Part shown: one piece after another, positions 1 through 52,162 of the stretch | Layout of the letters: each line of letters begins with the position of its first letter | How positions within the stretch are numbered: the stretch's first letter is position 1 | Source of the DNA: Phormidium tenue FACHB-1050 | Lineage (GTDB): Bacteria > Cyanobacteriota > Cyanobacteriia > Pseudanabaenales > Pseudanabaenaceae | Length of the DNA: 52,162 nucleotides | Assembly: GCF_014696925.1 (NCBI RefSeq) | Contig: NZ_JACJQY010000040.1 | Location: forward strand, 1-52,162 | Reading direction: 5' to 3' | The notes under the pieces: model-generated | What the model was told of the DNA's origin: nothing | Seen by the model: only the letters and a program-made list of their open reading frames with translations | Databases searched by the model: none | Program-made: the position numbers and the translations under genes

Positions 1-21
1 AAATAGGTTAATCTCTTTCAT

Positions 22-63
22 AGGGGTTTTATTTGTGATGTGGTTATCTTTTATAAAACCCCT
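22..63. terminator. Hairpin at the window's left edge
   Basis: An 11-bp perfect inverted repeat (AGGGGTTTTAT at 22-32, complement at 53-63) encloses a 20-base loop. It lies just before the first gene and could end an upstream transcript that is cut off by the window. No U-tract follows closely, so terminator function is only inferred. Confidence 0.4.
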
Positions 64-99
64 TCCTGCCTACTTTTGCAACTTTTTGTCCTGTACTAA

Positions 100-771
100 G
101 TGTCAACTAAAAAGAAAGTCGGAATTTCGGATTTATTGCGTGACGAAGTTCAGAAAGAAACTGAAGCACCAGTTCAGAATCAATCAACTGAACAAACTAT
201 TGAAGTAAAAGCAGAAACAGTCTCCGATGCGATTAGCAAAATCACTAGTGTTCCTAATTCACAAAAGACTATAGAGAATTCTCAAAGTATTGATGAGCAT
301 ACTAAAGCAAGAATTTCTGAACTAGAGCGATCACTTGCTCAATCACAACAAAGGGAAGCTTCCCTTTCGCAAACTGTAACCGATCTAGAAAAAGATTTGA
401 AATTTAGCCATACCAATATTGAGCTTTTGCAGAAATCACTGGCGGCGATCGAGAGCCTTAAAAACGAACTAGATCAACAACTTGTGGAAGTAAAACGCGA
501 TAATTTACGCTTGGCTGAAGCAAATATTCAACTCTCGGAGCAGGTTAAAGCTTTAGATGTTGCGGCAACCCCAGTAAGTGATACCTCTAATTCTTCTCAA
601 TTGGTGTCACAAACTCCGCAAAATAATTCACCAAATAATAGAGCAACTCCTCGCAAGCAACCTGTCGATCAGCCCTATGCCCAACGCGATCGTAGTCTCT
701 ATGCCCGTCCAACTGGCTCTAACGAACAATTGCAGCGTATAAACAATAAAAATATTGGTTGGATGGACTAA
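100..771 (+). CDS. Conserved coiled-coil hypothetical protein
   Basis: A 223-residue protein beginning at a GTG codon and reading MSTKKKVGISDLLRDEV. Residues about 70-150 form a long heptad-rich coiled coil (LERSLAQSQQREASLS and similar), followed by a Ser/Asn/Pro-rich low-complexity tail ending WMD. There is no signal peptide or membrane segment, so a cytoplasmic scaffold or adaptor is likely, but I cannot assign a function. The short conserved-looking head plus coiled coil plus disordered tail suggests a partner-binding protein. Whatever lies to its left is outside the window, so operon context cannot be judged. Confidence 0.7.
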   Translation: MSTKKKVGISDLLRDEVQKETEAPVQNQSTEQTIEVKAETVSDAISKITSVPNSQKTIENSQSIDEHTKARISELERSLAQSQQREASLSQTVTDLEKDLKFSHTNIELLQKSLAAIESLKNELDQQLVEVKRDNLRLAEANIQLSEQVKALDVAATPVSDTSNSSQLVSQTPQNNSPNNRATPRKQPVDQPYAQRDRSLYARPTGSNEQLQRINNKNIGWMD

Positions 772-1141
772 TATTAAAACCCAAAAATGGCAGTGTCATT
801 TTTCTGTCTTTAAAAACTTTGCTAAATTTAGTTTTTAATTCATAAAAGCGAGGTTATGTATGCTTCATGCTTCTGTGTATTGGAATATTCCCAAAAAACA
901 ATGGTGATATTTCATATTGTCTTTGCTTTTAGGAAAATGATGTTTGATACAAAAATAAACAAAACGTAACATTACACCCAAACTTAAAGCTTATGCGCTA
1001 GACTATCATCCGTAAGGTAAAAGTAGTTATCGGTTGTAGCAATTGTTTTCTGTACTGACAGTTTTTTTCTGTTTCATCGTGACAAGCTTCTCTCCGACAT
1101 CTCTATCTCTACATACTCATTGAATTCTTGGAGAAAGCATA
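772..1141. promoter_or_regulatory. Long leader/promoter region of the RNA-binding protein gene
   Basis: A 370-base AT-rich spacer with no credible ORF. It ends with a good ribosome binding site (GGAGAAAG) seven bases or so before the ATG at 1142. Long 5' leaders are common for cold-regulated cyanobacterial RRM genes, so post-transcriptional control is plausible. I could not fix a promoter with confidence. Confidence 0.4.
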
Positions 1142-1474
1142 ATGTCTATTTACGTCGGTAACTTGTCCTATGAAGTTACTCAAGACCATTTGAAGCCTGT
1201 GTTTGAAGACTACGGCAAGGTCACTCGTGTTCATTTCCCTACCGATCGCGAAACTGGTCGCGCCCGTGGCTTTGCATTCGTAGAAATGAGTGCAGATGCT
1301 GAAGAAGATGCCGCCATCACTGCGCTTGACGGTGCTGAATGGATGGGTCGTGTACTCAAAGTTAACAAGGCTAAGCCTCGCGAGAATAATGACTCGTTTG
1401 GCGGTGGTAACAGAGGCGGCGGCGGTGGTCGCGGCGGCTATAACAAGTCTGGCGGCGGCGGTGGTCGCTACTAA
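1142..1474 (+). CDS. RRM-type glycine-rich RNA-binding protein (Rbp family)
   Basis: A 110-residue protein with one RNA recognition motif followed by a glycine/arginine-rich tail. RNP2 is IYVGNL (residues 3-8) and RNP1 is RGFAFVEM (42-49), both intact. Residues 87-110 are Gly-rich with interspersed Arg and Tyr. This is the architecture of cyanobacterial RbpA-type proteins, single-RRM RNA chaperones usually induced by cold and acting on mRNA in the cytoplasm. A strong SD (GGAGAAAG) supports the start, and a 20-bp terminator hairpin follows, so it is probably monocistronic. An overlapping ORF in the +1 frame is a shadow of the Gly-rich codons. Confidence 0.95.
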   Translation: MSIYVGNLSYEVTQDHLKPVFEDYGKVTRVHFPTDRETGRARGFAFVEMSADAEEDAAITALDGAEWMGRVLKVNKAKPRENNDSFGGGNRGGGGGRGGYNKSGGGGGRY

Positions 1475-1525
1475 ATTCGCTTTCTAGGGTGCAAAGCACT
1501 CTAAAAAGAATTAGCAGCTAATTAC

Positions 1526-1568
1526 AGCAAAACGGCGAAGAAAACTTAGTTTTCTTCGCCGTTTTGCT
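1526..1568. terminator. Strong hairpin terminator after the RNA-binding protein gene
   Basis: A 20-bp perfect stem (left arm 1526-1545, right arm 1549-1568) with a 3-base TTA loop and core GGCGAAG. It sits between the rbp gene and the HerA-like gene. Confidence 0.8.
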
Positions 1569-1607
1569 ATGCTAAGCAAAAGTATGCACGCTTAACGTAG
1601 GTTTAGC

Positions 1608-3347
1608 ATGGATTTGCAACCATTAGGGATTGTTGTTCAGGGTTCTTTAAGCGACGGTTTAGAAGTTCGACTTAATGGCGAGATTTCAGTCGAGGATATG
1701 CGCGTCGGTAAGTTTCTGGTAGTGCATGGTCGGCATACACGCTTTTTTTGCATTCTGACTGATGTTACTCTCGGTACAGCTAGCCCTCGCATTCTCATGA
1801 ATCCGCCTGATCCTGAGAATACTTTCTTAACCGAGATTTTGGCAGGAACGGGGACTTTTGGCACGATCAATTTAACGCCGATGTTGATGTTTGTGCCTGC
1901 AAATCCTTTTGATCTGATCACTCAACGCTCGTCTAGTCAGAGTAGCGATCGCGTCAAAAAGACTAAACGCAAGAAATCCCCTGTTTATGAAACGGTAGAA
2001 GAAATAAATGACTTTCAACTATTGCCAGTGAAGACGATCCCCAGTCATTTCTCGCAAGTATTTGATGCGACTGAGCGTGATTTTCGGATTGTGTTTGGTT
2101 GGGAAGATGATCCCCATAAACGGAACTTTGCGATCGGGCAACCGATTGATATGCCTGTGCCAATTTGTCTTGACCTCGATCGCTTTGTGGAGCGTAGTAA
2201 TGGCGTATTTGGTAAGTCGGGAACAGGAAAATCCTTTTTAACGCGCCTATTACTTTCGGGGATTATCCGTAAGCAAGCAGCCGTAAATTTAATTTTTGAT
2301 ATGCATTCGGAATATGGATGGGAAGCTGCCACTGAAGGCAAAAGATTTAGTACGGTTAAGGGGTTACGGCAATTATTTCCTGCTCAGGTGCAGATTTATA
2401 CTCTCGATCCAGATTCGACGAAGCGGCGGGGAGTGCGCGATGCACAGGAGCTTTACATTAGTTATGACCAGATCGATGTTGAAGATTTGATGCTAATTCG
2501 GGATGAATTGAATCTTTCGGAAGCCAGTTTGGAAAATGCGATTATTCTACGGAATGAATTTGGAAAGAATTGGATTTCGCGATTATTGGCGATGACTAAT
2601 TCCGAAATTCAAGAATTTTGTGAGCAGAAGATGGGCAGTAAATCTTCAATTATGGCTCTCCAGCGCAAACTCACCCGCCTTGACGATCTCAAATATTTAC
2701 GCCCCACCTGTCCCGAAAATTATATTAAGCGGATTCTCGATGCGATCGCCGCAGGTAAACACATCGTAATCGAGTTTGGTTCGCAGTCAAATCTGCTTTC
2801 CTATATGTTGGCGACAAATATCATTACGCGGCGGATTCATCATTCCTATGTGCAGCAAGCTGAAAGATTTTTGCAGACCAAAAATATTAGCGATCGCCCG
2901 CAGCAGTTAACGATCACCATCGAAGAAGCCCATCGATTTCTGGCTCCGAATACAGCTAGACAAACTATTTTTGGGACGATCGCTCGCGAGATGCGGAAGT
3001 ATTTTGTGACTTTGCTCATCGTCGATCAGCGTCCATCGGGAATTGATAATGAAGTGATGTCCCAAATTGGAACGAGAATTACGGCGTTACTCAATGATGA
3101 GAAAGATATTGATGCAATCTTTACAGGTGTAGCTGGTAGTGGCAATTTGCGAACCATTTTATCGAAGTTAGATTCTAAGCAACAAGCCCTCGTTTTAGGT
3201 CATGCTGTCCCAATGCCTGTGGTCGTCCAAACTCGTCCCTACGATGAAACTTTCTATCGCGAGATCGGCGAAGTGCCTTGGGAAGAAATCTCGACACCAG
3301 AAGTGTTGCGAGTTGCAGAAGCCGCTAAAGCAGATTTAGGATTTTAG
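1608..3347 (+). CDS. HerA-like ATPase (DUF87 family)
   Basis: A 579-residue P-loop ATPase. The N-terminal ~100 residues fit the HAS-barrel of HerA proteins. A charged linker (about 108-123) precedes the RecA-like domain, with Walker A GKSGTGKS at 202-209, Walker B plus catalytic acidic pair in ITIEEAHRF (about 436-444), and IVDQRPSGI (about 471-479) as the sensor region. HerA hexamers translocate on DNA, often with the nuclease NurA in end resection or with SIR2 or nuclease partners in defence. No NurA-like gene lies next to it here. The ATG at 1608 is the natural start. It converges on the phytase-like gene, with stops 11 bases apart. Confidence 0.85.
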   Translation: MDLQPLGIVVQGSLSDGLEVRLNGEISVEDMRVGKFLVVHGRHTRFFCILTDVTLGTASPRILMNPPDPENTFLTEILAGTGTFGTINLTPMLMFVPANPFDLITQRSSSQSSDRVKKTKRKKSPVYETVEEINDFQLLPVKTIPSHFSQVFDATERDFRIVFGWEDDPHKRNFAIGQPIDMPVPICLDLDRFVERSNGVFGKSGTGKSFLTRLLLSGIIRKQAAVNLIFDMHSEYGWEAATEGKRFSTVKGLRQLFPAQVQIYTLDPDSTKRRGVRDAQELYISYDQIDVEDLMLIRDELNLSEASLENAIILRNEFGKNWISRLLAMTNSEIQEFCEQKMGSKSSIMALQRKLTRLDDLKYLRPTCPENYIKRILDAIAAGKHIVIEFGSQSNLLSYMLATNIITRRIHHSYVQQAERFLQTKNISDRPQQLTITIEEAHRFLAPNTARQTIFGTIAREMRKYFVTLLIVDQRPSGIDNEVMSQIGTRITALLNDEKDIDAIFTGVAGSGNLRTILSKLDSKQQALVLGHAVPMPVVVQTRPYDETFYREIGEVPWEEISTPEVLRVAEAAKADLGF

Positions 3348-3360
3348 AATATCTATTCTA
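3345..3360. terminator. Small palindrome carrying both stop codons of the convergent gene pair
   Basis: TAGAAT-ATCT-ATTCTA is a 6-bp perfect stem. Its left end is the TAG stop of the HerA-like gene (3345-3347). Its right end is, on the minus strand, the TAG stop of the phytase-like gene (3358-3360). It is too short to be a strong terminator by itself. Confidence 0.45.
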
Positions 3361-4629
3361 GTTACGATTTAATCGAAATACTAGAAATTGAGTGAATTGA
3401 TTATTGCTAAAGTTATCGTCACTTACCAATATCAGGCTTTGCGAACCATCGGCTAAACGAGGTCCAATAGTCATTCCTTCTAAATTATCTAATTTGATCC
3501 CCAGAGTGGCTAAATCTAAAACTAGCTTTTTACGGATAGATCGCACATTGGGACTGTTCCGAAAGCTCTTAATTGCTGAAGTATCATTAGCATCACCTGT
3601 AAAAATCTGCCAAATTTTGGCACTCAGTCCATTGCTTCCGTTAGAGCGCTCAAGGGTGAGAAAGTGACCACCGCGATCAAGGGATATGATGTCATTGACT
3701 CCAATTTGAGTGACGGTTGGAGTCATTGCTTCGACGGGATAGCGATGCTCAGTAACGATTAGCGGCGCAATATTACCAACAAGATAATGCAAAAATCGGC
3801 TTTCAGATGGCTGACTTTCATCGGTTTGAGTATCTTGAGCAAGCGCATTTTCAGTAATCGCAAAAACGCGATAGGGATCACCGATGGAGTCACGAACTAC
3901 GGTAAGAGCTTCAAATCCAAGGTTGTCTTTTACGCCCTGTGGCTCTGGATTAGGAAGTTGATTCTTGTTAGGATTTGGTTCCTTTTTTGGCTCGAATAGA
4001 TAGCGCTGAGGAATTGGTAAGCTTCTGATCCATTTACCTGTCAATAGGTCGAACTCGTCGATAAAGGGAGGGATACTCTTGCTAGTTACTCCTTCGCTGG
4101 AAACGAGAACCGTGCGATCGCCTGTTAATGCTATTCCTTCAGGATCAACTTCGCCCTTAGCATAGGTGTTACCCGTTTTATCTTTGAGGAAATCTACGCC
4201 AATTACTTCAACATTTTCAAGGTTAGGCTGTTCTTTTTGAGTGCTAAATTTCAACTTGAGCGCGTAGAATCTCGCAGGTGCGAATTCACTGCGATCATCA
4301 GAAATCGCATAGAAAACATCATCAATGCGATCGTACGTCAGTCCTGATAAGCCGCCCACGGGAGTATGCTCAAAATTTTGTTTTGGTAATTGATACTCAT
4401 TAACGAAGTCCAGCGATACTTTCAGAAATGTGCGATCGCCAGCCATGACTGATAAATGATTGACACTAAAAATTATCAAAAAAACGCTGCAAAACCCAAT
4501 TAGTAAATTTCTAAGTTTTTTCGATAAAAGAGAATAGCGGTATTTTGCGTCGCCATCTTCTTTTGATTTTTGATTTTGTTTTAGCATGATGAAATTTTCA
4601 CTTGCTGAAGTCTGGATATTATGGAACAA
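3358..4629 (-). CDS. Exported esterase-like/phytase-family protein
   Basis: A 423-residue protein with a hydrophobic segment at about residues 43-60 (LIGFCSVFLIIFSVNHL), then a domain I recognise as the phytase-like/esterase-like beta-propeller family (PF13449 type): GGLSGLTYDR, DDRSEFAPARFYAL, DPEGIAL, GFEALTVV, LEGMTIG, LILVSDDNF. The segment ends at VMAGDR, consistent with a signal peptide or anchor, so the domain should be periplasmic. An internal Met (residue 15, MLKQNQK) may be the true start. It is divergent from the pst operon, which fits a role in phosphate scavenging, but the substrate is not shown by sequence and the family name does not prove phytase activity. Confidence 0.8.
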   Translation of the reverse strand: MFHNIQTSASENFIMLKQNQKSKEDGDAKYRYSLLSKKLRNLLIGFCSVFLIIFSVNHLSVMAGDRTFLKVSLDFVNEYQLPKQNFEHTPVGGLSGLTYDRIDDVFYAISDDRSEFAPARFYALKLKFSTQKEQPNLENVEVIGVDFLKDKTGNTYAKGEVDPEGIALTGDRTVLVSSEGVTSKSIPPFIDEFDLLTGKWIRSLPIPQRYLFEPKKEPNPNKNQLPNPEPQGVKDNLGFEALTVVRDSIGDPYRVFAITENALAQDTQTDESQPSESRFLHYLVGNIAPLIVTEHRYPVEAMTPTVTQIGVNDIISLDRGGHFLTLERSNGSNGLSAKIWQIFTGDANDTSAIKSFRNSPNVRSIRKKLVLDLATLGIKLDNLEGMTIGPRLADGSQSLILVSDDNFSNNQFTQFLVFRLNRN

Positions 4630-4720
4630 TTCTAAATAAATCGTGAGAATCTAAAGCGCATAATCAAGGAGCTTAAGCCACACCTATAAATTACCAGCAT
4701 GAAAATTGCCATAGCTGACG

Positions 4721-4761
4721 AAAGAGACAAGATGGACTAGTAACCCCTCTCTTGTCTCTTT
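4721..4761. terminator. Hairpin in the divergent phytase-like/pstS spacer
   Basis: A 12-bp perfect stem (AAAGAGACAAGA at 4721-4732, complement 4750-4761) with a 17-base loop, between two divergent genes. Its position, upstream of both genes, makes simple termination odd. It may end a small transcript or insulate the two promoters. Confidence 0.4.
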
Positions 4762-4804
4762 ATTGTTAATTAATCTTGACGTAAAAACTTTTTGCCAAAC
4801 TAAA

Positions 4805-4834
4805 CTTAACTGCATCTTTAACGTTCCTTAACCT
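4805..4834 (+). promoter_or_regulatory. Pho box (PhoB/SphR-type site) upstream of pstS
   Basis: Three 8-base repeats in exact 11-base register: CTTAACTG (4805-4812), CTTTAACG (4816-4823) and CTTAACCT (4827-4834), separated by the 3-base spacers CAT and TTC. This matches the known cyanobacterial Pho box of tandem CTTAACC-like octamers. A possible -10 TAGTAT follows at 4854-4859, about 20 bases after the last repeat. It predicts induction of the pst operon under phosphate starvation. A similar CTTAACTA occurs at 4864. Confidence 0.85.
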
Positions 4835-4920
4835 TGTGTTGACGGATGCAGTTTAGTATCAATCTTAACTAGTTTAAATGCCTAGTCAACCGTAACAGAT
4901 ATAATCGCAGTAAGATTTCT

Positions 4921-6012
4921 ATGATGTCTAAAAAGAGTATCAATCGTAGTGTAGTCAAGTTTGTAGCTGGTGTTACACTTGCTACAGCTCTAGCCTCCTG
5001 TAGTGGTAGCAGCACCCCCACAGCCCCCACAACTGGTGCAACTACCCCCGCAGCGACATCCACAACGGCGATGAAAGATCCTGCACCAGCAGCTTCTAGC
5101 CTATCTGGCAATATCACCATTGATGGTTCTAGCACCGTTGCTCCAGTTAGCAAAGCTGTTGCTGAAGACTTCGCAAAATCTAACCCTGGCGTAAAAGTTC
5201 CTGTCGGTACAAGTGGTACTGGCGGTGGCTTCAAGAAATTCTGCGCTGGAGATACTGATATTTCTAATGCTTCTCGTCCCATCAAGAAAGCTGAAGCTGA
5301 AGACTGCAAAAAAAATGGTGTCGAATTTGTCGAGTTACCCATTGCTATTGATGGTCTGACTGTAGTTGTTAACAAAGAAAATACTTGGGCAAAATGTTTG
5401 ACGGTCAAAGAACTCAACACAATTTGGAGTCCTGATGCCGAAGGTAAAATCACTAACTGGAATCAAGTTCGCCCTGACTTCCCTAATGAGCCACTAGCCT
5501 TGTTTGGCGCTGGTGCTGACTCTGGTACATTTGACTACTTTACCGAAGCCATCAACAAGAAGTCGAAAGTGATTCGTAAGGATTACCAACCTAGCGAAGA
5601 TGACAACATCACCATTAAAGGTGTGCAAGGTACTAAGGGCGCAATGGGCTTCTTTGGAGTTGCTTACTTTGAAGAAAATGCCAAAACTTTAAATGCTGTC
5701 GAAGTCGATGGCGGTAAGGGTTGTGTTGCTCCAACTGCTGAGAACATCAATAGTGGTAAATATTCACCACTATCTCGTCCTCTCTTCATTTACGTTAGCA
5801 AAAAGTCCCTTGCTCGTCCTGAAGTAAAGGCTTTTGTTGACTACTATTACAAGGATCTTAAGGTTGTTAAAGAAGTAGGCTATGTGCCTCTTCCTGCTGA
5901 CGCAATGCCTAAAATCTTAGAGCGCGTATCTTCTGCAAAGACAGGTACAACTTTCATGGATGCTGAAGCTGGCGTGCCGATCGCTGAATTATTGGCTAAG
6001 GACTTGAAGTAA
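4921..6012 (+). CDS. pstS: Phosphate ABC transporter substrate-binding protein PstS
   Basis: A 363-residue periplasmic phosphate-binding lipoprotein. The N-terminus has a basic start, a hydrophobic stretch and a lipobox LASC (Cys27), followed by a Ser/Thr/Pro/Ala linker (about 28-65). The binding-protein signature follows: [34 protein letters not shown], and later [13 protein letters not shown], which supply the Ser/Thr/Asp phosphate ligands in this family. Two ATG codons are adjacent (4921 and 4924); either may be used. First gene of pstS-C-A-B, directly behind a Pho box. Confidence 0.97.
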
Positions 6013-6032
6013 TTTTGAGTTAGTTTTGAGCT

Positions 6033-6061
6033 AAGCCCTCCTCATCATCGATGGGGGGCTT
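6033..6061. terminator. Weak hairpin between pstS and pstC
   Basis: AAGCCCTCC and GGGGGGCTT pair over 9 bp with one wobble. Placed after pstS, it could stabilise the pstS mRNA 3' end or attenuate read-through, giving more binding protein than permease. This is inference from position. Confidence 0.5.
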
Positions 6062-6092
6062 TGACTTTTGATGTACTTGATTAGGAACCTTT

Positions 6093-7055
6093 ATGACAAG
6101 TCCTGTAATTCCCCCTCCAGTCGAAGATCTCGATCTTTATCAACGTCGTGATCGCAATATCAAAGAAAGTGTGATCGGCTATGCCTTGCTTTTTTGTGCT
6201 TTCGTTTCTGTGTTGACGACACTTGCGATCGTCTATGTACTTGCATCAGAAACAGTCAGTTTTTTTGGCAAGGTCAACATTGGTGAGTTTCTATTTGGTA
6301 AAACATTAGAGAATGGCAACTATAGATGTAGCTGGACTCCTCAATTTGCTGATAAAGGCTTTTGTGTCTGGCCAACTGTGAACGGCACAATCATGGTGGC
6401 TCTAATTGCCATGTTGGTGGCAACACCTTTAGGCTTAGCAACCGCCGTCTATTTGTCAGAATACGCATCACCAAAGGTGGGTAAATTCTTACGTCCCATA
6501 ATTGAGTTATTGGCTGGCGTACCTACGGTCGTGTATGGCTACTTTGCCCTGACATTTATCACCCCAATCCTCAGCAAAATTATTCCTGGATTAAATGGGT
6601 TTAATGCTCTCAGCGCAGGTTTGATCATGGGTGTGATGATTATCCCCACGATCGCCTCAATTAGTACTGACGCGATGCTCGCTGTACCAAGGTCTCTGCG
6701 CGAAGCAGCTTATGGGCTTGGCTCGACAAAAAAAGAAGTTGCTACCACAGTTGTGTTTCCAGCAGCCTTGTCAGGTATCTGTGCTGCGATTATTTTGGGT
6801 ATATCCCGTGCAGTTGGTGAAACAATGATTGTGGCGATCGCTGCGGGTCAACGTCCAGTACTAACTCTCGATCCTAGACAAACAGTTGGCACAATGACCG
6901 CTTATATAGCTCAAGTTGCCAAGGGCGACTCAAGAGTTGGCAGCGTCGAATACCAAGCTCTCTTTGCAGTTGGGATGACGCTATTTCTGATCACGCTTCT
7001 TCTTAATATTATCAGCAAGCAAATTAGCAAACGATTCCAAGAAACCTATGAGTAA
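6093..7055 (+). CDS. pstC: Phosphate ABC transporter permease PstC
   Basis: A 320-residue inner-membrane permease with about six hydrophobic segments. The first (about 28-52) follows a cytoplasmic N-terminus. The cytoplasmic EAA loop ([19 protein letters not shown]) contacts PstB. A Cys-containing insertion at about 75-92 ([18 protein letters not shown]) lies in the first periplasmic loop and may hold a disulfide. It overlaps pstA by 8 bases, which indicates translational coupling. Confidence 0.95.
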
Positions 7056-8019
7056 AGGGTTAGACATCTTAGAAAATATTGACGAGCAATCTAGCGAATC
7101 AAAATTTGATCCAAAGCTTGAGTCAAGACAATTATGGGGAAAAATATTTGCAGCTTTCTGCATTTTTGCGACATCCCTTGGATTAATTATTCTCGCCTTC
7201 TTAATTTTCGACGTATTTAGTGATGCCTCTAGTCGATTAAACTGGGATTTATTTCAAAATTATCCCTCTCGTCGTCCACTGGAGTCTGGATATAAAGCCG
7301 CGATTCTTGGCTCGATCTGGATGCTTGCTTATGTATTGCTGTTAGTAGTCCCCCTAGGAGTTAGCTCAGCAATTTATTTAGAAGAATATGCCAAAAAGAA
7401 TTGGTTGTCAGAGTTAATCGAGCTAAATATTTACAACCTAGCTGGTATTCCATCGATTATCTATGGATTATTAGGGCTAGGACTATTTGTACGCGGTTTA
7501 TATAGTGGTCGCGCTGTTTTAGTGACAGGAATTTTGACGATTACTTTACTGATTTTGCCACCAGTAATTGTTATTTCTAGAGAAGCTATCCGTGCTGTTC
7601 CTCAATCTGTCCGCCAAGCATCCTATGGGGTCGGCGCAACTAAGTGGCAAACAATTCGCCATCACGTCCTACCTGCGGCTTTGCCAGGGATTTTGACTGC
7701 GGTAATTATTTCTTCATCTAGAGGTATTGGTGAGACTGCGCCAATTGTGGTTTTGGGTGCGGGTACGGTTTTATTTGACCCAAAAGCTTCTCCTATCAAT
7801 TTTGGAGCTTTATTCAGTGGTAAAATAGGAGATGTATTTACCGATACATTATGGTCAAACGATAACTTCTTTTCTGTATTGCCCTACCAAATCTATGAGT
7901 GGGTTGGCGATCCGAAACCAGAATTTCAAACACTTGCGTCGGCGGGAATCGTAGTGCTGCTATTACTGGTTTTAGGTATGAACTTAGTGGCGATTTTCCT
8001 CCGCAACCGCTTCCAGTAA
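7048..8019 (+). CDS. pstA: Phosphate ABC transporter permease PstA
   Basis: A 323-residue membrane partner of PstC. The EAA-loop motif is [19 protein letters not shown], and conserved helices such as [15 protein letters not shown] and [14 protein letters not shown] match the PstA family. The start lies inside the end of pstC (8-base overlap). The permease pair forms the phosphate channel powered by PstB. Confidence 0.95.
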
Positions 8020-8067
8020 TTCAGAGTGTTCGACTAGGAATAAATCTAACGAATTTGGTTTTTTATA

Positions 8068-8883
8068 ATGAACTTAAGTGACAAGCAAGCCGAACATGAG
8101 TCAATCTTGGTTGCAGAGGACGTTAATGTTTTCTACAGCTCAAATACACCAGCCGTTGCAGGCGTAAATCTAGAAATTTACAAGAATCAAATTACGGCTT
8201 TCATTGGGCCTTCTGGCTGTGGCAAAAGTACAATCTTGAGATGCTTTAACCGCCTGAATGACTTAATCGAAGGCGCAAGGGTGAAAGGGAAAATTACCTT
8301 CAATGGTCATAATCTCTACGATCCTAAGATTGATGCTGTGGCGGTACGTCGTCATATTGGGATGGTATTCCAACGTCCTAACCCATTTCCAAAGTCAATC
8401 TATGAAAATATTGCCTTCGGTCCAAGAATTAATGGATTTAAAGGTTCTAAGAATGATATGGCTGATTTGGTCGAAAAATCATTGCGATCAGCCGCAATTT
8501 GGGATGAGGTAAAAGACAAACTTAATGAGAGTGGTCTGGCTCTCTCTGGTGGACAGCAACAACGTCTTTGTATCGCTCGTGCGATCGCTGTTGAGCCACA
8601 GGTAATCTTGATGGATGAGCCTTGCTCAGCACTTGACCCAATTTCTACCCTTCGCATTGAAGAGTTAATGCAGGAATTAAAGCAAAAATATACGCTAATT
8701 ATCGTGACGCACAACATGCAACAAGCATCGCGATCGGCAGATATGACGGCTTTCTTTAATACCGAGCTTTCTGATAATGGCAAGCGGATGGGTAAATTAG
8801 TAGAGATTGATCGTACTTCAGTTATTTTCAGCAGTCCTAAGCAAGTGGCAACTGAAGAATACATTAGCGGTAGATTTGGATAA
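8068..8883 (+). CDS. pstB: Phosphate ABC transporter ATP-binding protein PstB
   Basis: A 271-residue ABC ATPase. Walker A is GPSGCGKST (47-55), the signature is LSGGQQQR, Walker B is VILMDEP followed by CSALDP, and the switch His lies in IIVTHNM. The length is that of typical PstB. It is separated from pstA by 48 bases. No phoU follows, so the operon ends at the strong hairpin 8889-8931. Confidence 0.97.
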
Positions 8884-8888
8884 AGATT

Positions 8889-8931
8889 AAAATAGGTAAA
8901 GGTCGCGCTTTGCGCGACCTTTACCTATTTT
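8889..8931. terminator. Rho-independent terminator of the pst operon
   Basis: A 20-bp perfect stem (8889-8908 and 8912-8931), TTT loop, core GGTCGCGC, followed by a run of T. A TTG-initiated N-terminal extension of the next gene would read through this hairpin, arguing for the later ATG start. Confidence 0.9.
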
Positions 8932-8951
8932 TTTTGTTTTTGATAAATTTC

Positions 8952-9839
8952 ATGGTTTTAACAAGTACTGAAGCGATCGCTGGTCAATATTGGCTGTGGC
9001 GAGAACAAAAAATTTATTTTGTCAAAGCAGGAAATAATCCTCAGCGCCCACCGTTGCTCTTAGTTCATGGGTTTGGTGCATCAACCGATCACTGGCGTAA
9101 GAATATCTCGGAACTTAGTCAAGAGTTTGAAGTATATGCGATCGACTTGTTAGGCTTCGGGCGATCTCAGAAACCTGCATGGCAATATAGCGGCTATCTT
9201 TGGCGGGATCAACTCCATGATTTTATTACCGAAAAAATTCAACGTCCAACCGTAATTGCAGGCAACTCCCTTGGTGGTTATTCTGCGTTGTGTGTAGCTG
9301 CTGATTATCCGCAATCAGTGGCAGGTGTGATCTTGCTCAATAGTGCGGGACCATTTACAGATACTAATCCCCTTGGGGCTAAAAAAGTAAATCCCATCCA
9401 AAAAGCGATCGCCCCAGCCTTGCAGAAAGTGTTGCGCCAACCTTGGGCAAATCAATTATTATTTACCTTTGTCCGCCAAAAATCGCGCATTCGTAACACC
9501 TTAAAAAAAGTTTATTTGGATCAATCGGCGGTTACCGATCAATTAGTCGAGGAGATTTATCGACCATCTTGCGATGAGGGTGCTGCACAGGTATTTGCCT
9601 CAGTATTTAGTACGCCCCAAGGCAAAAAGGTTGATGAGTTGCTGGGAGCGATGTCTTGTCCATTGCTGACGATTTGGGGAGAAGGTGATCCTTGGATGAA
9701 TTCCCGTGCTAGGGGTGCAAAATTTCGTGAGTTTTACCCATCACTTACAGAGCATTACATTAATGCAGGGCATTGCCCCCACGATGAAAGCCCCCAAATC
9801 GTGGATAAATTAATTCGAGATTGGTACATGTCCATATAG
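8952..9839 (+). CDS. Alpha/beta-fold hydrolase
   Basis: A 295-residue hydrolase when started at ATG 8952; a longer TTG start at 8910 lies in the pst terminator and is unlikely. Motifs: oxyanion region LLVHGFGAS, nucleophile elbow GNSLGGY, acid GEGDPW, and catalytic His in AGHCPHDE near the C-terminus. The overall sequence resembles the plant/cyanobacterial hydrolase branch often found with chlorophyll or lipid metabolism, but the substrate is unknown. A cap domain probably spans the region after the nucleophile. No strong signal peptide with this start, so probably cytoplasmic. Confidence 0.85.
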   Translation: MVLTSTEAIAGQYWLWREQKIYFVKAGNNPQRPPLLLVHGFGASTDHWRKNISELSQEFEVYAIDLLGFGRSQKPAWQYSGYLWRDQLHDFITEKIQRPTVIAGNSLGGYSALCVAADYPQSVAGVILLNSAGPFTDTNPLGAKKVNPIQKAIAPALQKVLRQPWANQLLFTFVRQKSRIRNTLKKVYLDQSAVTDQLVEEIYRPSCDEGAAQVFASVFSTPQGKKVDELLGAMSCPLLTIWGEGDPWMNSRARGAKFREFYPSLTEHYINAGHCPHDESPQIVDKLIRDWYMSI

Positions 9840-9877
9840 CTTTTAATGTTTTCGCCGAAGGCGAGAACATTAAAAGC
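9839..9877. terminator. Hairpin after the hydrolase gene
   Basis: An 18-bp stem with one G-T wobble (9839-9856 and 9860-9877), GAA loop, immediately downstream of the hydrolase stop. It runs into a second hairpin. Confidence 0.65.
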
Positions 9878-9924
9878 CAAGAAGTGAGGGGTGGCTCTTC
9901 GAGCCACCCCTCACTTCTTGGCTT
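9874..9924. repeat. Perfect 24-bp hairpin
   Basis: Left arm 9874-9897, TTC loop, right arm 9901-9924, core GGGTGGCTC. The first arm overlaps the end of the preceding hairpin, so the two cannot both form fully. Confidence 0.75.
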
Positions 9925-9933
9925 CTGGTAAAA

Positions 9934-10048
9934 GCTATAGCTGTCGCCATTCTTGTTAGGACATAAAACCCAAATAGTGTGAGGCGGCGCGAAGCGCCGC
10001 CTCACACTATTTGGGTTTTGATTTGTCCTGATATAGGTGGCTATAGCT
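9934..10048. repeat. MITE-like palindromic element, family A, copy 1
   Basis: A perfect 26-bp stem (9965-9990 and 9994-10019, GAA loop, core GGCGGCGC) lies within imperfectly matching flanks: GGACATAAAACC on the left, GGTTTTGATTTGTCC on the right, then GCTATAGC on both sides. The same flanks surround a different stem at 26642-26694, in opposite orientation. Confidence 0.65.
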
Positions 10049-10085
10049 ATATATTTGGATAAACGCATAAAGTAGAAAATATAAA

Positions 10086-10439
10086 ATGGCAACTTGGCAA
10101 TGTATTAGCGGCTGTGGCGCTTGCTGTCATCTCGATCCGAGCGATCGCCCCGACCTAGCAGATTATCTCACCGCCGATGAGCTACAAAAATACTTAAGTA
10201 TGGTGGGTAGCGATGGTTGGTGTATTAACTTCGATCGCCTTAATCGTAACTGCAAAATCTATGAGAAAAGACCTCGGTTTTGCAGAGTGGAAGCTGATAC
10301 TTTTTATGACATGTTTGGTGTTGAGCCAGAAGAACTAGATGAGTTTGCGATCGCCTGTTGCGAAGAAAATATTGAGTCGATTTATGGCGATCGATCATTA
10401 GAACTATTACGCTTTGAGCAAGCAATTAGTGCTACGTGA
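10086..10439 (+). CDS. YkgJ-family cysteine-cluster protein
   Basis: A 117-residue protein of the CxxCxxCC family (PF03692 type). Cysteines at 6, 10, 13 and 14 form the N-terminal cluster, and later Cys in WCINF, NCKIYEKRPRFC and IACCEEN complete a probable metal or Fe-S site. YEKRPRFCR is the family's central motif. Function is undefined; the cysteine content suggests a Zn or Fe-S protein in the cytoplasm. The stop codon is immediately followed by the arm of a 20-bp hairpin. Confidence 0.85.
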   Translation: MATWQCISGCGACCHLDPSDRPDLADYLTADELQKYLSMVGSDGWCINFDRLNRNCKIYEKRPRFCRVEADTFYDMFGVEPEELDEFAIACCEENIESIYGDRSLELLRFEQAISAT

Positions 10440-10481
10440 AAAAAAGAGATGGCGGCGCGAAGCGCCGCCATCTCTTTTTTT
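10439..10481. terminator. Rho-independent terminator after the Cys-cluster gene
   Basis: A 20-bp perfect stem (10439-10458, GAA loop, 10462-10481) whose left arm begins within the TGA stop codon and whose right arm ends in a T-run. Core GGCGGCGC is shared with the hairpins at 9965 and 33973. Confidence 0.85.
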
Positions 10482-10512
10482 GTGACTGTGATCACCCATG
10501 TTTATATATAAG

Positions 10513-10545
10513 AGTCACATCTATTTACAGATATCAGTCACATCT
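10513..10545 (+). promoter_or_regulatory. Direct repeat AGTCACATCT, possible operator
   Basis: Two exact copies of AGTCACATCT at 10513-10522 and 10536-10545, 23 bases apart (about two helical turns), in the region upstream of the small 62-residue gene. Regulator binding is a guess. Confidence 0.3.
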
Positions 10546-10693
10546 GAAGCTTTGATTTTGGCGGAAACTTATTTTCATAAAGGGAGTCCTAAATGCATGA
10601 CGATATATCAAGTTAATTACGATTTATCATCATCCGCAAAGCTGGTACTCCTCTAGTTCAGCCCTTATCGCAATATACGCCTAGTAAAAGATC

Positions 10694-10882
10694 ATGAACA
10701 ACAAGAGTGTTATCAGAAATTTAGTTAACCGGGCCCTCCTCATTAAAAGACTCACTCCTGAACTGGAAAACATGATTAACCATGAACTTTCTGAGCAAGG
10801 ATACATTACTGATCCTGACTACGAAGCTTTGGAATATCTCATGAAAGCCGTTGATCAAGGTAAAGTAAGCCAAGTTAGCTAA
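10694..10882 (+). CDS. Small conserved hypothetical protein
   Basis: A 62-residue acidic, helical protein (MNNKSVIRNLVNRALLIKRL). No domain is recognised. The hydrophobic/charged pattern suggests two or three helices without a membrane segment; TPELENMINHEL and DYEALEYLMKAV look like amphipathic helices. It stands alone between the Cys-cluster gene and the PLD-like gene. Codon pattern is like its neighbours, so I think it is real. Confidence 0.6.
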   Translation: MNNKSVIRNLVNRALLIKRLTPELENMINHELSEQGYITDPDYEALEYLMKAVDQGKVSQVS

Positions 10883-10966
10883 TAATTGGCGATTATTAAC
10901 TAACTAAGGACTAGATTTCCTGCTAAAGCTGTAGACTAGGATTGCAAAATTTGAAGTCTTGCATGT

Positions 10967-12451
10967 ATGGGTTATCTGACCTATTCGCGCCTACATCATC
11001 AATTTCGATCGCTACCTCGAAAGATGGTTTATTGGCTGCTGTTTTGTGGTGTGACGCTACTGATGGCGATCGCCGTAAACGCTTGCCAATCTGATACTGG
11101 TATAGTTCCTGCTTTACCACAGCATCCAAATATTCAAGTATTCTTTAATCAAAATCAAGCTGCTCGATACACTGATCCATATCGCAAAATTGAGCGTTTG
11201 GGGGACAATCTTGAAAGGGTAATGATTGATAACGTCAGCAACGCTAAATTTAGCCTTGATGTTGCTGTCCAAGAATTACGCTTGCCAAATATTGCTAAAG
11301 CTATCGTCGATGCAAGATTGCGGGGTGTCAATGTTCGACTGATTCTTGAAAATAGCTATAGTCGAGCTTGGAGCGAATTAATCCCTGAGGAAATTGAAAA
11401 GCTGAATCCCCGCGATCGCGAGCGCTACCAAGAATTTCAAAAGTTTGCAGATATTGATAATGACGGTCGTTTAAGTGAAGATGAACTGGATCGTCGTGAT
11501 GGTTTGCGATTGATCAAAGTTACCAATGTTCCTTGGATTGACGATACTGCCGATGGCTCGAAAGGCAGTGGGCTAATGCACCATAAATTTATGGTGATTG
11601 ACGATCAGATTGTTTTATTTGGCTCAGCAAACTTGACCATGAGCGATATTCATGGTGACTTTACCAGACCTGAGACTAGAGGTAATGCAAACAATCTTAT
11701 TCGTGTAGACAGCAAAGAACTTGCCGCAAGATTTAAGAAAGAATTTAACCTGATGTGGGGGGATGGACCAAATGGCAATCCCGACAGTTTATTTGGTACT
11801 AAAAAACCTTCCCGTAAAATTGATTATCTAATTGTGGGTGGCGCACAAATCCGCATCAAGTTTTCACCAGACCCTATAGATACCGCCCGAGAGCAAACTA
11901 GTAATGGACTGATTGCAACAGCGATCGCAGGAACCAAAAACAGTGTCGATATGGCTCTATTTGTTTACTCCGATCAATTTATTTCTACAATGCTCGAAGA
12001 GCGTCAACGCGAAAATGTCCAAATTCGAGCGCTAGTATCACCTCAATTTGCCTATCGTGATTACTCAGCTACTCTCGATATGTGGGGCTTAAGGTCTACC
12101 CAAGATTGTAAAACAGAGAAAAGTAGCGCATGGAAACAGCCAATTAAAACCGCTGGCATTCCCAATCTTGTATCTGGGGATACTTTGCATCATAAGTTCG
12201 CGATTCTTGATCGCAATTTAGTGCTGACAGGTTCACACAATTGGACTAATGCGGCGAATCATACTAATGATGAGGTTTTAGTTGCCATTCAAAATGAGAC
12301 TGTAGCAGCACATTATCAAAGGGAATACGATCGCCTTTATCAAGATGCTACCTTTGGACCTACTGCAAAACTAGTTCAAGCTACTTCCAAAAGCTGTGCT
12401 GAGCGGGTGAAAGGCAAAACTAAGCAAATGCCTGACGAGACTGAGTTTTAA
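10967..12451 (+). CDS. Phospholipase-D-like lipoprotein with an EF-hand
   Basis: A 494-residue protein. The hydrophobic stretch at about 20-38 ends in a lipobox-like VNAC (Cys40), so it is probably a lipoprotein; Met20 at 11024 is an alternative start giving a cleaner signal peptide. It has two HKD motifs, HHKFMVID (205-212) and HHKFAILD (about 407-414), each followed by the typical FGSANLT or TGSHNWT. Both halves are intact, so it should be an active PLD-fold phosphodiesterase acting on phospholipid or nucleic acid. Between the first strands and HKD1 sits a canonical EF-hand loop, DIDNDGRLSEDE (162-173), suggesting calcium dependence. Substrate is unknown. Confidence 0.85.
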   Translation: MGYLTYSRLHHQFRSLPRKMVYWLLFCGVTLLMAIAVNACQSDTGIVPALPQHPNIQVFFNQNQAARYTDPYRKIERLGDNLERVMIDNVSNAKFSLDVAVQELRLPNIAKAIVDARLRGVNVRLILENSYSRAWSELIPEEIEKLNPRDRERYQEFQKFADIDNDGRLSEDELDRRDGLRLIKVTNVPWIDDTADGSKGSGLMHHKFMVIDDQIVLFGSANLTMSDIHGDFTRPETRGNANNLIRVDSKELAARFKKEFNLMWGDGPNGNPDSLFGTKKPSRKIDYLIVGGAQIRIKFSPDPIDTAREQTSNGLIATAIAGTKNSVDMALFVYSDQFISTMLEERQRENVQIRALVSPQFAYRDYSATLDMWGLRSTQDCKTEKSSAWKQPIKTAGIPNLVSGDTLHHKFAILDRNLVLTGSHNWTNAANHTNDEVLVAIQNETVAAHYQREYDRLYQDATFGPTAKLVQATSKSCAERVKGKTKQMPDETEF

Positions 12452-12453
12452 CC

Positions 12454-12578
12454 GCGATTCTCATTATGAAACCGCTTTTAGTGTTTCCAGCGCCTTCGGC
12501 GCTGGAAACACTAAAAGCGGTTTTTAAAAGCCCGCCAACGGTAGGCTTTTAAAATCCGATCTTTATAATGAGAATCGC
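12454..12578. repeat. Branched (three-way) inverted-repeat structure
   Basis: An outer 14-bp perfect pair (12454-12467 with 12565-12578) encloses two hairpins: one with a perfect 26-bp stem (12469-12494 and 12498-12523, TTC loop) and one with an 11-bp stem (12522-12532 and 12544-12554). Folded, the 125 bases make a cloverleaf-like three-way junction between the PLD-like gene and rimO. It starts three bases after the PLD stop. Confidence 0.75.
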
Positions 12579-12671
12579 TGGAGTTTCAATCATAGCGATC
12601 GCATGGTGCTTAAGTTTTGTTAAGCTAGAGTGTCTGAAATTTTGTGCGCCAAAAATTGCGTAAATAGAAAT

Positions 12672-14009
12672 ATGGTCAATCTGGTTCAAAACGTCAAACC
12701 CACGATCGCTTTCTCCCACTTGGGTTGTGAAAAGAACCGCGTCGATACGGAACACATGTTGGGCTTATTAGTGCAAGCGGGTTATCAAGTTGATAGCAAT
12801 GAAGAGCTTGCCGATTATGTAATCGTCAACACCTGTAGCTTTATCGAAGACGCTCGTCGCGAATCCGTGCGGACATTGGTTGAACTTGCCGATATGGGCA
12901 AACGCATCGTCATTGCTGGGTGTATGGCGCAACATTTCCAACAAGAACTACTTGATGAAATTCCTGAAGCAGTCGCCCTTGTCGGTACTGGCGACTATCA
13001 AAAGATTGTCGATGTGATCGAACGTGCAGAGAAAGGCGAACGGGTTAAAGAAGTTACCCAAATTCCTACCTATATTGCTGACGACACTGTGCCACGCTAC
13101 CGTACTACCAATGAAGCCGTAGCTTATGTGCGCGTGGCTGAAGGTTGTGATTATCGTTGTGCATTTTGCATTATTCCGCATTTACGTGGCGATCAGCGAT
13201 CGCGATCAATTGAGTCGATTGTGACTGAATGCGATCGCTTAGCTAGTGAAGGAGTCAAGGAAATTATCTTGATCTCGCAAATCACTACTAATTATGGTCT
13301 AGATATTTACGGTCAGCCGCGCCTTGCCGAACTCTTAACCGCTCTTGGGCAAGTTGATGTGCCTTGGATCAGAATGCATTACGCCTATCCCACAGGCTTG
13401 ACTCCAAAGGTAATCAACGCGATGAAGTCCACGCCCAATGTGGTTCCTTATCTAGATTTACCTTTGCAGCATTCACATCCCGATGTACTAAGAGCCATGA
13501 ATCGTCCTTGGCAAGGTCGGATCAATGACAAGATTATGGAGCAACTCAAAGCAGCTCTTCCCAATGCTGTTACCCGTACTACCTTCATTGTTGGATTTCC
13601 TGGGGAAACTGAGGAGCAGTTTGAGCATTTACTAGAATTTGTGAAGCGTCATGAATTTGATCATGTCGGTGTATTTACGTTCTCGGCTGAAGAAGGTACA
13701 CCTGCCTTTGATTTGCCCAACCAATTACCTGAAGAAGTCAAACAAGACCGACGAGATCGCATTATGGCAGCTCAACAGGAAATTTCGTTCAAGAATAACC
13801 AGCTAGAGATCGGTAAAACCGTGGATGTGTTGATCGAGCAGGAAAATCCAGATACAGGCGAACTCATTGGGCGATCGGCAAGATTCGCTCCTGATGTTGA
13901 TGGTGTAGTCTATGTCCGCGATCCACTCGGCAAAGCAACTCTCGGCTCAATGTTTTCCGTCAAAATCACCGCCGCCGATCATTATGACCTATTTGGCGAA
14001 ATCGTCTAG
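12672..14009 (+). CDS. rimO: Ribosomal protein S12 methylthiotransferase RimO
   Basis: A 445-residue radical SAM enzyme when started at ATG 12672; the 12630 start adds 14 unconserved residues. The N-terminal MTTase domain has [11 protein letters not shown] and conserved Cys in VNTCSF and AGCMAQ. The radical SAM cluster is CDYRCAFC (CxxxCxxC) followed by IIPHLRG, and a C-terminal TRAM domain (about the last 70 residues) completes it. RimO attaches a methylthio group to an Asp of ribosomal protein S12. [11 protein letters not shown] distinguishes it from MiaB. Stands alone. Confidence 0.95.
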
Positions 14010-14492
14010 GATACTTACTTTTCAAGTTTCACAATAGCGCTGCCATTGTGAAACTTGATTTTAATTTGTACTTTAAATTTGTACTTTAAATAATTGGTGA
14101 TGCCAAATTAAGCAATGGCTATGCCATTGTTTAATTAAAAAATCTTACTGAGTTAGGTTTTTTAATTCACAAAAGTGTTGTCATACTTTCGTGAATTGGC
14201 ATGAGAGCTATACCCAAAGGATTACAGCCTTGTTTTGGTATATGAAGCTACATGTTTTTTATTAAATTTATAGCTAACTGAGAAAAATAACTTTTATATA
14301 ACTTTTTAACTTCTTTTTACTAACCTTTGTATATCTATTAGCGGTTTTAAAATCTAGAAAAGAGTGAATAATTAAACCAAGAAGCAAGAAAGAAATTTGC
14401 GTTGTCAAGCAATCTCAATTTACTGCTCTATCAAATGCTAAGCCCTAAAAACAGACTATTACTCTCTTAAAAGAAGCGAACAAGGAAGAACA
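14010..14492. promoter_or_regulatory. 483-base AT-rich spacer with two hairpins, leader of the STAS gene
   Basis: Contains a 14-bp hairpin at 14022-14058 (loop AGCGCTGCC), probably the rimO terminator, and a second at 14106-14136 (14 bp with one wobble, core AATGGC-TAT-GCCATT). The remainder is AT-rich, without an ORF, ending in AAGGAAGA before the ATG at 14493. Promoter position uncertain. Confidence 0.5.
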
Positions 14493-14918
14493 ATGGATAC
14501 AATTACTAAAGTGAATCAGCTATCCTTCCGCCAAGGTTTAAACAGCGAGACTGCTTTCACCATTAAATTGACTAATAGCAAGTTCGATAGCTTTGCAGGA
14601 TCTGAACTGTTTGGTAAAGTTGAATCTTGGGTCTCAGCTAATGTGATGATGAACAGCAAAGAAGTTCCTGTATTGATTGTTGATATGGAAAATGTAGAAT
14701 TTATCGATAGTCAAGGTTTACAAAAGCTAATAGCATGTCTGAGACTAATGCAATCTCAAAAGAGTAACTTGTTACTTTGCTCTCAGCAGCCTTCTGTTAG
14801 TCTTGTATTTGAAATCACAAGAATTGATCAATTGTTTGCTGTTTTCCCTAGCGTTGACAAATTTATCAATCAATTTGATAAGCAAGGACAAGACGCTGAA
14901 TATCTACTAGCAGCCTAA
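14493..14918 (+). CDS. STAS-domain protein (anti-sigma factor antagonist type)
   Basis: A 141-residue single STAS domain. The signature VDMENVEFIDSQGLQKL contains the serine (in DSQGL) that is phosphorylated in SpoIIAA/RsbV-type antagonists. In cyanobacteria such proteins are switched by PP2C (SpoIIE-type) phosphatases and cognate kinases, and one such phosphatase is encoded about 11 kb away at 25406-26542; a link between them is only inference. Good SD (AAGGAAG). Followed by a 30-bp hairpin shared with convergent bioY. Confidence 0.85.
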   Translation: MDTITKVNQLSFRQGLNSETAFTIKLTNSKFDSFAGSELFGKVESWVSANVMMNSKEVPVLIVDMENVEFIDSQGLQKLIACLRLMQSQKSNLLLCSQQPSVSLVFEITRIDQLFAVFPSVDKFINQFDKQGQDAEYLLAA

Positions 14919-14923
14919 TAACA

Positions 14924-14986
14924 AAACACAAAATCTTACATTAAAAGCCTCGCTGCGCGAGGCTTTTAATGTAAGATTTTGTGTTT
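14924..14986. terminator. Bidirectional terminator between STAS gene and bioY
   Basis: A 30-bp perfect stem (14924-14953 and 14957-14986) with TGC loop and core GCCTCGC, the longest in the window. It lies just past the STAS stop and overlaps the bioY stop (14985-14987). Confidence 0.9.
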
Positions 14987-15635
14987 AATAAAATAATAAT
15001 TTTCTGGAAATAGTTGCAATGACAATAGTGGCACACACGACTAAAAATTGACCTGATAAAACTTGGACAGAATATTGCCAAAATGAAGTTTGGATGGCAC
15101 TAAAGTTAGGTAATTGAATTGCAACTAAATAGATGATGCCGACCAAATGAATTGCCAATAATCCACCAAAACAACTGATTGCCATTTGTCCTAAACTTGG
15201 TGGTCTCAAAAAAGCAAGAAATCCGCAAAGCCATCCGCCTGCCACAAATCCCAGCAAATATCCAAAAGCAGGAGATTTGAGATAACTTAATCCACCACCT
15301 TGATAAAATACGCCAAATCCACTTAAGCCTAAAGTAATGTAAGTGATTTGCGATAATAATGCAGCGTAGCGTCCACCGAGACAACCTGTAAGTAACACTG
15401 CACCAATTTGCATAGTGACGCTGATTGATTCGATCGCTATATTATTTCCCTGCCCAGTGAGGGATGGCAAGAGCAGGGAGGGTTGAATGAACGTGCTAGC
15501 TATTGTTAGCAAAAGTCCAGACAAAGCCCACATTAGCTGTAACGGTTTTGGCACAAGTGTCTTATTCAGAAAATAGATGCAATATAGAATCGTACATGAA
15601 TTTTGGTCAAGAATTATCAAGGTGAGGCTCTGCAT
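14985..15635 (-). CDS. bioY: Biotin transporter substrate-binding component BioY
   Basis: A membrane protein of the S-component (ECF/BioY) family with about six hydrophobic segments. Recognisable motifs: VTMQIGAVLLTGCLGGRYAAL and PAFGYLLGFVAGGWLCG. It imports biotin, the cofactor of acetyl-CoA carboxylase. The ATG at 15635 overlaps the preceding TAA as TAATG, suggesting coupling to the ketoacyl synthase. However, the first 34 residues look unconserved, part of them encoded by a hairpin arm, and the family begins near MWALSGLLLT (Met35, position 15533). I keep the longer start but regard 15533 as equally likely. Confidence 0.85.
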   Translation of the reverse strand: MQSLTLIILDQNSCTILYCIYFLNKTLVPKPLQLMWALSGLLLTIASTFIQPSLLLPSLTGQGNNIAIESISVTMQIGAVLLTGCLGGRYAALLSQITYITLGLSGFGVFYQGGGLSYLKSPAFGYLLGFVAGGWLCGFLAFLRPPSLGQMAISCFGGLLAIHLVGIIYLVAIQLPNFSAIQTSFWQYSVQVLSGQFLVVCATIVIATISRKLLFY

Positions 15636-15655
15636 TACCCTGATAATTCTTGACC
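15605..15655. terminator. Hairpin spanning the ketoacyl-synthase stop and bioY start
   Basis: A 15-bp perfect inverted repeat (15605-15619 and 15641-15655) with a 21-base loop that contains the overlapping TAATG. One arm encodes the C-terminus of the ketoacyl synthase; the other would encode the N-terminus of the long form of BioY. Confidence 0.6.
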
Positions 15656-16801
15656 GAAGGCAACGATCGCGTTTTGTCCGCCAAAGCCAAAACTGAAGTT
15701 AAGTGCATATTGCAGATCGGGAGAGCGCTCAGCTTGATGAATAATCCGTAAATCAAAGGCAGGGGTTTGCATTCCTACGCAGGGTGGCAAAAGGCGATCT
15801 CGTAAAGCTAACAGACAAAATGCTGCTTCGATCAGCCCTGTCGCTCCTAGCGTATGGCCAGTGGCTCCTTTGGTGGCACTAACGGCGATATTTGGAAAAA
15901 ATTGTTGAATTAATTCCGCTTCACGAGCATCATTTAATTGTGTAGCCGTACCATGCACATTAATATAACCAACCTGATCCGCATTAATTTGCGATCGCCG
16001 CAGACAATCTTTGAGGGCGATCGCAGCCATACGATTATCTAGGTTAGGGCTAGTGGCATGATAAGCATCATTGGTAATTCCCCAGCCTAAAACTTTGCCA
16101 TAAATATTTGCGCCACGTTGTTTAGCTGTCTCTAATGATTCCAATACTAAAACTGCCGAACCTTCTCCTAGGGCAAAACCTTCGCGTTCTAGACTAAAAG
16201 GATGTACGCCAGATTTGGCTAATACATTAATTTTTTGAAATCCTGCGATCGTCAGTGGTGTAATCGCTGCATCAGTTGCACCAGCGATCGCTAACTCACA
16301 TTGCCCAGAACGAATTAATTCACAAGCTTGAGCGATCGCCCAGTTGGCAGTGGCACAGGCTGCCATTGGGGCTAATACAGGAGCTTGAGTTTTTAATAAA
16401 TTCGCAATTTGAGCAGATAAATTTGCTGGCTGGCTTTGCCACCATTGGTTCTCACTTAGAAATTTTTCAGGGCTATCTAGAAGTAGTTCTAATTCTCTTT
16501 GATTGCTACGACTGGAACCAATGACAACTCCGCAGTTAGGTAATGGAGTTTCTAGATTTGCATCAGAGATCGCTTCTAAGGTTGCTTTTTCTAATAAATA
16601 TTGCGATCGTGACGAGTGAGTATCACCTAAGGAACTAATCCTAGCAATAGGAAGCTGTAATTGATGGTCAAACTTAATTCCTGATTCACTGGCTAGTAGC
16701 CTTTCCCAAGTAGTTTCGCGATCATCTGCGATCGCTGTCATTATGCCAATACCTGTCACAACGACCGTCTTGCTACCAGCTTCTCTATCCCAAGATTTCA
16801 T
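15635..16801 (-). CDS. Beta-ketoacyl-ACP synthase (FabF/KAS II-like)
   Basis: A 388-residue thiolase-fold condensing enzyme. The nucleophile Cys lies in MAACATANWAIAQAC, His residues in VHGTATQLNDAREAE and ATKGATGHTLGATG, and the C-terminal NFSFGFGGQNA. It is shorter than typical FabF (about 410-416 residues) and diverges around the active-site Cys, so it is probably a second KAS of the cell rather than the main FabF. It elongates acyl-ACP with malonyl-ACP. Its start overlaps the upstream Uma2 gene by 17 bases, and it is followed by bioY, an operon linking biotin uptake to fatty-acid synthesis. Confidence 0.85.
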   Translation of the reverse strand: MKSWDREAGSKTVVVTGIGIMTAIADDRETTWERLLASESGIKFDHQLQLPIARISSLGDTHSSRSQYLLEKATLEAISDANLETPLPNCGVVIGSSRSNQRELELLLDSPEKFLSENQWWQSQPANLSAQIANLLKTQAPVLAPMAACATANWAIAQACELIRSGQCELAIAGATDAAITPLTIAGFQKINVLAKSGVHPFSLEREGFALGEGSAVLVLESLETAKQRGANIYGKVLGWGITNDAYHATSPNLDNRMAAIALKDCLRRSQINADQVGYINVHGTATQLNDAREAELIQQFFPNIAVSATKGATGHTLGATGLIEAAFCLLALRDRLLPPCVGMQTPAFDLRIIHQAERSPDLQYALNFSFGFGGQNAIVAFGQELSG

Positions 16802-17348
16802 CGACAGTAATACTTACATCAGGAAAAGCAAGAATAGATAAATTTTGTCCGCGATAGACTTTGTAGGTTTCTTGATAACCTTCAACATTTGGATATCGAT
16901 AAACTTCTATGCAAGCACTATTAATATCAACTAACCAAACTTCCGCAATTCCATCTTCAGCATAGAGAGGAATTTTTAACTCGCGATCGCTATCGATGTT
17001 ACTATCAGCAACTTCAATTAATAGCAAGACATCACTAGGTTGTGGATGTCCTGATTCATAGAAGTCATCTTGATATTTCAGTAACATTACATCAGGCTCA
17101 GGCTCAGAAGTATTATCCAAAGACAAGGGATTCTGGATCCGAATTACAACCTTACCTGTAAGTTTTGCCGCAAATGCATAATTACAACGATCTACACAAG
17201 AGGCATGTCTTCTCCCAATCGGTGACATTTTAATTATTTCTCCTCTAATTAGTTCTACGCGCTCACCATGAGCTATTACACCAGATGCAGCCATCTGATA
17301 ATATTCTTTGACGGTAAAGAGGCGCTTAAGTACTGATGTCGTTGGCAT
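16785..17348 (-). CDS. Uma2-family endonuclease-fold protein
   Basis: A 187-residue member of the Uma2 (DUF820) family, very expanded in cyanobacteria, with a PD-(D/E)xK nuclease fold. Core motifs: EPEPDVMLLKYQ, LLLIEVADSNIDSDRELKIPLYAEDGIAEVWLVD, which supply the Asp, Glu and Lys of the fold. A biological role is not established. The 3' end overlaps the ketoacyl-synthase start. ATG at 17348 has TAAATATATG context with a purine-rich GGAGGTAAATAT just upstream, which fixes the start. Confidence 0.85.
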   Translation of the reverse strand: MPTTSVLKRLFTVKEYYQMAASGVIAHGERVELIRGEIIKMSPIGRRHASCVDRCNYAFAAKLTGKVVIRIQNPLSLDNTSEPEPDVMLLKYQDDFYESGHPQPSDVLLLIEVADSNIDSDRELKIPLYAEDGIAEVWLVDINSACIEVYRYPNVEGYQETYKVYRGQNLSILAFPDVSITVDEILG

Positions 17349-17396
17349 ATATTTACCTCCGTAGAACTGCTTTTATTCTAACCTTGAAATGTTTTA

Positions 17397-17476
17397 CAGC
17401 GCTTTGCGCTTAAGCCCAAACCAAGAGATTTTTGAAAAGTTTTGCCTTGCAACATTTTTCAAAAACCTCTTGTTGC
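17397..17476. repeat. Dispersed hairpin repeat, family C, copy 1
   Basis: Begins AGCGCTTTGCGCTTAAGCC, then an imperfect stem in which AAGAGATTTTTGAAAA pairs with TTTTCAAAAACCTCTT around a GCCTTGC loop. The same layout recurs at 31475, 32963 and 50028. Confidence 0.65.
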
Positions 17477-17478
17477 TG

Positions 17479-17513
17479 TAAGAGAGTGTGACCCTTCGGG
17501 TCACACTCTCTTA
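17479..17513. terminator. Terminator of the beta-propeller gene
   Basis: A 16-bp perfect stem (17479-17494 and 17498-17513) with TTC loop and core GTGACCC, just downstream of the minus-strand gene that ends at 17518. Confidence 0.75.
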
Positions 17514-17517
17514 TGTA

Positions 17518-19014
17518 TTATGGTAACCAGCGTGGAACTGTGCCGAACATTGGTAATACTTCAGGTTGTAGAGGACTTGAACCTTGATTATTATTAATCG
17601 GCAACATAATTAGTTGGGTTGGTACTTGGGGAGTGCGAGAACTTCTAGATGCTTGAGCGGAGTCTTCTGAAACAGGTGAAGCATTAGAAGAGTCATTGCT
17701 GCTGGGAATTGCCGAATTCAAGAGAATTGATTGACCATCAGGAGCAATATTAAACTGAACTTCTCTTTGGGGTGGAAGTTCTAAAAGTCTTCGGAATTGA
17801 GTAGATTCTAAATCTATCGCCGCAAGATATGGCTTCTCCCGAAAGATATTTTTTGCAGTGTCCTGTTCTACATCAGTTAACAAGCAATAAATGGTCTTCT
17901 CCTGCGGATCAAACTGAGCGCCAAGAATCGACCCATTAATTTTTGTAAGTTCTTTCTGCAATCCTTGGTTATTTACCAAATAGAGCGATCGCGTATAGTC
18001 TTTGTTAAATTTAATCGTGGCAGCCTTCGTACCGCTTCTACCGAAATTTAAAACCGTGCCGAATCTTGGGAGAAAGTCCAACGGTGGGGCTTGCGGCTCA
18101 AGGGGCAAAATCGCAACTCCTTCGCCTTGAGCGATCGCCACCGATGCGCTGTCGGGCGTAAACATAAAATCGCCCCCTGGTTGGTTGTCAAGCGCTCGTG
18201 CTGGTTCATTCTCTTTGATGAGCCAGAGTCCATAGCGTCCAACTTGCTGACGGCTGAGACGCTGCACCAAGATGTTTTTGCCATCGGGCGAGAGATCGAA
18301 TTTGAAGTTTTGATAGTCATCACTGCCAAGTATAGGTTTTATCTCTGGTGAATTAGACGTGAGCCGATCTTCGCGATCAATTCCTGTCGTTACTGTATAA
18401 AGTTTTTGGTCAAGTAGGCTTTGCCCCGCCGTCTCGATCGCCCCAAATAGAACCTTTTGGCGATCAGGATAAATCCGAAAATCTAGAACTGTCAGATTAG
18501 CAGGTGTTAAAACACGCTTTTCCTTTTGTAGCACATTGTAAAGTACGAGGCGACCCTTATCTTCTCCTTGAAGACCGATATAAGCAAAATATGGGTTGGG
18601 TGTTGTAAAGCTTCCTGTGAAAGGCTCGATCGCTTGCTTCTCGCCAGATTCGCGAGCAAAGCGATCATAGGCATTTTCCAGCTTGACTGTATAGGATTTT
18701 CCATAACTAGCTGGTGCTAGGGGCGTATAGGACATCCGCCGAGATGACCAACTGATTTTGCCTGCAAGGGGCGGGTCAAATTTAAGATTTTGCTCAACAC
18801 TGTCACGATCCATTGGGCGGCTAAAGGTTAGGGCAAAAGAGATATTAGTGGCATCAATCTTCTGTCCTTGCCAACTAAAGTCTCTCACCTGTGGGGCTGT
18901 GCGATCGCCCACCCACAACAATATGGCGATCGCCACACTGAGCACTGCTACTAAACCGATGGCATAGCGATCGAGCGGCTGAGAAAATAATTTAAAGCGA
19001 GGGCTAAGTTGCAT
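17518..19014 (-). CDS. Membrane-anchored protein with Ig-like domain and beta-propeller
   Basis: A 498-residue protein. One N-terminal membrane segment (about 17-34, IGLVAVLSVAIAILLWVG) is followed by a bacterial Ig-like (Big_5/SbsA type) domain at about 40-130 (ALTFSRPMDRDSVEQNL, SYGKSYTVKL). A region of TolB/PD40-like propeller blades occupies about 140-430 (FDLSPDGKNILVQRLSR, FMFTPDSASVAIAQG, FNIAPDGQSILLNS). The last 60 residues are Ser/Pro-rich. It should sit on the periplasmic face. It follows the Get3d-type ATPase by 11 bases, so the two are probably co-transcribed. Function unknown. Confidence 0.75.
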   Translation of the reverse strand: MQLSPRFKLFSQPLDRYAIGLVAVLSVAIAILLWVGDRTAPQVRDFSWQGQKIDATNISFALTFSRPMDRDSVEQNLKFDPPLAGKISWSSRRMSYTPLAPASYGKSYTVKLENAYDRFARESGEKQAIEPFTGSFTTPNPYFAYIGLQGEDKGRLVLYNVLQKEKRVLTPANLTVLDFRIYPDRQKVLFGAIETAGQSLLDQKLYTVTTGIDREDRLTSNSPEIKPILGSDDYQNFKFDLSPDGKNILVQRLSRQQVGRYGLWLIKENEPARALDNQPGGDFMFTPDSASVAIAQGEGVAILPLEPQAPPLDFLPRFGTVLNFGRSGTKAATIKFNKDYTRSLYLVNNQGLQKELTKINGSILGAQFDPQEKTIYCLLTDVEQDTAKNIFREKPYLAAIDLESTQFRRLLELPPQREVQFNIAPDGQSILLNSAIPSSNDSSNASPVSEDSAQASRSSRTPQVPTQLIMLPINNNQGSSPLQPEVLPMFGTVPRWLP

Positions 19015-19025
19015 AGCTGAATAAT

Positions 19026-20087
19026 TTAGCCAAATGAAATAATTAAATAAGAATCTTGAAACTTTGCGCCAGTGGCTTGTTTGCCAGCTAGTTCATTGGG
19101 CAAGAAAATATTACGACGTTGATCGCCTGCTTCGATGGTGACTTCTGGTCCTAGTTGGATTAGTTTGACTTGTTTTTTATTGAATGTTGGCAAAAACAAC
19201 TTGACTTGCTTGGTTACTGCATTAATTTCAATGGGTTTTGGTGCAAGACTAGCTAGACGATCTGGGATTGTTAATTCTGTCACCTGATCGGGGATTTGAC
19301 ATACTGCTAAAGGTTCAAAATCTGCATCATTAATTTGCTCCCTAGCCAGCACCCCACCAATGGTCAAGCCAATTTGCTGAGCGCTACCCCATAAATATTT
19401 TGCTGTGGCGATCGCATAGGGGTCACCAGTGGTGACTAGATACGCCGCCACACGACTAGGATCGTTAACTGCTTTTTGACCGCGAGTTAATACCGATGAC
19501 ATTTCCCCCGCTTGTTGCGAAATATCATCGGTGCTAGAGACTTGGAGAATACTTCTTAAAATTGGCTCGACAAATGGCGAAATTGCTTGCCCAATCGCTG
19601 AACCTGTTAGTACTTGTTTAAAGCGGCGTAGATACCAGCCTAAAATCTCTGGCATTCCTAGCATTCTCAATGTTTCGAGATCGCCAACACCATCGTAAAT
19701 AATTACGTCATACTTACCTTCTGCATCACGCTCGCGCAAAAAGCTTAAACCTAGTGCCGAGTCCATTCCAGGTAAAATTCCAAGCTCTTGACCATACACT
19801 TCTTTAAAAAAAGGAGTCCGCAAATACTGGGTTTCCAACCCTTTCATCTTGTCCCAATAGCGTTCAAGCAGAAGTGTTGACTGTAAATGTACAGCCGCAA
19901 AATTGGGTGCAACTAATTGCGGATCGTTAGTTAACTCAGCACCAAGCCTCATGCTGAGGCTATCCCCTGCTTGCTGACCAACATATAAGACTTGTTTGTT
20001 CTGGGCGGCAAAAGCACGCGCAACCGCGATCGCAGTCGTTGTCTTGCCAACACCACCTTTACCGAGAAATGTCAGAATTAGGCTCAT
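19026..20087 (-). CDS. ArsA/Get3-family ATPase of the Get3d type
   Basis: A 353-residue P-loop ATPase. The deviant Walker A is GKGGVGKTT (9-17). Switch regions appear as VIIYDGVGDLETLRM. The C-terminal 60-70 residues (KQVKLFLPTFNKKQVKLIQLG, then GPEVTIEAGDQRRNIFLP) look like the alpha-crystallin/HSP20-like domain that marks the photosynthetic Get3d branch; this is from family knowledge. Unlike Get3 it is not known to insert tail-anchored proteins. Its start lies 29 bases inside the HU-like gene, so the two are translationally coupled. Confidence 0.85.
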   Translation of the reverse strand: MSLILTFLGKGGVGKTTTAIAVARAFAAQNKQVLYVGQQAGDSLSMRLGAELTNDPQLVAPNFAAVHLQSTLLLERYWDKMKGLETQYLRTPFFKEVYGQELGILPGMDSALGLSFLRERDAEGKYDVIIYDGVGDLETLRMLGMPEILGWYLRRFKQVLTGSAIGQAISPFVEPILRSILQVSSTDDISQQAGEMSSVLTRGQKAVNDPSRVAAYLVTTGDPYAIATAKYLWGSAQQIGLTIGGVLAREQINDADFEPLAVCQIPDQVTELTIPDRLASLAPKPIEINAVTKQVKLFLPTFNKKQVKLIQLGPEVTIEAGDQRRNIFLPNELAGKQATGAKFQDSYLIISFG

Positions 20088-20376
20088 TGGGATTCTGCAC
20101 TAGCTTTTTTAGATGAGGACTGGACGTAAAGTGAGGAATAATAACTTCAGGAATAGTAATGGGCTGATGTGTACGAGGATGACTTCCTGAACGGGCGCGA
20201 CGGTGGCGCACACTAAACTTACCAAAACCACTAAGGGTTATGGATTGGTGATTGGATAAAGCTTTGGTAACACAGGTTAATACAGCTTCGAGGCTAGCGG
20301 AAGCCATACTATAGCTTAGCCCATCAACCTCAGCCATCATGCCCCGAATGATATCTTGACGGTTAATATCTGCCAT
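20059..20376 (-). CDS. Divergent HU/IHF-family DNA-binding protein
   Basis: A 105-residue protein with the HU fold: helical half (DIIRGMMAEVDGLSYSMASASLEAVL), strand SGFGKFSVRHRRARSG, and beta-arm GSHPRTHQPITIPE in place of the usual GRNPRTGEPI. A 20-residue unconserved tail (HLKKLVQNPNEPNSDISR) overlaps the Get3d-type gene. It is diverged from the main cyanobacterial HU, so it is probably a second, specialised nucleoid or IHF-like protein. ATG at 20376. Confidence 0.85.
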   Translation of the reverse strand: MADINRQDIIRGMMAEVDGLSYSMASASLEAVLTCVTKALSNHQSITLSGFGKFSVRHRRARSGSHPRTHQPITIPEVIIPHFTSSPHLKKLVQNPNEPNSDISR

Positions 20377-20404
20377 AGGGCTTATTAGTGATGCTTATTT
20401 AGTG

Positions 20405-20437
20405 ATTAGGATGTCGCGTACTACGCAACATCCTAAT
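20405..20437. terminator. Terminator of the DUF2862 gene
   Basis: A 10-bp stem ATTAGGATGT (20405-20414) with 20428-20437, extended by GCG/CGC after one mismatch. It lies between the DUF2862 stop and the HU-like gene on the same strand, separating their transcripts. Confidence 0.6.
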
Positions 20438-20441
20438 GCTT

Positions 20442-20633
20442 TTAGGCTGATTCTAACTCATCTGCAAAAAACCAAGACTTGGTACTATCAGAGAATTTGA
20501 CGATGTAGCCCCATTTGCTACCATCCATAATTTTCTCTTCTTTGATTACGCCGATTTCGCCAATTTTGTTAGAGATTGCCTTACCGCTGCCATCTTTGAA
20601 ACTACGAACACGAACTTTTTGTCCAACTTGCAT
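20442..20633 (-). CDS. DUF2862 small protein
   Basis: A 63-residue cyanobacterial protein with an SH3-like all-beta pattern (MQVGQKVRVRSFKDGSG, GEIGVIKEEKIMDGSKWGYIVKF, SWFFADELE), typical of DUF2862. Such small barrels often bind other proteins or RNA; the role is unknown. Divergent from panB. Confidence 0.8.
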   Translation of the reverse strand: MQVGQKVRVRSFKDGSGKAISNKIGEIGVIKEEKIMDGSKWGYIVKFSDSTKSWFFADELESA

Positions 20634-20723
20634 AATGTTTGCTTCTCGTACCGAACTCGATTAATATGTTGCGTTTGCTTTAAAAAGTTTACATTAGATG
20701 TTAGCTCTATAAAATAAAGAACC

Positions 20724-20762
20724 AATTTGTTGTGGTAAAGCTCCGTTGTACTACAACAAATA
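20724..20762. promoter_or_regulatory. Inverted repeats in the panB leader
   Basis: ATTTGTTGT pairs with ACAACAAAT across 39 bases, with a nested palindrome GTTGT-ACT-ACAAC at 20745-20757. The latter includes GTACTACAA, resembling the tRNA-array half-site. Probably operator or leader hairpin of panB; weak evidence. Confidence 0.3.
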
Positions 20763-20782
20763 TAATCACGAGGAATGCCACG

Positions 20783-21550
20783 ATGCCAGTGTCGATCGCC
20801 CAAATACAAAAATGGAAACACCAAAAAAAGCCGATCGCGGCTTTGACAGCAAGTGACTATGCGATCGCCAAACTGCTCGACAAAGCAGGCGTGGATATGA
20901 TCTTGGTGGGTGATTCTCTGGCGATGGTGGCGCTTGGTTACAAAAACACCTTGCCTGTTACCCTTGATGACATGATTCGTCACGCTCAAGCGGTCGGGCG
21001 TGGTGTTGATAATGCTTTACTAATTGTTGATATGCCATTTCTCAGCTATCAAATTTCTGCGGAAGAGGCGATGCGATCGGCGGGACGCATTTTCAAAGAA
21101 ACTGATGCGCGGGGCATTAAGCTTGAAGGTGGGTATCCTGATATGGTTGAAACGATTCGTAAGTTAGTACAAGCAGGAATGCCAGTTATGGGGCATGTAG
21201 GCTTAACACCGCAATCGGTGCATCGGATCGGTTATCGAGTCCAAGGTGGTACTCCTGACACTGCCGAAGAGATTTTACATCAATCTAAAGCTTTAGTGGA
21301 AGCTGGTATTTTTGCACTGCTATTAGAAAATATTCCTGCGGATTTAGCGACCAAAATTACAGAACTAATTCCTGTCCCCACAATTGGTATTGGTGCAGGT
21401 CAAGGCTGTGATGGACAGATTTTGGTGACTCATGATGTTTTAGGCTTATCCGATTGGCAGCCTCCTTTTGCTCGTAAATATGTTGATTTGCAAAGCTCGA
21501 TAACAGAAGTTGTTAAGCAGTATTGCCAAGATGTAAGAACCAAATCTTAG
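20783..21550 (+). CDS. panB: 3-methyl-2-oxobutanoate hydroxymethyltransferase PanB
   Basis: A 255-residue enzyme when started at ATG 20783 (SD GAGGAATG nearby); the 20732 start adds 17 residues across the leader palindrome. Motifs: [66 protein letters not shown]. It transfers a hydroxymethyl group from methylene-tetrahydrofolate to 2-oxoisovalerate, the first step to pantothenate and CoA. panC is not adjacent. Confidence 0.95.
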
Positions 21551-21567
21551 AAGATAGGTAAAATCAA

Positions 21568-22440
21568 ATGCTAAGCGCACCTGCGGGATATAAGACCCAA
21601 TCAGTTGATACCAGCATTGATGCTGAAATGTATCTGTTCAATCGATTAAAATCTCTGACACTAATTCAAAAGGCTGAAAAAGTTAGCGGCTGGACAAAAG
21701 GATGCTTAGAACTCTATTTAGTTGGTCTTCAGCAGCGCTATCCAAATATAAGTTTATGCAAGTTGCGATACGAATTTGCTAAAGCTACACTTAAATTTAA
21801 TTTCTCTGATTCTGTATATCAAAATATTTCTGCATACGAGCAACCACTTATGCTTACTGATCCAATTTCACTAGCGCTGGATGTAGCTGCAATTTTTAAT
21901 GGTTTAGATATTCCCTATTTAGTCGGTGGATCGGTTGCAAGCACGCTAATGGGAGAGCCGAGAGCAACTGAAGATGTAGATATTGTTGCTGATTTAACCA
22001 TAGAAAAATTAATTCCATTACTACAATCTCTCCAACCCAGATTCTATGTCTCTGAAGATTCAGTTAGAGATGCAATTAGGTTCAAGCGTTCCTTTAATCT
22101 AATCGACAATGATTCTCTGGGGAAAATAGATGTTTTTGTGCTTAAAGATAACCCTTTTCCTCAAATTGAGTTTCAACGTCGCCGATCGCAATTAGTGAGA
22201 CAAAATCCCGACCAAATGCTGGTATTGCCCACTCCTGAAGATATTATTTTGCAAAAGTTGGTTTGGTATCGGATGACTAAGAATGAGTCGCAGAGACAAT
22301 GGCGCGATGTTTTGGGAGTGCTAAAGATTCAAGGCGATCGCCTTGATTTTGGATATTTACAAAAATGGGCTGAGGAACTTAGCCTCAGTGATTTGTTAGA
22401 GACTGCTTGTACAGAGTCAGGGATAGAACTTTTTTTCTAA
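21568..22440 (+). CDS. Nucleotidyltransferase-fold protein (AbiEii/MNT-like)
   Basis: A 290-residue protein. A 100-residue helical N-terminus (LIQKAEKVSGWTKGCLELYLV) precedes a nucleotidyltransferase core: YLVGGSVASTLMGEP (GGS at 120-122) and TEDVDIV with the metal-binding pair D136 and D138, then TPEDIILQKLVWYR. The third acid may be the D in GKIDVFVLKD. This resembles orphan nucleotidyltransferases and toxin-type AbiEii domains, but no antitoxin is adjacent. It begins 17 bases after panB, so may be co-transcribed. Substrate unknown. Confidence 0.75.
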   Translation: MLSAPAGYKTQSVDTSIDAEMYLFNRLKSLTLIQKAEKVSGWTKGCLELYLVGLQQRYPNISLCKLRYEFAKATLKFNFSDSVYQNISAYEQPLMLTDPISLALDVAAIFNGLDIPYLVGGSVASTLMGEPRATEDVDIVADLTIEKLIPLLQSLQPRFYVSEDSVRDAIRFKRSFNLIDNDSLGKIDVFVLKDNPFPQIEFQRRRSQLVRQNPDQMLVLPTPEDIILQKLVWYRMTKNESQRQWRDVLGVLKIQGDRLDFGYLQKWAEELSLSDLLETACTESGIELFF

Positions 22441-22473
22441 AAACAAAAGGAACGCTTTGCTTTCCTTTTGTTT
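22441..22473. terminator. Bidirectional hairpin terminator
   Basis: A 12-bp perfect stem (AAACAAAAGGAA at 22441-22452 with 22462-22473), loop CGCTTTGCT, starting directly after the TAA of the nucleotidyltransferase gene and ending four bases from the convergent kinase gene. Confidence 0.75.
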
Positions 22474-22476
22474 GGC

Positions 22477-24435
22477 TTACCAACTGCGACCGTTTACCGA
22501 TCGCCTTAAGCCAGAGCCAACCAATTCGCGCTCTTCGCCTTGAAAATTGCTCATAGAATTATTGATTAAATCTTGCTGTTTATCATCTTGATATTTTTGC
22601 TCATCGCGTAATAACACCTCACGGACTGCCCGCACCATTGATCTCTGGGCAAGTTTAGAAATGACATCGCGCCCAAAGGTAAGTGTCTGACGCTTAGTGA
22701 GAATGCGAGTTGCTAAAGGCAAAATGTCGGTGGGAGCGATCGCCTTGTCTTTCTGGAGAATTGTCCATAGTCTCGCAATATAGCCCAAACTCGATGGAGT
22801 CTCAGTTTTAGCGATTGTTTCTTTGACTTGAGGATCAATTACGATATTGCCGATGGGTGACGTGCGAAATCTTTCTGGTAAACGCTTGCTTGCCTCAACT
22901 TCGATGCCTTTGACGATCTCATCGATGATGCGATCGTGCATAAATTCACTGCGATCAGAAAGTAAGAAATCAATTCCTTTGTCGAGAGTTCCATTCAAGT
23001 TGTAGTCAGGATTGGTTTGAGCATTGCTGAGCAAATTCTCTAGACGATTCCATCGGAATTCACCATCACGGAAGAGTAAATCCTTGAGAGCCATTCTTAA
23101 CTCTGGAGCAGAGTCATTCAGCAAACGATTAGCAACGTAGGGATAGGCGACGGCTAAAACCTTGAAATTAGGATCGACGCTAAAGGCAATGCCTTCTAAC
23201 GTGACGAGCGATCGGATGATCAGTGCATAGTATGCAGGGACTTGGAAGGGATAGTCATACATAATCTGTGATAACTGATCAGTCATGTCTTTAAAATCCA
23301 TTTGTGTCAAGCTTTGACCTTCAGGCGGATTGAAGACTTCCGATAGTGCAGGGACGATCGCATCAAAGTCGATATCTTCAGTCAAAAAGCCTAAACGTAC
23401 ATAGTCTTTAGAAAGAGCAATAAAATCACGATTGACTAAATGCACGATCGCTTCGATTAGTCCAAAGCGTTGCTCTGAGGAAACTTGGCTCATCATGCCA
23501 AAGTCGAGATAAGCAAGTTTGCCATCACCCATTACTAATAAATTACCTGGGTGTGGATCGGCGTGAAAATAGCCATAGTCAAGCAATTGGCGCAAAGAGC
23601 ATTGCACACCAACTTCAATGATGTGGCGACTATCAAAGCCAGCTTCTTTGACTCCCTGTACGTTAGTTAACTTAATGCCTTCAATCCATTCCATCGTCAA
23701 TACACGCTTAGCAGTATATTGCCAATAGATTTTAGGAACATAAATCCCGTCCAATCCACCATAGTATTCAGCAAATCTTTCGGCGTTTTGACCCTCAAAG
23801 GTGTAGTCCATTTCCTCAAAAATGCGACTAGCAAACTCATCAAGGATGGCGGCTAAATTGGTACGCACAAACTTGAAAGTCTTTTTTAGCCATGTGGCAA
23901 TACCGCGCAGGATATACATGTCGAGCGCGATACCTGCGGCAATGTCAGGACGTTGGACTTTGATGGCAACGAGTTCGCCTGTTTTGAGTTTGCCTTTATA
24001 GACTTGACCTAATGAAGCAGCAGCGATCGGGTTATCGGAGATTTCGGCATAAACTTCCGAGGGATCGGCTCCTAATGCATCGCGAATAAATTGATAGGCG
24101 ATTTCGTTAGGAAATGGTGGTAGCTGATCTTGCAGTTCGGCGAGTTCGTCCATGAATACAGGTGGCACGATGTCAGGACGGGTCGAGAGGGCTTGACCAA
24201 TTTTGATAAAGGCTGGACCGAGACGGGTTAGTAACTTTCTCGATTCGATCGCTAATTTTTTTAATTCTGTGGCTGAGGCTTTGGCGCTGAGGCGTAGTCT
24301 CAAAATCAACCAGATCAGTGGGACAAAAATCACTATGCAGCGCCACCAGACCCGCAAAGGTTGGTTGCGGTAGTAGTTTGCGATCGCGTCAATGTCATAA
24401 CGATCTAACTCAAAGTCTGTTTTGGTTACGGGCAT
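22477..24435 (-). CDS. ABC1/UbiB/AarF-family atypical kinase
   Basis: A 652-residue protein of the ABC1 kinase family. The family KxGQ motif is FIKIGQALSTRPDIVP, the Ala-rich loop is AAASLGQVYKGKL, the lysine is VAIKVQRP, the catalytic/metal region is FHADPHPGNLLV and LDFGMMS. One hydrophobic segment near the N-terminus (about 29-48, VWWRCIVIFVPLIWLIL) anchors it. In cyanobacteria and plastids such kinases affect prenylquinone and tocopherol metabolism and photostress. A 200-residue C-terminal extension is typical of the long cyanobacterial paralogues. Confidence 0.9.
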   Translation of the reverse strand: MPVTKTDFELDRYDIDAIANYYRNQPLRVWWRCIVIFVPLIWLILRLRLSAKASATELKKLAIESRKLLTRLGPAFIKIGQALSTRPDIVPPVFMDELAELQDQLPPFPNEIAYQFIRDALGADPSEVYAEISDNPIAAASLGQVYKGKLKTGELVAIKVQRPDIAAGIALDMYILRGIATWLKKTFKFVRTNLAAILDEFASRIFEEMDYTFEGQNAERFAEYYGGLDGIYVPKIYWQYTAKRVLTMEWIEGIKLTNVQGVKEAGFDSRHIIEVGVQCSLRQLLDYGYFHADPHPGNLLVMGDGKLAYLDFGMMSQVSSEQRFGLIEAIVHLVNRDFIALSKDYVRLGFLTEDIDFDAIVPALSEVFNPPEGQSLTQMDFKDMTDQLSQIMYDYPFQVPAYYALIIRSLVTLEGIAFSVDPNFKVLAVAYPYVANRLLNDSAPELRMALKDLLFRDGEFRWNRLENLLSNAQTNPDYNLNGTLDKGIDFLLSDRSEFMHDRIIDEIVKGIEVEASKRLPERFRTSPIGNIVIDPQVKETIAKTETPSSLGYIARLWTILQKDKAIAPTDILPLATRILTKRQTLTFGRDVISKLAQRSMVRAVREVLLRDEQKYQDDKQQDLINNSMSNFQGEERELVGSGLRRSVNGRSW

Positions 24436-24578
24436 AGAATTTTTGTAGACTCATCTGTAGACTTAATGTATAGATTATTTTAACAATTTGTAACAAGATT
24501 CGGGATAGCTCTCTAGGCTTAAGTTTGATTTCAGTGAATGGAGTAAAATAAACCATAGATTTTTTATTTATTGCTGCT

Positions 24579-24935
24579 ATGAGTCAAACCGATAACCTAG
24601 AAGAACGCTTTCGTGAGCTAGAGCGCGAAGTAATGGGCAATAAGCAACAAGCGAGTAGCCAGACCCATGATCCTAATAAACGCGCTGAACCAGAATTTGT
24701 GGCTGTTGGGCAAAGCGTAGAGGCAGCTAAAACTGGCTTAGGTAGTCTTATTGCTTGGGTAAATAGCCTAACTGGAGCAACTAAAGTTGCTGCGATCGTA
24801 GCGATCGGGCTAGTTTCATTTACAATTCTGAGTTTTGTATTTAAACTAGTATCACTTGCCATTTCCATCGGCATTATGGCGCTAGTCGGCTTTATTTTGT
24901 ACAAAGTATTCTTTGAGCCAAGCCCAACAAAATAA
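24579..24935 (+). CDS. Small membrane protein, unknown function
   Basis: A 118-residue protein with a charged N-terminal helix (LEERFRELEREVMGNKQQ) and two closely spaced hydrophobic segments at about 68-86 and 91-111 forming a hairpin in the membrane. Conserved-looking hypothetical; no function recognised. The hydrophilic helix probably stays in the cytoplasm. A terminator hairpin follows. Confidence 0.65.
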   Translation: MSQTDNLEERFRELEREVMGNKQQASSQTHDPNKRAEPEFVAVGQSVEAAKTGLGSLIAWVNSLTGATKVAAIVAIGLVSFTILSFVFKLVSLAISIGIMALVGFILYKVFFEPSPTK

Positions 24936-24938
24936 ATA

Positions 24939-24969
24939 ATAAAAATCTTTACACAGTAGAGATTTTTAT
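24939..24969. terminator. AT-rich hairpin terminator
   Basis: A 10-bp perfect stem ATAAAAATCT (24939-24948) with 24960-24969, an 11-base loop, just after the 118-residue membrane-protein gene. Confidence 0.55.
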
Positions 24970-25003
24970 ATCTAAAACTAAATGTCTATCAGGACTAACT
25001 CCT

Positions 25004-25348
25004 ATGACTATTTCTCGTGCATCTCGTAGACCAATTCAGCCGAAATTGCGTTCTATGCCTCTACGGAAAACCCCTTCGGCGCTATACATCCAAATGCATC
25101 AACTCGCCAATGAGAAAGAGCGACTACAAGAAGAACTGGTACGAGTAAGCGATCGCCAGCAACAAATAGTTAATCGTCTTGCCGAGCTTGATCGCAATCT
25201 CGCGCAGTTGGATCTAGAGGTGGAGAATAATGCTGTAAGTGCAGAAATGTCAGAAGCACAATTTGTTAACAAAATTAAAGCTAAGCCCACAGAGCGTATT
25301 CAAACAATCCGTGGTGCGACTTACGAAAGTATGACGATTGAATACTAA
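25004..25348 (+). CDS. Coiled-coil small protein, GvpV-like
   Basis: A 114-residue protein: basic head (SRASRRPIQPKLRSMPLRK), central coiled coil (about 32-72: ANEKERLQEELVRVSDRQQQ) and tail ending ATYESMTIEY. The layout recalls the gas-vesicle accessory protein GvpV of cyanobacteria, but no other gvp gene is in the window and the resemblance is from memory. Treat as a coiled-coil hypothetical. Followed by a 15-bp hairpin. Confidence 0.6.
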   Translation: MTISRASRRPIQPKLRSMPLRKTPSALYIQMHQLANEKERLQEELVRVSDRQQQIVNRLAELDRNLAQLDLEVENNAVSAEMSEAQFVNKIKAKPTERIQTIRGATYESMTIEY

Positions 25349-25371
25349 TAAATATTGGGCAAGGGGTTTTG

Positions 25372-25404
25372 AGTTTGCATTTTGCTTACAGCAAAATGCA
25401 AACT
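25372..25404. terminator. Hairpin between the coiled-coil gene and the REC-PP2C gene
   Basis: A 15-bp perfect stem (25372-25386 and 25390-25404), TAC loop, core CATTTTGCT-TAC-AGCAAAATG. It touches the 3' end of the convergent gene at 25406 and should serve both directions. Confidence 0.7.
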
Positions 25405-25405
25405 G

Positions 25406-26542
25406 TTAGGGGAAGTGAATTTGTAGTAGCGAAACATCATCACCAAATTTGGCGTTGGGAGTTTCGCTTTGGATTTTTTGCAAAATTGAATTTGTACTAA
25501 TTTCTTCACTTAAGGAGAACTTTTCTACTAAGTAATCGAAAAATTTAGGCATTCCCCATATTTTGTCATTTTCTTTCAGAACCTCAAAGATGCCATCACT
25601 GCAAATAAAAAGTTTACTGTCTGGCGCTATCAATAGCTCCGAGCTAGCGTAATCAACATCAGGGAAAAATCCTATAGGCATATCTAGACTAGGAAGTTCT
25701 TGTATTTGCGGGTTTTCAGGAGTTCCAGAAATCAAAATTCCTTGGGGATGTCCAGCATTAGCATAAATCAGCTTACGTTGCGATCGCTCATAAACTCCAT
25801 ACCACATGGTGAAATAGCGCCCATTGTGCTGACTCATCTGAAAAGCTCGATTAAGCTCTATCATAATTGCGCTAGGCTCATAAAACTTCTCTTTCCCAAA
25901 GGACTGCGATCGCAAGAGATTTAAAATTGAAATAGATAATAATGCTGAACCTACACCATGACCAGAAGTATCGATTAAATAAATAGCTAAATGATCAGGA
26001 TCTAGCCAATAAAAATCATAACAGTCCCCACCCAATTGACTAGACGGAATAAACTCGGCGGTAATGTTCACGTCACCCTTTAACGGCAAAGGTAATAAAG
26101 ATTGGATATAGTCACCAGCTTCAGCAAGTTCGGCTTCTAGTAATTGCTTCTGTAGTTGTAAATCCTTGTTAAGTTGATAGATTCGCAAACCAGCCCTGAC
26201 ACTGGCGATTAATTCAGTTTTATCGATCGGTTTAGATAAAAAATCATCAGCTCCATTATCTAGAGCTTGTACTTTATCTTCTACAGCACCTTTAGAAGTT
26301 AATAAAATAAAAATTGTTGAAGATAATTTATCTTCCAACTTAATTTGACGACAAACTTCTAATCCATCGATGTCTGGCATCATCCAACCACAGATGATTA
26401 ACGCTGGTTGATATTGTTTGGCGAATGATATTCCCTCTTTCCCATTCTTAGCTACAATTACTTCATACTTTTGTGCTTGCAGGGTATTTTTCAGTATCAT
26501 TTGCATGACAAGATCATCATCGATTACAAGAATTTGTATCAT
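25406..26542 (-). CDS. Receiver-PP2C (SpoIIE-type) phosphatase with altered receiver
   Basis: A 378-residue regulator. Receiver domain (about 1-120): acidic pair IDDD near the N-terminus, Thr in LLTSKG and Lys in LSKPID. A helical linker (about 122-150) joins it to a SpoIIE-type PP2C phosphatase (about 160-376: GGDCYDFYWLDPDHLAIYLIDTSGHG, YANAGHP, FICSDGIFE, GDDVSLL). The position that should hold the phosphorylated Asp reads LIICGWMMPDIDG, with Gly where LDxxMP is expected. Such phosphatases usually dephosphorylate STAS antagonists; the STAS gene at 14493 is a candidate by family only. Confidence 0.9.
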   Translation of the reverse strand: MIQILVIDDDLVMQMILKNTLQAQKYEVIVAKNGKEGISFAKQYQPALIICGWMMPDIDGLEVCRQIKLEDKLSSTIFILLTSKGAVEDKVQALDNGADDFLSKPIDKTELIASVRAGLRIYQLNKDLQLQKQLLEAELAEAGDYIQSLLPLPLKGDVNITAEFIPSSQLGGDCYDFYWLDPDHLAIYLIDTSGHGVGSALLSISILNLLRSQSFGKEKFYEPSAIMIELNRAFQMSQHNGRYFTMWYGVYERSQRKLIYANAGHPQGILISGTPENPQIQELPSLDMPIGFFPDVDYASSELLIAPDSKLFICSDGIFEVLKENDKIWGMPKFFDYLVEKFSLSEEISTNSILQKIQSETPNAKFGDDVSLLQIHFP

Positions 26543-26571
26543 TCTGATTACCTTATGGGCTACATATTATA

Positions 26572-26608
26572 GCAAAACATAAAATGGCGTAGCCATTTTG
26601 TATTTTGC
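26572..26608. repeat. Imperfect hairpin with AAAATGGC-GTA-GCCATTTT core
   Basis: A short spacer hairpin whose 8-bp perfect core AAAATGGC-GTA-GCCATTTT is identical to that at 38465-38483 in the tRNA array. It lies upstream of the REC-PP2C gene. Confidence 0.55.
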
Positions 26609-26614
26609 CATAAC

Positions 26615-26715
26615 ATACAGACACTTGCATGAAGACAAATCAAAACCAAAAGATGAGTGGCGACGCTTCGCGTCGCCACTCATCTTTTGGTTTTATGTCC
26701 TAACAATATGCCTAC
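26615..26715. repeat. MITE-like palindromic element, family A, copy 2 (inverted)
   Basis: A perfect 25-bp stem (26642-26666 and 26670-26694, TTC loop, core GGCGACGC) with flanks GACAAATCAAAACC and GGTTTTATGTCCTAACAA that are, reversed, those of the element at 9934-10048, including TATAGCTGT at the outer end. It lies between the hybrid kinase (ending 26718) and the REC-PP2C gene. Confidence 0.65.
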
Positions 26716-26717
26716 AG

Positions 26718-29700
26718 CTATAACTTATTTGAATTTTGGATTTGTTCTACACCTTCGATAATTTGCGCTAGAAGAATTTTGGCATTTTTAGGTAAATCAC
26801 CCTGTTTACTAGTTTCTTCCAATATGCTCGCACGCTGAGCAATGCCTGTAATACCGATCGCTGCACTGGAGCCTTTGATAAAATGCGCCCTACGCTCGAC
26901 TTCAGCATAATGCTGTTGAGAGATACCGATCGTTAGAGCGTCTAAGTGTTCAGGCAACGAGCTAACAAAAGCGTGCAATAGTTCTTTCTGAAAAGCCATG
27001 TTTCCGCCAGATATTTCCTCAAGATATTCCCAATCTATTTCTAAAACAAATTCAAGATCTTGAGAATTTTGATTTAAAGTGTTGGCAGTATTCGTATTTG
27101 ACAAAGAATTTTCAATTTCGGCTTCTAGTCTGGTTGAACTACGATTGGCAAATACTTGTCCCCAGTAAGATATTTTTTTTGCTAAATCTTCCTTACGCAC
27201 AGGTTTACTTAGATAATCATCCATCCCCGATGCTAGGCAGCGATCGCGATCTTCTTGCATCGCATTCGCCGTTAGCGCAATGATAATAACCTTGGTAGAA
27301 GAAATCTCTTCTGCTTCTAAAGCCCGAATTTGGCGACTAGTACTATAGCCATCTAAGATCGGCATTTGACAATCCATCAAAATAATATCGTAATGAATTT
27401 GAGAACATAGATCTAGAACCTCCTGTCCATTTGCTGCAATATCAGTCTGATAACCTAAGCTTTGAAGTTGATTGATCGCCACTTTTTGATTAACTAAACT
27501 ATCCTCTGCAAGTAAAATTTTTAGATTAGAAGGTAAGACTGGGGGAAGATCGCATGAAGGATAAATGGGAGGCTCAAAAACTGATTTTTGTGTATTTCCT
27601 GAGATACTTTCAATCAAACAATTTAAAAGACGCATCTTGCGAACAGGTTTGCGAAGATACTCAGTAAAGCCAATTTCGATCATGCGAGTCGCATCGCCAC
27701 TTTGATCGAGGGATGTCAACATCACTAAGTGGATATCTTTGAGTTTGGTAGAGCTTTTAATTTGTCTCCCCAGTTGCTCACCATCAAGTTCAGGCATTTG
27801 CTTATCAAGAATGGCAATTTGATATGGATCGGTTGCCGTGATCGCTTTTTCTAGATAAAATAAAGTCAAATTAGATTGCTGAACTGTATCAACACGCATT
27901 CCAAAGCTACTGAGTTGATGGTAAAGAATATTGCAATTAGTAATACTATCGTCAACTACCAATACTCTCACGCCTTCTAGGATTTCAGCGCCTGCATCAT
28001 TGCGAGGGCAGTTATTCTGTTTGTGGAAGGTAATTACAAACCAAAATGTAGAACCCTTATTCTCTTCACTTTGTAGATGGATTTCACCACCCATTAATTC
28101 TACAATTTGCTTGCATATGGCTAAGCCTAAGCCAGTACCACCATATTGACGAGTTGTTGAAGTGTCAACTTGAGCAAAAGGCTGAAACAACTTTGTTTGG
28201 GCTACTGGGGAAATACCAATACCAGTATCAATAATCGCAAATTTTAAGACTGCATCACTCTCAGTTTCAGATTGGAGCGTCACTTCAATTATGACTTCAC
28301 CTTGAGAGGTAAACTTGATAGCATTGTTCGTCAAATTTAGCAAGATTTGACGTAAACGACTGACATCACCACGCAAGCATTTAGGCACATTGGGATGAAT
28401 AAATGATGCTAGTTCAATACCCTTAAAATAAGCTGATGGTGCCAGAATTTCCGTGATTTCTTCGATGCTGATATCTAAATCAAAATCAAGATTCTCTAAT
28501 TGCATTTCACCTGCTTCTAATTTAGAGAAATCAAGAATTTCGTTGATTAGATTTAATAAATGGTCACCACTAGAACGAATTGTGTCTGCGAAGTCTCTCT
28601 GCCGCTCATCAAGCTCAGTATCTAGGAGCAGTCCTGTCATCCCAATAACAGCATTCATCGGGGTGCGAATCTCATGACTCATTGTTGCCAAAAATGAGCT
28701 TTTTGCCATTGTCGCTTGTTCTGCTTCGGCACGCGCCAAATCTAAGGCGATATTTTGTTCTTGTAAAAGTTTAAGTTGTTCTTTTTCCTGGGCTAGCAAT
28801 CTGGACTGGGCGATCGCAATTCCAATTTGATCGGCAAGCTGGCTCAGAAGACTGATCTCAAAAGATTCCCAATGCCTTGGCGCAGAACATTGATGGGCAA
28901 TCAGCAATCCCCACAAACGAGCATTTTCAATAATCGGAACAACAAGGTTTGCTTGCACTTGAAAACTAACTAAAAGTTCTTTATGACATTCACTGAGATC
29001 AGATTCAGCAATATTGTCGATCGCTAATTTCCGTCCTTGTTGATAAACTTGCCAATATCCTGATTGAAAGCAAGTATCTTGAATATTCGTATTTAGGGAG
29101 GATTGCCATTTTGGATTAATCGATTCTACTTCTACAGTCCCACTCCAATCGGACTGAAATCGATAAATGAGGACACGATCAGCTCTAACTAGTTTGCGGA
29201 TCTCACTAACGGATGTATTGAGTATTTCTTTAAGATTTAAGGATTGGCGGATGCGTAAAGCAATATCGGAAAGTAGCAGCGATCGCCAGTTCTGTTTATG
29301 TAAATCCCTCTCAATTTTCCGCTTTTCCATGAATTGACCGATCTGTCTACTGATTGCTGTGACTACGTTGAGTAGTTCAGGACTAGAATTTTGGTCTTGA
29401 CGGCTAAACAAGGTAATCACAGCTAATATTGTCTCGTTCTCACCATAGACAGGAAAACTTAACGCATAGTTGATACCTAATTTCTTAACAGCTTCTAATT
29501 TATGAAAATTAGGATATTGGTCAACCTTCACACACTTAGCACATCCCTCAGCCCAAACGGAACCAATCAAACCCGATCCATACTTAATTGACATTAGTTG
29601 ATGAGTTTGGATTAGTTCTGTTGAGTCAATTGTTGGATTGGTATAACTTGTCATGAGATTCAAAGTGTGGGGATAGCTACTGGTAAGCCACAGTTCCCCA

Positions 29701-30788
29701 ATATCCCAAGATAATTGTTCGCAAAGTGTGCGTAAGATGCGGATGGCTGCGCTACTAAAGCTCGATGATTCTGCTAGAACTCGTGCGATTTGATTTTGGG
29801 TAGTTACCAATTTTTCCGTCTGTTGACGACGAAGCCGATCATGTTCAGCTTCCTTTTGAGAAGTTATATCTTTCGCAACGCCAAGAAACCCTGTAATCTC
29901 TTTCTGCTCGTTACGAATAGCTGTAATTGCTAGTAATACAGGAAGGCGATCGCCATTTTTACAAATATAAGTCCAGTCTTTTTCAAATACTTCCCCCAAC
30001 TTTACTTTAGCTGTTAACACTTCAAAACCAACTTCAATGGTCTGGTTTAACTCGGCTGATAATTGCTGCGATCGCTCGTTAATTTCTCTAGTGTCGTGGA
30101 AGACTGTAAGGTTTTTTTCAATTATTTCTGTTGCCTTATATCCCAACATCAGCTCTGCGCCTGAGTTAAAGGATTGAATAGTCCCTTGCAAGTCAGTGGC
30201 AATAATCGCAAAGTTCACACTATCTAAAATCGCTTGTTGAAGCATTGAGACCTTCTTCGAGGTCTCAAGTACAGATACAAGAATCTTGGATGCTTCATTG
30301 TTGCGTCTTAACTCTAACTGGCTGATGACTAAGCGACTGAGAGCTTCGAGTTGTTGAATTTGGATAGATGTTAAGTCTCGTGGCTGGCGATCGATGACAC
30401 ATAAAGTGCCTAAGGTGAAATTATCAGAAGTTCTTAAAGGTATACCAGCATAAAAGCGAATATGCGGATCATCAGCTACTAGAGGATTGTCAGCAAAACG
30501 CGGATCTTCAAGTGCATCAGCCACTTGTAAGATTGCGTCATTAGCGACTGCATGGGCACAAAATGAAATGTCGCGCGGTGTCTCTGATACGTCAATGCCA
30601 ACACGGGACTTAAACCATTGCCGATCGCGATCAATTAAAGATATCAAGGCGATCGGTGTGCCGCAGATACTAGCAGCTAGTTGCGTCAAGTCATCATATT
30701 CCTGCTCTGGCAATGTATCGAGGATGTTATATCTCTCAAGAGCAACTTGGCGATCGCTTTCATTGGAGGGTGTTTGAGGTTTTTGCAT
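26718..30788 (-). CDS. Hybrid sensor histidine kinase (GAF-PAS-GAF-GAF-HK-REC-REC-HPt)
   Basis: A 1356-residue soluble phosphorelay kinase. Domains in order: GAF (about 20-165), PAS with PAC (about 185-315), GAF (about 340-490), GAF (about 515-685; phytochrome-like but I see no clear bilin Cys), HisKA with [10 protein letters not shown] (about 710-775), HATPase with NLTNNAIKF and DTGIGI (about 820-935), REC1 with ILDKQMP, REC2 with ILMDCQMP, and an HPt with [12 protein letters not shown] near the C-terminus. No membrane segment, so it senses a cytoplasmic signal. All phosphorelay residues (His, Asp, Asp, His) are present. The HPt suggests onward transfer to a separate regulator. Confidence 0.95.
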
Positions 30789-30952
30789 AAAATTAAACTA
30801 AACAAATATAGGAGTTGATTGCTTATTCCCCGTTTCACAGAATCTCTCATAACTATTAGTTACTAATTAGAAGGAGAGCGCTTTGCGCCGTCCTTTTAAA
30901 CTATTTTAGTCGGGTTTGGTATAATGCAAACAGTAATAACAGGATAATTAAA

Positions 30953-31465
30953 ATGGGCAAAAACAAGGAAAAATCAACTGATAAAGAGCTATCTGGTGCA
31001 ATTAATATTGGAATTTCTGAAGAAGATCGGAGTGCGATCGCTGAAGGCTTATCGCGGTTGCTTGCTGATACCTATACTCTCTATCTTAAGACCCATAATT
31101 TCCATTGGAATGTGACGGGACCAATGTTCAATACATTGCATCTCATGTTTGAAGCACAATATACAGAGCTTGCCCTAGCTGTCGATCTCATTGCCGAACG
31201 GATTCGCTCTCTTGGTATTCCTGCACCTGGAACCTATTCAGCCTATGCGAAACTCACTTCGATTCCTGAAACTGAAGGAGTTCCTAAAGCGACAGAAATG
31301 ATCAAGTTGCTAGTCGAAGGACAAGAAGCGGTAACACGCACTGCGCGTTCCATTTTCCCGATCGCTGAAAAAGCAAGTGATGAACCTACAGCCGATCTAT
31401 TGACTCAACGGATGCAAGTCCATGAAAAGACTGCATGGATGTTGAGAAGTTTGTTAGAAGAATAA
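30953..31465 (+). CDS. dps: Dps-family ferritin-like protein
   Basis: A 170-residue four-helix-bundle protein that stores iron and protects DNA by consuming peroxide. The ferroxidase-site residues are seen in [14 protein letters not shown] (His) and [21 protein letters not shown] (Asp/Glu). A 25-residue charged N-terminus ([15 protein letters not shown]) may contact DNA. The start is supported by a purine-rich AACAGGATAATTAAA upstream. Monocistronic; followed by a family C repeat and a branched hairpin. Confidence 0.93.
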
Positions 31466-31474
31466 TCATAAATT

Positions 31475-31570
31475 AGAGCGCTTTGCGCTTAAACCTAAGC
31501 TAAGGAAGTTTTTAAACAGCGCTGCTTTGCAACGCTTTTAAAAACTTCCTTAGGGTTCATTTGAATGCGC
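31475..31570. repeat. Dispersed hairpin repeat, family C, copy 2
   Basis: Opens AGCGCTTTGCGCTTAAACC; the inner stem pairs AAGGAAGTTTTTAAA with TTTAAAAACTTCCTT, and GGGTTCATTTGAATGCG closes it. Downstream of dps. Confidence 0.65.
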
Positions 31571-31578
31571 GGCTTAAT

Positions 31579-31695
31579 TTAACGTGAGTTCGATATAGCC
31601 ATTTGCATCGTGCGAAGCACGATGCAAATGGCGAAAAATGGTAAGAATCGCTTAGCGATTCTTACCATTTTTCGCTTTCGTCGAACTGACGTTAA
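31579..31695. repeat. Branched (three-way) inverted-repeat structure
   Basis: An outer 15-bp pair (31579-31593 with 31681-31695, one mismatch) encloses two perfect hairpins: 31598-31613 with 31617-31632 (16 bp, GAA loop) and 31631-31651 with 31655-31675 (21 bp, TTA loop). Same plan as 12454-12578 but unrelated stem sequences. It lies between dps and the glycosyltransferase gene. Confidence 0.75.
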
Positions 31696-31740
31696 TTTAC
31701 GATAGGATAAGTTTTTAGAATATAAGCATCTCCATCGAAG

Positions 31741-32919
31741 TTGAATAATCCGCTTTTTTTGATAGGTTTCCCGATATTTTTTTTGCTTTTACAAGTCCCC
31801 GCGACACTTGTACTACTAAAACGCCTTAGCACAGCCCGCGATCGCACAGCACCATTAATTCCCCTTGAGCCAGCAACCGAAGAATTAGCCAAGCAATCGC
31901 CTAAAGTTTCGATAGTCATCCCTACACTCAATGAGATCGATCGCTTACCGACTTGTTTAGAAGGCTTACGTGATCAAGCTGCCAAAGAAATTATTGTGGT
32001 GGATAGCCGATCGCAGGATGGCACACCCGAATATGTGCAGAAATTGCAAAAAGAGTTTCCTATTCCCCTCAAACTAATTACCGACGATCCTCTGCCCGAA
32101 GGTTGGGTGGGTCGTCCTTGGGCTTTACATACAGGGTTTTTAAATAGTGATCCAACTAGTGAATGGGTACTGGGCATTGATGCTGACACATTGCCGCAAA
32201 AGGGACTAGTAGCTAGTTTTGTGCAGCAAGCCACTGAGGACAATTTTGATATTGTTTCCCTATCGCCGAAGTTTATTCTCAAAACCGCAGGTGAGCAATG
32301 GTTGCAACCTGCCTTATTAATCACCCTGATTTTTCGATTTGGGGCAACAGGCGATCGCACCCAGTTTACCGAAGATCGTGTAATGGCAAATGGTCAATGT
32401 TTTTTATCAAAACGCGCCAAACTGGTTGAGCTAAATGGCTATGAACTCGCAAAATCATCATTTTGCGATGATGTTACCCTCGCTAGAGCCGCTGCCCAAC
32501 GTGGTGCAAAGGTGGGATTTCTCGATGGTGCAGCACTGATGCAGGTGAGAATGTATACATCAATGGCGGAAACATGGCGCGAATGGGGGCGATCGCTTGA
32601 TCTCAAGGATGCCTCAACCCCGACACAAACCTTTGCTGATTGCCTCTTACTTACGGCTGTTCAAGGCTTACCAATACCTTTGCTAATAGCATTGTCAATT
32701 TGGCAACCTGTACCATCGCTGTTGATAAATATTTGGTTCTGGCTCAATGCCTTTCTCATATTTATTCGCTGCTTACTAGTATTCGGCATTCGCACTAGTT
32801 ACACCGAAGTGGGCTTTTGGTTTTGGCTATCCCCTCTAGCTGATCCCTTTGCTGTAATGCGGATTTGGATTTCCGCACTCACCAAACCCAAAAGTTGGCG
32901 CGGTCGCACTTACTCATAG
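31741..32919 (+). CDS. Family 2 glycosyltransferase, CruG-like (carotenoid 2'-O-glycosylation)
   Basis: A 392-residue membrane-associated GT2 enzyme starting at TTG 31741. N-terminal hydrophobic segment (about 5-27), then the GT-A core: SIVIPTLNEIDRLP, VVDSRSQDGTPE, PEGWVGRPWALHTGF, LGIDADTLP (DxD), and C-terminal hydrophobic segments (about 310-365). PEGWVGRPWAL and the late membrane segments match the GT2 group that contains HpnB and the cyanobacterial CruG, which glycosylates myxol-type carotenoids. CruG assignment is from memory, so the sugar acceptor is provisional. No other carotenoid gene is adjacent. Confidence 0.8.
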   Translation: MNNPLFLIGFPIFFLLLQVPATLVLLKRLSTARDRTAPLIPLEPATEELAKQSPKVSIVIPTLNEIDRLPTCLEGLRDQAAKEIIVVDSRSQDGTPEYVQKLQKEFPIPLKLITDDPLPEGWVGRPWALHTGFLNSDPTSEWVLGIDADTLPQKGLVASFVQQATEDNFDIVSLSPKFILKTAGEQWLQPALLITLIFRFGATGDRTQFTEDRVMANGQCFLSKRAKLVELNGYELAKSSFCDDVTLARAAAQRGAKVGFLDGAALMQVRMYTSMAETWREWGRSLDLKDASTPTQTFADCLLLTAVQGLPIPLLIALSIWQPVPSLLINIWFWLNAFLIFIRCLLVFGIRTSYTEVGFWFWLSPLADPFAVMRIWISALTKPKSWRGRTYS

Positions 32920-32962
32920 AACAAAGGGGGCTTAAGCCGCCTTTGTCCTATAGGAAATTTTG

Positions 32963-33045
32963 CTTAAACAAACCACAAGAAAATTTTTAAAAGCGTTACA
33001 AGGCAACGCTTTTAAAAATTTCCTTGGTTTGGGGTTGAACGCTGA
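32963..33045. repeat. Dispersed hairpin repeat, family C, copy 3
   Basis: Stem AAGAAAATTTTTAAAAGCGTT with AACGCTTTTAAAAATTTCCTT around a short loop, followed by GGTTTGGGGTTGAACGC. The GCGCTTTGCGC opening box is absent on the left in this copy. It lies between the GT2 gene and the SPOR-like gene. Confidence 0.6.
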
Positions 33046-33058
33046 GCACTGCTTGAAG

Positions 33059-33886
33059 CTAGAAAAATACAACACGACTATCAAATCCTTGACGACGAAC
33101 AGTTAGGTTGAGAGTCTCAGCACTGCCCCGATCAGGATAGCCCTGCACTTCGATATACGTGCCACGATGGGAAGAGCGTAATTGTGCATTAGGAGCGATC
33201 GCTTGGACTCGCTGCAACTCCGATACTAAACCCGTGGGAATAATCACGAAGTAGCGTAATTGTGCGCCAGAGGTCGAATTTTGAGCGGTGATCGGCGGAA
33301 TACTTTGAGTCGGGAAAGATTGATTTTGTGGGGGCAGTGGTTGAGGCGATCGCACAATTTCGATCGCATTGTTAGTTGGAAAACCTGAGTTAGGCACGTT
33401 GGGTAATGGCTCATCCACTCGTACTGTTGGAATCGATTCCACAGGAATTGGCGCGGATGAGATGGGTGGATTATTGCTAGGGATGGCAGGTATCGAACTT
33501 ACAGGAGCAGAGGGGAAAGTTGCAAATTTATTTTGTACTGTTTGGATTTGGGGATTTAGCCCTGCTTGACTAAACTGAGCAGCACGGCGTTGTGCAAGAT
33601 TTAAGTTATTGAAGCGTCCTAGTTGCACCACCTGCTCACCTGTGGCTAAGCGACTGACAAATGCGTCGGGCGCTAACACCTTAGCCTGTTGTACATTTGC
33701 CACATTGGGTAAATAGACAAGGTACTGCGTGCTACTGGCATTGGTGGGGGCAGCTACTGGGAAGGAGTCATTTGGGAAAGACTGGGCGTTGGCGCTAAAG
33801 TCGTTCATCGCAGTGGTGCTAATACTCAACAGAGATACTAGTCCAAGGGAAACGTTGCGAAGAGTATTTTGTGTGTGGAGTCTCAT
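33059..33886 (-). CDS. Exported protein with two SPOR-like repeats
   Basis: A 275-residue protein when started at ATG 33886 (MRLHTQNTLRNVSLGL); the ORF extends 32 codons further upstream but without a signal peptide. Signal peptide about 1-35 ending SANAQ. Two SPOR-like repeats: after the signal (TQYLVYLPNVANVQQAKVL, VQLGRFNNLNLAQRRAAQF) and at the C-terminus (LRYFVIIPTGLVSELQRVQ, IEVQGYPDRGSAETLNLTV). They are joined by a long Pro/Ser-rich linker (about 105-190). SPOR domains bind denuded peptidoglycan at division sites; here a periplasmic cell-wall role is inferred. Confidence 0.8.
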   Translation of the reverse strand: MRLHTQNTLRNVSLGLVSLLSISTTAMNDFSANAQSFPNDSFPVAAPTNASSTQYLVYLPNVANVQQAKVLAPDAFVSRLATGEQVVQLGRFNNLNLAQRRAAQFSQAGLNPQIQTVQNKFATFPSAPVSSIPAIPSNNPPISSAPIPVESIPTVRVDEPLPNVPNSGFPTNNAIEIVRSPQPLPPQNQSFPTQSIPPITAQNSTSGAQLRYFVIIPTGLVSELQRVQAIAPNAQLRSSHRGTYIEVQGYPDRGSAETLNLTVRRQGFDSRVVFF

Positions 33887-33972
33887 ATGCTTGAGCTGAA
33901 GGTAGCAAAAAATGAAATTGGGCGCGATTGTACCATACTCTACAAGACTCACGTAATCTCCTTTAGTTTCAA

Positions 33973-34019
33973 ACATTAGCAAGAAGGGCGGCGCGAAGCG
34001 CCGCCCTTCTTGCTAATGT
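33973..34019. terminator. Hairpin between proA and the SPOR-like gene
   Basis: A 22-bp perfect stem (33973-33994 and 33998-34019), GAA loop, core GGGCGGCGC, directly downstream of proA on the minus strand. Confidence 0.85.
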
Positions 34020-34023
34020 AAGG

Positions 34024-35412
34024 TTATAAATCACGATGGGTAAAGGCTTTAGCCTTTGCACCTGTGTAGTTAGCCACAATATGACCATCGCCCACAAGGC
34101 GATATTTATAAGTAACTAGCCCTTCCAAACCCACTGGCCCACGAGGCGGCATTTTGCTAGTGCTAATGCCCACTTCTGCGCCAAAGCCATAGCGGAAACC
34201 GTCAGCAAATCTGGTTGAACAGTTGTGAAATACCCCAGCAGAATCAATGTCGCTCATAAATATCTCAGCGATCGCTTGATTTTCGGTGACGATCGCTTCG
34301 GTATGTTTCGAGCCGTAGGTAGTGATATGGGCGATCGCCTCTTCTAGAGAATCAACAATTTTGATGGATAAAATCAAATCACAATATTCCGTTGACCAGT
34401 CGGATTCTTCAGCAGGATTGATCGCCATGATTTCCAGAGTGCGATCGCAGCCACGTAGCTCTACACCACGTTCTTGCAAAGCAGTGAACGCTAGAGGTAA
34501 GAATTTAGAAGCGATCGCCCTATGCACTAACATTGTCTCGATCGCATTACAAGCCGCAGGATATTGGGTTTTGCTATCGACTGCGATCGCTACAGCTTTT
34601 TCCAAATCCGCCGACTCATCTACATATAGATGGCAGACTCCATCGGCATGACCGAGGACGGGAATATGCGTATTGTCTTGGATGTAGCGCACAAACTGAT
34701 TAGAACCCCTAGGAATAATCAGATCGATCAGTTTATCCATTTTTAAAATAGCTAAAGTTTCGGCGCGGGTGGTCAATAGCTGCACCACATTTGGCGATAC
34801 GCCACCCTGTTTTGTAAATAGCTCTTCTAACGCTTTGTACATGACTAAAGCGATCGCTTCACAGGAATGTACTGCTTCACTACCACCTTTGAGAATTACG
34901 CCATTACCTGACTTAATGCCCAGCGCTGCAATTTGGGTAACAGCATCAGGACGCGCCTCAAAAATCACCCCAATTACGCCCAAAGGACAAGACAAACGCT
35001 CTAGCACTAAACCTGCATCTAGCTCACGATGAATTTGGCGATCGCCAATGGGATCTTCAAGGCGAATTACATCGCGCACACCTGCGATCATGCCTTTCAG
35101 TTTATTGGCATCCAGTTTGAGACGAGCGATCAAGGCGCTGGACAATTGGTTCGCATTAGCCGTAGCGATATCCTTTTGATTAGCTGCCAAAATCATTTCA
35201 GTTTGTTGCTCTAGAGCAATCGAGATCGCTTCTAAAGCCGCATTTTTGGCAGCCGTCGGCAATTTCGCTAAGGTGATCGCGGCGGTGCGAGTACGTTGGA
35301 TCGACTCTAATAAATCTTGTGGCAAATCTTGTGACAAATCTATAGGTACATTCCCAGACACGTTAATCTCTATTACTTTTCGTGGATTACAGTTGTGAAG
35401 CAAATAAACCAA
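34024..35412 (-). CDS. proA: Glutamate-5-semialdehyde dehydrogenase ProA
   Basis: A 462-residue aldehyde-dehydrogenase-fold enzyme that reduces gamma-glutamyl phosphate with NADPH in proline synthesis. Motifs: [20 protein letters not shown] (cofactor region), [24 protein letters not shown], and the catalytic Cys in [14 protein letters not shown]. The ATG at 35412 gives about 25 extra residues; a GTG at 35361 ([10 protein letters not shown]) may be the true start, because the longer start lies within a repeat element. Confidence 0.95.
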
Positions 35413-35500
35413 GAACTCAAGTTCTTGGCTAAAAGCTCAAGTCTGCTGAAGCAGACTGAAGAATACTTCTAATTAACCCGTTTCAATGGGTTTGAGCTTT
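35409..35500. repeat. Branched hairpin element at the proA 5' end
   Basis: CCAAGAAC-TCAA-GTTCTTGG (35409-35428) is followed by an outer pair AAAGCTCA/TGAGCTTT (35432-35439 with 35493-35500). This encloses AGTCTGC-TGAA-GCAGACT (35440-35457) and an AACCC/GGGTT hairpin (about 35475-35490). I recall very similar elements in many cyanobacterial genomes; the mobility mechanism is unknown to me. Confidence 0.6.
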
Positions 35501-35795
35501 GAGCATCGCACTTGAGTGTAGGGCTACTGCGTAAGTCTTATCTTAATACGAAAAGATCAAAGGTAAAGCGGACAAGGCCCTCCCTAAGTTATTCTCAATA
35601 AAGCTTGCGCCGTAAAATAAGGAACCAAATTTTGATAGCGCGGCGAAGCCGCGCTATCAAAATTTGGTTCCTTATTAACTAAGTACTTGGGCAAAATAAA
35701 TTACCAAAACCCATAAAGTTGCGCCCCTGCGGGGCGCAACTTTATGGGTTTTGGTTTCACTTATAAGAAGGGACGCAAAGCATCACTTCTTAGTT
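35501..35795. repeat. Gene-free stretch with two long hairpins
   Basis: Contains a 29-bp perfect hairpin (35616-35644 and 35648-35676, GAA loop, core GCGCGGC) and a 25-bp perfect hairpin (35703-35727 and 35731-35755, TGC loop, core GCGCCCC), plus GTAAGTCTTATCTTAA near 35532, which recurs in the MITE-like element at 47334. No ORF seen. Confidence 0.7.
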
Positions 35796-36131
35796 TTAGA
35801 AACTACCTACACTCAGGGGAACCCAATCACCCTTGGTGGTTAAGCCTAAAAACATGGACTCTTGCGATCGGATTGATTTACCAGTAAGCGCACAAGATTC
35901 ATTTCTCTGAGCTGTCGCCGTGACACTAGCGCGAATTTGTTCGGGTGAGATCTGCTTCTGCGTCGGTGATGTTTGCCGCTGATCAATGTAATCCCACAAA
36001 ACACCACGGATGAGAGCCTGATAGCCTTGTCCTCCAGCAAGTTCCTTGAGCTTTTCCTTTAACTCGCGTTCTAGGCGAATACTGGTAACTTCCATCTCGG
36101 TAGTTGCAGGGCTTTGATGTAGTGTCTGCAT
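35796..36131 (-). CDS. Ribbon-helix-helix (CopG-type) regulator
   Basis: A 111-residue protein. Residues about 13-50 form a ribbon-helix-helix fold: strand MEVTSIRLERE, then helices LKEKLKELAGGQG and YQALIRGVLWDYID. The C-terminal half (NESCALTGKSIRSQ, FLGLTTKGDWVPLSVGSF) is conserved-looking but unassigned. RHH dimers usually repress their own promoter by binding short tandem half-sites; such a site lies just upstream (36176-36193) and recurs before the tRNA array. SD TAGGAGAA supports ATG 36131. No toxin partner is adjacent in the usual antitoxin layout. Confidence 0.85.
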   Translation of the reverse strand: MQTLHQSPATTEMEVTSIRLERELKEKLKELAGGQGYQALIRGVLWDYIDQRQTSPTQKQISPEQIRASVTATAQRNESCALTGKSIRSQESMFLGLTTKGDWVPLSVGSF

Positions 36132-36175
36132 AAATATTTCTCCTAGTTAGTTTACAAACTTAGATATCTATGTTT

Positions 36176-36193
36176 ATACTACAAGTGTAGTAT
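36176..36193. promoter_or_regulatory. Palindromic operator ATACTAC-AAGT-GTAGTAT upstream of the RHH gene
   Basis: Two half-sites, ATACTACAAG forward (36176-36185) and its approximate mirror, form a 7-bp palindrome with a 4-base centre, about 45 bases upstream of the RHH start. On the minus strand it overlaps a TATAAA-like -10 (in AGTATAAAC). The 10-mer ATACTACAAG occurs again at 37831-37840. Confidence 0.65.
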
Positions 36194-36223
36194 GACTATC
36201 TAAGAAATTCCAAGTACATTCCC

Positions 36224-36523
36224 ATGAAATCCCATTTGTCCATCGGTCAGCATCAGAGCGGATATCCCCAAGTTTGGCAGCGAGCCAATACCTTGGCAAT
36301 ATCTGGCTTTGTGATGAACATTTTGGACAGAGATTCAATTGGGATTTGTGGCGATATTTACGGTGATATTTCTGGCGATCGCAGGAACTTAGAATCTCCC
36401 GACTATTCAGACAACAAGGGATCGAGGAGAGATGCTCTCACCAGCGTTAGCCGATTTATTAGTGCAATTAATCCAGAGACATACCCAAGCGGGAGGTATC
36501 GGCAGATCGCCATACCCACATAA
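36224..36523 (+). CDS. Doubtful 99-residue ORF, or a non-coding transcript
   Basis: An ORF without recognised domain (MKSHLSIGQHQSGYPQVW), low complexity in hydrophobicity and with GDIYGDISGD. It is divergent from the RHH gene and sits behind the same operator. A strong terminator (36545-36577, 12-bp GC-rich stem and T-run) follows, so a transcript very likely exists; whether it is translated is uncertain. No clear SD before ATG 36224. Confidence 0.35.
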   Translation: MKSHLSIGQHQSGYPQVWQRANTLAISGFVMNILDRDSIGICGDIYGDISGDRRNLESPDYSDNKGSRRDALTSVSRFISAINPETYPSGRYRQIAIPT

Positions 36524-36544
36524 CGAGTAGACAATTAAGTCTTT

Positions 36545-36577
36545 CGCCCCCGCTTTCACACCTAAGAAAGCGGGGGC
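36545..36577 (+). terminator. GC-rich rho-independent terminator
   Basis: GCCCCCGCTTTC (36545-36556) pairs with GAAAGCGGGGGC (36566-36577), loop ACACCTAA, followed by TTTTTT. Clear terminator for a rightward transcript from the 36224 region. Confidence 0.85.
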
Positions 36578-36578
36578 A

Positions 36579-36675
36579 TTTTTTGTTTTCCAATGAGTAC
36601 ATACTCATTGGAAAACAAAAAATCAATCTTAGTAAGAGTTTTGAGGTTTCATTTTGCCTACGGCAAAATGAAACC
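36579..36675. repeat. Two further hairpins upstream of the HNH gene
   Basis: A 20-bp perfect stem (36579-36598 and 36603-36622, loop ACAT) and a 14-bp perfect stem (36645-36658 and 36662-36675, loop TAC, core TTTTGCC-TAC-GGCAAAA). The second ends 24 bases before the HNH start codon, close to its ribosome binding site. Confidence 0.7.
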
Positions 36676-36698
36676 AGCTATATCGTGAGGAGAAGCCA

Positions 36699-37232
36699 GT
36701 GCAATCTATCAACCAGTATGAACCAGATGTATTGAGGCAATCGGTAGTCGTATTTTCGCAAAACTATCTGCCTGTGAGCCGTATCAATATCAAACGTGCG
36801 ATCGCTTTGCTCGTCACAGGTCGCGCTGAACCCTTGGAACTAATGAGCCAACAAACTTGGCAAGTTGTTTCCCCCAGACTCGTCCTGCAAGTGCCAGAGC
36901 ATATCCGTCTGACGCTGACGAAATCGGAACGATTTTGGCGAGTTCCACCTGTCGCCCGTAGAGAAATCCTGCGTCGTGACAATCACACTTGTCAATATTG
37001 CGGCAACACTAAAAACCTGACGATCGATCACGTCGTTCCCCGCGCTAAGGGTGGCTTGAACACTTGGGAAAACGTTGTCATTGCTTGTGAACCTTGCAAT
37101 AACCGTAAGGGAAATCGCACGCCTCATGAAGCCAATATGACTTTGCGGACTAAGCCCAAAGCCCCAATGCATCCTACCGTTGCCTTTGCTGAACAATTCT
37201 GGCGATCGCAGCAAGAAATAAACAGTGGATAG
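36699..37232 (+). CDS. HNH endonuclease
   Basis: A 177-residue protein starting at GTG 36699 with a strong SD (GAGGAGAAG). The C-terminal HNH domain has Zn-binding pairs C98/C101 (CQYCG) and C130/C133 (CEPC), and the HNH core D110-H111 (LTIDHVVPRAKGG) with N in CEPCNNRKGNRTP. The N-terminal ~85 residues (QSVVVFSQNYLPVSRINIKRA) are a conserved partner domain seen in cyanobacterial HNH proteins. All catalytic residues are present. It lies just upstream of the uncharacterised 128-residue gene and the tRNA array. Confidence 0.9.
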   Translation: MQSINQYEPDVLRQSVVVFSQNYLPVSRINIKRAIALLVTGRAEPLELMSQQTWQVVSPRLVLQVPEHIRLTLTKSERFWRVPPVARREILRRDNHTCQYCGNTKNLTIDHVVPRAKGGLNTWENVVIACEPCNNRKGNRTPHEANMTLRTKPKAPMHPTVAFAEQFWRSQQEINSG

Positions 37233-37243
37233 CGATCCATATC

Positions 37244-37280
37244 GCGATTTTCAAGTTGCCGATGACAGCTTGAAAATCGC
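37244..37280. repeat. Hairpin between the HNH and 128-residue genes
   Basis: A 12-bp perfect stem GCGATTTTCAAG (37244-37255) with 37269-37280. It separates two same-strand genes and may trim or attenuate read-through. Confidence 0.55.
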
Positions 37281-37319
37281 TCCCAATTTAGAGTTGTATA
37301 TTCTGGAGAATCAATCCCA

Positions 37320-37706
37320 ATGTTGAAACTCACTTACACTGAAGCTGGATTGCACTTAGAGAGATTAGATATCTCCTTAGAGGAGTTTGTCACCAATCGG
37401 ATGTTGCTCAGCTTGCGTTCTGGCTTATCAATACATATCGAATCCAGTCGAGCAGCATTTCTATTAACTGCGGATGTTGTGGATTTATTGTTACTAAAGT
37501 CTGTCATGTCCGATCGCCTCTCTAATAAGCTTAGTGTGGATAGAGTTGACGATCGCTATGTTGAAGTTTGCTTCAGTGGTACTTGGATATCTAGCGATCT
37601 CTGTGCTGAGGAAGGAACTCTAGTGACTGCTTTAGGCGATCGCGTTGAGTTCTATTTACACAAACTCTGGAAGATCAGCGAGTCTACTTTGACATTCGCA
37701 AATTGA
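37320..37706 (+). CDS. Conserved cyanobacterial hypothetical protein, 128 residues
   Basis: MLKLTYTEAGLHLERLDISLEE is followed by a region of alternating strands and helices (ESSRAAFLLTADVVDLLLLK, DDRYVEVCFSGTWISSD). I recognise it as a family of small cyanobacterial proteins beginning M-L-x-L-T-Y-T-E but know no function. No membrane segment or catalytic motif is apparent. It follows the HNH gene by 87 bases and precedes the tRNA array; its own terminator follows at once. Confidence 0.75.
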   Translation: MLKLTYTEAGLHLERLDISLEEFVTNRMLLSLRSGLSIHIESSRAAFLLTADVVDLLLLKSVMSDRLSNKLSVDRVDDRYVEVCFSGTWISSDLCAEEGTLVTALGDRVEFYLHKLWKISESTLTFAN

Positions 37707-37712
37707 CATTCG

Positions 37713-37754
37713 GAAAGATGACATGTATTGCTTAGGAAATACATGTCATCTTTC
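37713..37754. terminator. Terminator after the 128-residue gene
   Basis: A 17-bp perfect stem (37713-37729 and 37738-37754) with an 8-base loop, seven bases after the stop codon, followed by a few T. It separates the protein-coding genes from the tRNA-array promoter. Confidence 0.75.
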
Positions 37755-37799
37755 TTGAAAAGCTTTTCAAAGAGAATCAAAATAATTTTGAGAAACCAC

Positions 37800-37840
37800 T
37801 TGACAATCTTGTAGTACATGTACTACAAATATACTACAAG
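37800..37840 (+). promoter_or_regulatory. Promoter and triple operator before the tRNA array
   Basis: A consensus -35 TTGACA (37800-37805) is followed after 17-18 bases by CTACAA/TACAAA as a -10; TATACT at 37830 is an alternative. The spacer is a 20-bp perfect palindrome, TTGTAGTACATGTACTACAA (37809-37828). A further half-site ATACTACAAG follows (37831-37840), spaced 11 bases from the previous forward half-site GTACTACAA. The half-site is that of the RHH gene's operator, so repression of the array by the RHH protein is predicted. Confidence 0.65.
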
Positions 37841-37908
37841 GCAATTACAAAAGCCTCTGAACCTTGACAACTGAATAATCATCACAAGTTCAAAACTATA
37901 AAACATTA

Positions 37909-37982
37909 CTCTTAGTAGCTCAGTTGGTAGTAGCGCCTGTCTGAAGAACAGGAGGTCGTCAGTTCAATTCTGACCTAAGGGG
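37909..37982 (+). tRNA. tRNA-Phe (GAA)
   Basis: 74 bases. Acceptor CTCTTAG pairs with CTAAGGG; anticodon arm CCTGT-CTGAAGA-ACAGG gives anticodon GAA; T arm GTCAG-TTCAATT-CTGAC. No CCA encoded. The D arm carries an extra T (GGTAGTAGC), so the D stem is irregular. First tRNA of the array, about 70 bases from the promoter. Confidence 0.85.
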
Positions 37983-38092
37983 CTTATCCCATAATCATGT
38001 GAAGTGTATTACACTTCACATGATTAAAATCATTGCCCAGTAAGGTTTTGAAGTTTTAAAAATGGCTTTTCCATTTTTAAAACTTGGATTAT

Positions 38093-38165
38093 TGCCTTGT
38101 AGCTCAGTGGTAGTAGCGATCGCCTGTTAAGCGAGAGGTCGTAGGTTCAATGCCTACCAAGGCAG
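38093..38165 (+). tRNA. tRNA-Asn (GTT)
   Basis: 73 bases. Acceptor TGCCTTG with CAAGGCA; anticodon loop CTGTTAA (anticodon GTT); T arm GTAGG-TTCAATG-CCTAC. Anticodon stem ATCGC/GCGAG has one mismatch and includes a HIP1 octamer. The D arm has the same GGTAGTAGC irregularity as tRNA-Phe. No CCA encoded. Confidence 0.85.
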
Positions 38166-38179
38166 TTGGTATTTTTTTC

Positions 38180-38252
38180 GCTCCTGTAGCCCAATGGAAG
38201 AGGCGTTCGGCTTAGAACCGAAGCGTTGGAGGTTCAAATCCTCTCAGGAGTA
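38180..38252 (+). tRNA. tRNA with UAG anticodon (Leu codon CUA), class I shape
   Basis: 73 bases. Acceptor GCTCCTG with CAGGAGT; anticodon arm TTCGG-CTTAGAA-CCGAA gives anticodon UAG, reading CUA (Leu). T arm GGAGG-TTCAAAT-CCTCT. The variable loop is only GCGTT, whereas bacterial tRNA-Leu has a long variable arm, so aminoacyl identity is uncertain. No CCA encoded. Confidence 0.75.
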
Positions 38253-38497
38253 TCGAATAGAAGTAATACTTTGTATTACTTCTATTCTCTTCATAACAAT
38301 TGCTTGATTTAACTACATCAGGTCATTGGAAATTATATCCAGTAAAGTTTGTGAGTTTTGAAAATGGCAAAGCCATTTTCAAAACTAGTATTATACCAAT
38401 TCCCGAAAGTGTGGCTACACTTTTGGGGGTTAAAACCCAAACCCAGTAAGGGTTTTCAAATCACAAAATGGCGTAGCCATTTTGTGATTTGGTATTA

Positions 38498-38569
38498 CCA
38501 GGTGTGGCGCAGAGGTAGCGCGGCTGCTTTGGGAGCAGAAGGTCATAGGTTCAATCCCTATCACTTGGA
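38498..38569 (+). tRNA. tRNA-Pro (TGG)
   Basis: 72 bases. Acceptor CCAGGTG with CACTTGG; anticodon loop TTTGGGA (anticodon TGG); T arm ATAGG-TTCAATC-CCTAT. One anticodon-stem mismatch (GCTGC/GCAGA). No CCA encoded. Confidence 0.85.
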
Positions 38570-38640
38570 TACAGCGCTAAGCGCTGAGAGCAATTCAAGA
38601 AAAACTTGCGAAGTAAGTTTTTCTTGAATTGGAAAAGCTA

Positions 38641-38717
38641 TGCAGGGATGGAGCAAGGGAGGCTCTTGAGACTCATAACCTCAAAATCGGCAGGTTCAAC
38701 TCCTGCCTCTGCAACCA
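38641..38717 (+). tRNA. tRNA with CAT anticodon (Met/fMet/Ile2), CCA encoded
   Basis: 77 bases including a genome-encoded CCA, the only one of the array to have it. Acceptor TGCAGGG with CTCTGCA; D stem GAGC/GCTC, giving an A11-U24 pair typical of initiators; anticodon loop CTCATAA; T arm GCAGG-TTCAACT-CCTGC. The first base pair is matched (T-A), unlike bacterial initiators. Identity among Met, initiator and lysidine-Ile cannot be settled by eye. Confidence 0.8.
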
Positions 38718-38768
38718 ACTATCACTTAGATTCATCGTGCAAAGCACGATGAATCTAAAAATACTTTT

Positions 38769-38841
38769 GCTGGTGTAGCTCAACTGGCAGAGCATCTGTC
38801 TTGTAAACAGAATGTTACAGGTTCAATTCCTGTCATCAGCT
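38769..38841 (+). tRNA. tRNA-Thr (TGT)
   Basis: 73 bases. Acceptor GCTGGTG with CATCAGC; D stem GCTC/GAGC; anticodon arm TCTGT-CTTGTAA-ACAGA (anticodon TGT); T arm ACAGG-TTCAATT-CCTGT. The most regular tRNA of the array. No CCA encoded. Confidence 0.9.
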
Positions 38842-38990
38842 TAAAACCCGCAATAGATTTCTCCTACGGAGAAATCTATTGCCTACTAATTCAGGAGAAC
38901 GATCATGTTGCATTTTTACTTATCCCATTCATTGAAATTTCTCTACTGCATCATCAGCATTCAGCACTCCGTTATTAGATATTTGAGATT

Positions 38991-39461
38991 ATGAGCGAAC
39001 ATCGCCTCGAAGAAATTGTGATCGAACGTCCGCGTGGTGGCATGAGACAAAGCTCTCGCAGATTAAAAGGTGTACGAAAGAAACTCGATCGCTTAACCCT
39101 TGTGGCTGCCGAAGATGGTTTACTCAGTCCCTACTTAATTAAAGTAAGACAGAAAACCAAATACTTCTCCGATCATCTGGCTCCATTACGACGATTTTTG
39201 CGATCGCATGTTGGTCAACCTTGGGATTTGGTGTATAGCAAACTATGCGATCGCCTTGACCAAAGAACGGCGACTGGACAGCATGTGGTTACGCATCTCT
39301 GGCAGTACGTGGAACGCTATGTCGAAATTGTTGATGGCAAACCCTGCCGTAAGCCATATCAACCTCGCTACCTTGGCGACGGATGTTTTGGCAGAAGGTA
39401 TGACGAATTTTATGTTCATCCTGAAACAGGGTTGCTATGTGAAGCAAAACGCTTGCTTTAA
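38991..39461 (+). CDS. Uncharacterised 156-residue basic protein inside the tRNA array
   Basis: MSEHRLEEIVIERPRGGMRQ opens a very basic protein. The core is KYFSDHLAPLRRFLRSHVGQPWDLVYSKLCDRL, then a helical region (TGQHVVTHLWQYVERYVEI) and a tail with DGCFGRRYDEFYVHPETGLLCEAK. I associate the LAPLRRFL-xxx-VGxPWDxVYxxL core with an uncharacterised family found outside cyanobacteria too, but cannot verify. The positive charge and location between tRNA-Thr and tRNA-Arg suggest an RNA-binding role; this is inference. Directly followed by a 17-bp hairpin. Confidence 0.75.
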   Translation: MSEHRLEEIVIERPRGGMRQSSRRLKGVRKKLDRLTLVAAEDGLLSPYLIKVRQKTKYFSDHLAPLRRFLRSHVGQPWDLVYSKLCDRLDQRTATGQHVVTHLWQYVERYVEIVDGKPCRKPYQPRYLGDGCFGRRYDEFYVHPETGLLCEAKRLL

Positions 39462-39501
39462 AAAATAGAGAGTGGGCTTTGCCCACTCTCTATTTTTATT
39501 T

Positions 39502-39573
39502 GGGAATGTCGCCTAATGGAGGGGCATCGATCTTCTAAATCGATCTGTGTAGGTTCGAGTCCTACCATTCCTG
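39502..39573 (+). tRNA. tRNA-Arg (TCT)
   Basis: 72 bases. Acceptor GGGAATG with CATTCCT; anticodon stem TCGAT/ATCGA around loop CTTCTAA (anticodon TCT, codon AGA); T arm GTAGG-TTCGAGT-CCTAC. D arm GCCTAATGGAGGGGC is irregular. No CCA encoded. Last gene of the array, followed by a hairpin at 39579. Confidence 0.85.
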
Positions 39574-39742
39574 TAAAGCTGATTTGCCCGCTTCGTGGGC
39601 AAATCAGATTCTTTTGCTTTTTAAACCGATGTACTTATAGCTCACGCAAAACATGCGATTATTTAATGAAAGTTTGATTGGGGATAGCGATCGCATTATG
39701 ATATTTGCACTGTAAATAGTATGCGTACTGAGAGCGAGGTTA

Positions 39743-40963
39743 ATGACTGCCCAAACAACACATCACAAGTCTGAGCATGAGCCAAGCAGCCCAAAGGACT
39801 GGTCGTGGAAATTTTGGCAGGTCGTGCCGCTGTATCCCTATGGTCAGAGACGCACTATTCGCAAAGAAATTGTTAAGGATGCCATCTGGACTTTCGAGCA
39901 GATTCAGGGGATTTTTTATGTAGTTGTTCCAATCAGCATGACGGTGGTGAAACTAGCGGCTGGAGGACTGCTGGTATATGCGCCCGTTGCTCCGACTCCT
40001 GAATGTATTCGCCTCGTAAATGAATTGGTCGCTGAGCATGGCGATATCAAATACATCATTTTGCCCACCGTGTCAGGAATTGAGCATAAGGTTTTTGTGG
40101 GGCCATTTGCACGGCAGTTTCCCAAGGCTCACGTTTATGTCTCGCCACACCAATGGAGCTTCCCATTCAATTTGCCGCTCAGTTGGTTAGGTTTACCTTG
40201 GGGACGCACATCGCTGTTACCTGAGGATAGCTCAAAGGTTCCCTTTGCTGATCAGTTGGACTATGCGGTTCTAGGTTCGATTGAACTGGGATTAGGAAAA
40301 TTTGCGGAGGTAGCACTATTTGACAAGCGATCGCAGACTCTTTTAGTTACGGACACGATTGTTTCCGTTCCTGAAAAGCCGCCAGAAATATTACAAATTG
40401 ATCCTTATCCATTGCTTTTTCATGCAAGAGACAGCGCAGATGAACCAATTGTCGATACAGAAGTGAATCGGATTCGCGGTTGGCAAAGAACGGCTTTATT
40501 TCTATTCTATTTCCGTCCACAAGTTTTGGAAACTGTTTCCTTTTTTCAAGCCTTACTAGATATTACCAAAGCACCTGAGCGATCGCGTAAAGCCTTGTTC
40601 GGTCTATACCCTTTTCGCTGGAAATATAACTGGCATCAATCCTTTGAATCTCTACGAGGCAATGGACGCATTTTTGTCGCGCCCATCCTTCAGACTCTCA
40701 TTCTCAATCGCGATCCGCAAACAGTAATTGCATGGGCAGATAAAGTTGCTAGCTGGAATTTTGTGCGGATTGTTCCTTGTCATTTTGACAATGCGATCGC
40801 GGCAACACCCACCGAGTTTCGTCAAGCCTTTAGCTTTTTAGAAAAGAATCCGCAACCTTCTACAATTACGAACCTGCCTGAAGAAGACTTTGAAGTTCTC
40901 AATCAAATCAATAATATTTTACAGGGCAATCGAATTATTTTTGAAGCCAAGGAAAAAATTTAA
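39743..40963 (+). CDS. DUF4336 domain protein
   Basis: A 406-residue protein of the DUF4336 family, common in cyanobacteria and plants and thought to have a metallo-beta-lactamase-like fold. Visible features: WSWKFWQVVPLYPYGQRRT at the N-terminus, LLVYAPVAPTPECIRLV, IKYIILPTVSGIEHKVF, LLVTDTIVSVPEKPP. Strong SD (GAGCGAGGT) before ATG 39743. Not predicted to be secreted. Function unknown. Confidence 0.85.
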   Translation: MTAQTTHHKSEHEPSSPKDWSWKFWQVVPLYPYGQRRTIRKEIVKDAIWTFEQIQGIFYVVVPISMTVVKLAAGGLLVYAPVAPTPECIRLVNELVAEHGDIKYIILPTVSGIEHKVFVGPFARQFPKAHVYVSPHQWSFPFNLPLSWLGLPWGRTSLLPEDSSKVPFADQLDYAVLGSIELGLGKFAEVALFDKRSQTLLVTDTIVSVPEKPPEILQIDPYPLLFHARDSADEPIVDTEVNRIRGWQRTALFLFYFRPQVLETVSFFQALLDITKAPERSRKALFGLYPFRWKYNWHQSFESLRGNGRIFVAPILQTLILNRDPQTVIAWADKVASWNFVRIVPCHFDNAIAATPTEFRQAFSFLEKNPQPSTITNLPEEDFEVLNQINNILQGNRIIFEAKEKI

Positions 40964-41074
40964 ACTGACATATCTTTTCATAACCGCTATTTAATTTACT
41001 GCTATGTCCTTCTTTTTCATTTTTATTCTTTCTTAAACCCCAACCCCTTTCTAGAATGGTGTGAGATCTCAGCT

Positions 41075-41989
41075 ATGATAACCAGCCCCCTAACTCATTC
41101 TCAAAATCTAACCTTACTAAAAACATTTAATACTGATCAGTTGATTAATGATTGGAAAAATATTTTTAATATAGATATAACTGAAGAATTACACAATTAC
41201 CCAGAAGTCTATTTATTCCAATGCAATGAAAGCAAACTTAGATTCTTTTTCCCATTTGATATTGCTGGATCTGATAAACTGTATGAACAGTTAGAAGAGT
41301 TTGACTGGTACTATATGCCTCGTAAATGGGAGCATGATGTCGCTGTGGAAGATTTGAGAGGATGTAATGAAGTTTTAGAAGTTGGATGTGGGAGAGGCGA
41401 TTTTGTCCAACGTCTGTGCCAAGAGGAAAAAATAAAAACTCAAGGAATAGAATTAAACAGTATAGCTGTTGATTATGGTCAAAGACATGGAGTGCCTATT
41501 TATCAGCAGGATATTCATGACTTAGCAGCAGAAAAACCTAACTCTTTTGATGCAATTTGTACTTTTCAAGTTCTAGAACATATTCCTGATTCTATTCATT
41601 TTCTTGAATCTATGATTCAATTACTAAGACCACATGGCAAATTAATTATTTCTGTTCCTAACTATCTATCATTTACTAGATATTGTGACAAAAATCTGCT
41701 GGATCAACCTCCACATCATATGACCCAGTGGAGTCTTACAACTTTTCATTCTTTGACTCAATTACTTCCCATAAAACTTGAGCATTATAGTTACGAACCT
41801 TTAGCTGAATACCACGTTGACTGGTATCTCAGAACTCAAATAGCAAGACTACCAAAGATATGGGCATTAAGTCGTATTGCTAATAAAGCAATTCAAGTTT
41901 TTATAAAACCATTACTGAAAAAAAGCTTGTTTTTAAGAAGATTAATTACTGGTCATACTATATACATTTGTTTTAGTAAGTCATGTTAA
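41075..41989 (+). CDS. Class I SAM-dependent methyltransferase
   Basis: A 304-residue protein. The Rossmann SAM-binding motif is VLEVGCGRGDF (about 106-116), followed by GIELNSIAVDYG and FDAICTFQVLEHIPD, then LLRPHGKLIISVPNYLS. A 90-residue N-terminal region is unassigned. It stops 4 bases before the glycosyltransferase start, so the two form an operon, probably modifying a surface glycan or secondary metabolite. The gene has no HIP1 octamer and is more AT-rich than neighbours, a possible sign of transfer. Confidence 0.88.
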   Translation: MITSPLTHSQNLTLLKTFNTDQLINDWKNIFNIDITEELHNYPEVYLFQCNESKLRFFFPFDIAGSDKLYEQLEEFDWYYMPRKWEHDVAVEDLRGCNEVLEVGCGRGDFVQRLCQEEKIKTQGIELNSIAVDYGQRHGVPIYQQDIHDLAAEKPNSFDAICTFQVLEHIPDSIHFLESMIQLLRPHGKLIISVPNYLSFTRYCDKNLLDQPPHHMTQWSLTTFHSLTQLLPIKLEHYSYEPLAEYHVDWYLRTQIARLPKIWALSRIANKAIQVFIKPLLKKSLFLRRLITGHTIYICFSKSC

Positions 41990-41993
41990 CAGA

Positions 41994-43208
41994 ATGAAAG
42001 TACTTCATATTAATCAATCTGATATTTCTGGTGGTGCAGCGATCGCAGGATATCGTCTCCATCAAGGGTTATTAGAACAAGGAATTGATTCTAAGATGCT
42101 AGTTGGTACTATGAAGACTGATAGTGATCGCATAGCATCTTTCCCTCGTAAATCACGTTTTGAAAATCAACTGAATCGGTTTACAAAATATTCTGGGCTT
42201 AACTATATTAATCTGTTTAGCAGTTTTAATATTCCAAAACATAATTTTTATCAAGATGCAGATATTCTCAACTTTCATAATTTACATACTGGTTACTTTA
42301 ACTATTTAGCTATTTCTGCATTAACTAAAACTAAACCTGCTATTTTTACTCTCCATGATATGTGGAGTTTTACTGGACATTGTGCCTATAGCTATGACTG
42401 CGATCGCTGGAAAATTGGCTGCGGTAAATGTCCTTATCCTGAAACTTATCCTGCTATTTATCGTGATAGTACTAGCCTTGAATGGAAGCTCAAAAACTGG
42501 GTTTACAGTAAATCAAATCTGACAATCATTACTCTCAGCAATTGGTTAACGGAGCAATCTAAAACAAGTATGCTCAATCGCTTTCCCACTTACCACATTC
42601 CTAATGGTATTGATACAAATTCCTACCAACCATTAGATCGTCTGTTATGTAAAGCTGTTTTAGATATTCCTAGGAATAAAAGAGTTCTTCTATTTGGTGC
42701 AGATAGCCTTAAAGACCAACGAAAAGGAGGAGATTTATTATTAAAGACTCTGCAACAATTACCTCGATTTTTAAAATCTGAAACAGTACTTCTAACTTTT
42801 GGTAATGGTGGTGAAACTATTACCTCTGAATTAGGAATGCAAACTATTAATTTGGGATATATTAATAGTGATCGTTTAAAGTCTATTGCTTATTCGGCGG
42901 CTGATTTGTTTATTTTTCCTACCCGTGCTGACAACCTACCTCTAGTCCTACAAGAAAGTATGGCTTGTGGAACTCCAATGGTTTCCTTTGATATCGGTGG
43001 TGTTCCAGATTTAGTAAGGCATATGGTCACTGGTTATTTAGCAAAATCTGAAGATGCTAAGGATTTTTGTAAGGGTATTGTGATGTTACTAGAAGATGAT
43101 CAATTACGGCAGACAATGAGTGTTAATTGTCGGGCGATCGCCCTTGCTGAATATTCTCTAAAACTACAAGCTAAGCGTTACATTGAGCTATATAAAAAGA
43201 TTTTGTAA
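41994..43208 (+). CDS. Family 4 glycosyltransferase
   Basis: A 404-residue GT-B enzyme. N-terminal acceptor domain MKVLHINQSDISGGAAIAGYRLH and HDMWSFTGHCAYS with a Cys-rich loop (CDRWKIGCGKCPYP) typical of WcaC-like GT4 proteins. C-terminal donor domain: VLLFGADSLKDQRKGGDLL, AADLFIFPTRADNLPLVLQESMACGTPMVSFDIGG (E-x7-E motif). It probably adds a sugar to an exopolysaccharide precursor together with the adjacent methyltransferase. Confidence 0.92.
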   Translation: MKVLHINQSDISGGAAIAGYRLHQGLLEQGIDSKMLVGTMKTDSDRIASFPRKSRFENQLNRFTKYSGLNYINLFSSFNIPKHNFYQDADILNFHNLHTGYFNYLAISALTKTKPAIFTLHDMWSFTGHCAYSYDCDRWKIGCGKCPYPETYPAIYRDSTSLEWKLKNWVYSKSNLTIITLSNWLTEQSKTSMLNRFPTYHIPNGIDTNSYQPLDRLLCKAVLDIPRNKRVLLFGADSLKDQRKGGDLLLKTLQQLPRFLKSETVLLTFGNGGETITSELGMQTINLGYINSDRLKSIAYSAADLFIFPTRADNLPLVLQESMACGTPMVSFDIGGVPDLVRHMVTGYLAKSEDAKDFCKGIVMLLEDDQLRQTMSVNCRAIALAEYSLKLQAKRYIELYKKIL

Positions 43209-43254
43209 ACAGTTATTTAAAAGGCTTGTAAAGCAAGCCTTTTAAATAACTGTT
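43208..43254. terminator. Bidirectional terminator between the GT4 gene and ndhD
   Basis: A 21-bp perfect stem (43208-43228 and 43234-43254), loop TAAAG. The left arm begins at the last base of the GT4 stop and the right arm runs into the ndhD stop (43253-43255). Confidence 0.85.
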
Positions 43255-44776
43255 AAGTTGATTGTACTAAAGCAACTTGAGTTTTTTTAGTGTGATTTGG
43301 CGCGATCGCCTTTGCCGAATTCTCGATTATTTGGGTAGCAAAATTGGGAATTAATCCAAAGAAAACGATGATTAGGGCTAGGGCGATCGCAGGGAATTTT
43401 TCTTGCCACTTGGCAAAGGGAAAACTACTGATTGGTGGTTTATTCACAGTTTTCTCAACCGCAAGACGACCGAAAAATACGCGGTCAATCATGATGAGGA
43501 AATAAACAGCCGTTAAACCAGTACCAATCATACAGAGAAGCGTCTGCACAGGGAAAACTGCAAAGCTACTACGGAAAATCACAAACTCGGCAATAAATCC
43601 CACCATCCCTGGTGTACCTGCGCTTGCCATTGCTGCCAAGATCATCAGTGAACCTGTGATCGGTAAGCCTCGTTCAGGATTGAGTAATCCATTAAGAGAA
43701 TTGATATTGCGGGTTCCTGTTTTCTTGTAAACAATACCTACCAAAATAAATAACAGTGCCGAAATCAAACCGTGACTGACCATTTGGAAGGTTGCACCCA
43801 CTAGAGAAAGGGGCGTAGCCGCAGCTAGAGCGAGGAGGATATAGCCCATATGACCAACGGAGCTATAGGCTACCATTTTTTTCATGTCAGTTTGAGTGAT
43901 GGCGGTAAGACATCCATAGATCACACTGACTACAGCCCAACCTGCGAGAAAAGGGGCGATCTCTTGCCATGCTTCTGGTAACAAACCTAGTCCAAAGCGC
44001 AATATGCCATAGGTTCCCAGTTTAAGAAGTACTCCTGCAAGTAAGGTGGAAACTGGGGTTGAGGCTTCAACGTGAGCATCGGGTAGCCATGTATGTAATG
44101 GCACAATCGGAATTTTGATACCGAATCCGAGGAGTAGCAGAATTAGTAAAATTCCTTTAGTGGTTTTTGATACTCCTTCGAGATTTAAGTCCTGATAGTT
44201 GAAGGTAAAGGCAATTCCATCAGCACTACCGAAGACTGCCATACCAAAGAAAGCTGCTAAGATTAGAACGCCTGAGATGGCGGTATAAATCAAAAATTTA
44301 GTAGCTGCGTAGCCCCGTCTTTCACCGCCCCAAATGGCGATTAAGAGATAGAGTGGAATTAGTTCGACCTCAAAAAAGAGGAAGAAGAGGAGGAGATTTT
44401 GAGCAAGAAAAGCTCCATTTACGCCACCGCCGAGTATTAGTATTAATGGAAAATACAGTCGAGGGCGTTGAATATCATTGCTGATGTAGATGGCGATCAT
44501 CAGTAGCAATCCATTCAGTAAAACCAGTGGAAAAGATAGACCATCTACACCAAGCCGATAGGTAAGCCCAATGGGATCTAACCAAGCTAAGGATTCACTT
44601 AATTGGATTGTGGCAAGACTAATATCAAATTTAGTCAGTAAAAAGATCGACCAGCCAAATGTAGCGATCGCAATTCCTAATGATATTCGTCGTAAATTTT
44701 GAGAGTCGAGGACTGCTCCTAGTAAAACGATCAGCAGCGCACCTGCGATCGGAAGCCACACTAATGTACTAAGCAT
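43253..44776 (-). CDS. ndhD: NAD(P)H-quinone oxidoreductase subunit 4 (NdhD, CO2-uptake type)
   Basis: A 507-residue antiporter-like membrane subunit with about 14 hydrophobic helices. Signature regions: FFLFFEVELIPLYLLIAIWGGERRGYAA, IKIPIVPLHTWLPDAHVEASTPVS, QTDMKKMVAYSSVGHMGYI (the proton-channel Glu and Lys are present). It is transcribed after ndhF. The pair F-D is the arrangement of the NDH-1MS (CO2-hydrating) complexes; no cup gene follows, so it may be the ndhF4/ndhD4 type, with cupB elsewhere. Confidence 0.93.
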   Translation of the reverse strand: MLSTLVWLPIAGALLIVLLGAVLDSQNLRRISLGIAIATFGWSIFLLTKFDISLATIQLSESLAWLDPIGLTYRLGVDGLSFPLVLLNGLLLMIAIYISNDIQRPRLYFPLILILGGGVNGAFLAQNLLLFFLFFEVELIPLYLLIAIWGGERRGYAATKFLIYTAISGVLILAAFFGMAVFGSADGIAFTFNYQDLNLEGVSKTTKGILLILLLLGFGIKIPIVPLHTWLPDAHVEASTPVSTLLAGVLLKLGTYGILRFGLGLLPEAWQEIAPFLAGWAVVSVIYGCLTAITQTDMKKMVAYSSVGHMGYILLALAAATPLSLVGATFQMVSHGLISALLFILVGIVYKKTGTRNINSLNGLLNPERGLPITGSLMILAAMASAGTPGMVGFIAEFVIFRSSFAVFPVQTLLCMIGTGLTAVYFLIMIDRVFFGRLAVEKTVNKPPISSFPFAKWQEKFPAIALALIIVFFGLIPNFATQIIENSAKAIAPNHTKKTQVALVQST

Positions 44777-44804
44777 GTTTGATTAAAAAATAATAATTAA
44801 AAAA

Positions 44805-44841
44805 ATTAAAAGTTCAGTATTTCTGACCCTGAACTTTTAAT
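44805..44841. terminator. Hairpin between ndhF and ndhD
   Basis: A 13-bp perfect stem (44805-44817 and 44829-44841) overlapping the ndhF stop (44837-44839). May partly terminate or stabilise the ndhF transcript ahead of ndhD. Confidence 0.6.
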
Positions 44842-46711
44842 GAAGACCATAAAAAGCAGCAAAGGCGATCAGAATAAGTCCAATCATGATCGTCAGTACA
44901 TACTGCTGTAAGCGACCTGTCACCGTATATTTCAGACTCTCGCCACTAAATATCGAAGCAAATCCCAAAAAATTGACAGAACCATCAACTAAGTAGCGAT
45001 CTATCCAAGCTAAAATCTTAGATCCACCACCCACAATTAAGACCACCGTATATTTATAGATAGTCTGCACATAGAGATCGTATGCAAGTAAATCCTGTAC
45101 CGCTTTCCATGAACTGCGAATAAATTTGGGAGGCATAGATACTGAAGTGGTAGTGGCAAAATAGGGTTTGATATAGATGTATGCACCTACCCCAAAACCA
45201 AATAAGCCTGAAGCAGATAACACTAACGCACCCCAAATATCGACTGTATCTAAGTCAATATCCACAAAATCCCATGATGGAAGCAAGATGGGAACAAGTA
45301 AAGTAATGATTGTCAGTGAGACTAATGGAATTGCAACTTGCCAAGCGACTTCAGGAACACGACGGGTTTTAGGTTGAACGGGACCGAGGAATACCAGCCC
45401 AAATAGTCGCATCAGTCCAAAGGCGGTAATGCTATTCACTAATAAGGCGATCGCAATTAGCCAAGGGTCACTATTCCAAAAAGTTTCTTCCCAGCGTAAG
45501 AGTGTCCAAAATCCTCCAAAGGGAACCAGTGCTACTAATCCCAAGGAGCCGACAATGAAGGCGACTAGGGTGGCGGGCATTCGCGTTTTAATGCCTCCCA
45601 TTTCCGTGAGATCTTGAGTCATGGTAGACATCATCACCGCACCTGAACTTAGGAATAGCAGAGCTTTGCTGATGCCATGACTAAAGAGTAGACCCAAAGC
45701 TAGATCAGGTTGTTGCATCCCTACAGCGATGAAAACTAGACCGAGGTAAGCACTGGTGGAGTGGGATAGAGCGCGTTTCATATCGATTTGGGCGATCGCT
45801 ACTAACGATGCACCGATCGCGGTAATTGCGCCAATGATCACCGAGACTTCCGCAGCAACAGGAAACAAAGACAATACAGGTTGAAACTTGATCAGCACAT
45901 AGGCTCCAGCGCCCACAACTACCGAATTTCGCAAAATCGACGCTGGGTTTGGTCCTTCCATCGCCTCATCAAGCCAGAGGTGCAGTGGGAACTGAGCGCA
46001 TTTACCTAATGGACCCGCAATTAGAGCTAGCCCCAATAAAGTGCCAAATTGTTGATGTTCGGCAAAATAGGCGATCGTTTGTGGTGCGGCAGCCCATGAG
46101 TTTAGATCAGAAAAATTTAGACTGTCCGTAAGATTGGCGAGTGTAACTACAGCCATTAACAAAAACAAGTCACCGACCCGCTTTGTCCAAAAAGCATCTC
46201 TCGCTGCGGTGACTACTAGGGGCTGTGCATACCAAAATCCCACTAATAAATAGGTGGAGAGGGTCAGCATTTCTAGTAAGGCATAGCTAAAAAATAAGGA
46301 GTCACTAAAGGCTATCCCTGTAATCGCCGCCTCAAAGAAGCCAATTAAGGCACAAAATCGGGCGATCGCCCAGTCAGTTTCTAGCGATCCTAACCCATAG
46401 ACCTGTGAGATTAAGCTCATGGTGGCGATCATCACTGATGCACCAGCACTAATCGTGGAAAGCTCAAAGGAGCAGGCTATATTTAAATCAAACGTTTGAA
46501 ACCATATAAACTCAAATTGTTGAGGAGGTTGCCCCCAAACTGATGTTAATAACCAACAACTATGCACCAAGGCAAGTGCTGTCATTAAAATATTTAGGTA
46601 AGCCGCAGGACGGGGACCAGTACGACGTACGATCCTTAATGACCAAGGAAGGGTAAGCCCTGCGCCCAGCAAACCATAGCAAGGAAGTAACCAAGCTGTT
46701 TCTAGGATCAT
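44837..46711 (-). CDS. ndhF: NAD(P)H-quinone oxidoreductase subunit 5 (NdhF, CO2-uptake type)
   Basis: A 624-residue membrane subunit. Characteristic NdhF3/NdhF4 sequence: LLEMLTLSTYLLVGFWYAQP, AARDAFWTKRVGDLFLLMAV, FPLHLWLDEAMEGPNPASIL, IAQIDMKRALSHSTSAYLGL, FSHGISKALLFLSSGAV. These paralogues build the NDH-1MS or MS' thylakoid complexes that convert CO2 to bicarbonate using reduced ferredoxin. It is shorter than the respiratory NdhF1 (about 680 residues), as expected for this group. ndhD follows 60 bases downstream. Confidence 0.93.
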   Translation of the reverse strand: MILETAWLLPCYGLLGAGLTLPWSLRIVRRTGPRPAAYLNILMTALALVHSCWLLTSVWGQPPQQFEFIWFQTFDLNIACSFELSTISAGASVMIATMSLISQVYGLGSLETDWAIARFCALIGFFEAAITGIAFSDSLFFSYALLEMLTLSTYLLVGFWYAQPLVVTAARDAFWTKRVGDLFLLMAVVTLANLTDSLNFSDLNSWAAAPQTIAYFAEHQQFGTLLGLALIAGPLGKCAQFPLHLWLDEAMEGPNPASILRNSVVVGAGAYVLIKFQPVLSLFPVAAEVSVIIGAITAIGASLVAIAQIDMKRALSHSTSAYLGLVFIAVGMQQPDLALGLLFSHGISKALLFLSSGAVMMSTMTQDLTEMGGIKTRMPATLVAFIVGSLGLVALVPFGGFWTLLRWEETFWNSDPWLIAIALLVNSITAFGLMRLFGLVFLGPVQPKTRRVPEVAWQVAIPLVSLTIITLLVPILLPSWDFVDIDLDTVDIWGALVLSASGLFGFGVGAYIYIKPYFATTTSVSMPPKFIRSSWKAVQDLLAYDLYVQTIYKYTVVLIVGGGSKILAWIDRYLVDGSVNFLGFASIFSGESLKYTVTGRLQQYVLTIMIGLILIAFAAFYGLH

Positions 46712-46960
46712 TGATTCTACTATAGAGTTTTTACTATGTTTATATTAAGATCTATCGATTGTTCCATAAGTCTACATCAAAATGTTTCGTGTCTCAGTCT
46801 TCAAACTAAAGAATAATTCTATCTTTTGAGAGATTGCAAATCTTACCTAGAGAGGGTTTTATCCAAGACTCTATATTCATAGAAAAGAAGCATTACTAGT
46901 TCAGACCAAATGCCTCTGGGATGGCAGTGCTTTGCGATGCCATCCTAGGGGGGAGAGATG
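46712..46960. repeat. Spacer upstream of ndhF with a nested hairpin
   Basis: Holds the presumed ndhF promoter (not resolved). At 46906-46973 lies a nested inverted repeat, CCAAATGC/GCATTTGG outside and GGATGGCA/TGCCATCC inside. It reaches into the 3' end of the PatD-like gene, whose transcript it may terminate. Confidence 0.5.
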
Positions 46961-47305
46961 CTAATGCATTTGGCAATAGCGGGCTAATAAAGTAAAGCGA
47001 TCGCAGGCTTGTTGATGTCGCTTTTGCCATGTGGCTTGACTACGGGAAGTTTGCAACATGCTCAAATCCACGTTGAGCATTTTTAATTGTTTATCAATTT
47101 CTACTTGCAAAGATAAATTTTGGGGCGTTATCTCTAAATTGGTGTTGATAATTTTTGACTGAAAAAACTTTTGAATTTCATCAAGCGATCGCCGCCATTC
47201 TTTGACGATTTCAGAGGCGGGGTCTGACTGTGGAGCGATCGATATTTGCAATCTTTCTAACTGCTCTTGCAAATCATCAATCAAAGCTCCATAGTCCTGT
47301 GCCAC
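46961..47305 (-). CDS. PatD-like protein (heterocyst frequency control family)
   Basis: A 114-residue helical protein. The C-terminal half, EIDKQLKMLNVDLSMLQTSRSQATWQKRHQQACDR ending LLARYCQMH, matches my memory of the PatD family (EISKQLRLLxxDVMFLQ... LIRYCDA), which in Anabaena interacts with FtsZ and limits heterocyst frequency. N-terminal half (LIDDLQEQLERLQISIA) is coiled. PatD relatives occur in cyanobacteria without heterocysts, so a cell-division role is plausible. Assignment is from pattern memory. Confidence 0.65.
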   Translation of the reverse strand: MAQDYGALIDDLQEQLERLQISIAPQSDPASEIVKEWRRSLDEIQKFFQSKIINTNLEITPQNLSLQVEIDKQLKMLNVDLSMLQTSRSQATWQKRHQQACDRFTLLARYCQMH

Positions 47306-47333
47306 TTAATTAATAGACCTTGTTTTTACAAAA

Positions 47334-47432
47334 ATTAGGACTTACGCAAAAATGTTCTAAAAGTCTTATCTTAACGTAAGGGCAATTCATGAGTTGCCCC
47401 TACTTTTCGTTCTTTTGTGTAAATCTTAAAAA
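47334..47432. mobile_element. MITE-like element with GGACTTACGCA-type ends
   Basis: Imperfect terminal inverted repeats: AGGACTTACGCAAAA on the left and, reversed, AAGATTTACACAAAAG on the right. Inside is GGGCAATTCATGAGTTGCCCC, an inner hairpin. The ends resemble those of cyanobacterial IS elements I know, and AAGTCTTATCTTAA recurs near 35535. No transposase is encoded, so it would be non-autonomous. Confidence 0.55.
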
Positions 47433-47461
47433 ATTTTACTTCTAACCTTAGCCTGACTATC

Positions 47462-47725
47462 TCAAGCTTTCTGAATCAGCTTTTCTTGAGTCAATACCCA
47501 AATCCCATGTCCGAGGATTAGTATTCCCCAGATCACAGCGACCCAAATTGACCAGATCCAGACCTTCTCAGTAATTGACTGGATAAACCACATACAGGTC
47601 ATGCAAGCCGAATAGATAGCAAGGTGTAGATAAAAGTTAACTCTGCGTTCGAGGTTTTGGTATTCAGGATCGTTGGGATCTGGTGGTTTTGATAACTTGG
47701 GCATAGAAAATCGAAAATTTGGCAA
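47462..47725 (-). CDS. 2TM-domain protein
   Basis: An 87-residue protein with a proline-rich head (MPKLSKPPDPNDPEY), the motif YQNLERRVNFYLHLAIYS, and two membrane helices (about 32-50 and 54-76). It fits the 2TM domain family (PF13239 type), found alone or fused to kinases. Function unknown. ATG at 47725. Confidence 0.75.
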   Translation of the reverse strand: MPNFRFSMPKLSKPPDPNDPEYQNLERRVNFYLHLAIYSACMTCMWFIQSITEKVWIWSIWVAVIWGILILGHGIWVLTQEKLIQKA

Positions 47726-47757
47726 AATTAACTAAAACTTATGCTAACGCAAAAGCA

Positions 47758-47802
47758 TCCAAAAATTAGTGTCAGCACGAAGTGCTGACACTAATTTTTG
47801 GA
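47758..47802. terminator. Terminator of argH
   Basis: A 21-bp perfect stem (47758-47778 and 47782-47802), GAA loop, core GTCAGCAC, at the 3' end of argH on the minus strand. Confidence 0.85.
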
Positions 47803-47803
47803 T

Positions 47804-49195
47804 TTAAGCAATAAGTTTTTTGGCAGCTTCTACTTGGATTCTGACTTGCTCGAAGCCAGTACCACCGTAACTATTACGCACCTTAACGACTTGGGCAGGG
47901 GCGATCGCCTCAACAATATCCGCCTCAAACTGAGGATGAAAAGTCTGCCAACGTTCCACTGACAAATCCTTGAGTAAAATCCCTTCACTAGTACAGGTTT
48001 TCACAAGTTTGCCAACCAGTTGATATGCCTCACGGAAAGGAACCCCTTTAGATGCTAGATAATCGGCAACATCAGTCGCATTAGAGAAGTCCTCAGCAAC
48101 TGCTTCTGCAAGACGTTGGGTCTGAAATTCAATCCCTTCATCAATCAAAATTGTCATTGCTTCCAAACAAGCGCGAACCGTGACCACTGCATCAAAGATA
48201 CCTTCCTTATCCTCTTGCATATCCTTGTTATAAGCCAGAGGCAAGCCCTTGATAATAGTCAGTAAACCTTGCAAATGTCCAAATACACGCCCTGTTTTGC
48301 CACGTACCAATTCGGGAACGTCAGGATTTTTCTTTTGGGGCATGATGCTAGAGCCTGTACTGACGCGATCGCTTAGTTTCACAAAACTAAACTCCTGTGA
48401 TGACCACAGAATTACCTCTTCAGAAAGGCGGCTGAGATGCACCATGATCAAACTTGCCGCGCAGAGAAATTCTACGGCAAAGTCGCGATCGGATACACCA
48501 TCAAGGCTATTGCGTCCTACGGAGCCGAAATCTAAAAGTTCGGCGGTGTAATGGCGATCGATGGGGTGCGGTGTACCCGCTAATGCGCCCGAACCAAGGG
48601 GGCAAACATTGACTCTTTGATAGATTTCATCAAGTCTTGTCCAATCGCGTTGCGCCATCTCAAAGTAAGCAAGCAGATGATGGGCGAGGCTAATCGGCTG
48701 AGCGCGTTGCAGATGGGTATATCCTGGGATAAAAGTCTCGACATACTGCTCAGCTTTATTCACTAAAGTTTGCTGCCAAGTCCTGATATCAGTTTGAATT
48801 TTGCGAATCTGGTCACGCAAATATAAACGCACATCGGTAGCAACTTGATCATTACGCGATCGCGCAGTATGCACTTTTTTGCCAACATCACCGATCAACT
48901 CAGTCAGGCGACGCTCTACCGCAAAATGCACATCTTCGGCATCAACCCCAGGGTTAAAATTTCCAGACCGATATTCTTGGCGGATTTGCTCTAAACCATT
49001 AACAAGCATTTCCCCTTCTTCGGCACTAATGATCCCCACTTTCGCCAACATTCGCGAGTGCGCTTGCGATCCTGTGATGTCATATTCAATTAAATTAATG
49101 TCAAAACTGATGCTGGCATTAAATCGCGCGATCGCAGGATGCAGCGCTGTCTCGAAACGCTGACTCCAAGGTTGGGGGGCTGTTGGCTGGCTCAT
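47804..49195 (-). CDS. argH: Argininosuccinate lyase ArgH
   Basis: A 463-residue enzyme of the fumarase/aspartase superfamily. Signature [20 protein letters not shown] with catalytic Ser; also [15 protein letters not shown] and [12 protein letters not shown]-like [15 protein letters not shown] with the catalytic His. It splits argininosuccinate into arginine and fumarate, the last step of arginine synthesis. Full length, monocistronic, with its own terminator. Confidence 0.97.
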
Positions 49196-49276
49196 ACAAA
49201 AAAACTGTAGTACTTGAAGATTTAGTTTACTTTTTGAAAGGCGGTTTTGCGCTTTTTTGTTATGAACTCATCATTT

Positions 49277-49333
49277 GTAGAAACCAAAATAGATTTTCGA
49301 TGCAAAGCGCTGACAATCTATTTTGGTTTCTAC
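49277..49333. terminator. Hairpin after the second Uma2 gene
   Basis: A 19-bp perfect stem (49277-49295 and 49315-49333) with a 19-base loop containing GCAAAGCGC. The right arm overlaps the Uma2 stop region at 49330. Confidence 0.7.
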
Positions 49334-49995
49334 TGACCTAGCCTTTGTTTGAGCCATGCTCTAAACTCACGAATCAATTTGTTGTCATCAGTTGATTCTG
49401 ATAAAGCCAAGAAGCGATCTAAAACCTCGCCAGACATTATCGGAAAAGTAACACTATATTCCTGCTCAACATATTCACTATCTCGTAAATTATAGATTTT
49501 TATCCCTGTTCTGGTATATCTCCAAATTTCGGGTACGCCTAACTGTTTGTAAATATCCAATCTGCGGATGCTAGAACTATGAACGTCAACTTCAACTACG
49601 AGATCGGGGGCAGGATCTTTTTCAATATCTATCTGAAATCTGCGAACGAGATGAGCATTTTGAATGTAAAAACAGGAGTCTGGCTCTACACCAACTTCTA
49701 AATCTTTGCGATTAAAGGTTGTCGAGCCAAAGCTTTTGATATCTAGCTCTAGTTCTTCAGTCAATGTGACAATAATTCTCTCTAGGAGCCGATTAATAGC
49801 TTCATGAAATTCTAATGGCATTTTGATTTCTAAGGTTCCGAGATCGTAGGCTAGGCGAATAGAGCGATGATCGCCCATGTCAGCAAGCATGGCTTGATAG
49901 GTTTGCCAGCTAATATTTTTTAGTACAGCATTACTCGCATTACTAATGTTTGTTGTAGCAATTTCTGGCTTGAGAGGGAGGGGAGTAGTAGTCAT
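49330..49995 (-). CDS. Uma2-family endonuclease-fold protein (second copy)
   Basis: A 221-residue protein when started at ATG 49995 (MTTTPLPLKPEI); an upstream ATG at 50016 adds 7 residues. Uma2 core: VGVEPDSCFYI, DPAPDLVVEVDVHSSSIRRLDIYKQLGVPEIWRY. Different subfamily from the protein at 16785 (EVDVHSSS rather than EVADSN). Downstream of a family C repeat. Family role unresolved. Confidence 0.85.
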   Translation of the reverse strand: MTTTPLPLKPEIATTNISNASNAVLKNISWQTYQAMLADMGDHRSIRLAYDLGTLEIKMPLEFHEAINRLLERIIVTLTEELELDIKSFGSTTFNRKDLEVGVEPDSCFYIQNAHLVRRFQIDIEKDPAPDLVVEVDVHSSSIRRLDIYKQLGVPEIWRYTRTGIKIYNLRDSEYVEQEYSVTFPIMSGEVLDRFLALSESTDDNKLIREFRAWLKQRLGQ

Positions 49996-50027
49996 AAATT
50001 TGCGATCGCGCAACACAAATGATCATA

Positions 50028-50118
50028 CAGCGCTTTGCGCTCAGACCCAAACCAAGAAGAATTTTGAAAGTGTTGCGAAGCAACGCTTTCAAAACTCTTC
50101 TTGTGGTTCGTTTGATCG
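50028..50118. repeat. Dispersed hairpin repeat, family C, copy 4
   Basis: CAGCGCTTTGCGCTCAGACCC, then GAAGAATTTTGAAAGTGTTGC paired, with one wobble-type mismatch region, to GCAACGCTTTCAAAACTCTTC around a GAA loop, closed by TTCGTTTGATCGG. Best-preserved copy of the family. Confidence 0.65.
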
Positions 50119-50170
50119 GTAATTGATGTGATTTAACTTGTCATATTGTCCTAATCTTGGGTAATTCAGA

Positions 50171-50231
50171 TATAGCGATCGCTATCATGTAGGTGGGACT
50201 TTGCGCCATCTCCATGATAGCGATCGCTATA
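50171..50231. repeat. Inverted repeat built on two HIP1 sites
   Basis: TATAGCGATCGCTATCATG (50171-50189) is perfectly inverted at 50213-50231. Each arm is itself a palindrome around a HIP1 octamer. It ends 20 bases before the DUF3181 start, so a leader or operator role is possible. Confidence 0.6.
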
Positions 50232-50251
50232 AATCACTAACTACTAAACAA

Positions 50252-50542
50252 ATGAGTACCTCAGAACGTATCGAACAACTAGCTGCCATAATCGCCGAAG
50301 ATGTTTATATTGACATTGCCAAGTGGCACTTGTACTTAAATGACGCGCATTTGCATCGCCCACTTGCTGAAAAGTTCTATCCCATGTTGCTAAAGGGGAT
50401 TCAAGCAGCAGATGTTACTAAAGTATTAAATGAAACGATGATTGCGATCGGTGGTGGTAATCGTGAAATTCCTTTAAGTGACTTGATTCCTAAGTCTTGT
50501 CAAAATCGATTAGTAACGATTTTAGAAGAGTTTGAATATTAA
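50252..50542 (+). CDS. DUF3181 family protein
   Basis: A 96-residue protein from ATG 50252; a longer ORF from 50201 would run through the HIP1 inverted repeat. Sequence DVYIDIAKWHLYLNDAHLHRPLAEKFYPML is characteristic of DUF3181, a cyanobacterial/plastid-type family of unknown function. A 12-bp hairpin follows at 50553. Confidence 0.8.
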   Translation: MSTSERIEQLAAIIAEDVYIDIAKWHLYLNDAHLHRPLAEKFYPMLLKGIQAADVTKVLNETMIAIGGGNREIPLSDLIPKSCQNRLVTILEEFEY

Positions 50543-50552
50543 AACCCTAAGC

Positions 50553-50579
50553 CCTGTAGCGCACATCGTGCGCTACAGG
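50553..50579. terminator. Hairpin between DUF3181 and the sensor kinase
   Basis: A 12-bp perfect stem CCTGTAGCGCAC (50553-50564) with 50568-50579, ATC loop. It lies upstream of the kinase ATG at 50598, which argues against the longer kinase start at 50532. Confidence 0.75.
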
Positions 50580-50597
50580 TTAGCCATTAAATTACTC

Positions 50598-51926
50598 ATG
50601 ACCATTGTTACTCCTAATCCTGTCTTTCAGTCAATGCGCCGCCGTTTGGCGCTGTGGTATGCGATTGTCACAGCAATTTTATTAATTGTGTTTGCGACAG
50701 GCTTTTATCTATATGTGCAGACAACCTTAATCGATCGCATTGACGACACAATCGACCATGTTGCGGAAGTAATCGAGCGATCGCTGATTCGGTCTAACTT
50801 AATTGATTTAGAATCAGATTTTAGTCGCAGCTTTTCGGCAAATGCTCAAGCGATCGATGCTGATCATATTGATATTGACTGGTTTAGCCCCAGTGGAGAG
50901 ATTCTCTGGACGACTAATGCGAATACGGAGCCATTACAACAGCGAGAGAGAGGAATCTTACAACCACTTTATCGCACTGTCCATTTGTCAGAAGCAGAGC
51001 CATTGCGACAGATGATTGAGCCAATTGTGATTAATGACAAACTATTGGGATATTTGCGAATTAGTCATCCTTGGTTTGAAGTTACTAAACCTGTCAAGCA
51101 GTTGTTTCTCGATTTGGCGATCGGCACAACGCTGATGGTATTTGTGGTTTTACTATGCGGTTGGTGGTTAGCAGGGATCGCCATGGAACCTGTGCGCGAA
51201 TCCTACCAACGTTTAAAACAGTTCACCGCCGATGCTTCCCATGAGCTTCGCAATCCGATCGCTGTAATTCAAACGAATGTCCAAGTTGCTTTAGCAGATC
51301 CTCATCCTGATCTAGAATTTCAGCGATCGCAACTGGAAGCAATTGAGAGAATTACTAGACGGTTAGGTAGATTAATCGAAGATTTGCTATTTTTAGCAAG
51401 ACATGATGGTGGTATTACTAATCAAAGGCGTGAGCCTTGCAATTTATCGCAAATTTTGAGAGAAGTGGGCGAGGAGCAACAGGCGATCTCACAACAAAAA
51501 CAAATCAGTTTGGAGTTACCTAGCTTAGAACCAAAACTAATTGTGTCAGGTGATCGTGATCGCCTAGGGCGTTTGTTTACCAATCTCGTCAGTAATGCGA
51601 TCGCTTATACTCCCGCAGGTGGGAAAGTCCAAATTACCGCGCAGTTGATCACTTCTCAAAATCAAATTCAAATTCAAGTTCAAGATACTGGGATGGGGAT
51701 TCCTGAAGCAGAGCTATCTCAAATTTTTGAGCGTTTCTATCGTTACCAACCGCAAAAAAATAGTAAATCTAGTTCTAAATCTAGTAATCTCTATACCAGT
51801 GGTTCTGGGCTAGGATTAGCAATTGCCAAAGCGATCGCTGAAAGTCATCAGGGACAAATCAAGGTGGAGAGCAAGGTCGGACAGGGAACAATATTTACGG
51901 TAAGTTTTTTTAATTCTAATCTTTAG
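50598..51926 (+). CDS. Membrane sensor histidine kinase
   Basis: A 442-residue kinase from ATG 50598 (MTIVTPNPVFQSMRRRL). Two membrane helices (about 20-42 and 172-195) enclose a 130-residue periplasmic sensor. A short HAMP-like stretch follows, then HisKA with DASHELRNPIAVIQTN, and HATPase with NLVSNAIAYTP, DTGMGIPE and GSGLGLAIAKAIAESH. It has no receiver of its own, and no response regulator is upstream; one may lie beyond the window's right end. Signal unknown. Confidence 0.92.
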   Translation: MTIVTPNPVFQSMRRRLALWYAIVTAILLIVFATGFYLYVQTTLIDRIDDTIDHVAEVIERSLIRSNLIDLESDFSRSFSANAQAIDADHIDIDWFSPSGEILWTTNANTEPLQQRERGILQPLYRTVHLSEAEPLRQMIEPIVINDKLLGYLRISHPWFEVTKPVKQLFLDLAIGTTLMVFVVLLCGWWLAGIAMEPVRESYQRLKQFTADASHELRNPIAVIQTNVQVALADPHPDLEFQRSQLEAIERITRRLGRLIEDLLFLARHDGGITNQRREPCNLSQILREVGEEQQAISQQKQISLELPSLEPKLIVSGDRDRLGRLFTNLVSNAIAYTPAGGKVQITAQLITSQNQIQIQVQDTGMGIPEAELSQIFERFYRYQPQKNSKSSSKSSNLYTSGSGLGLAIAKAIAESHQGQIKVESKVGQGTIFTVSFFNSNL

Positions 51927-52162
51927 TTATACGAATACGAACTTAGCCGAATACAAGTTAGTGATAAGCCTCTTACCTCATCTCAAACAACGCTAATTAA
52001 CCGTGAATATGGAGAGAAATTCGGCATCTCTATTTTTGCTATAGCAACGTAAGTTTTGCTTAGGAATGAAAAATAAATAACTTATGCATTTCAGTTATTT
52101 TGAGGAATAGCTCTATAATTCCATTTAGGAAGATATTCATCAAAAATGATAGGTAGATTTTC
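51927..52162. other. Right-edge spacer, nothing recognised
   Basis: 236 AT-rich bases after the kinase gene with no ORF, tRNA or clear hairpin that I can support. Confidence 0.4.

Follow-up and report, generated by a model that had tools for sequence, protein, structure and literature searches.

Why should the gene for a small RHH-type protein and a tRNA operon 1.7 kb away carry the same short sequence at their promoters? This question was raised by a 52,162-nucleotide stretch of DNA from Phormidium tenue FACHB-1050 (here, the window), which is contig C35 of a 5.63-Mb genome. A sequence-only reading of this DNA had proposed that the RHH protein represses both itself and the tRNA array, making the tRNAs inducible. 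This proposal was supported by the orthology of the protein to TrcR, by its operator motif, by the flanking gene, by an rtcB target and by the redundancy of the tRNAs, with binding and induction carried over from Anabaena. Very probably, the window holds a cyanobacterial TrcR-trn module in which TrcR controls trcR and the array; its features are listed in Table 1.

Table 1. Features of the trcR-array region, in positions of the window.
Feature	Position	Strand	Remarks
trcR ortholog, 111-aa RHH-type repressor	35796..36131	-	single match in own genome
trcR operator	36176..36193	.	reads ATACTACACTTGTAGTAT on the trcR strand; 2 mismatches vs the footprinted Anabaena motif
HNH endonuclease gene, alr0856 counterpart	36699..37232	+	Pfam HNH_5, 2e-16
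alr0857-family gene, 128 aa	37320..37706	+	NCBIfam NF045647, 144.7 bits (cut-off 75)
TTGACA, putative -35 of array promoter	37800..37805	+	fixed spacing in other leaders
Perfect 20-bp operator palindrome, two half-sites	37809..37828	.	shape as in the palindrome before rtcB
Third half-site TACTACA, over putative TATACT -10	37832..37838	+	11 bp downstream of second half-site
boxA antitermination motif in array leader	37859..37877	+	GAACCTTGANAACT match, also before 23S rRNA
tRNA array, first six: Phe, Asn, Leu, Pro, Met, Thr	37909..38841	+	ARAGORN
156-aa gene inside array	38991..39461	+	homologs in other arrays and behind second leader type
tRNA-Arg(tct), last of array	39501..39574	+	ARAGORN

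From sequence comparisons, we identified the RHH protein as the ortholog of TrcR (all0854). Homologs were present in 61 of 194 genomes of the phylum, every match lying within this class. The protein was 90–98% identical to the TrcRs of Pseudanabaena loci L083 and L085-L089 and 57–60% identical to homologs at the Anabaena/Nostoc/Trichormus loci L106, L108 and L113, All0854 itself being outside this comparison. Leu44 and Ala72 of TrcR are the residues changed in BMAA-resistant Anabaena mutants (PMC10272220), and the equivalent columns, with numbering counted on L108, were invariant in all 26 aligned homologs. Further, the footprinted motif ATACTACACTTGTATTAC was found with at most 3 mismatches in 41 of the 45 named trcR loci, the window differing from it at 2 of 18 positions; no clear motif was seen at the other four (L096, L097, L124 and L125), which counts against the main reading.

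Assignment to the RHH class was less distinct, as TrcR scored 16.2 bits against Pfam RHH_1, below the cut-off of 20.5, and gave an Arc-like PHROG match with an E value of 0.0012. Its AlphaFold monomer model (pLDDT 79.8, pTM 0.46) matched no PDB entry at E 0.001, no RHH protein was recognised among its best 50 structure matches, and a profile search of solved structures returned nothing credible. Mobility of the module was unsupported, since TrcR matched nothing in the phage set at E 1e-5 and a single plasmid entry only weakly (40% identity), and the 156-aa protein had no match among the plasmid collection. Two cyanophage TrcR homologs are named in PMC10272220; they were absent among the matches in the phage set searched.

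In Anabaena 7120, EMSA, footprinting, reporter assays and a deletion demonstrated that TrcR represses itself and the trn array and that translation inhibitors act as inducers; the 26-tRNA trn operon, rtcB, rsgA, rimK and other genes are silenced by it (PMC10272220). The core of TrcR-array control is therefore already published for Anabaena, in the only paper retrieved from the literature on TrcR with cyanobacteria and tRNA. This genome shares with that system the ortholog, the operator motif, the autorepression site, the HNH and alr0857 neighbours, a redundant tRNA array, TGTAGTA sites at the array promoter and the rtcB site. In contrast with the Anabaena trn array, which has 26 tRNAs and lies on a megaplasmid, the array here has seven tRNAs beside trcR, with three half-sites in 11-bp steps, and a locus of rsr and tRNA-like RNAs is a further predicted target. 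A mechanism shown in one strain would extend to the distant genus Pseudanabaena. Relative to the literature searched, the array-trcR linkage, the paired-site code, the boxA leader and the Ro60 link are new, as predictions from sequence.

The sequence evidence for shared control starts with ATACTACAAG, which, as the earlier reading had noted, occurs at both 36176-36185 and 37831-37840. The first copy lies in the palindrome over the RHH promoter, ATACTACA-AG-TGTAGTAT, whose 8-bp arms are perfect and in which 16 of 18 letters are self-complementary. At the array, the perfect palindrome TTGTAGTACATGTACTACAA adds two more half-sites, giving three that are spaced at exactly 11 bp, with starts at 37810 (reverse), 37821 and 37832. 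This geometry, including the 11-base distance between the two forward sites and the TTGACA of the array promoter, was as first described. As the operator reads ATACTACACTTGTAGTAT on the trcR strand, the true common core is TACTACA and the shared 10-mer is partly luck. Within the window, TACTACAA occurred 7 times vs 1.22 expected, a number reached in 0 of 100 shuffles; the 10-mer ATACTACAAG with one mismatch showed no enrichment (4 vs 2.5).

Many unrelated genomic copies of the site had been named as a finding that would speak against the proposal. Single half-sites TACTACAA were indeed common (77 + 73 = 150 in 5.6 Mb, with a higher backward control of 159 + 163 = 322), but paired sites were rare. 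TGTARTAN{2,5}TAYTACA was found at two loci in 5.6 Mb, the array and rtcB (control 0), and TGTARTAN{2,5}TGTARTA at four places (control 2): the array, rsr, a poor site whose step is 12 bp and another poor site with TGTAATA halves. Exact TACTACANNTGTAGTA was confined to the trcR promoter genome-wide, with a single place at 1 mismatch (C47:18493); when up to 2 mismatches were allowed, no enrichment was seen (14 places vs 35 in the control). Together, the three paired patterns selected the RHH promoter, the array promoter, rtcB and the Ro60 (rsr) locus, plus the two poor sites, from the whole genome. This rarity makes chance or resemblance to a -10 element an unlikely source of the sites. The paired half-site operator code can be searched for in any cyanobacterial genome.

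A simple sigma-70 scan found no -35/-10 pair at the array promoter, which counts against the main reading, and its matches in the region were not above shuffles (6 vs 7.5). A LexA-type box at the 20-bp palindrome was rejected, as the spacing of its GTAC elements does not fit that of LexA sites. Three features, the boxA leader, the rtcB site and the rsr site, came in addition to those of the sequence-only reading.

To what extent do operator and array occur together elsewhere? Among the 10 named Pseudanabaenaceae trcR loci (L083-L092), at least three tRNAs lay beside trcR in four (L084, L085, L086 and L092), and all four carried the operator promoter TTGACA-N4-TGTARYA-N4-TACTACA, some half-sites being altered by 1–2 bases. 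At the loci with none or one tRNA (L083 and L087-L091), no exact half-site was found within 4.6 kb except for the trcR operator; one of them, L091, retained a tRNA-Phe without the operator, which counts against the main reading. In Oscillatoria princeps (L104), an 18-tRNA array with a related leader starts 2.8 kb from trcR. When leaders were collected by boxA alone, all 8 that carried a site (L146, L147, L149, L163, L165, L166, L169 and L170) had the TTGACA-N4-TGTARYA spacing; one L104 leader has N5 after TTGACA. The third half-site TACTACA was exact in L221, L222, L223 and L225 and altered in L224 and L220.

Class-wide, 18 places, spread over 14 of the 388 genomes, had the operator promoter followed by boxA, with none in the control; the pattern used fixes the N4 spacing first seen in the leaders found by boxA alone. 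Thirteen of the 18 leaders precede 3–15 tRNAs within about 1.5 kb. Four (L215, L216, L218 and L232) have 0–1 tRNA within that distance, which counts against the main reading, and one place (L217) looks like a chance repeat. TrcR was encoded in 14/14 genomes with an array leader, which is weak support because TrcR is common in the class; by coordinates, leader and trcR are less than 3 kb apart in eight of them (G000, G193, G272, G323, G403, G436, G172 and G314). In addition, 5 of 40 trcR regions (L184, L186, L188, L196 and L204) had 14–25 tRNAs within 9 kb of trcR on the side of the array, and in all five a TGTAGTA pair is followed by boxA at a distance of about 280 bp. Linkage of trcR and array thus recurs, and the majority of the trcR loci read have no nearby array.

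The array itself consists of seven tRNAs and the internal 156-aa gene, whose product had no credible match in Pfam, NCBIfam, PHROG or PDB and gave a structure model with a pLDDT of 57.8. Each of the seven anticodons is also found on a tRNA encoded elsewhere in the genome, and therefore silencing of the array need not be lethal. It could also be a decaying relic whose regulation has no physiological effect: its tRNAs are 63–78% identical to the nearest housekeeping tRNA, the Leu tRNA is shortened, tRNA-Met scores 31.6 bits, the make-up of arrays differs between loci, and there are near relatives without one. We regard this as unlikely, since operator, promoter and boxA are recognisably kept across array loci where other upstream sequence and tRNA content vary, and since higher trn expression favoured survival of Anabaena under antibiotics (PMC10272220).

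Slightly less probable still is that most transcripts of the array come by readthrough from the divergent promoter of the HNH-alr0857 operon, which TrcR controls, the array operator being secondary. In line with this, deletion of trcR in Anabaena raises asr0855, alr0856 and alr0857 (PMC10272220), and arrays lie downstream of the HNH-alr0857 operon both here and in L184, L186, L188, L196 and L204. However, in front of the array lies a promoter-like TTGACA stretch of fixed spacing, which recurs at arrays away from trcR (G039, G099, G129, G366 and G372). An HNH homolog adjoins trcR in 26 of the 40 trcR regions examined, some of which are partial.

BlaI/MecI-type repressors likewise use TACTACA/TGTAGTA dyads. 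Nevertheless, that such another repressor with a TACTACA core acts at the array and rtcB while TrcR controls only itself is very improbable, even though the geometry is unlike (TACTACA-N2-TGTAGTA at trcR vs TGTAGTA-N4-TACTACA at array and rtcB), given that TrcR is present in all 14 genomes with the array leader and that footprints of Anabaena TrcR itself were obtained at trn and all3526 (the rtcB target), target kinds as here (PMC10272220).

The array leader carries GAACCTTGACAACTGAATA 20 bp beyond the last half-site. In the 5.6 Mb, GAACCTTGANAACT has just two copies (control 0), one in this leader and one between the tRNA-Ala and 23S rRNA genes. The boxA motif is, over 15 letters, the reverse complement of a cyanobacterial ITS box A primer given in PMC9769826. 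Across the 194 phylum genomes, GAACCTTGANAACTRAATA was found at 30 places in 24 genomes (control 0); ten of these places have six or more tRNAs within the next 1.5 kb, two come after the tRNA-Ala sequence of an rRNA spacer (one of them judged by eye), and many others resemble rRNA leaders, as judged by eye only. The leader is like rRNA boxA antitermination leaders in having GAACCTTGAMAACT, as in this genome's 16S-23S spacer, and unlike them in that boxA fronts a tRNA operon behind a repressor operator. We therefore lean towards the view that the array boxA mediates rRNA-type, Nus-dependent antitermination through the palindromic spacers, which suggests a way to complete a long untranslated tRNA transcript. 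Against this view, cyanobacteria lack Rho (PMC13289151), which leaves boxA without an evident factor to antagonise. Neither boxA nor antitermination appears in the main text of PMC10272220, and the literature on boxA, judged by titles, held no tRNA-array leader.

The gene at the other TGTARTAN{2,5}TAYTACA locus is rtcB (PF01139). Its upstream sequence CATATTGTAGTATGCATACTACAATATG (G000:C45:182479) is a perfect 28-bp palindrome, the 20-bp core of which ends 15 bp before the putative ATG, and from these features it is highly probable that rtcB is under TrcR control here. On a separate contig, the tandem site TGTAGTACGTGTAGTATAAATGTAGTG (C1:29625) is followed after 0.9 kb by a Ro60 ortholog (G000:C1 from 30560), which matched TROVE (PF05731, 7.4e-17), the Ro60 vWA domain (PF25045, 2.6e-39) and D. 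radiodurans Rsr (2nvo, E 1.2e-77). Between TGTAGTACGTGTAGTATAAATGTAGTG and rsr lie tRNA-like RNAs with an insert, one of which scored 42.2 bits to RF00005 with no ARAGORN call; the five Pseudanabaena rsr loci tested (L249-L253) each had a tRNA-model match of 42–46 bits.

TROVE-bearing genomes numbered 19 of 116 searched. A pair with no more than 1 mismatch in 14 positions was found within 1.8 kb upstream in nine, this genome included (L249-L254, L260, L265 and L266), five of which (L249-L253) are close relatives, and at the other 10 loci no pair was found at that threshold. Shuffled upstream regions had a mean of 0–0.15 pairs, even with 2 mismatches allowed; the pair counts of L254 and L265 were equalled in 1 and 2 of 40 shuffles, respectively. 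TrcR is present in 18 of the 19 genomes. The one without it, G245, has no site, and nine genomes with TrcR likewise lack a good site. On balance, these upstream pairs make control of rsr by TrcR likely, with distinctly less confidence than for rtcB.

The sites, the rarity of their pairing, their conservation, the orthology of TrcR, the redundant tRNAs and the boxA motif are shown here by sequence, and binding, repression and induction by the work on Anabaena. Taking these results together, we propose that paired TACTACA half-sites are the binding sites of TrcR dimers. Over the trcR promoter, where the two half-sites lie tail to tail, binding would bring about autorepression, and on the three half-sites over the array promoter, set at one-turn steps of 11 bp, TrcR would block RNA polymerase. 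Under damage to translation or tRNAs the level of TrcR would fall, as it does in Anabaena under chloramphenicol (PMC10272220); that tRNA damage is the signal for release is a tentative suggestion, held at somewhat under even chances. The array would then be transcribed as one long RNA, with boxA allowing an rRNA-type antitermination complex to pass the hairpin-rich spacers, and its products would be a redundant, divergent tRNA set. TrcR would also release rtcB, encoding a tRNA ligase, and the operon of tRNA-like RNAs and Ro60/Rsr, so that array, rtcB and rsr open together under stress.

Through the predicted targets, spare tRNA arrays would be linked with RNA repair and with Ro60, the bacterial role of which is, to our knowledge, little understood. 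By a narrow margin over even odds, we favour the broader view of TrcR as the master switch of a cyanobacterial RNA-damage regulon, comprising RtcB, the Ro60 operon with its tRNA-like (Y-type) RNAs and boxA-antiterminated spare divergent tRNAs under one operator code with 9- to 11-bp steps. If true, cut or jammed tRNAs would be repaired, cleared and replaced together, and the regulon would correspond to the proteobacterial RtcR system while being built on a repressor and also including tRNA replacement. In Salmonella, one activator that responds to cut tRNAs governs rsr, Y RNAs and rtcBA (PMC7790460). The rsr-yrlBA-rtcBA operon controlled there by RtcR resembles the predicted joint control here of rtcB and a Ro60 ortholog with tRNA-like RNAs. 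In contrast with RtcR, a sigma54-type activator with a CARF domain (PMC7790460), TrcR is a small RHH-type repressor, and among its Pfam and NCBIfam matches neither a sigma54 bEBP nor a CARF domain was found.

The tRNA-like RNAs before rsr are no more than candidate Y RNAs. The YrlA model RF02553 matched at best with 37.7 bits vs a gathering threshold of 69, the rsr locus of this genome giving only the tRNA-like match, and matches of 25–28 bits also occurred inside the L233 tRNA array. Titles in the literature on YrlA or Rsr/Y RNA with cyanobacteria concerned other subjects. A protein of ~500 aa near the second leaders of family f11 (L233, L235 and L236) was considered as Ro60 from a likeness by eye only; the L235 copy found no support from Pfam, PDB sequences or direct comparison with Rsr. 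These second operator-boxA leaders precede weak YrlA-like RNA matches of 34–38 bits (cut-off 69), and in two of the three a homolog of the window's 156-aa protein lies behind the leader.

The lengths of the Leu tRNAs encoded in the arrays were recorded for the window and for 14 further array loci (L085, L086, L253, L184, L186, L188, L196, L204, L203, L226, L229, L231, L233 and L234). As called, these tRNAs were mostly 73–79 nt long, in contrast with the 81–84 nt of the housekeeping Leu tRNAs in the window's own genome; exceptions were the Leu(taa) tRNAs of L104, L233 and L234 (83–84 nt). Array Ser tRNAs measured 83–92 nt. The short Leu tRNAs might carry no amino acid or a wrong one, or serve as decoys. 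They could relate to the lowered translational fidelity that a section heading of PMC10272220 attributes to deletion of trcR, the gene of the RHH-type repressor TrcR.

Coordinates of features in the window and at the rsr locus of the same genome
Feature	Location	Strand
Array tRNA-Leu	window 38180-38252	
156-aa protein gene	window 38991-39461	+
Palindrome-rich region	window 35640-38880	
Region scanned for hairpins	window 35700-39800	
rsr locus with three tRNA-like stretches (L249)	G000:C1:29625-32161	

The 156-aa protein belongs to a family with the N-terminus MSEHRL, further members being found in L104, L235, L236, L253 and L255, either within tRNA arrays or behind a second TrcR-boxA leader; the L255 member lies ~1.5 kb from a TROVE gene. 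No credible match to the 156-aa protein was obtained in Pfam, NCBIfam, PHROG or PDB. Downstream of the second leader, L233, L235 and L236 also encode a ~500-aa protein with a DKSGSM motif, accompanied in L233 and L235 by a 153–157-aa neighbour; the L235 copy matched nothing in Pfam or PDB, nor Rsr. The operator-boxA leader of L237 (G118:C155) had no tRNA within 9.5 kb downstream.

More than one TrcR-like match was detected in genomes G060, G185, G217, G227, G243 and G247, some being fragments of a single gene.

Ahead of rsr, the Ro60 ortholog gene, three tandem tRNA-like stretches sharing GGTTATCGC were recognised by eye, one being scored by Rfam. These may represent cyanobacterial Y RNAs outside the coverage of RF02553, the YrlA model.

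In the window, long palindromes occupied the stretches that separate one array tRNA from the next, as well as other intergenic regions. Terminator-like hairpins at 35700-39800 numbered 10, compared to 3.8 in shuffles.
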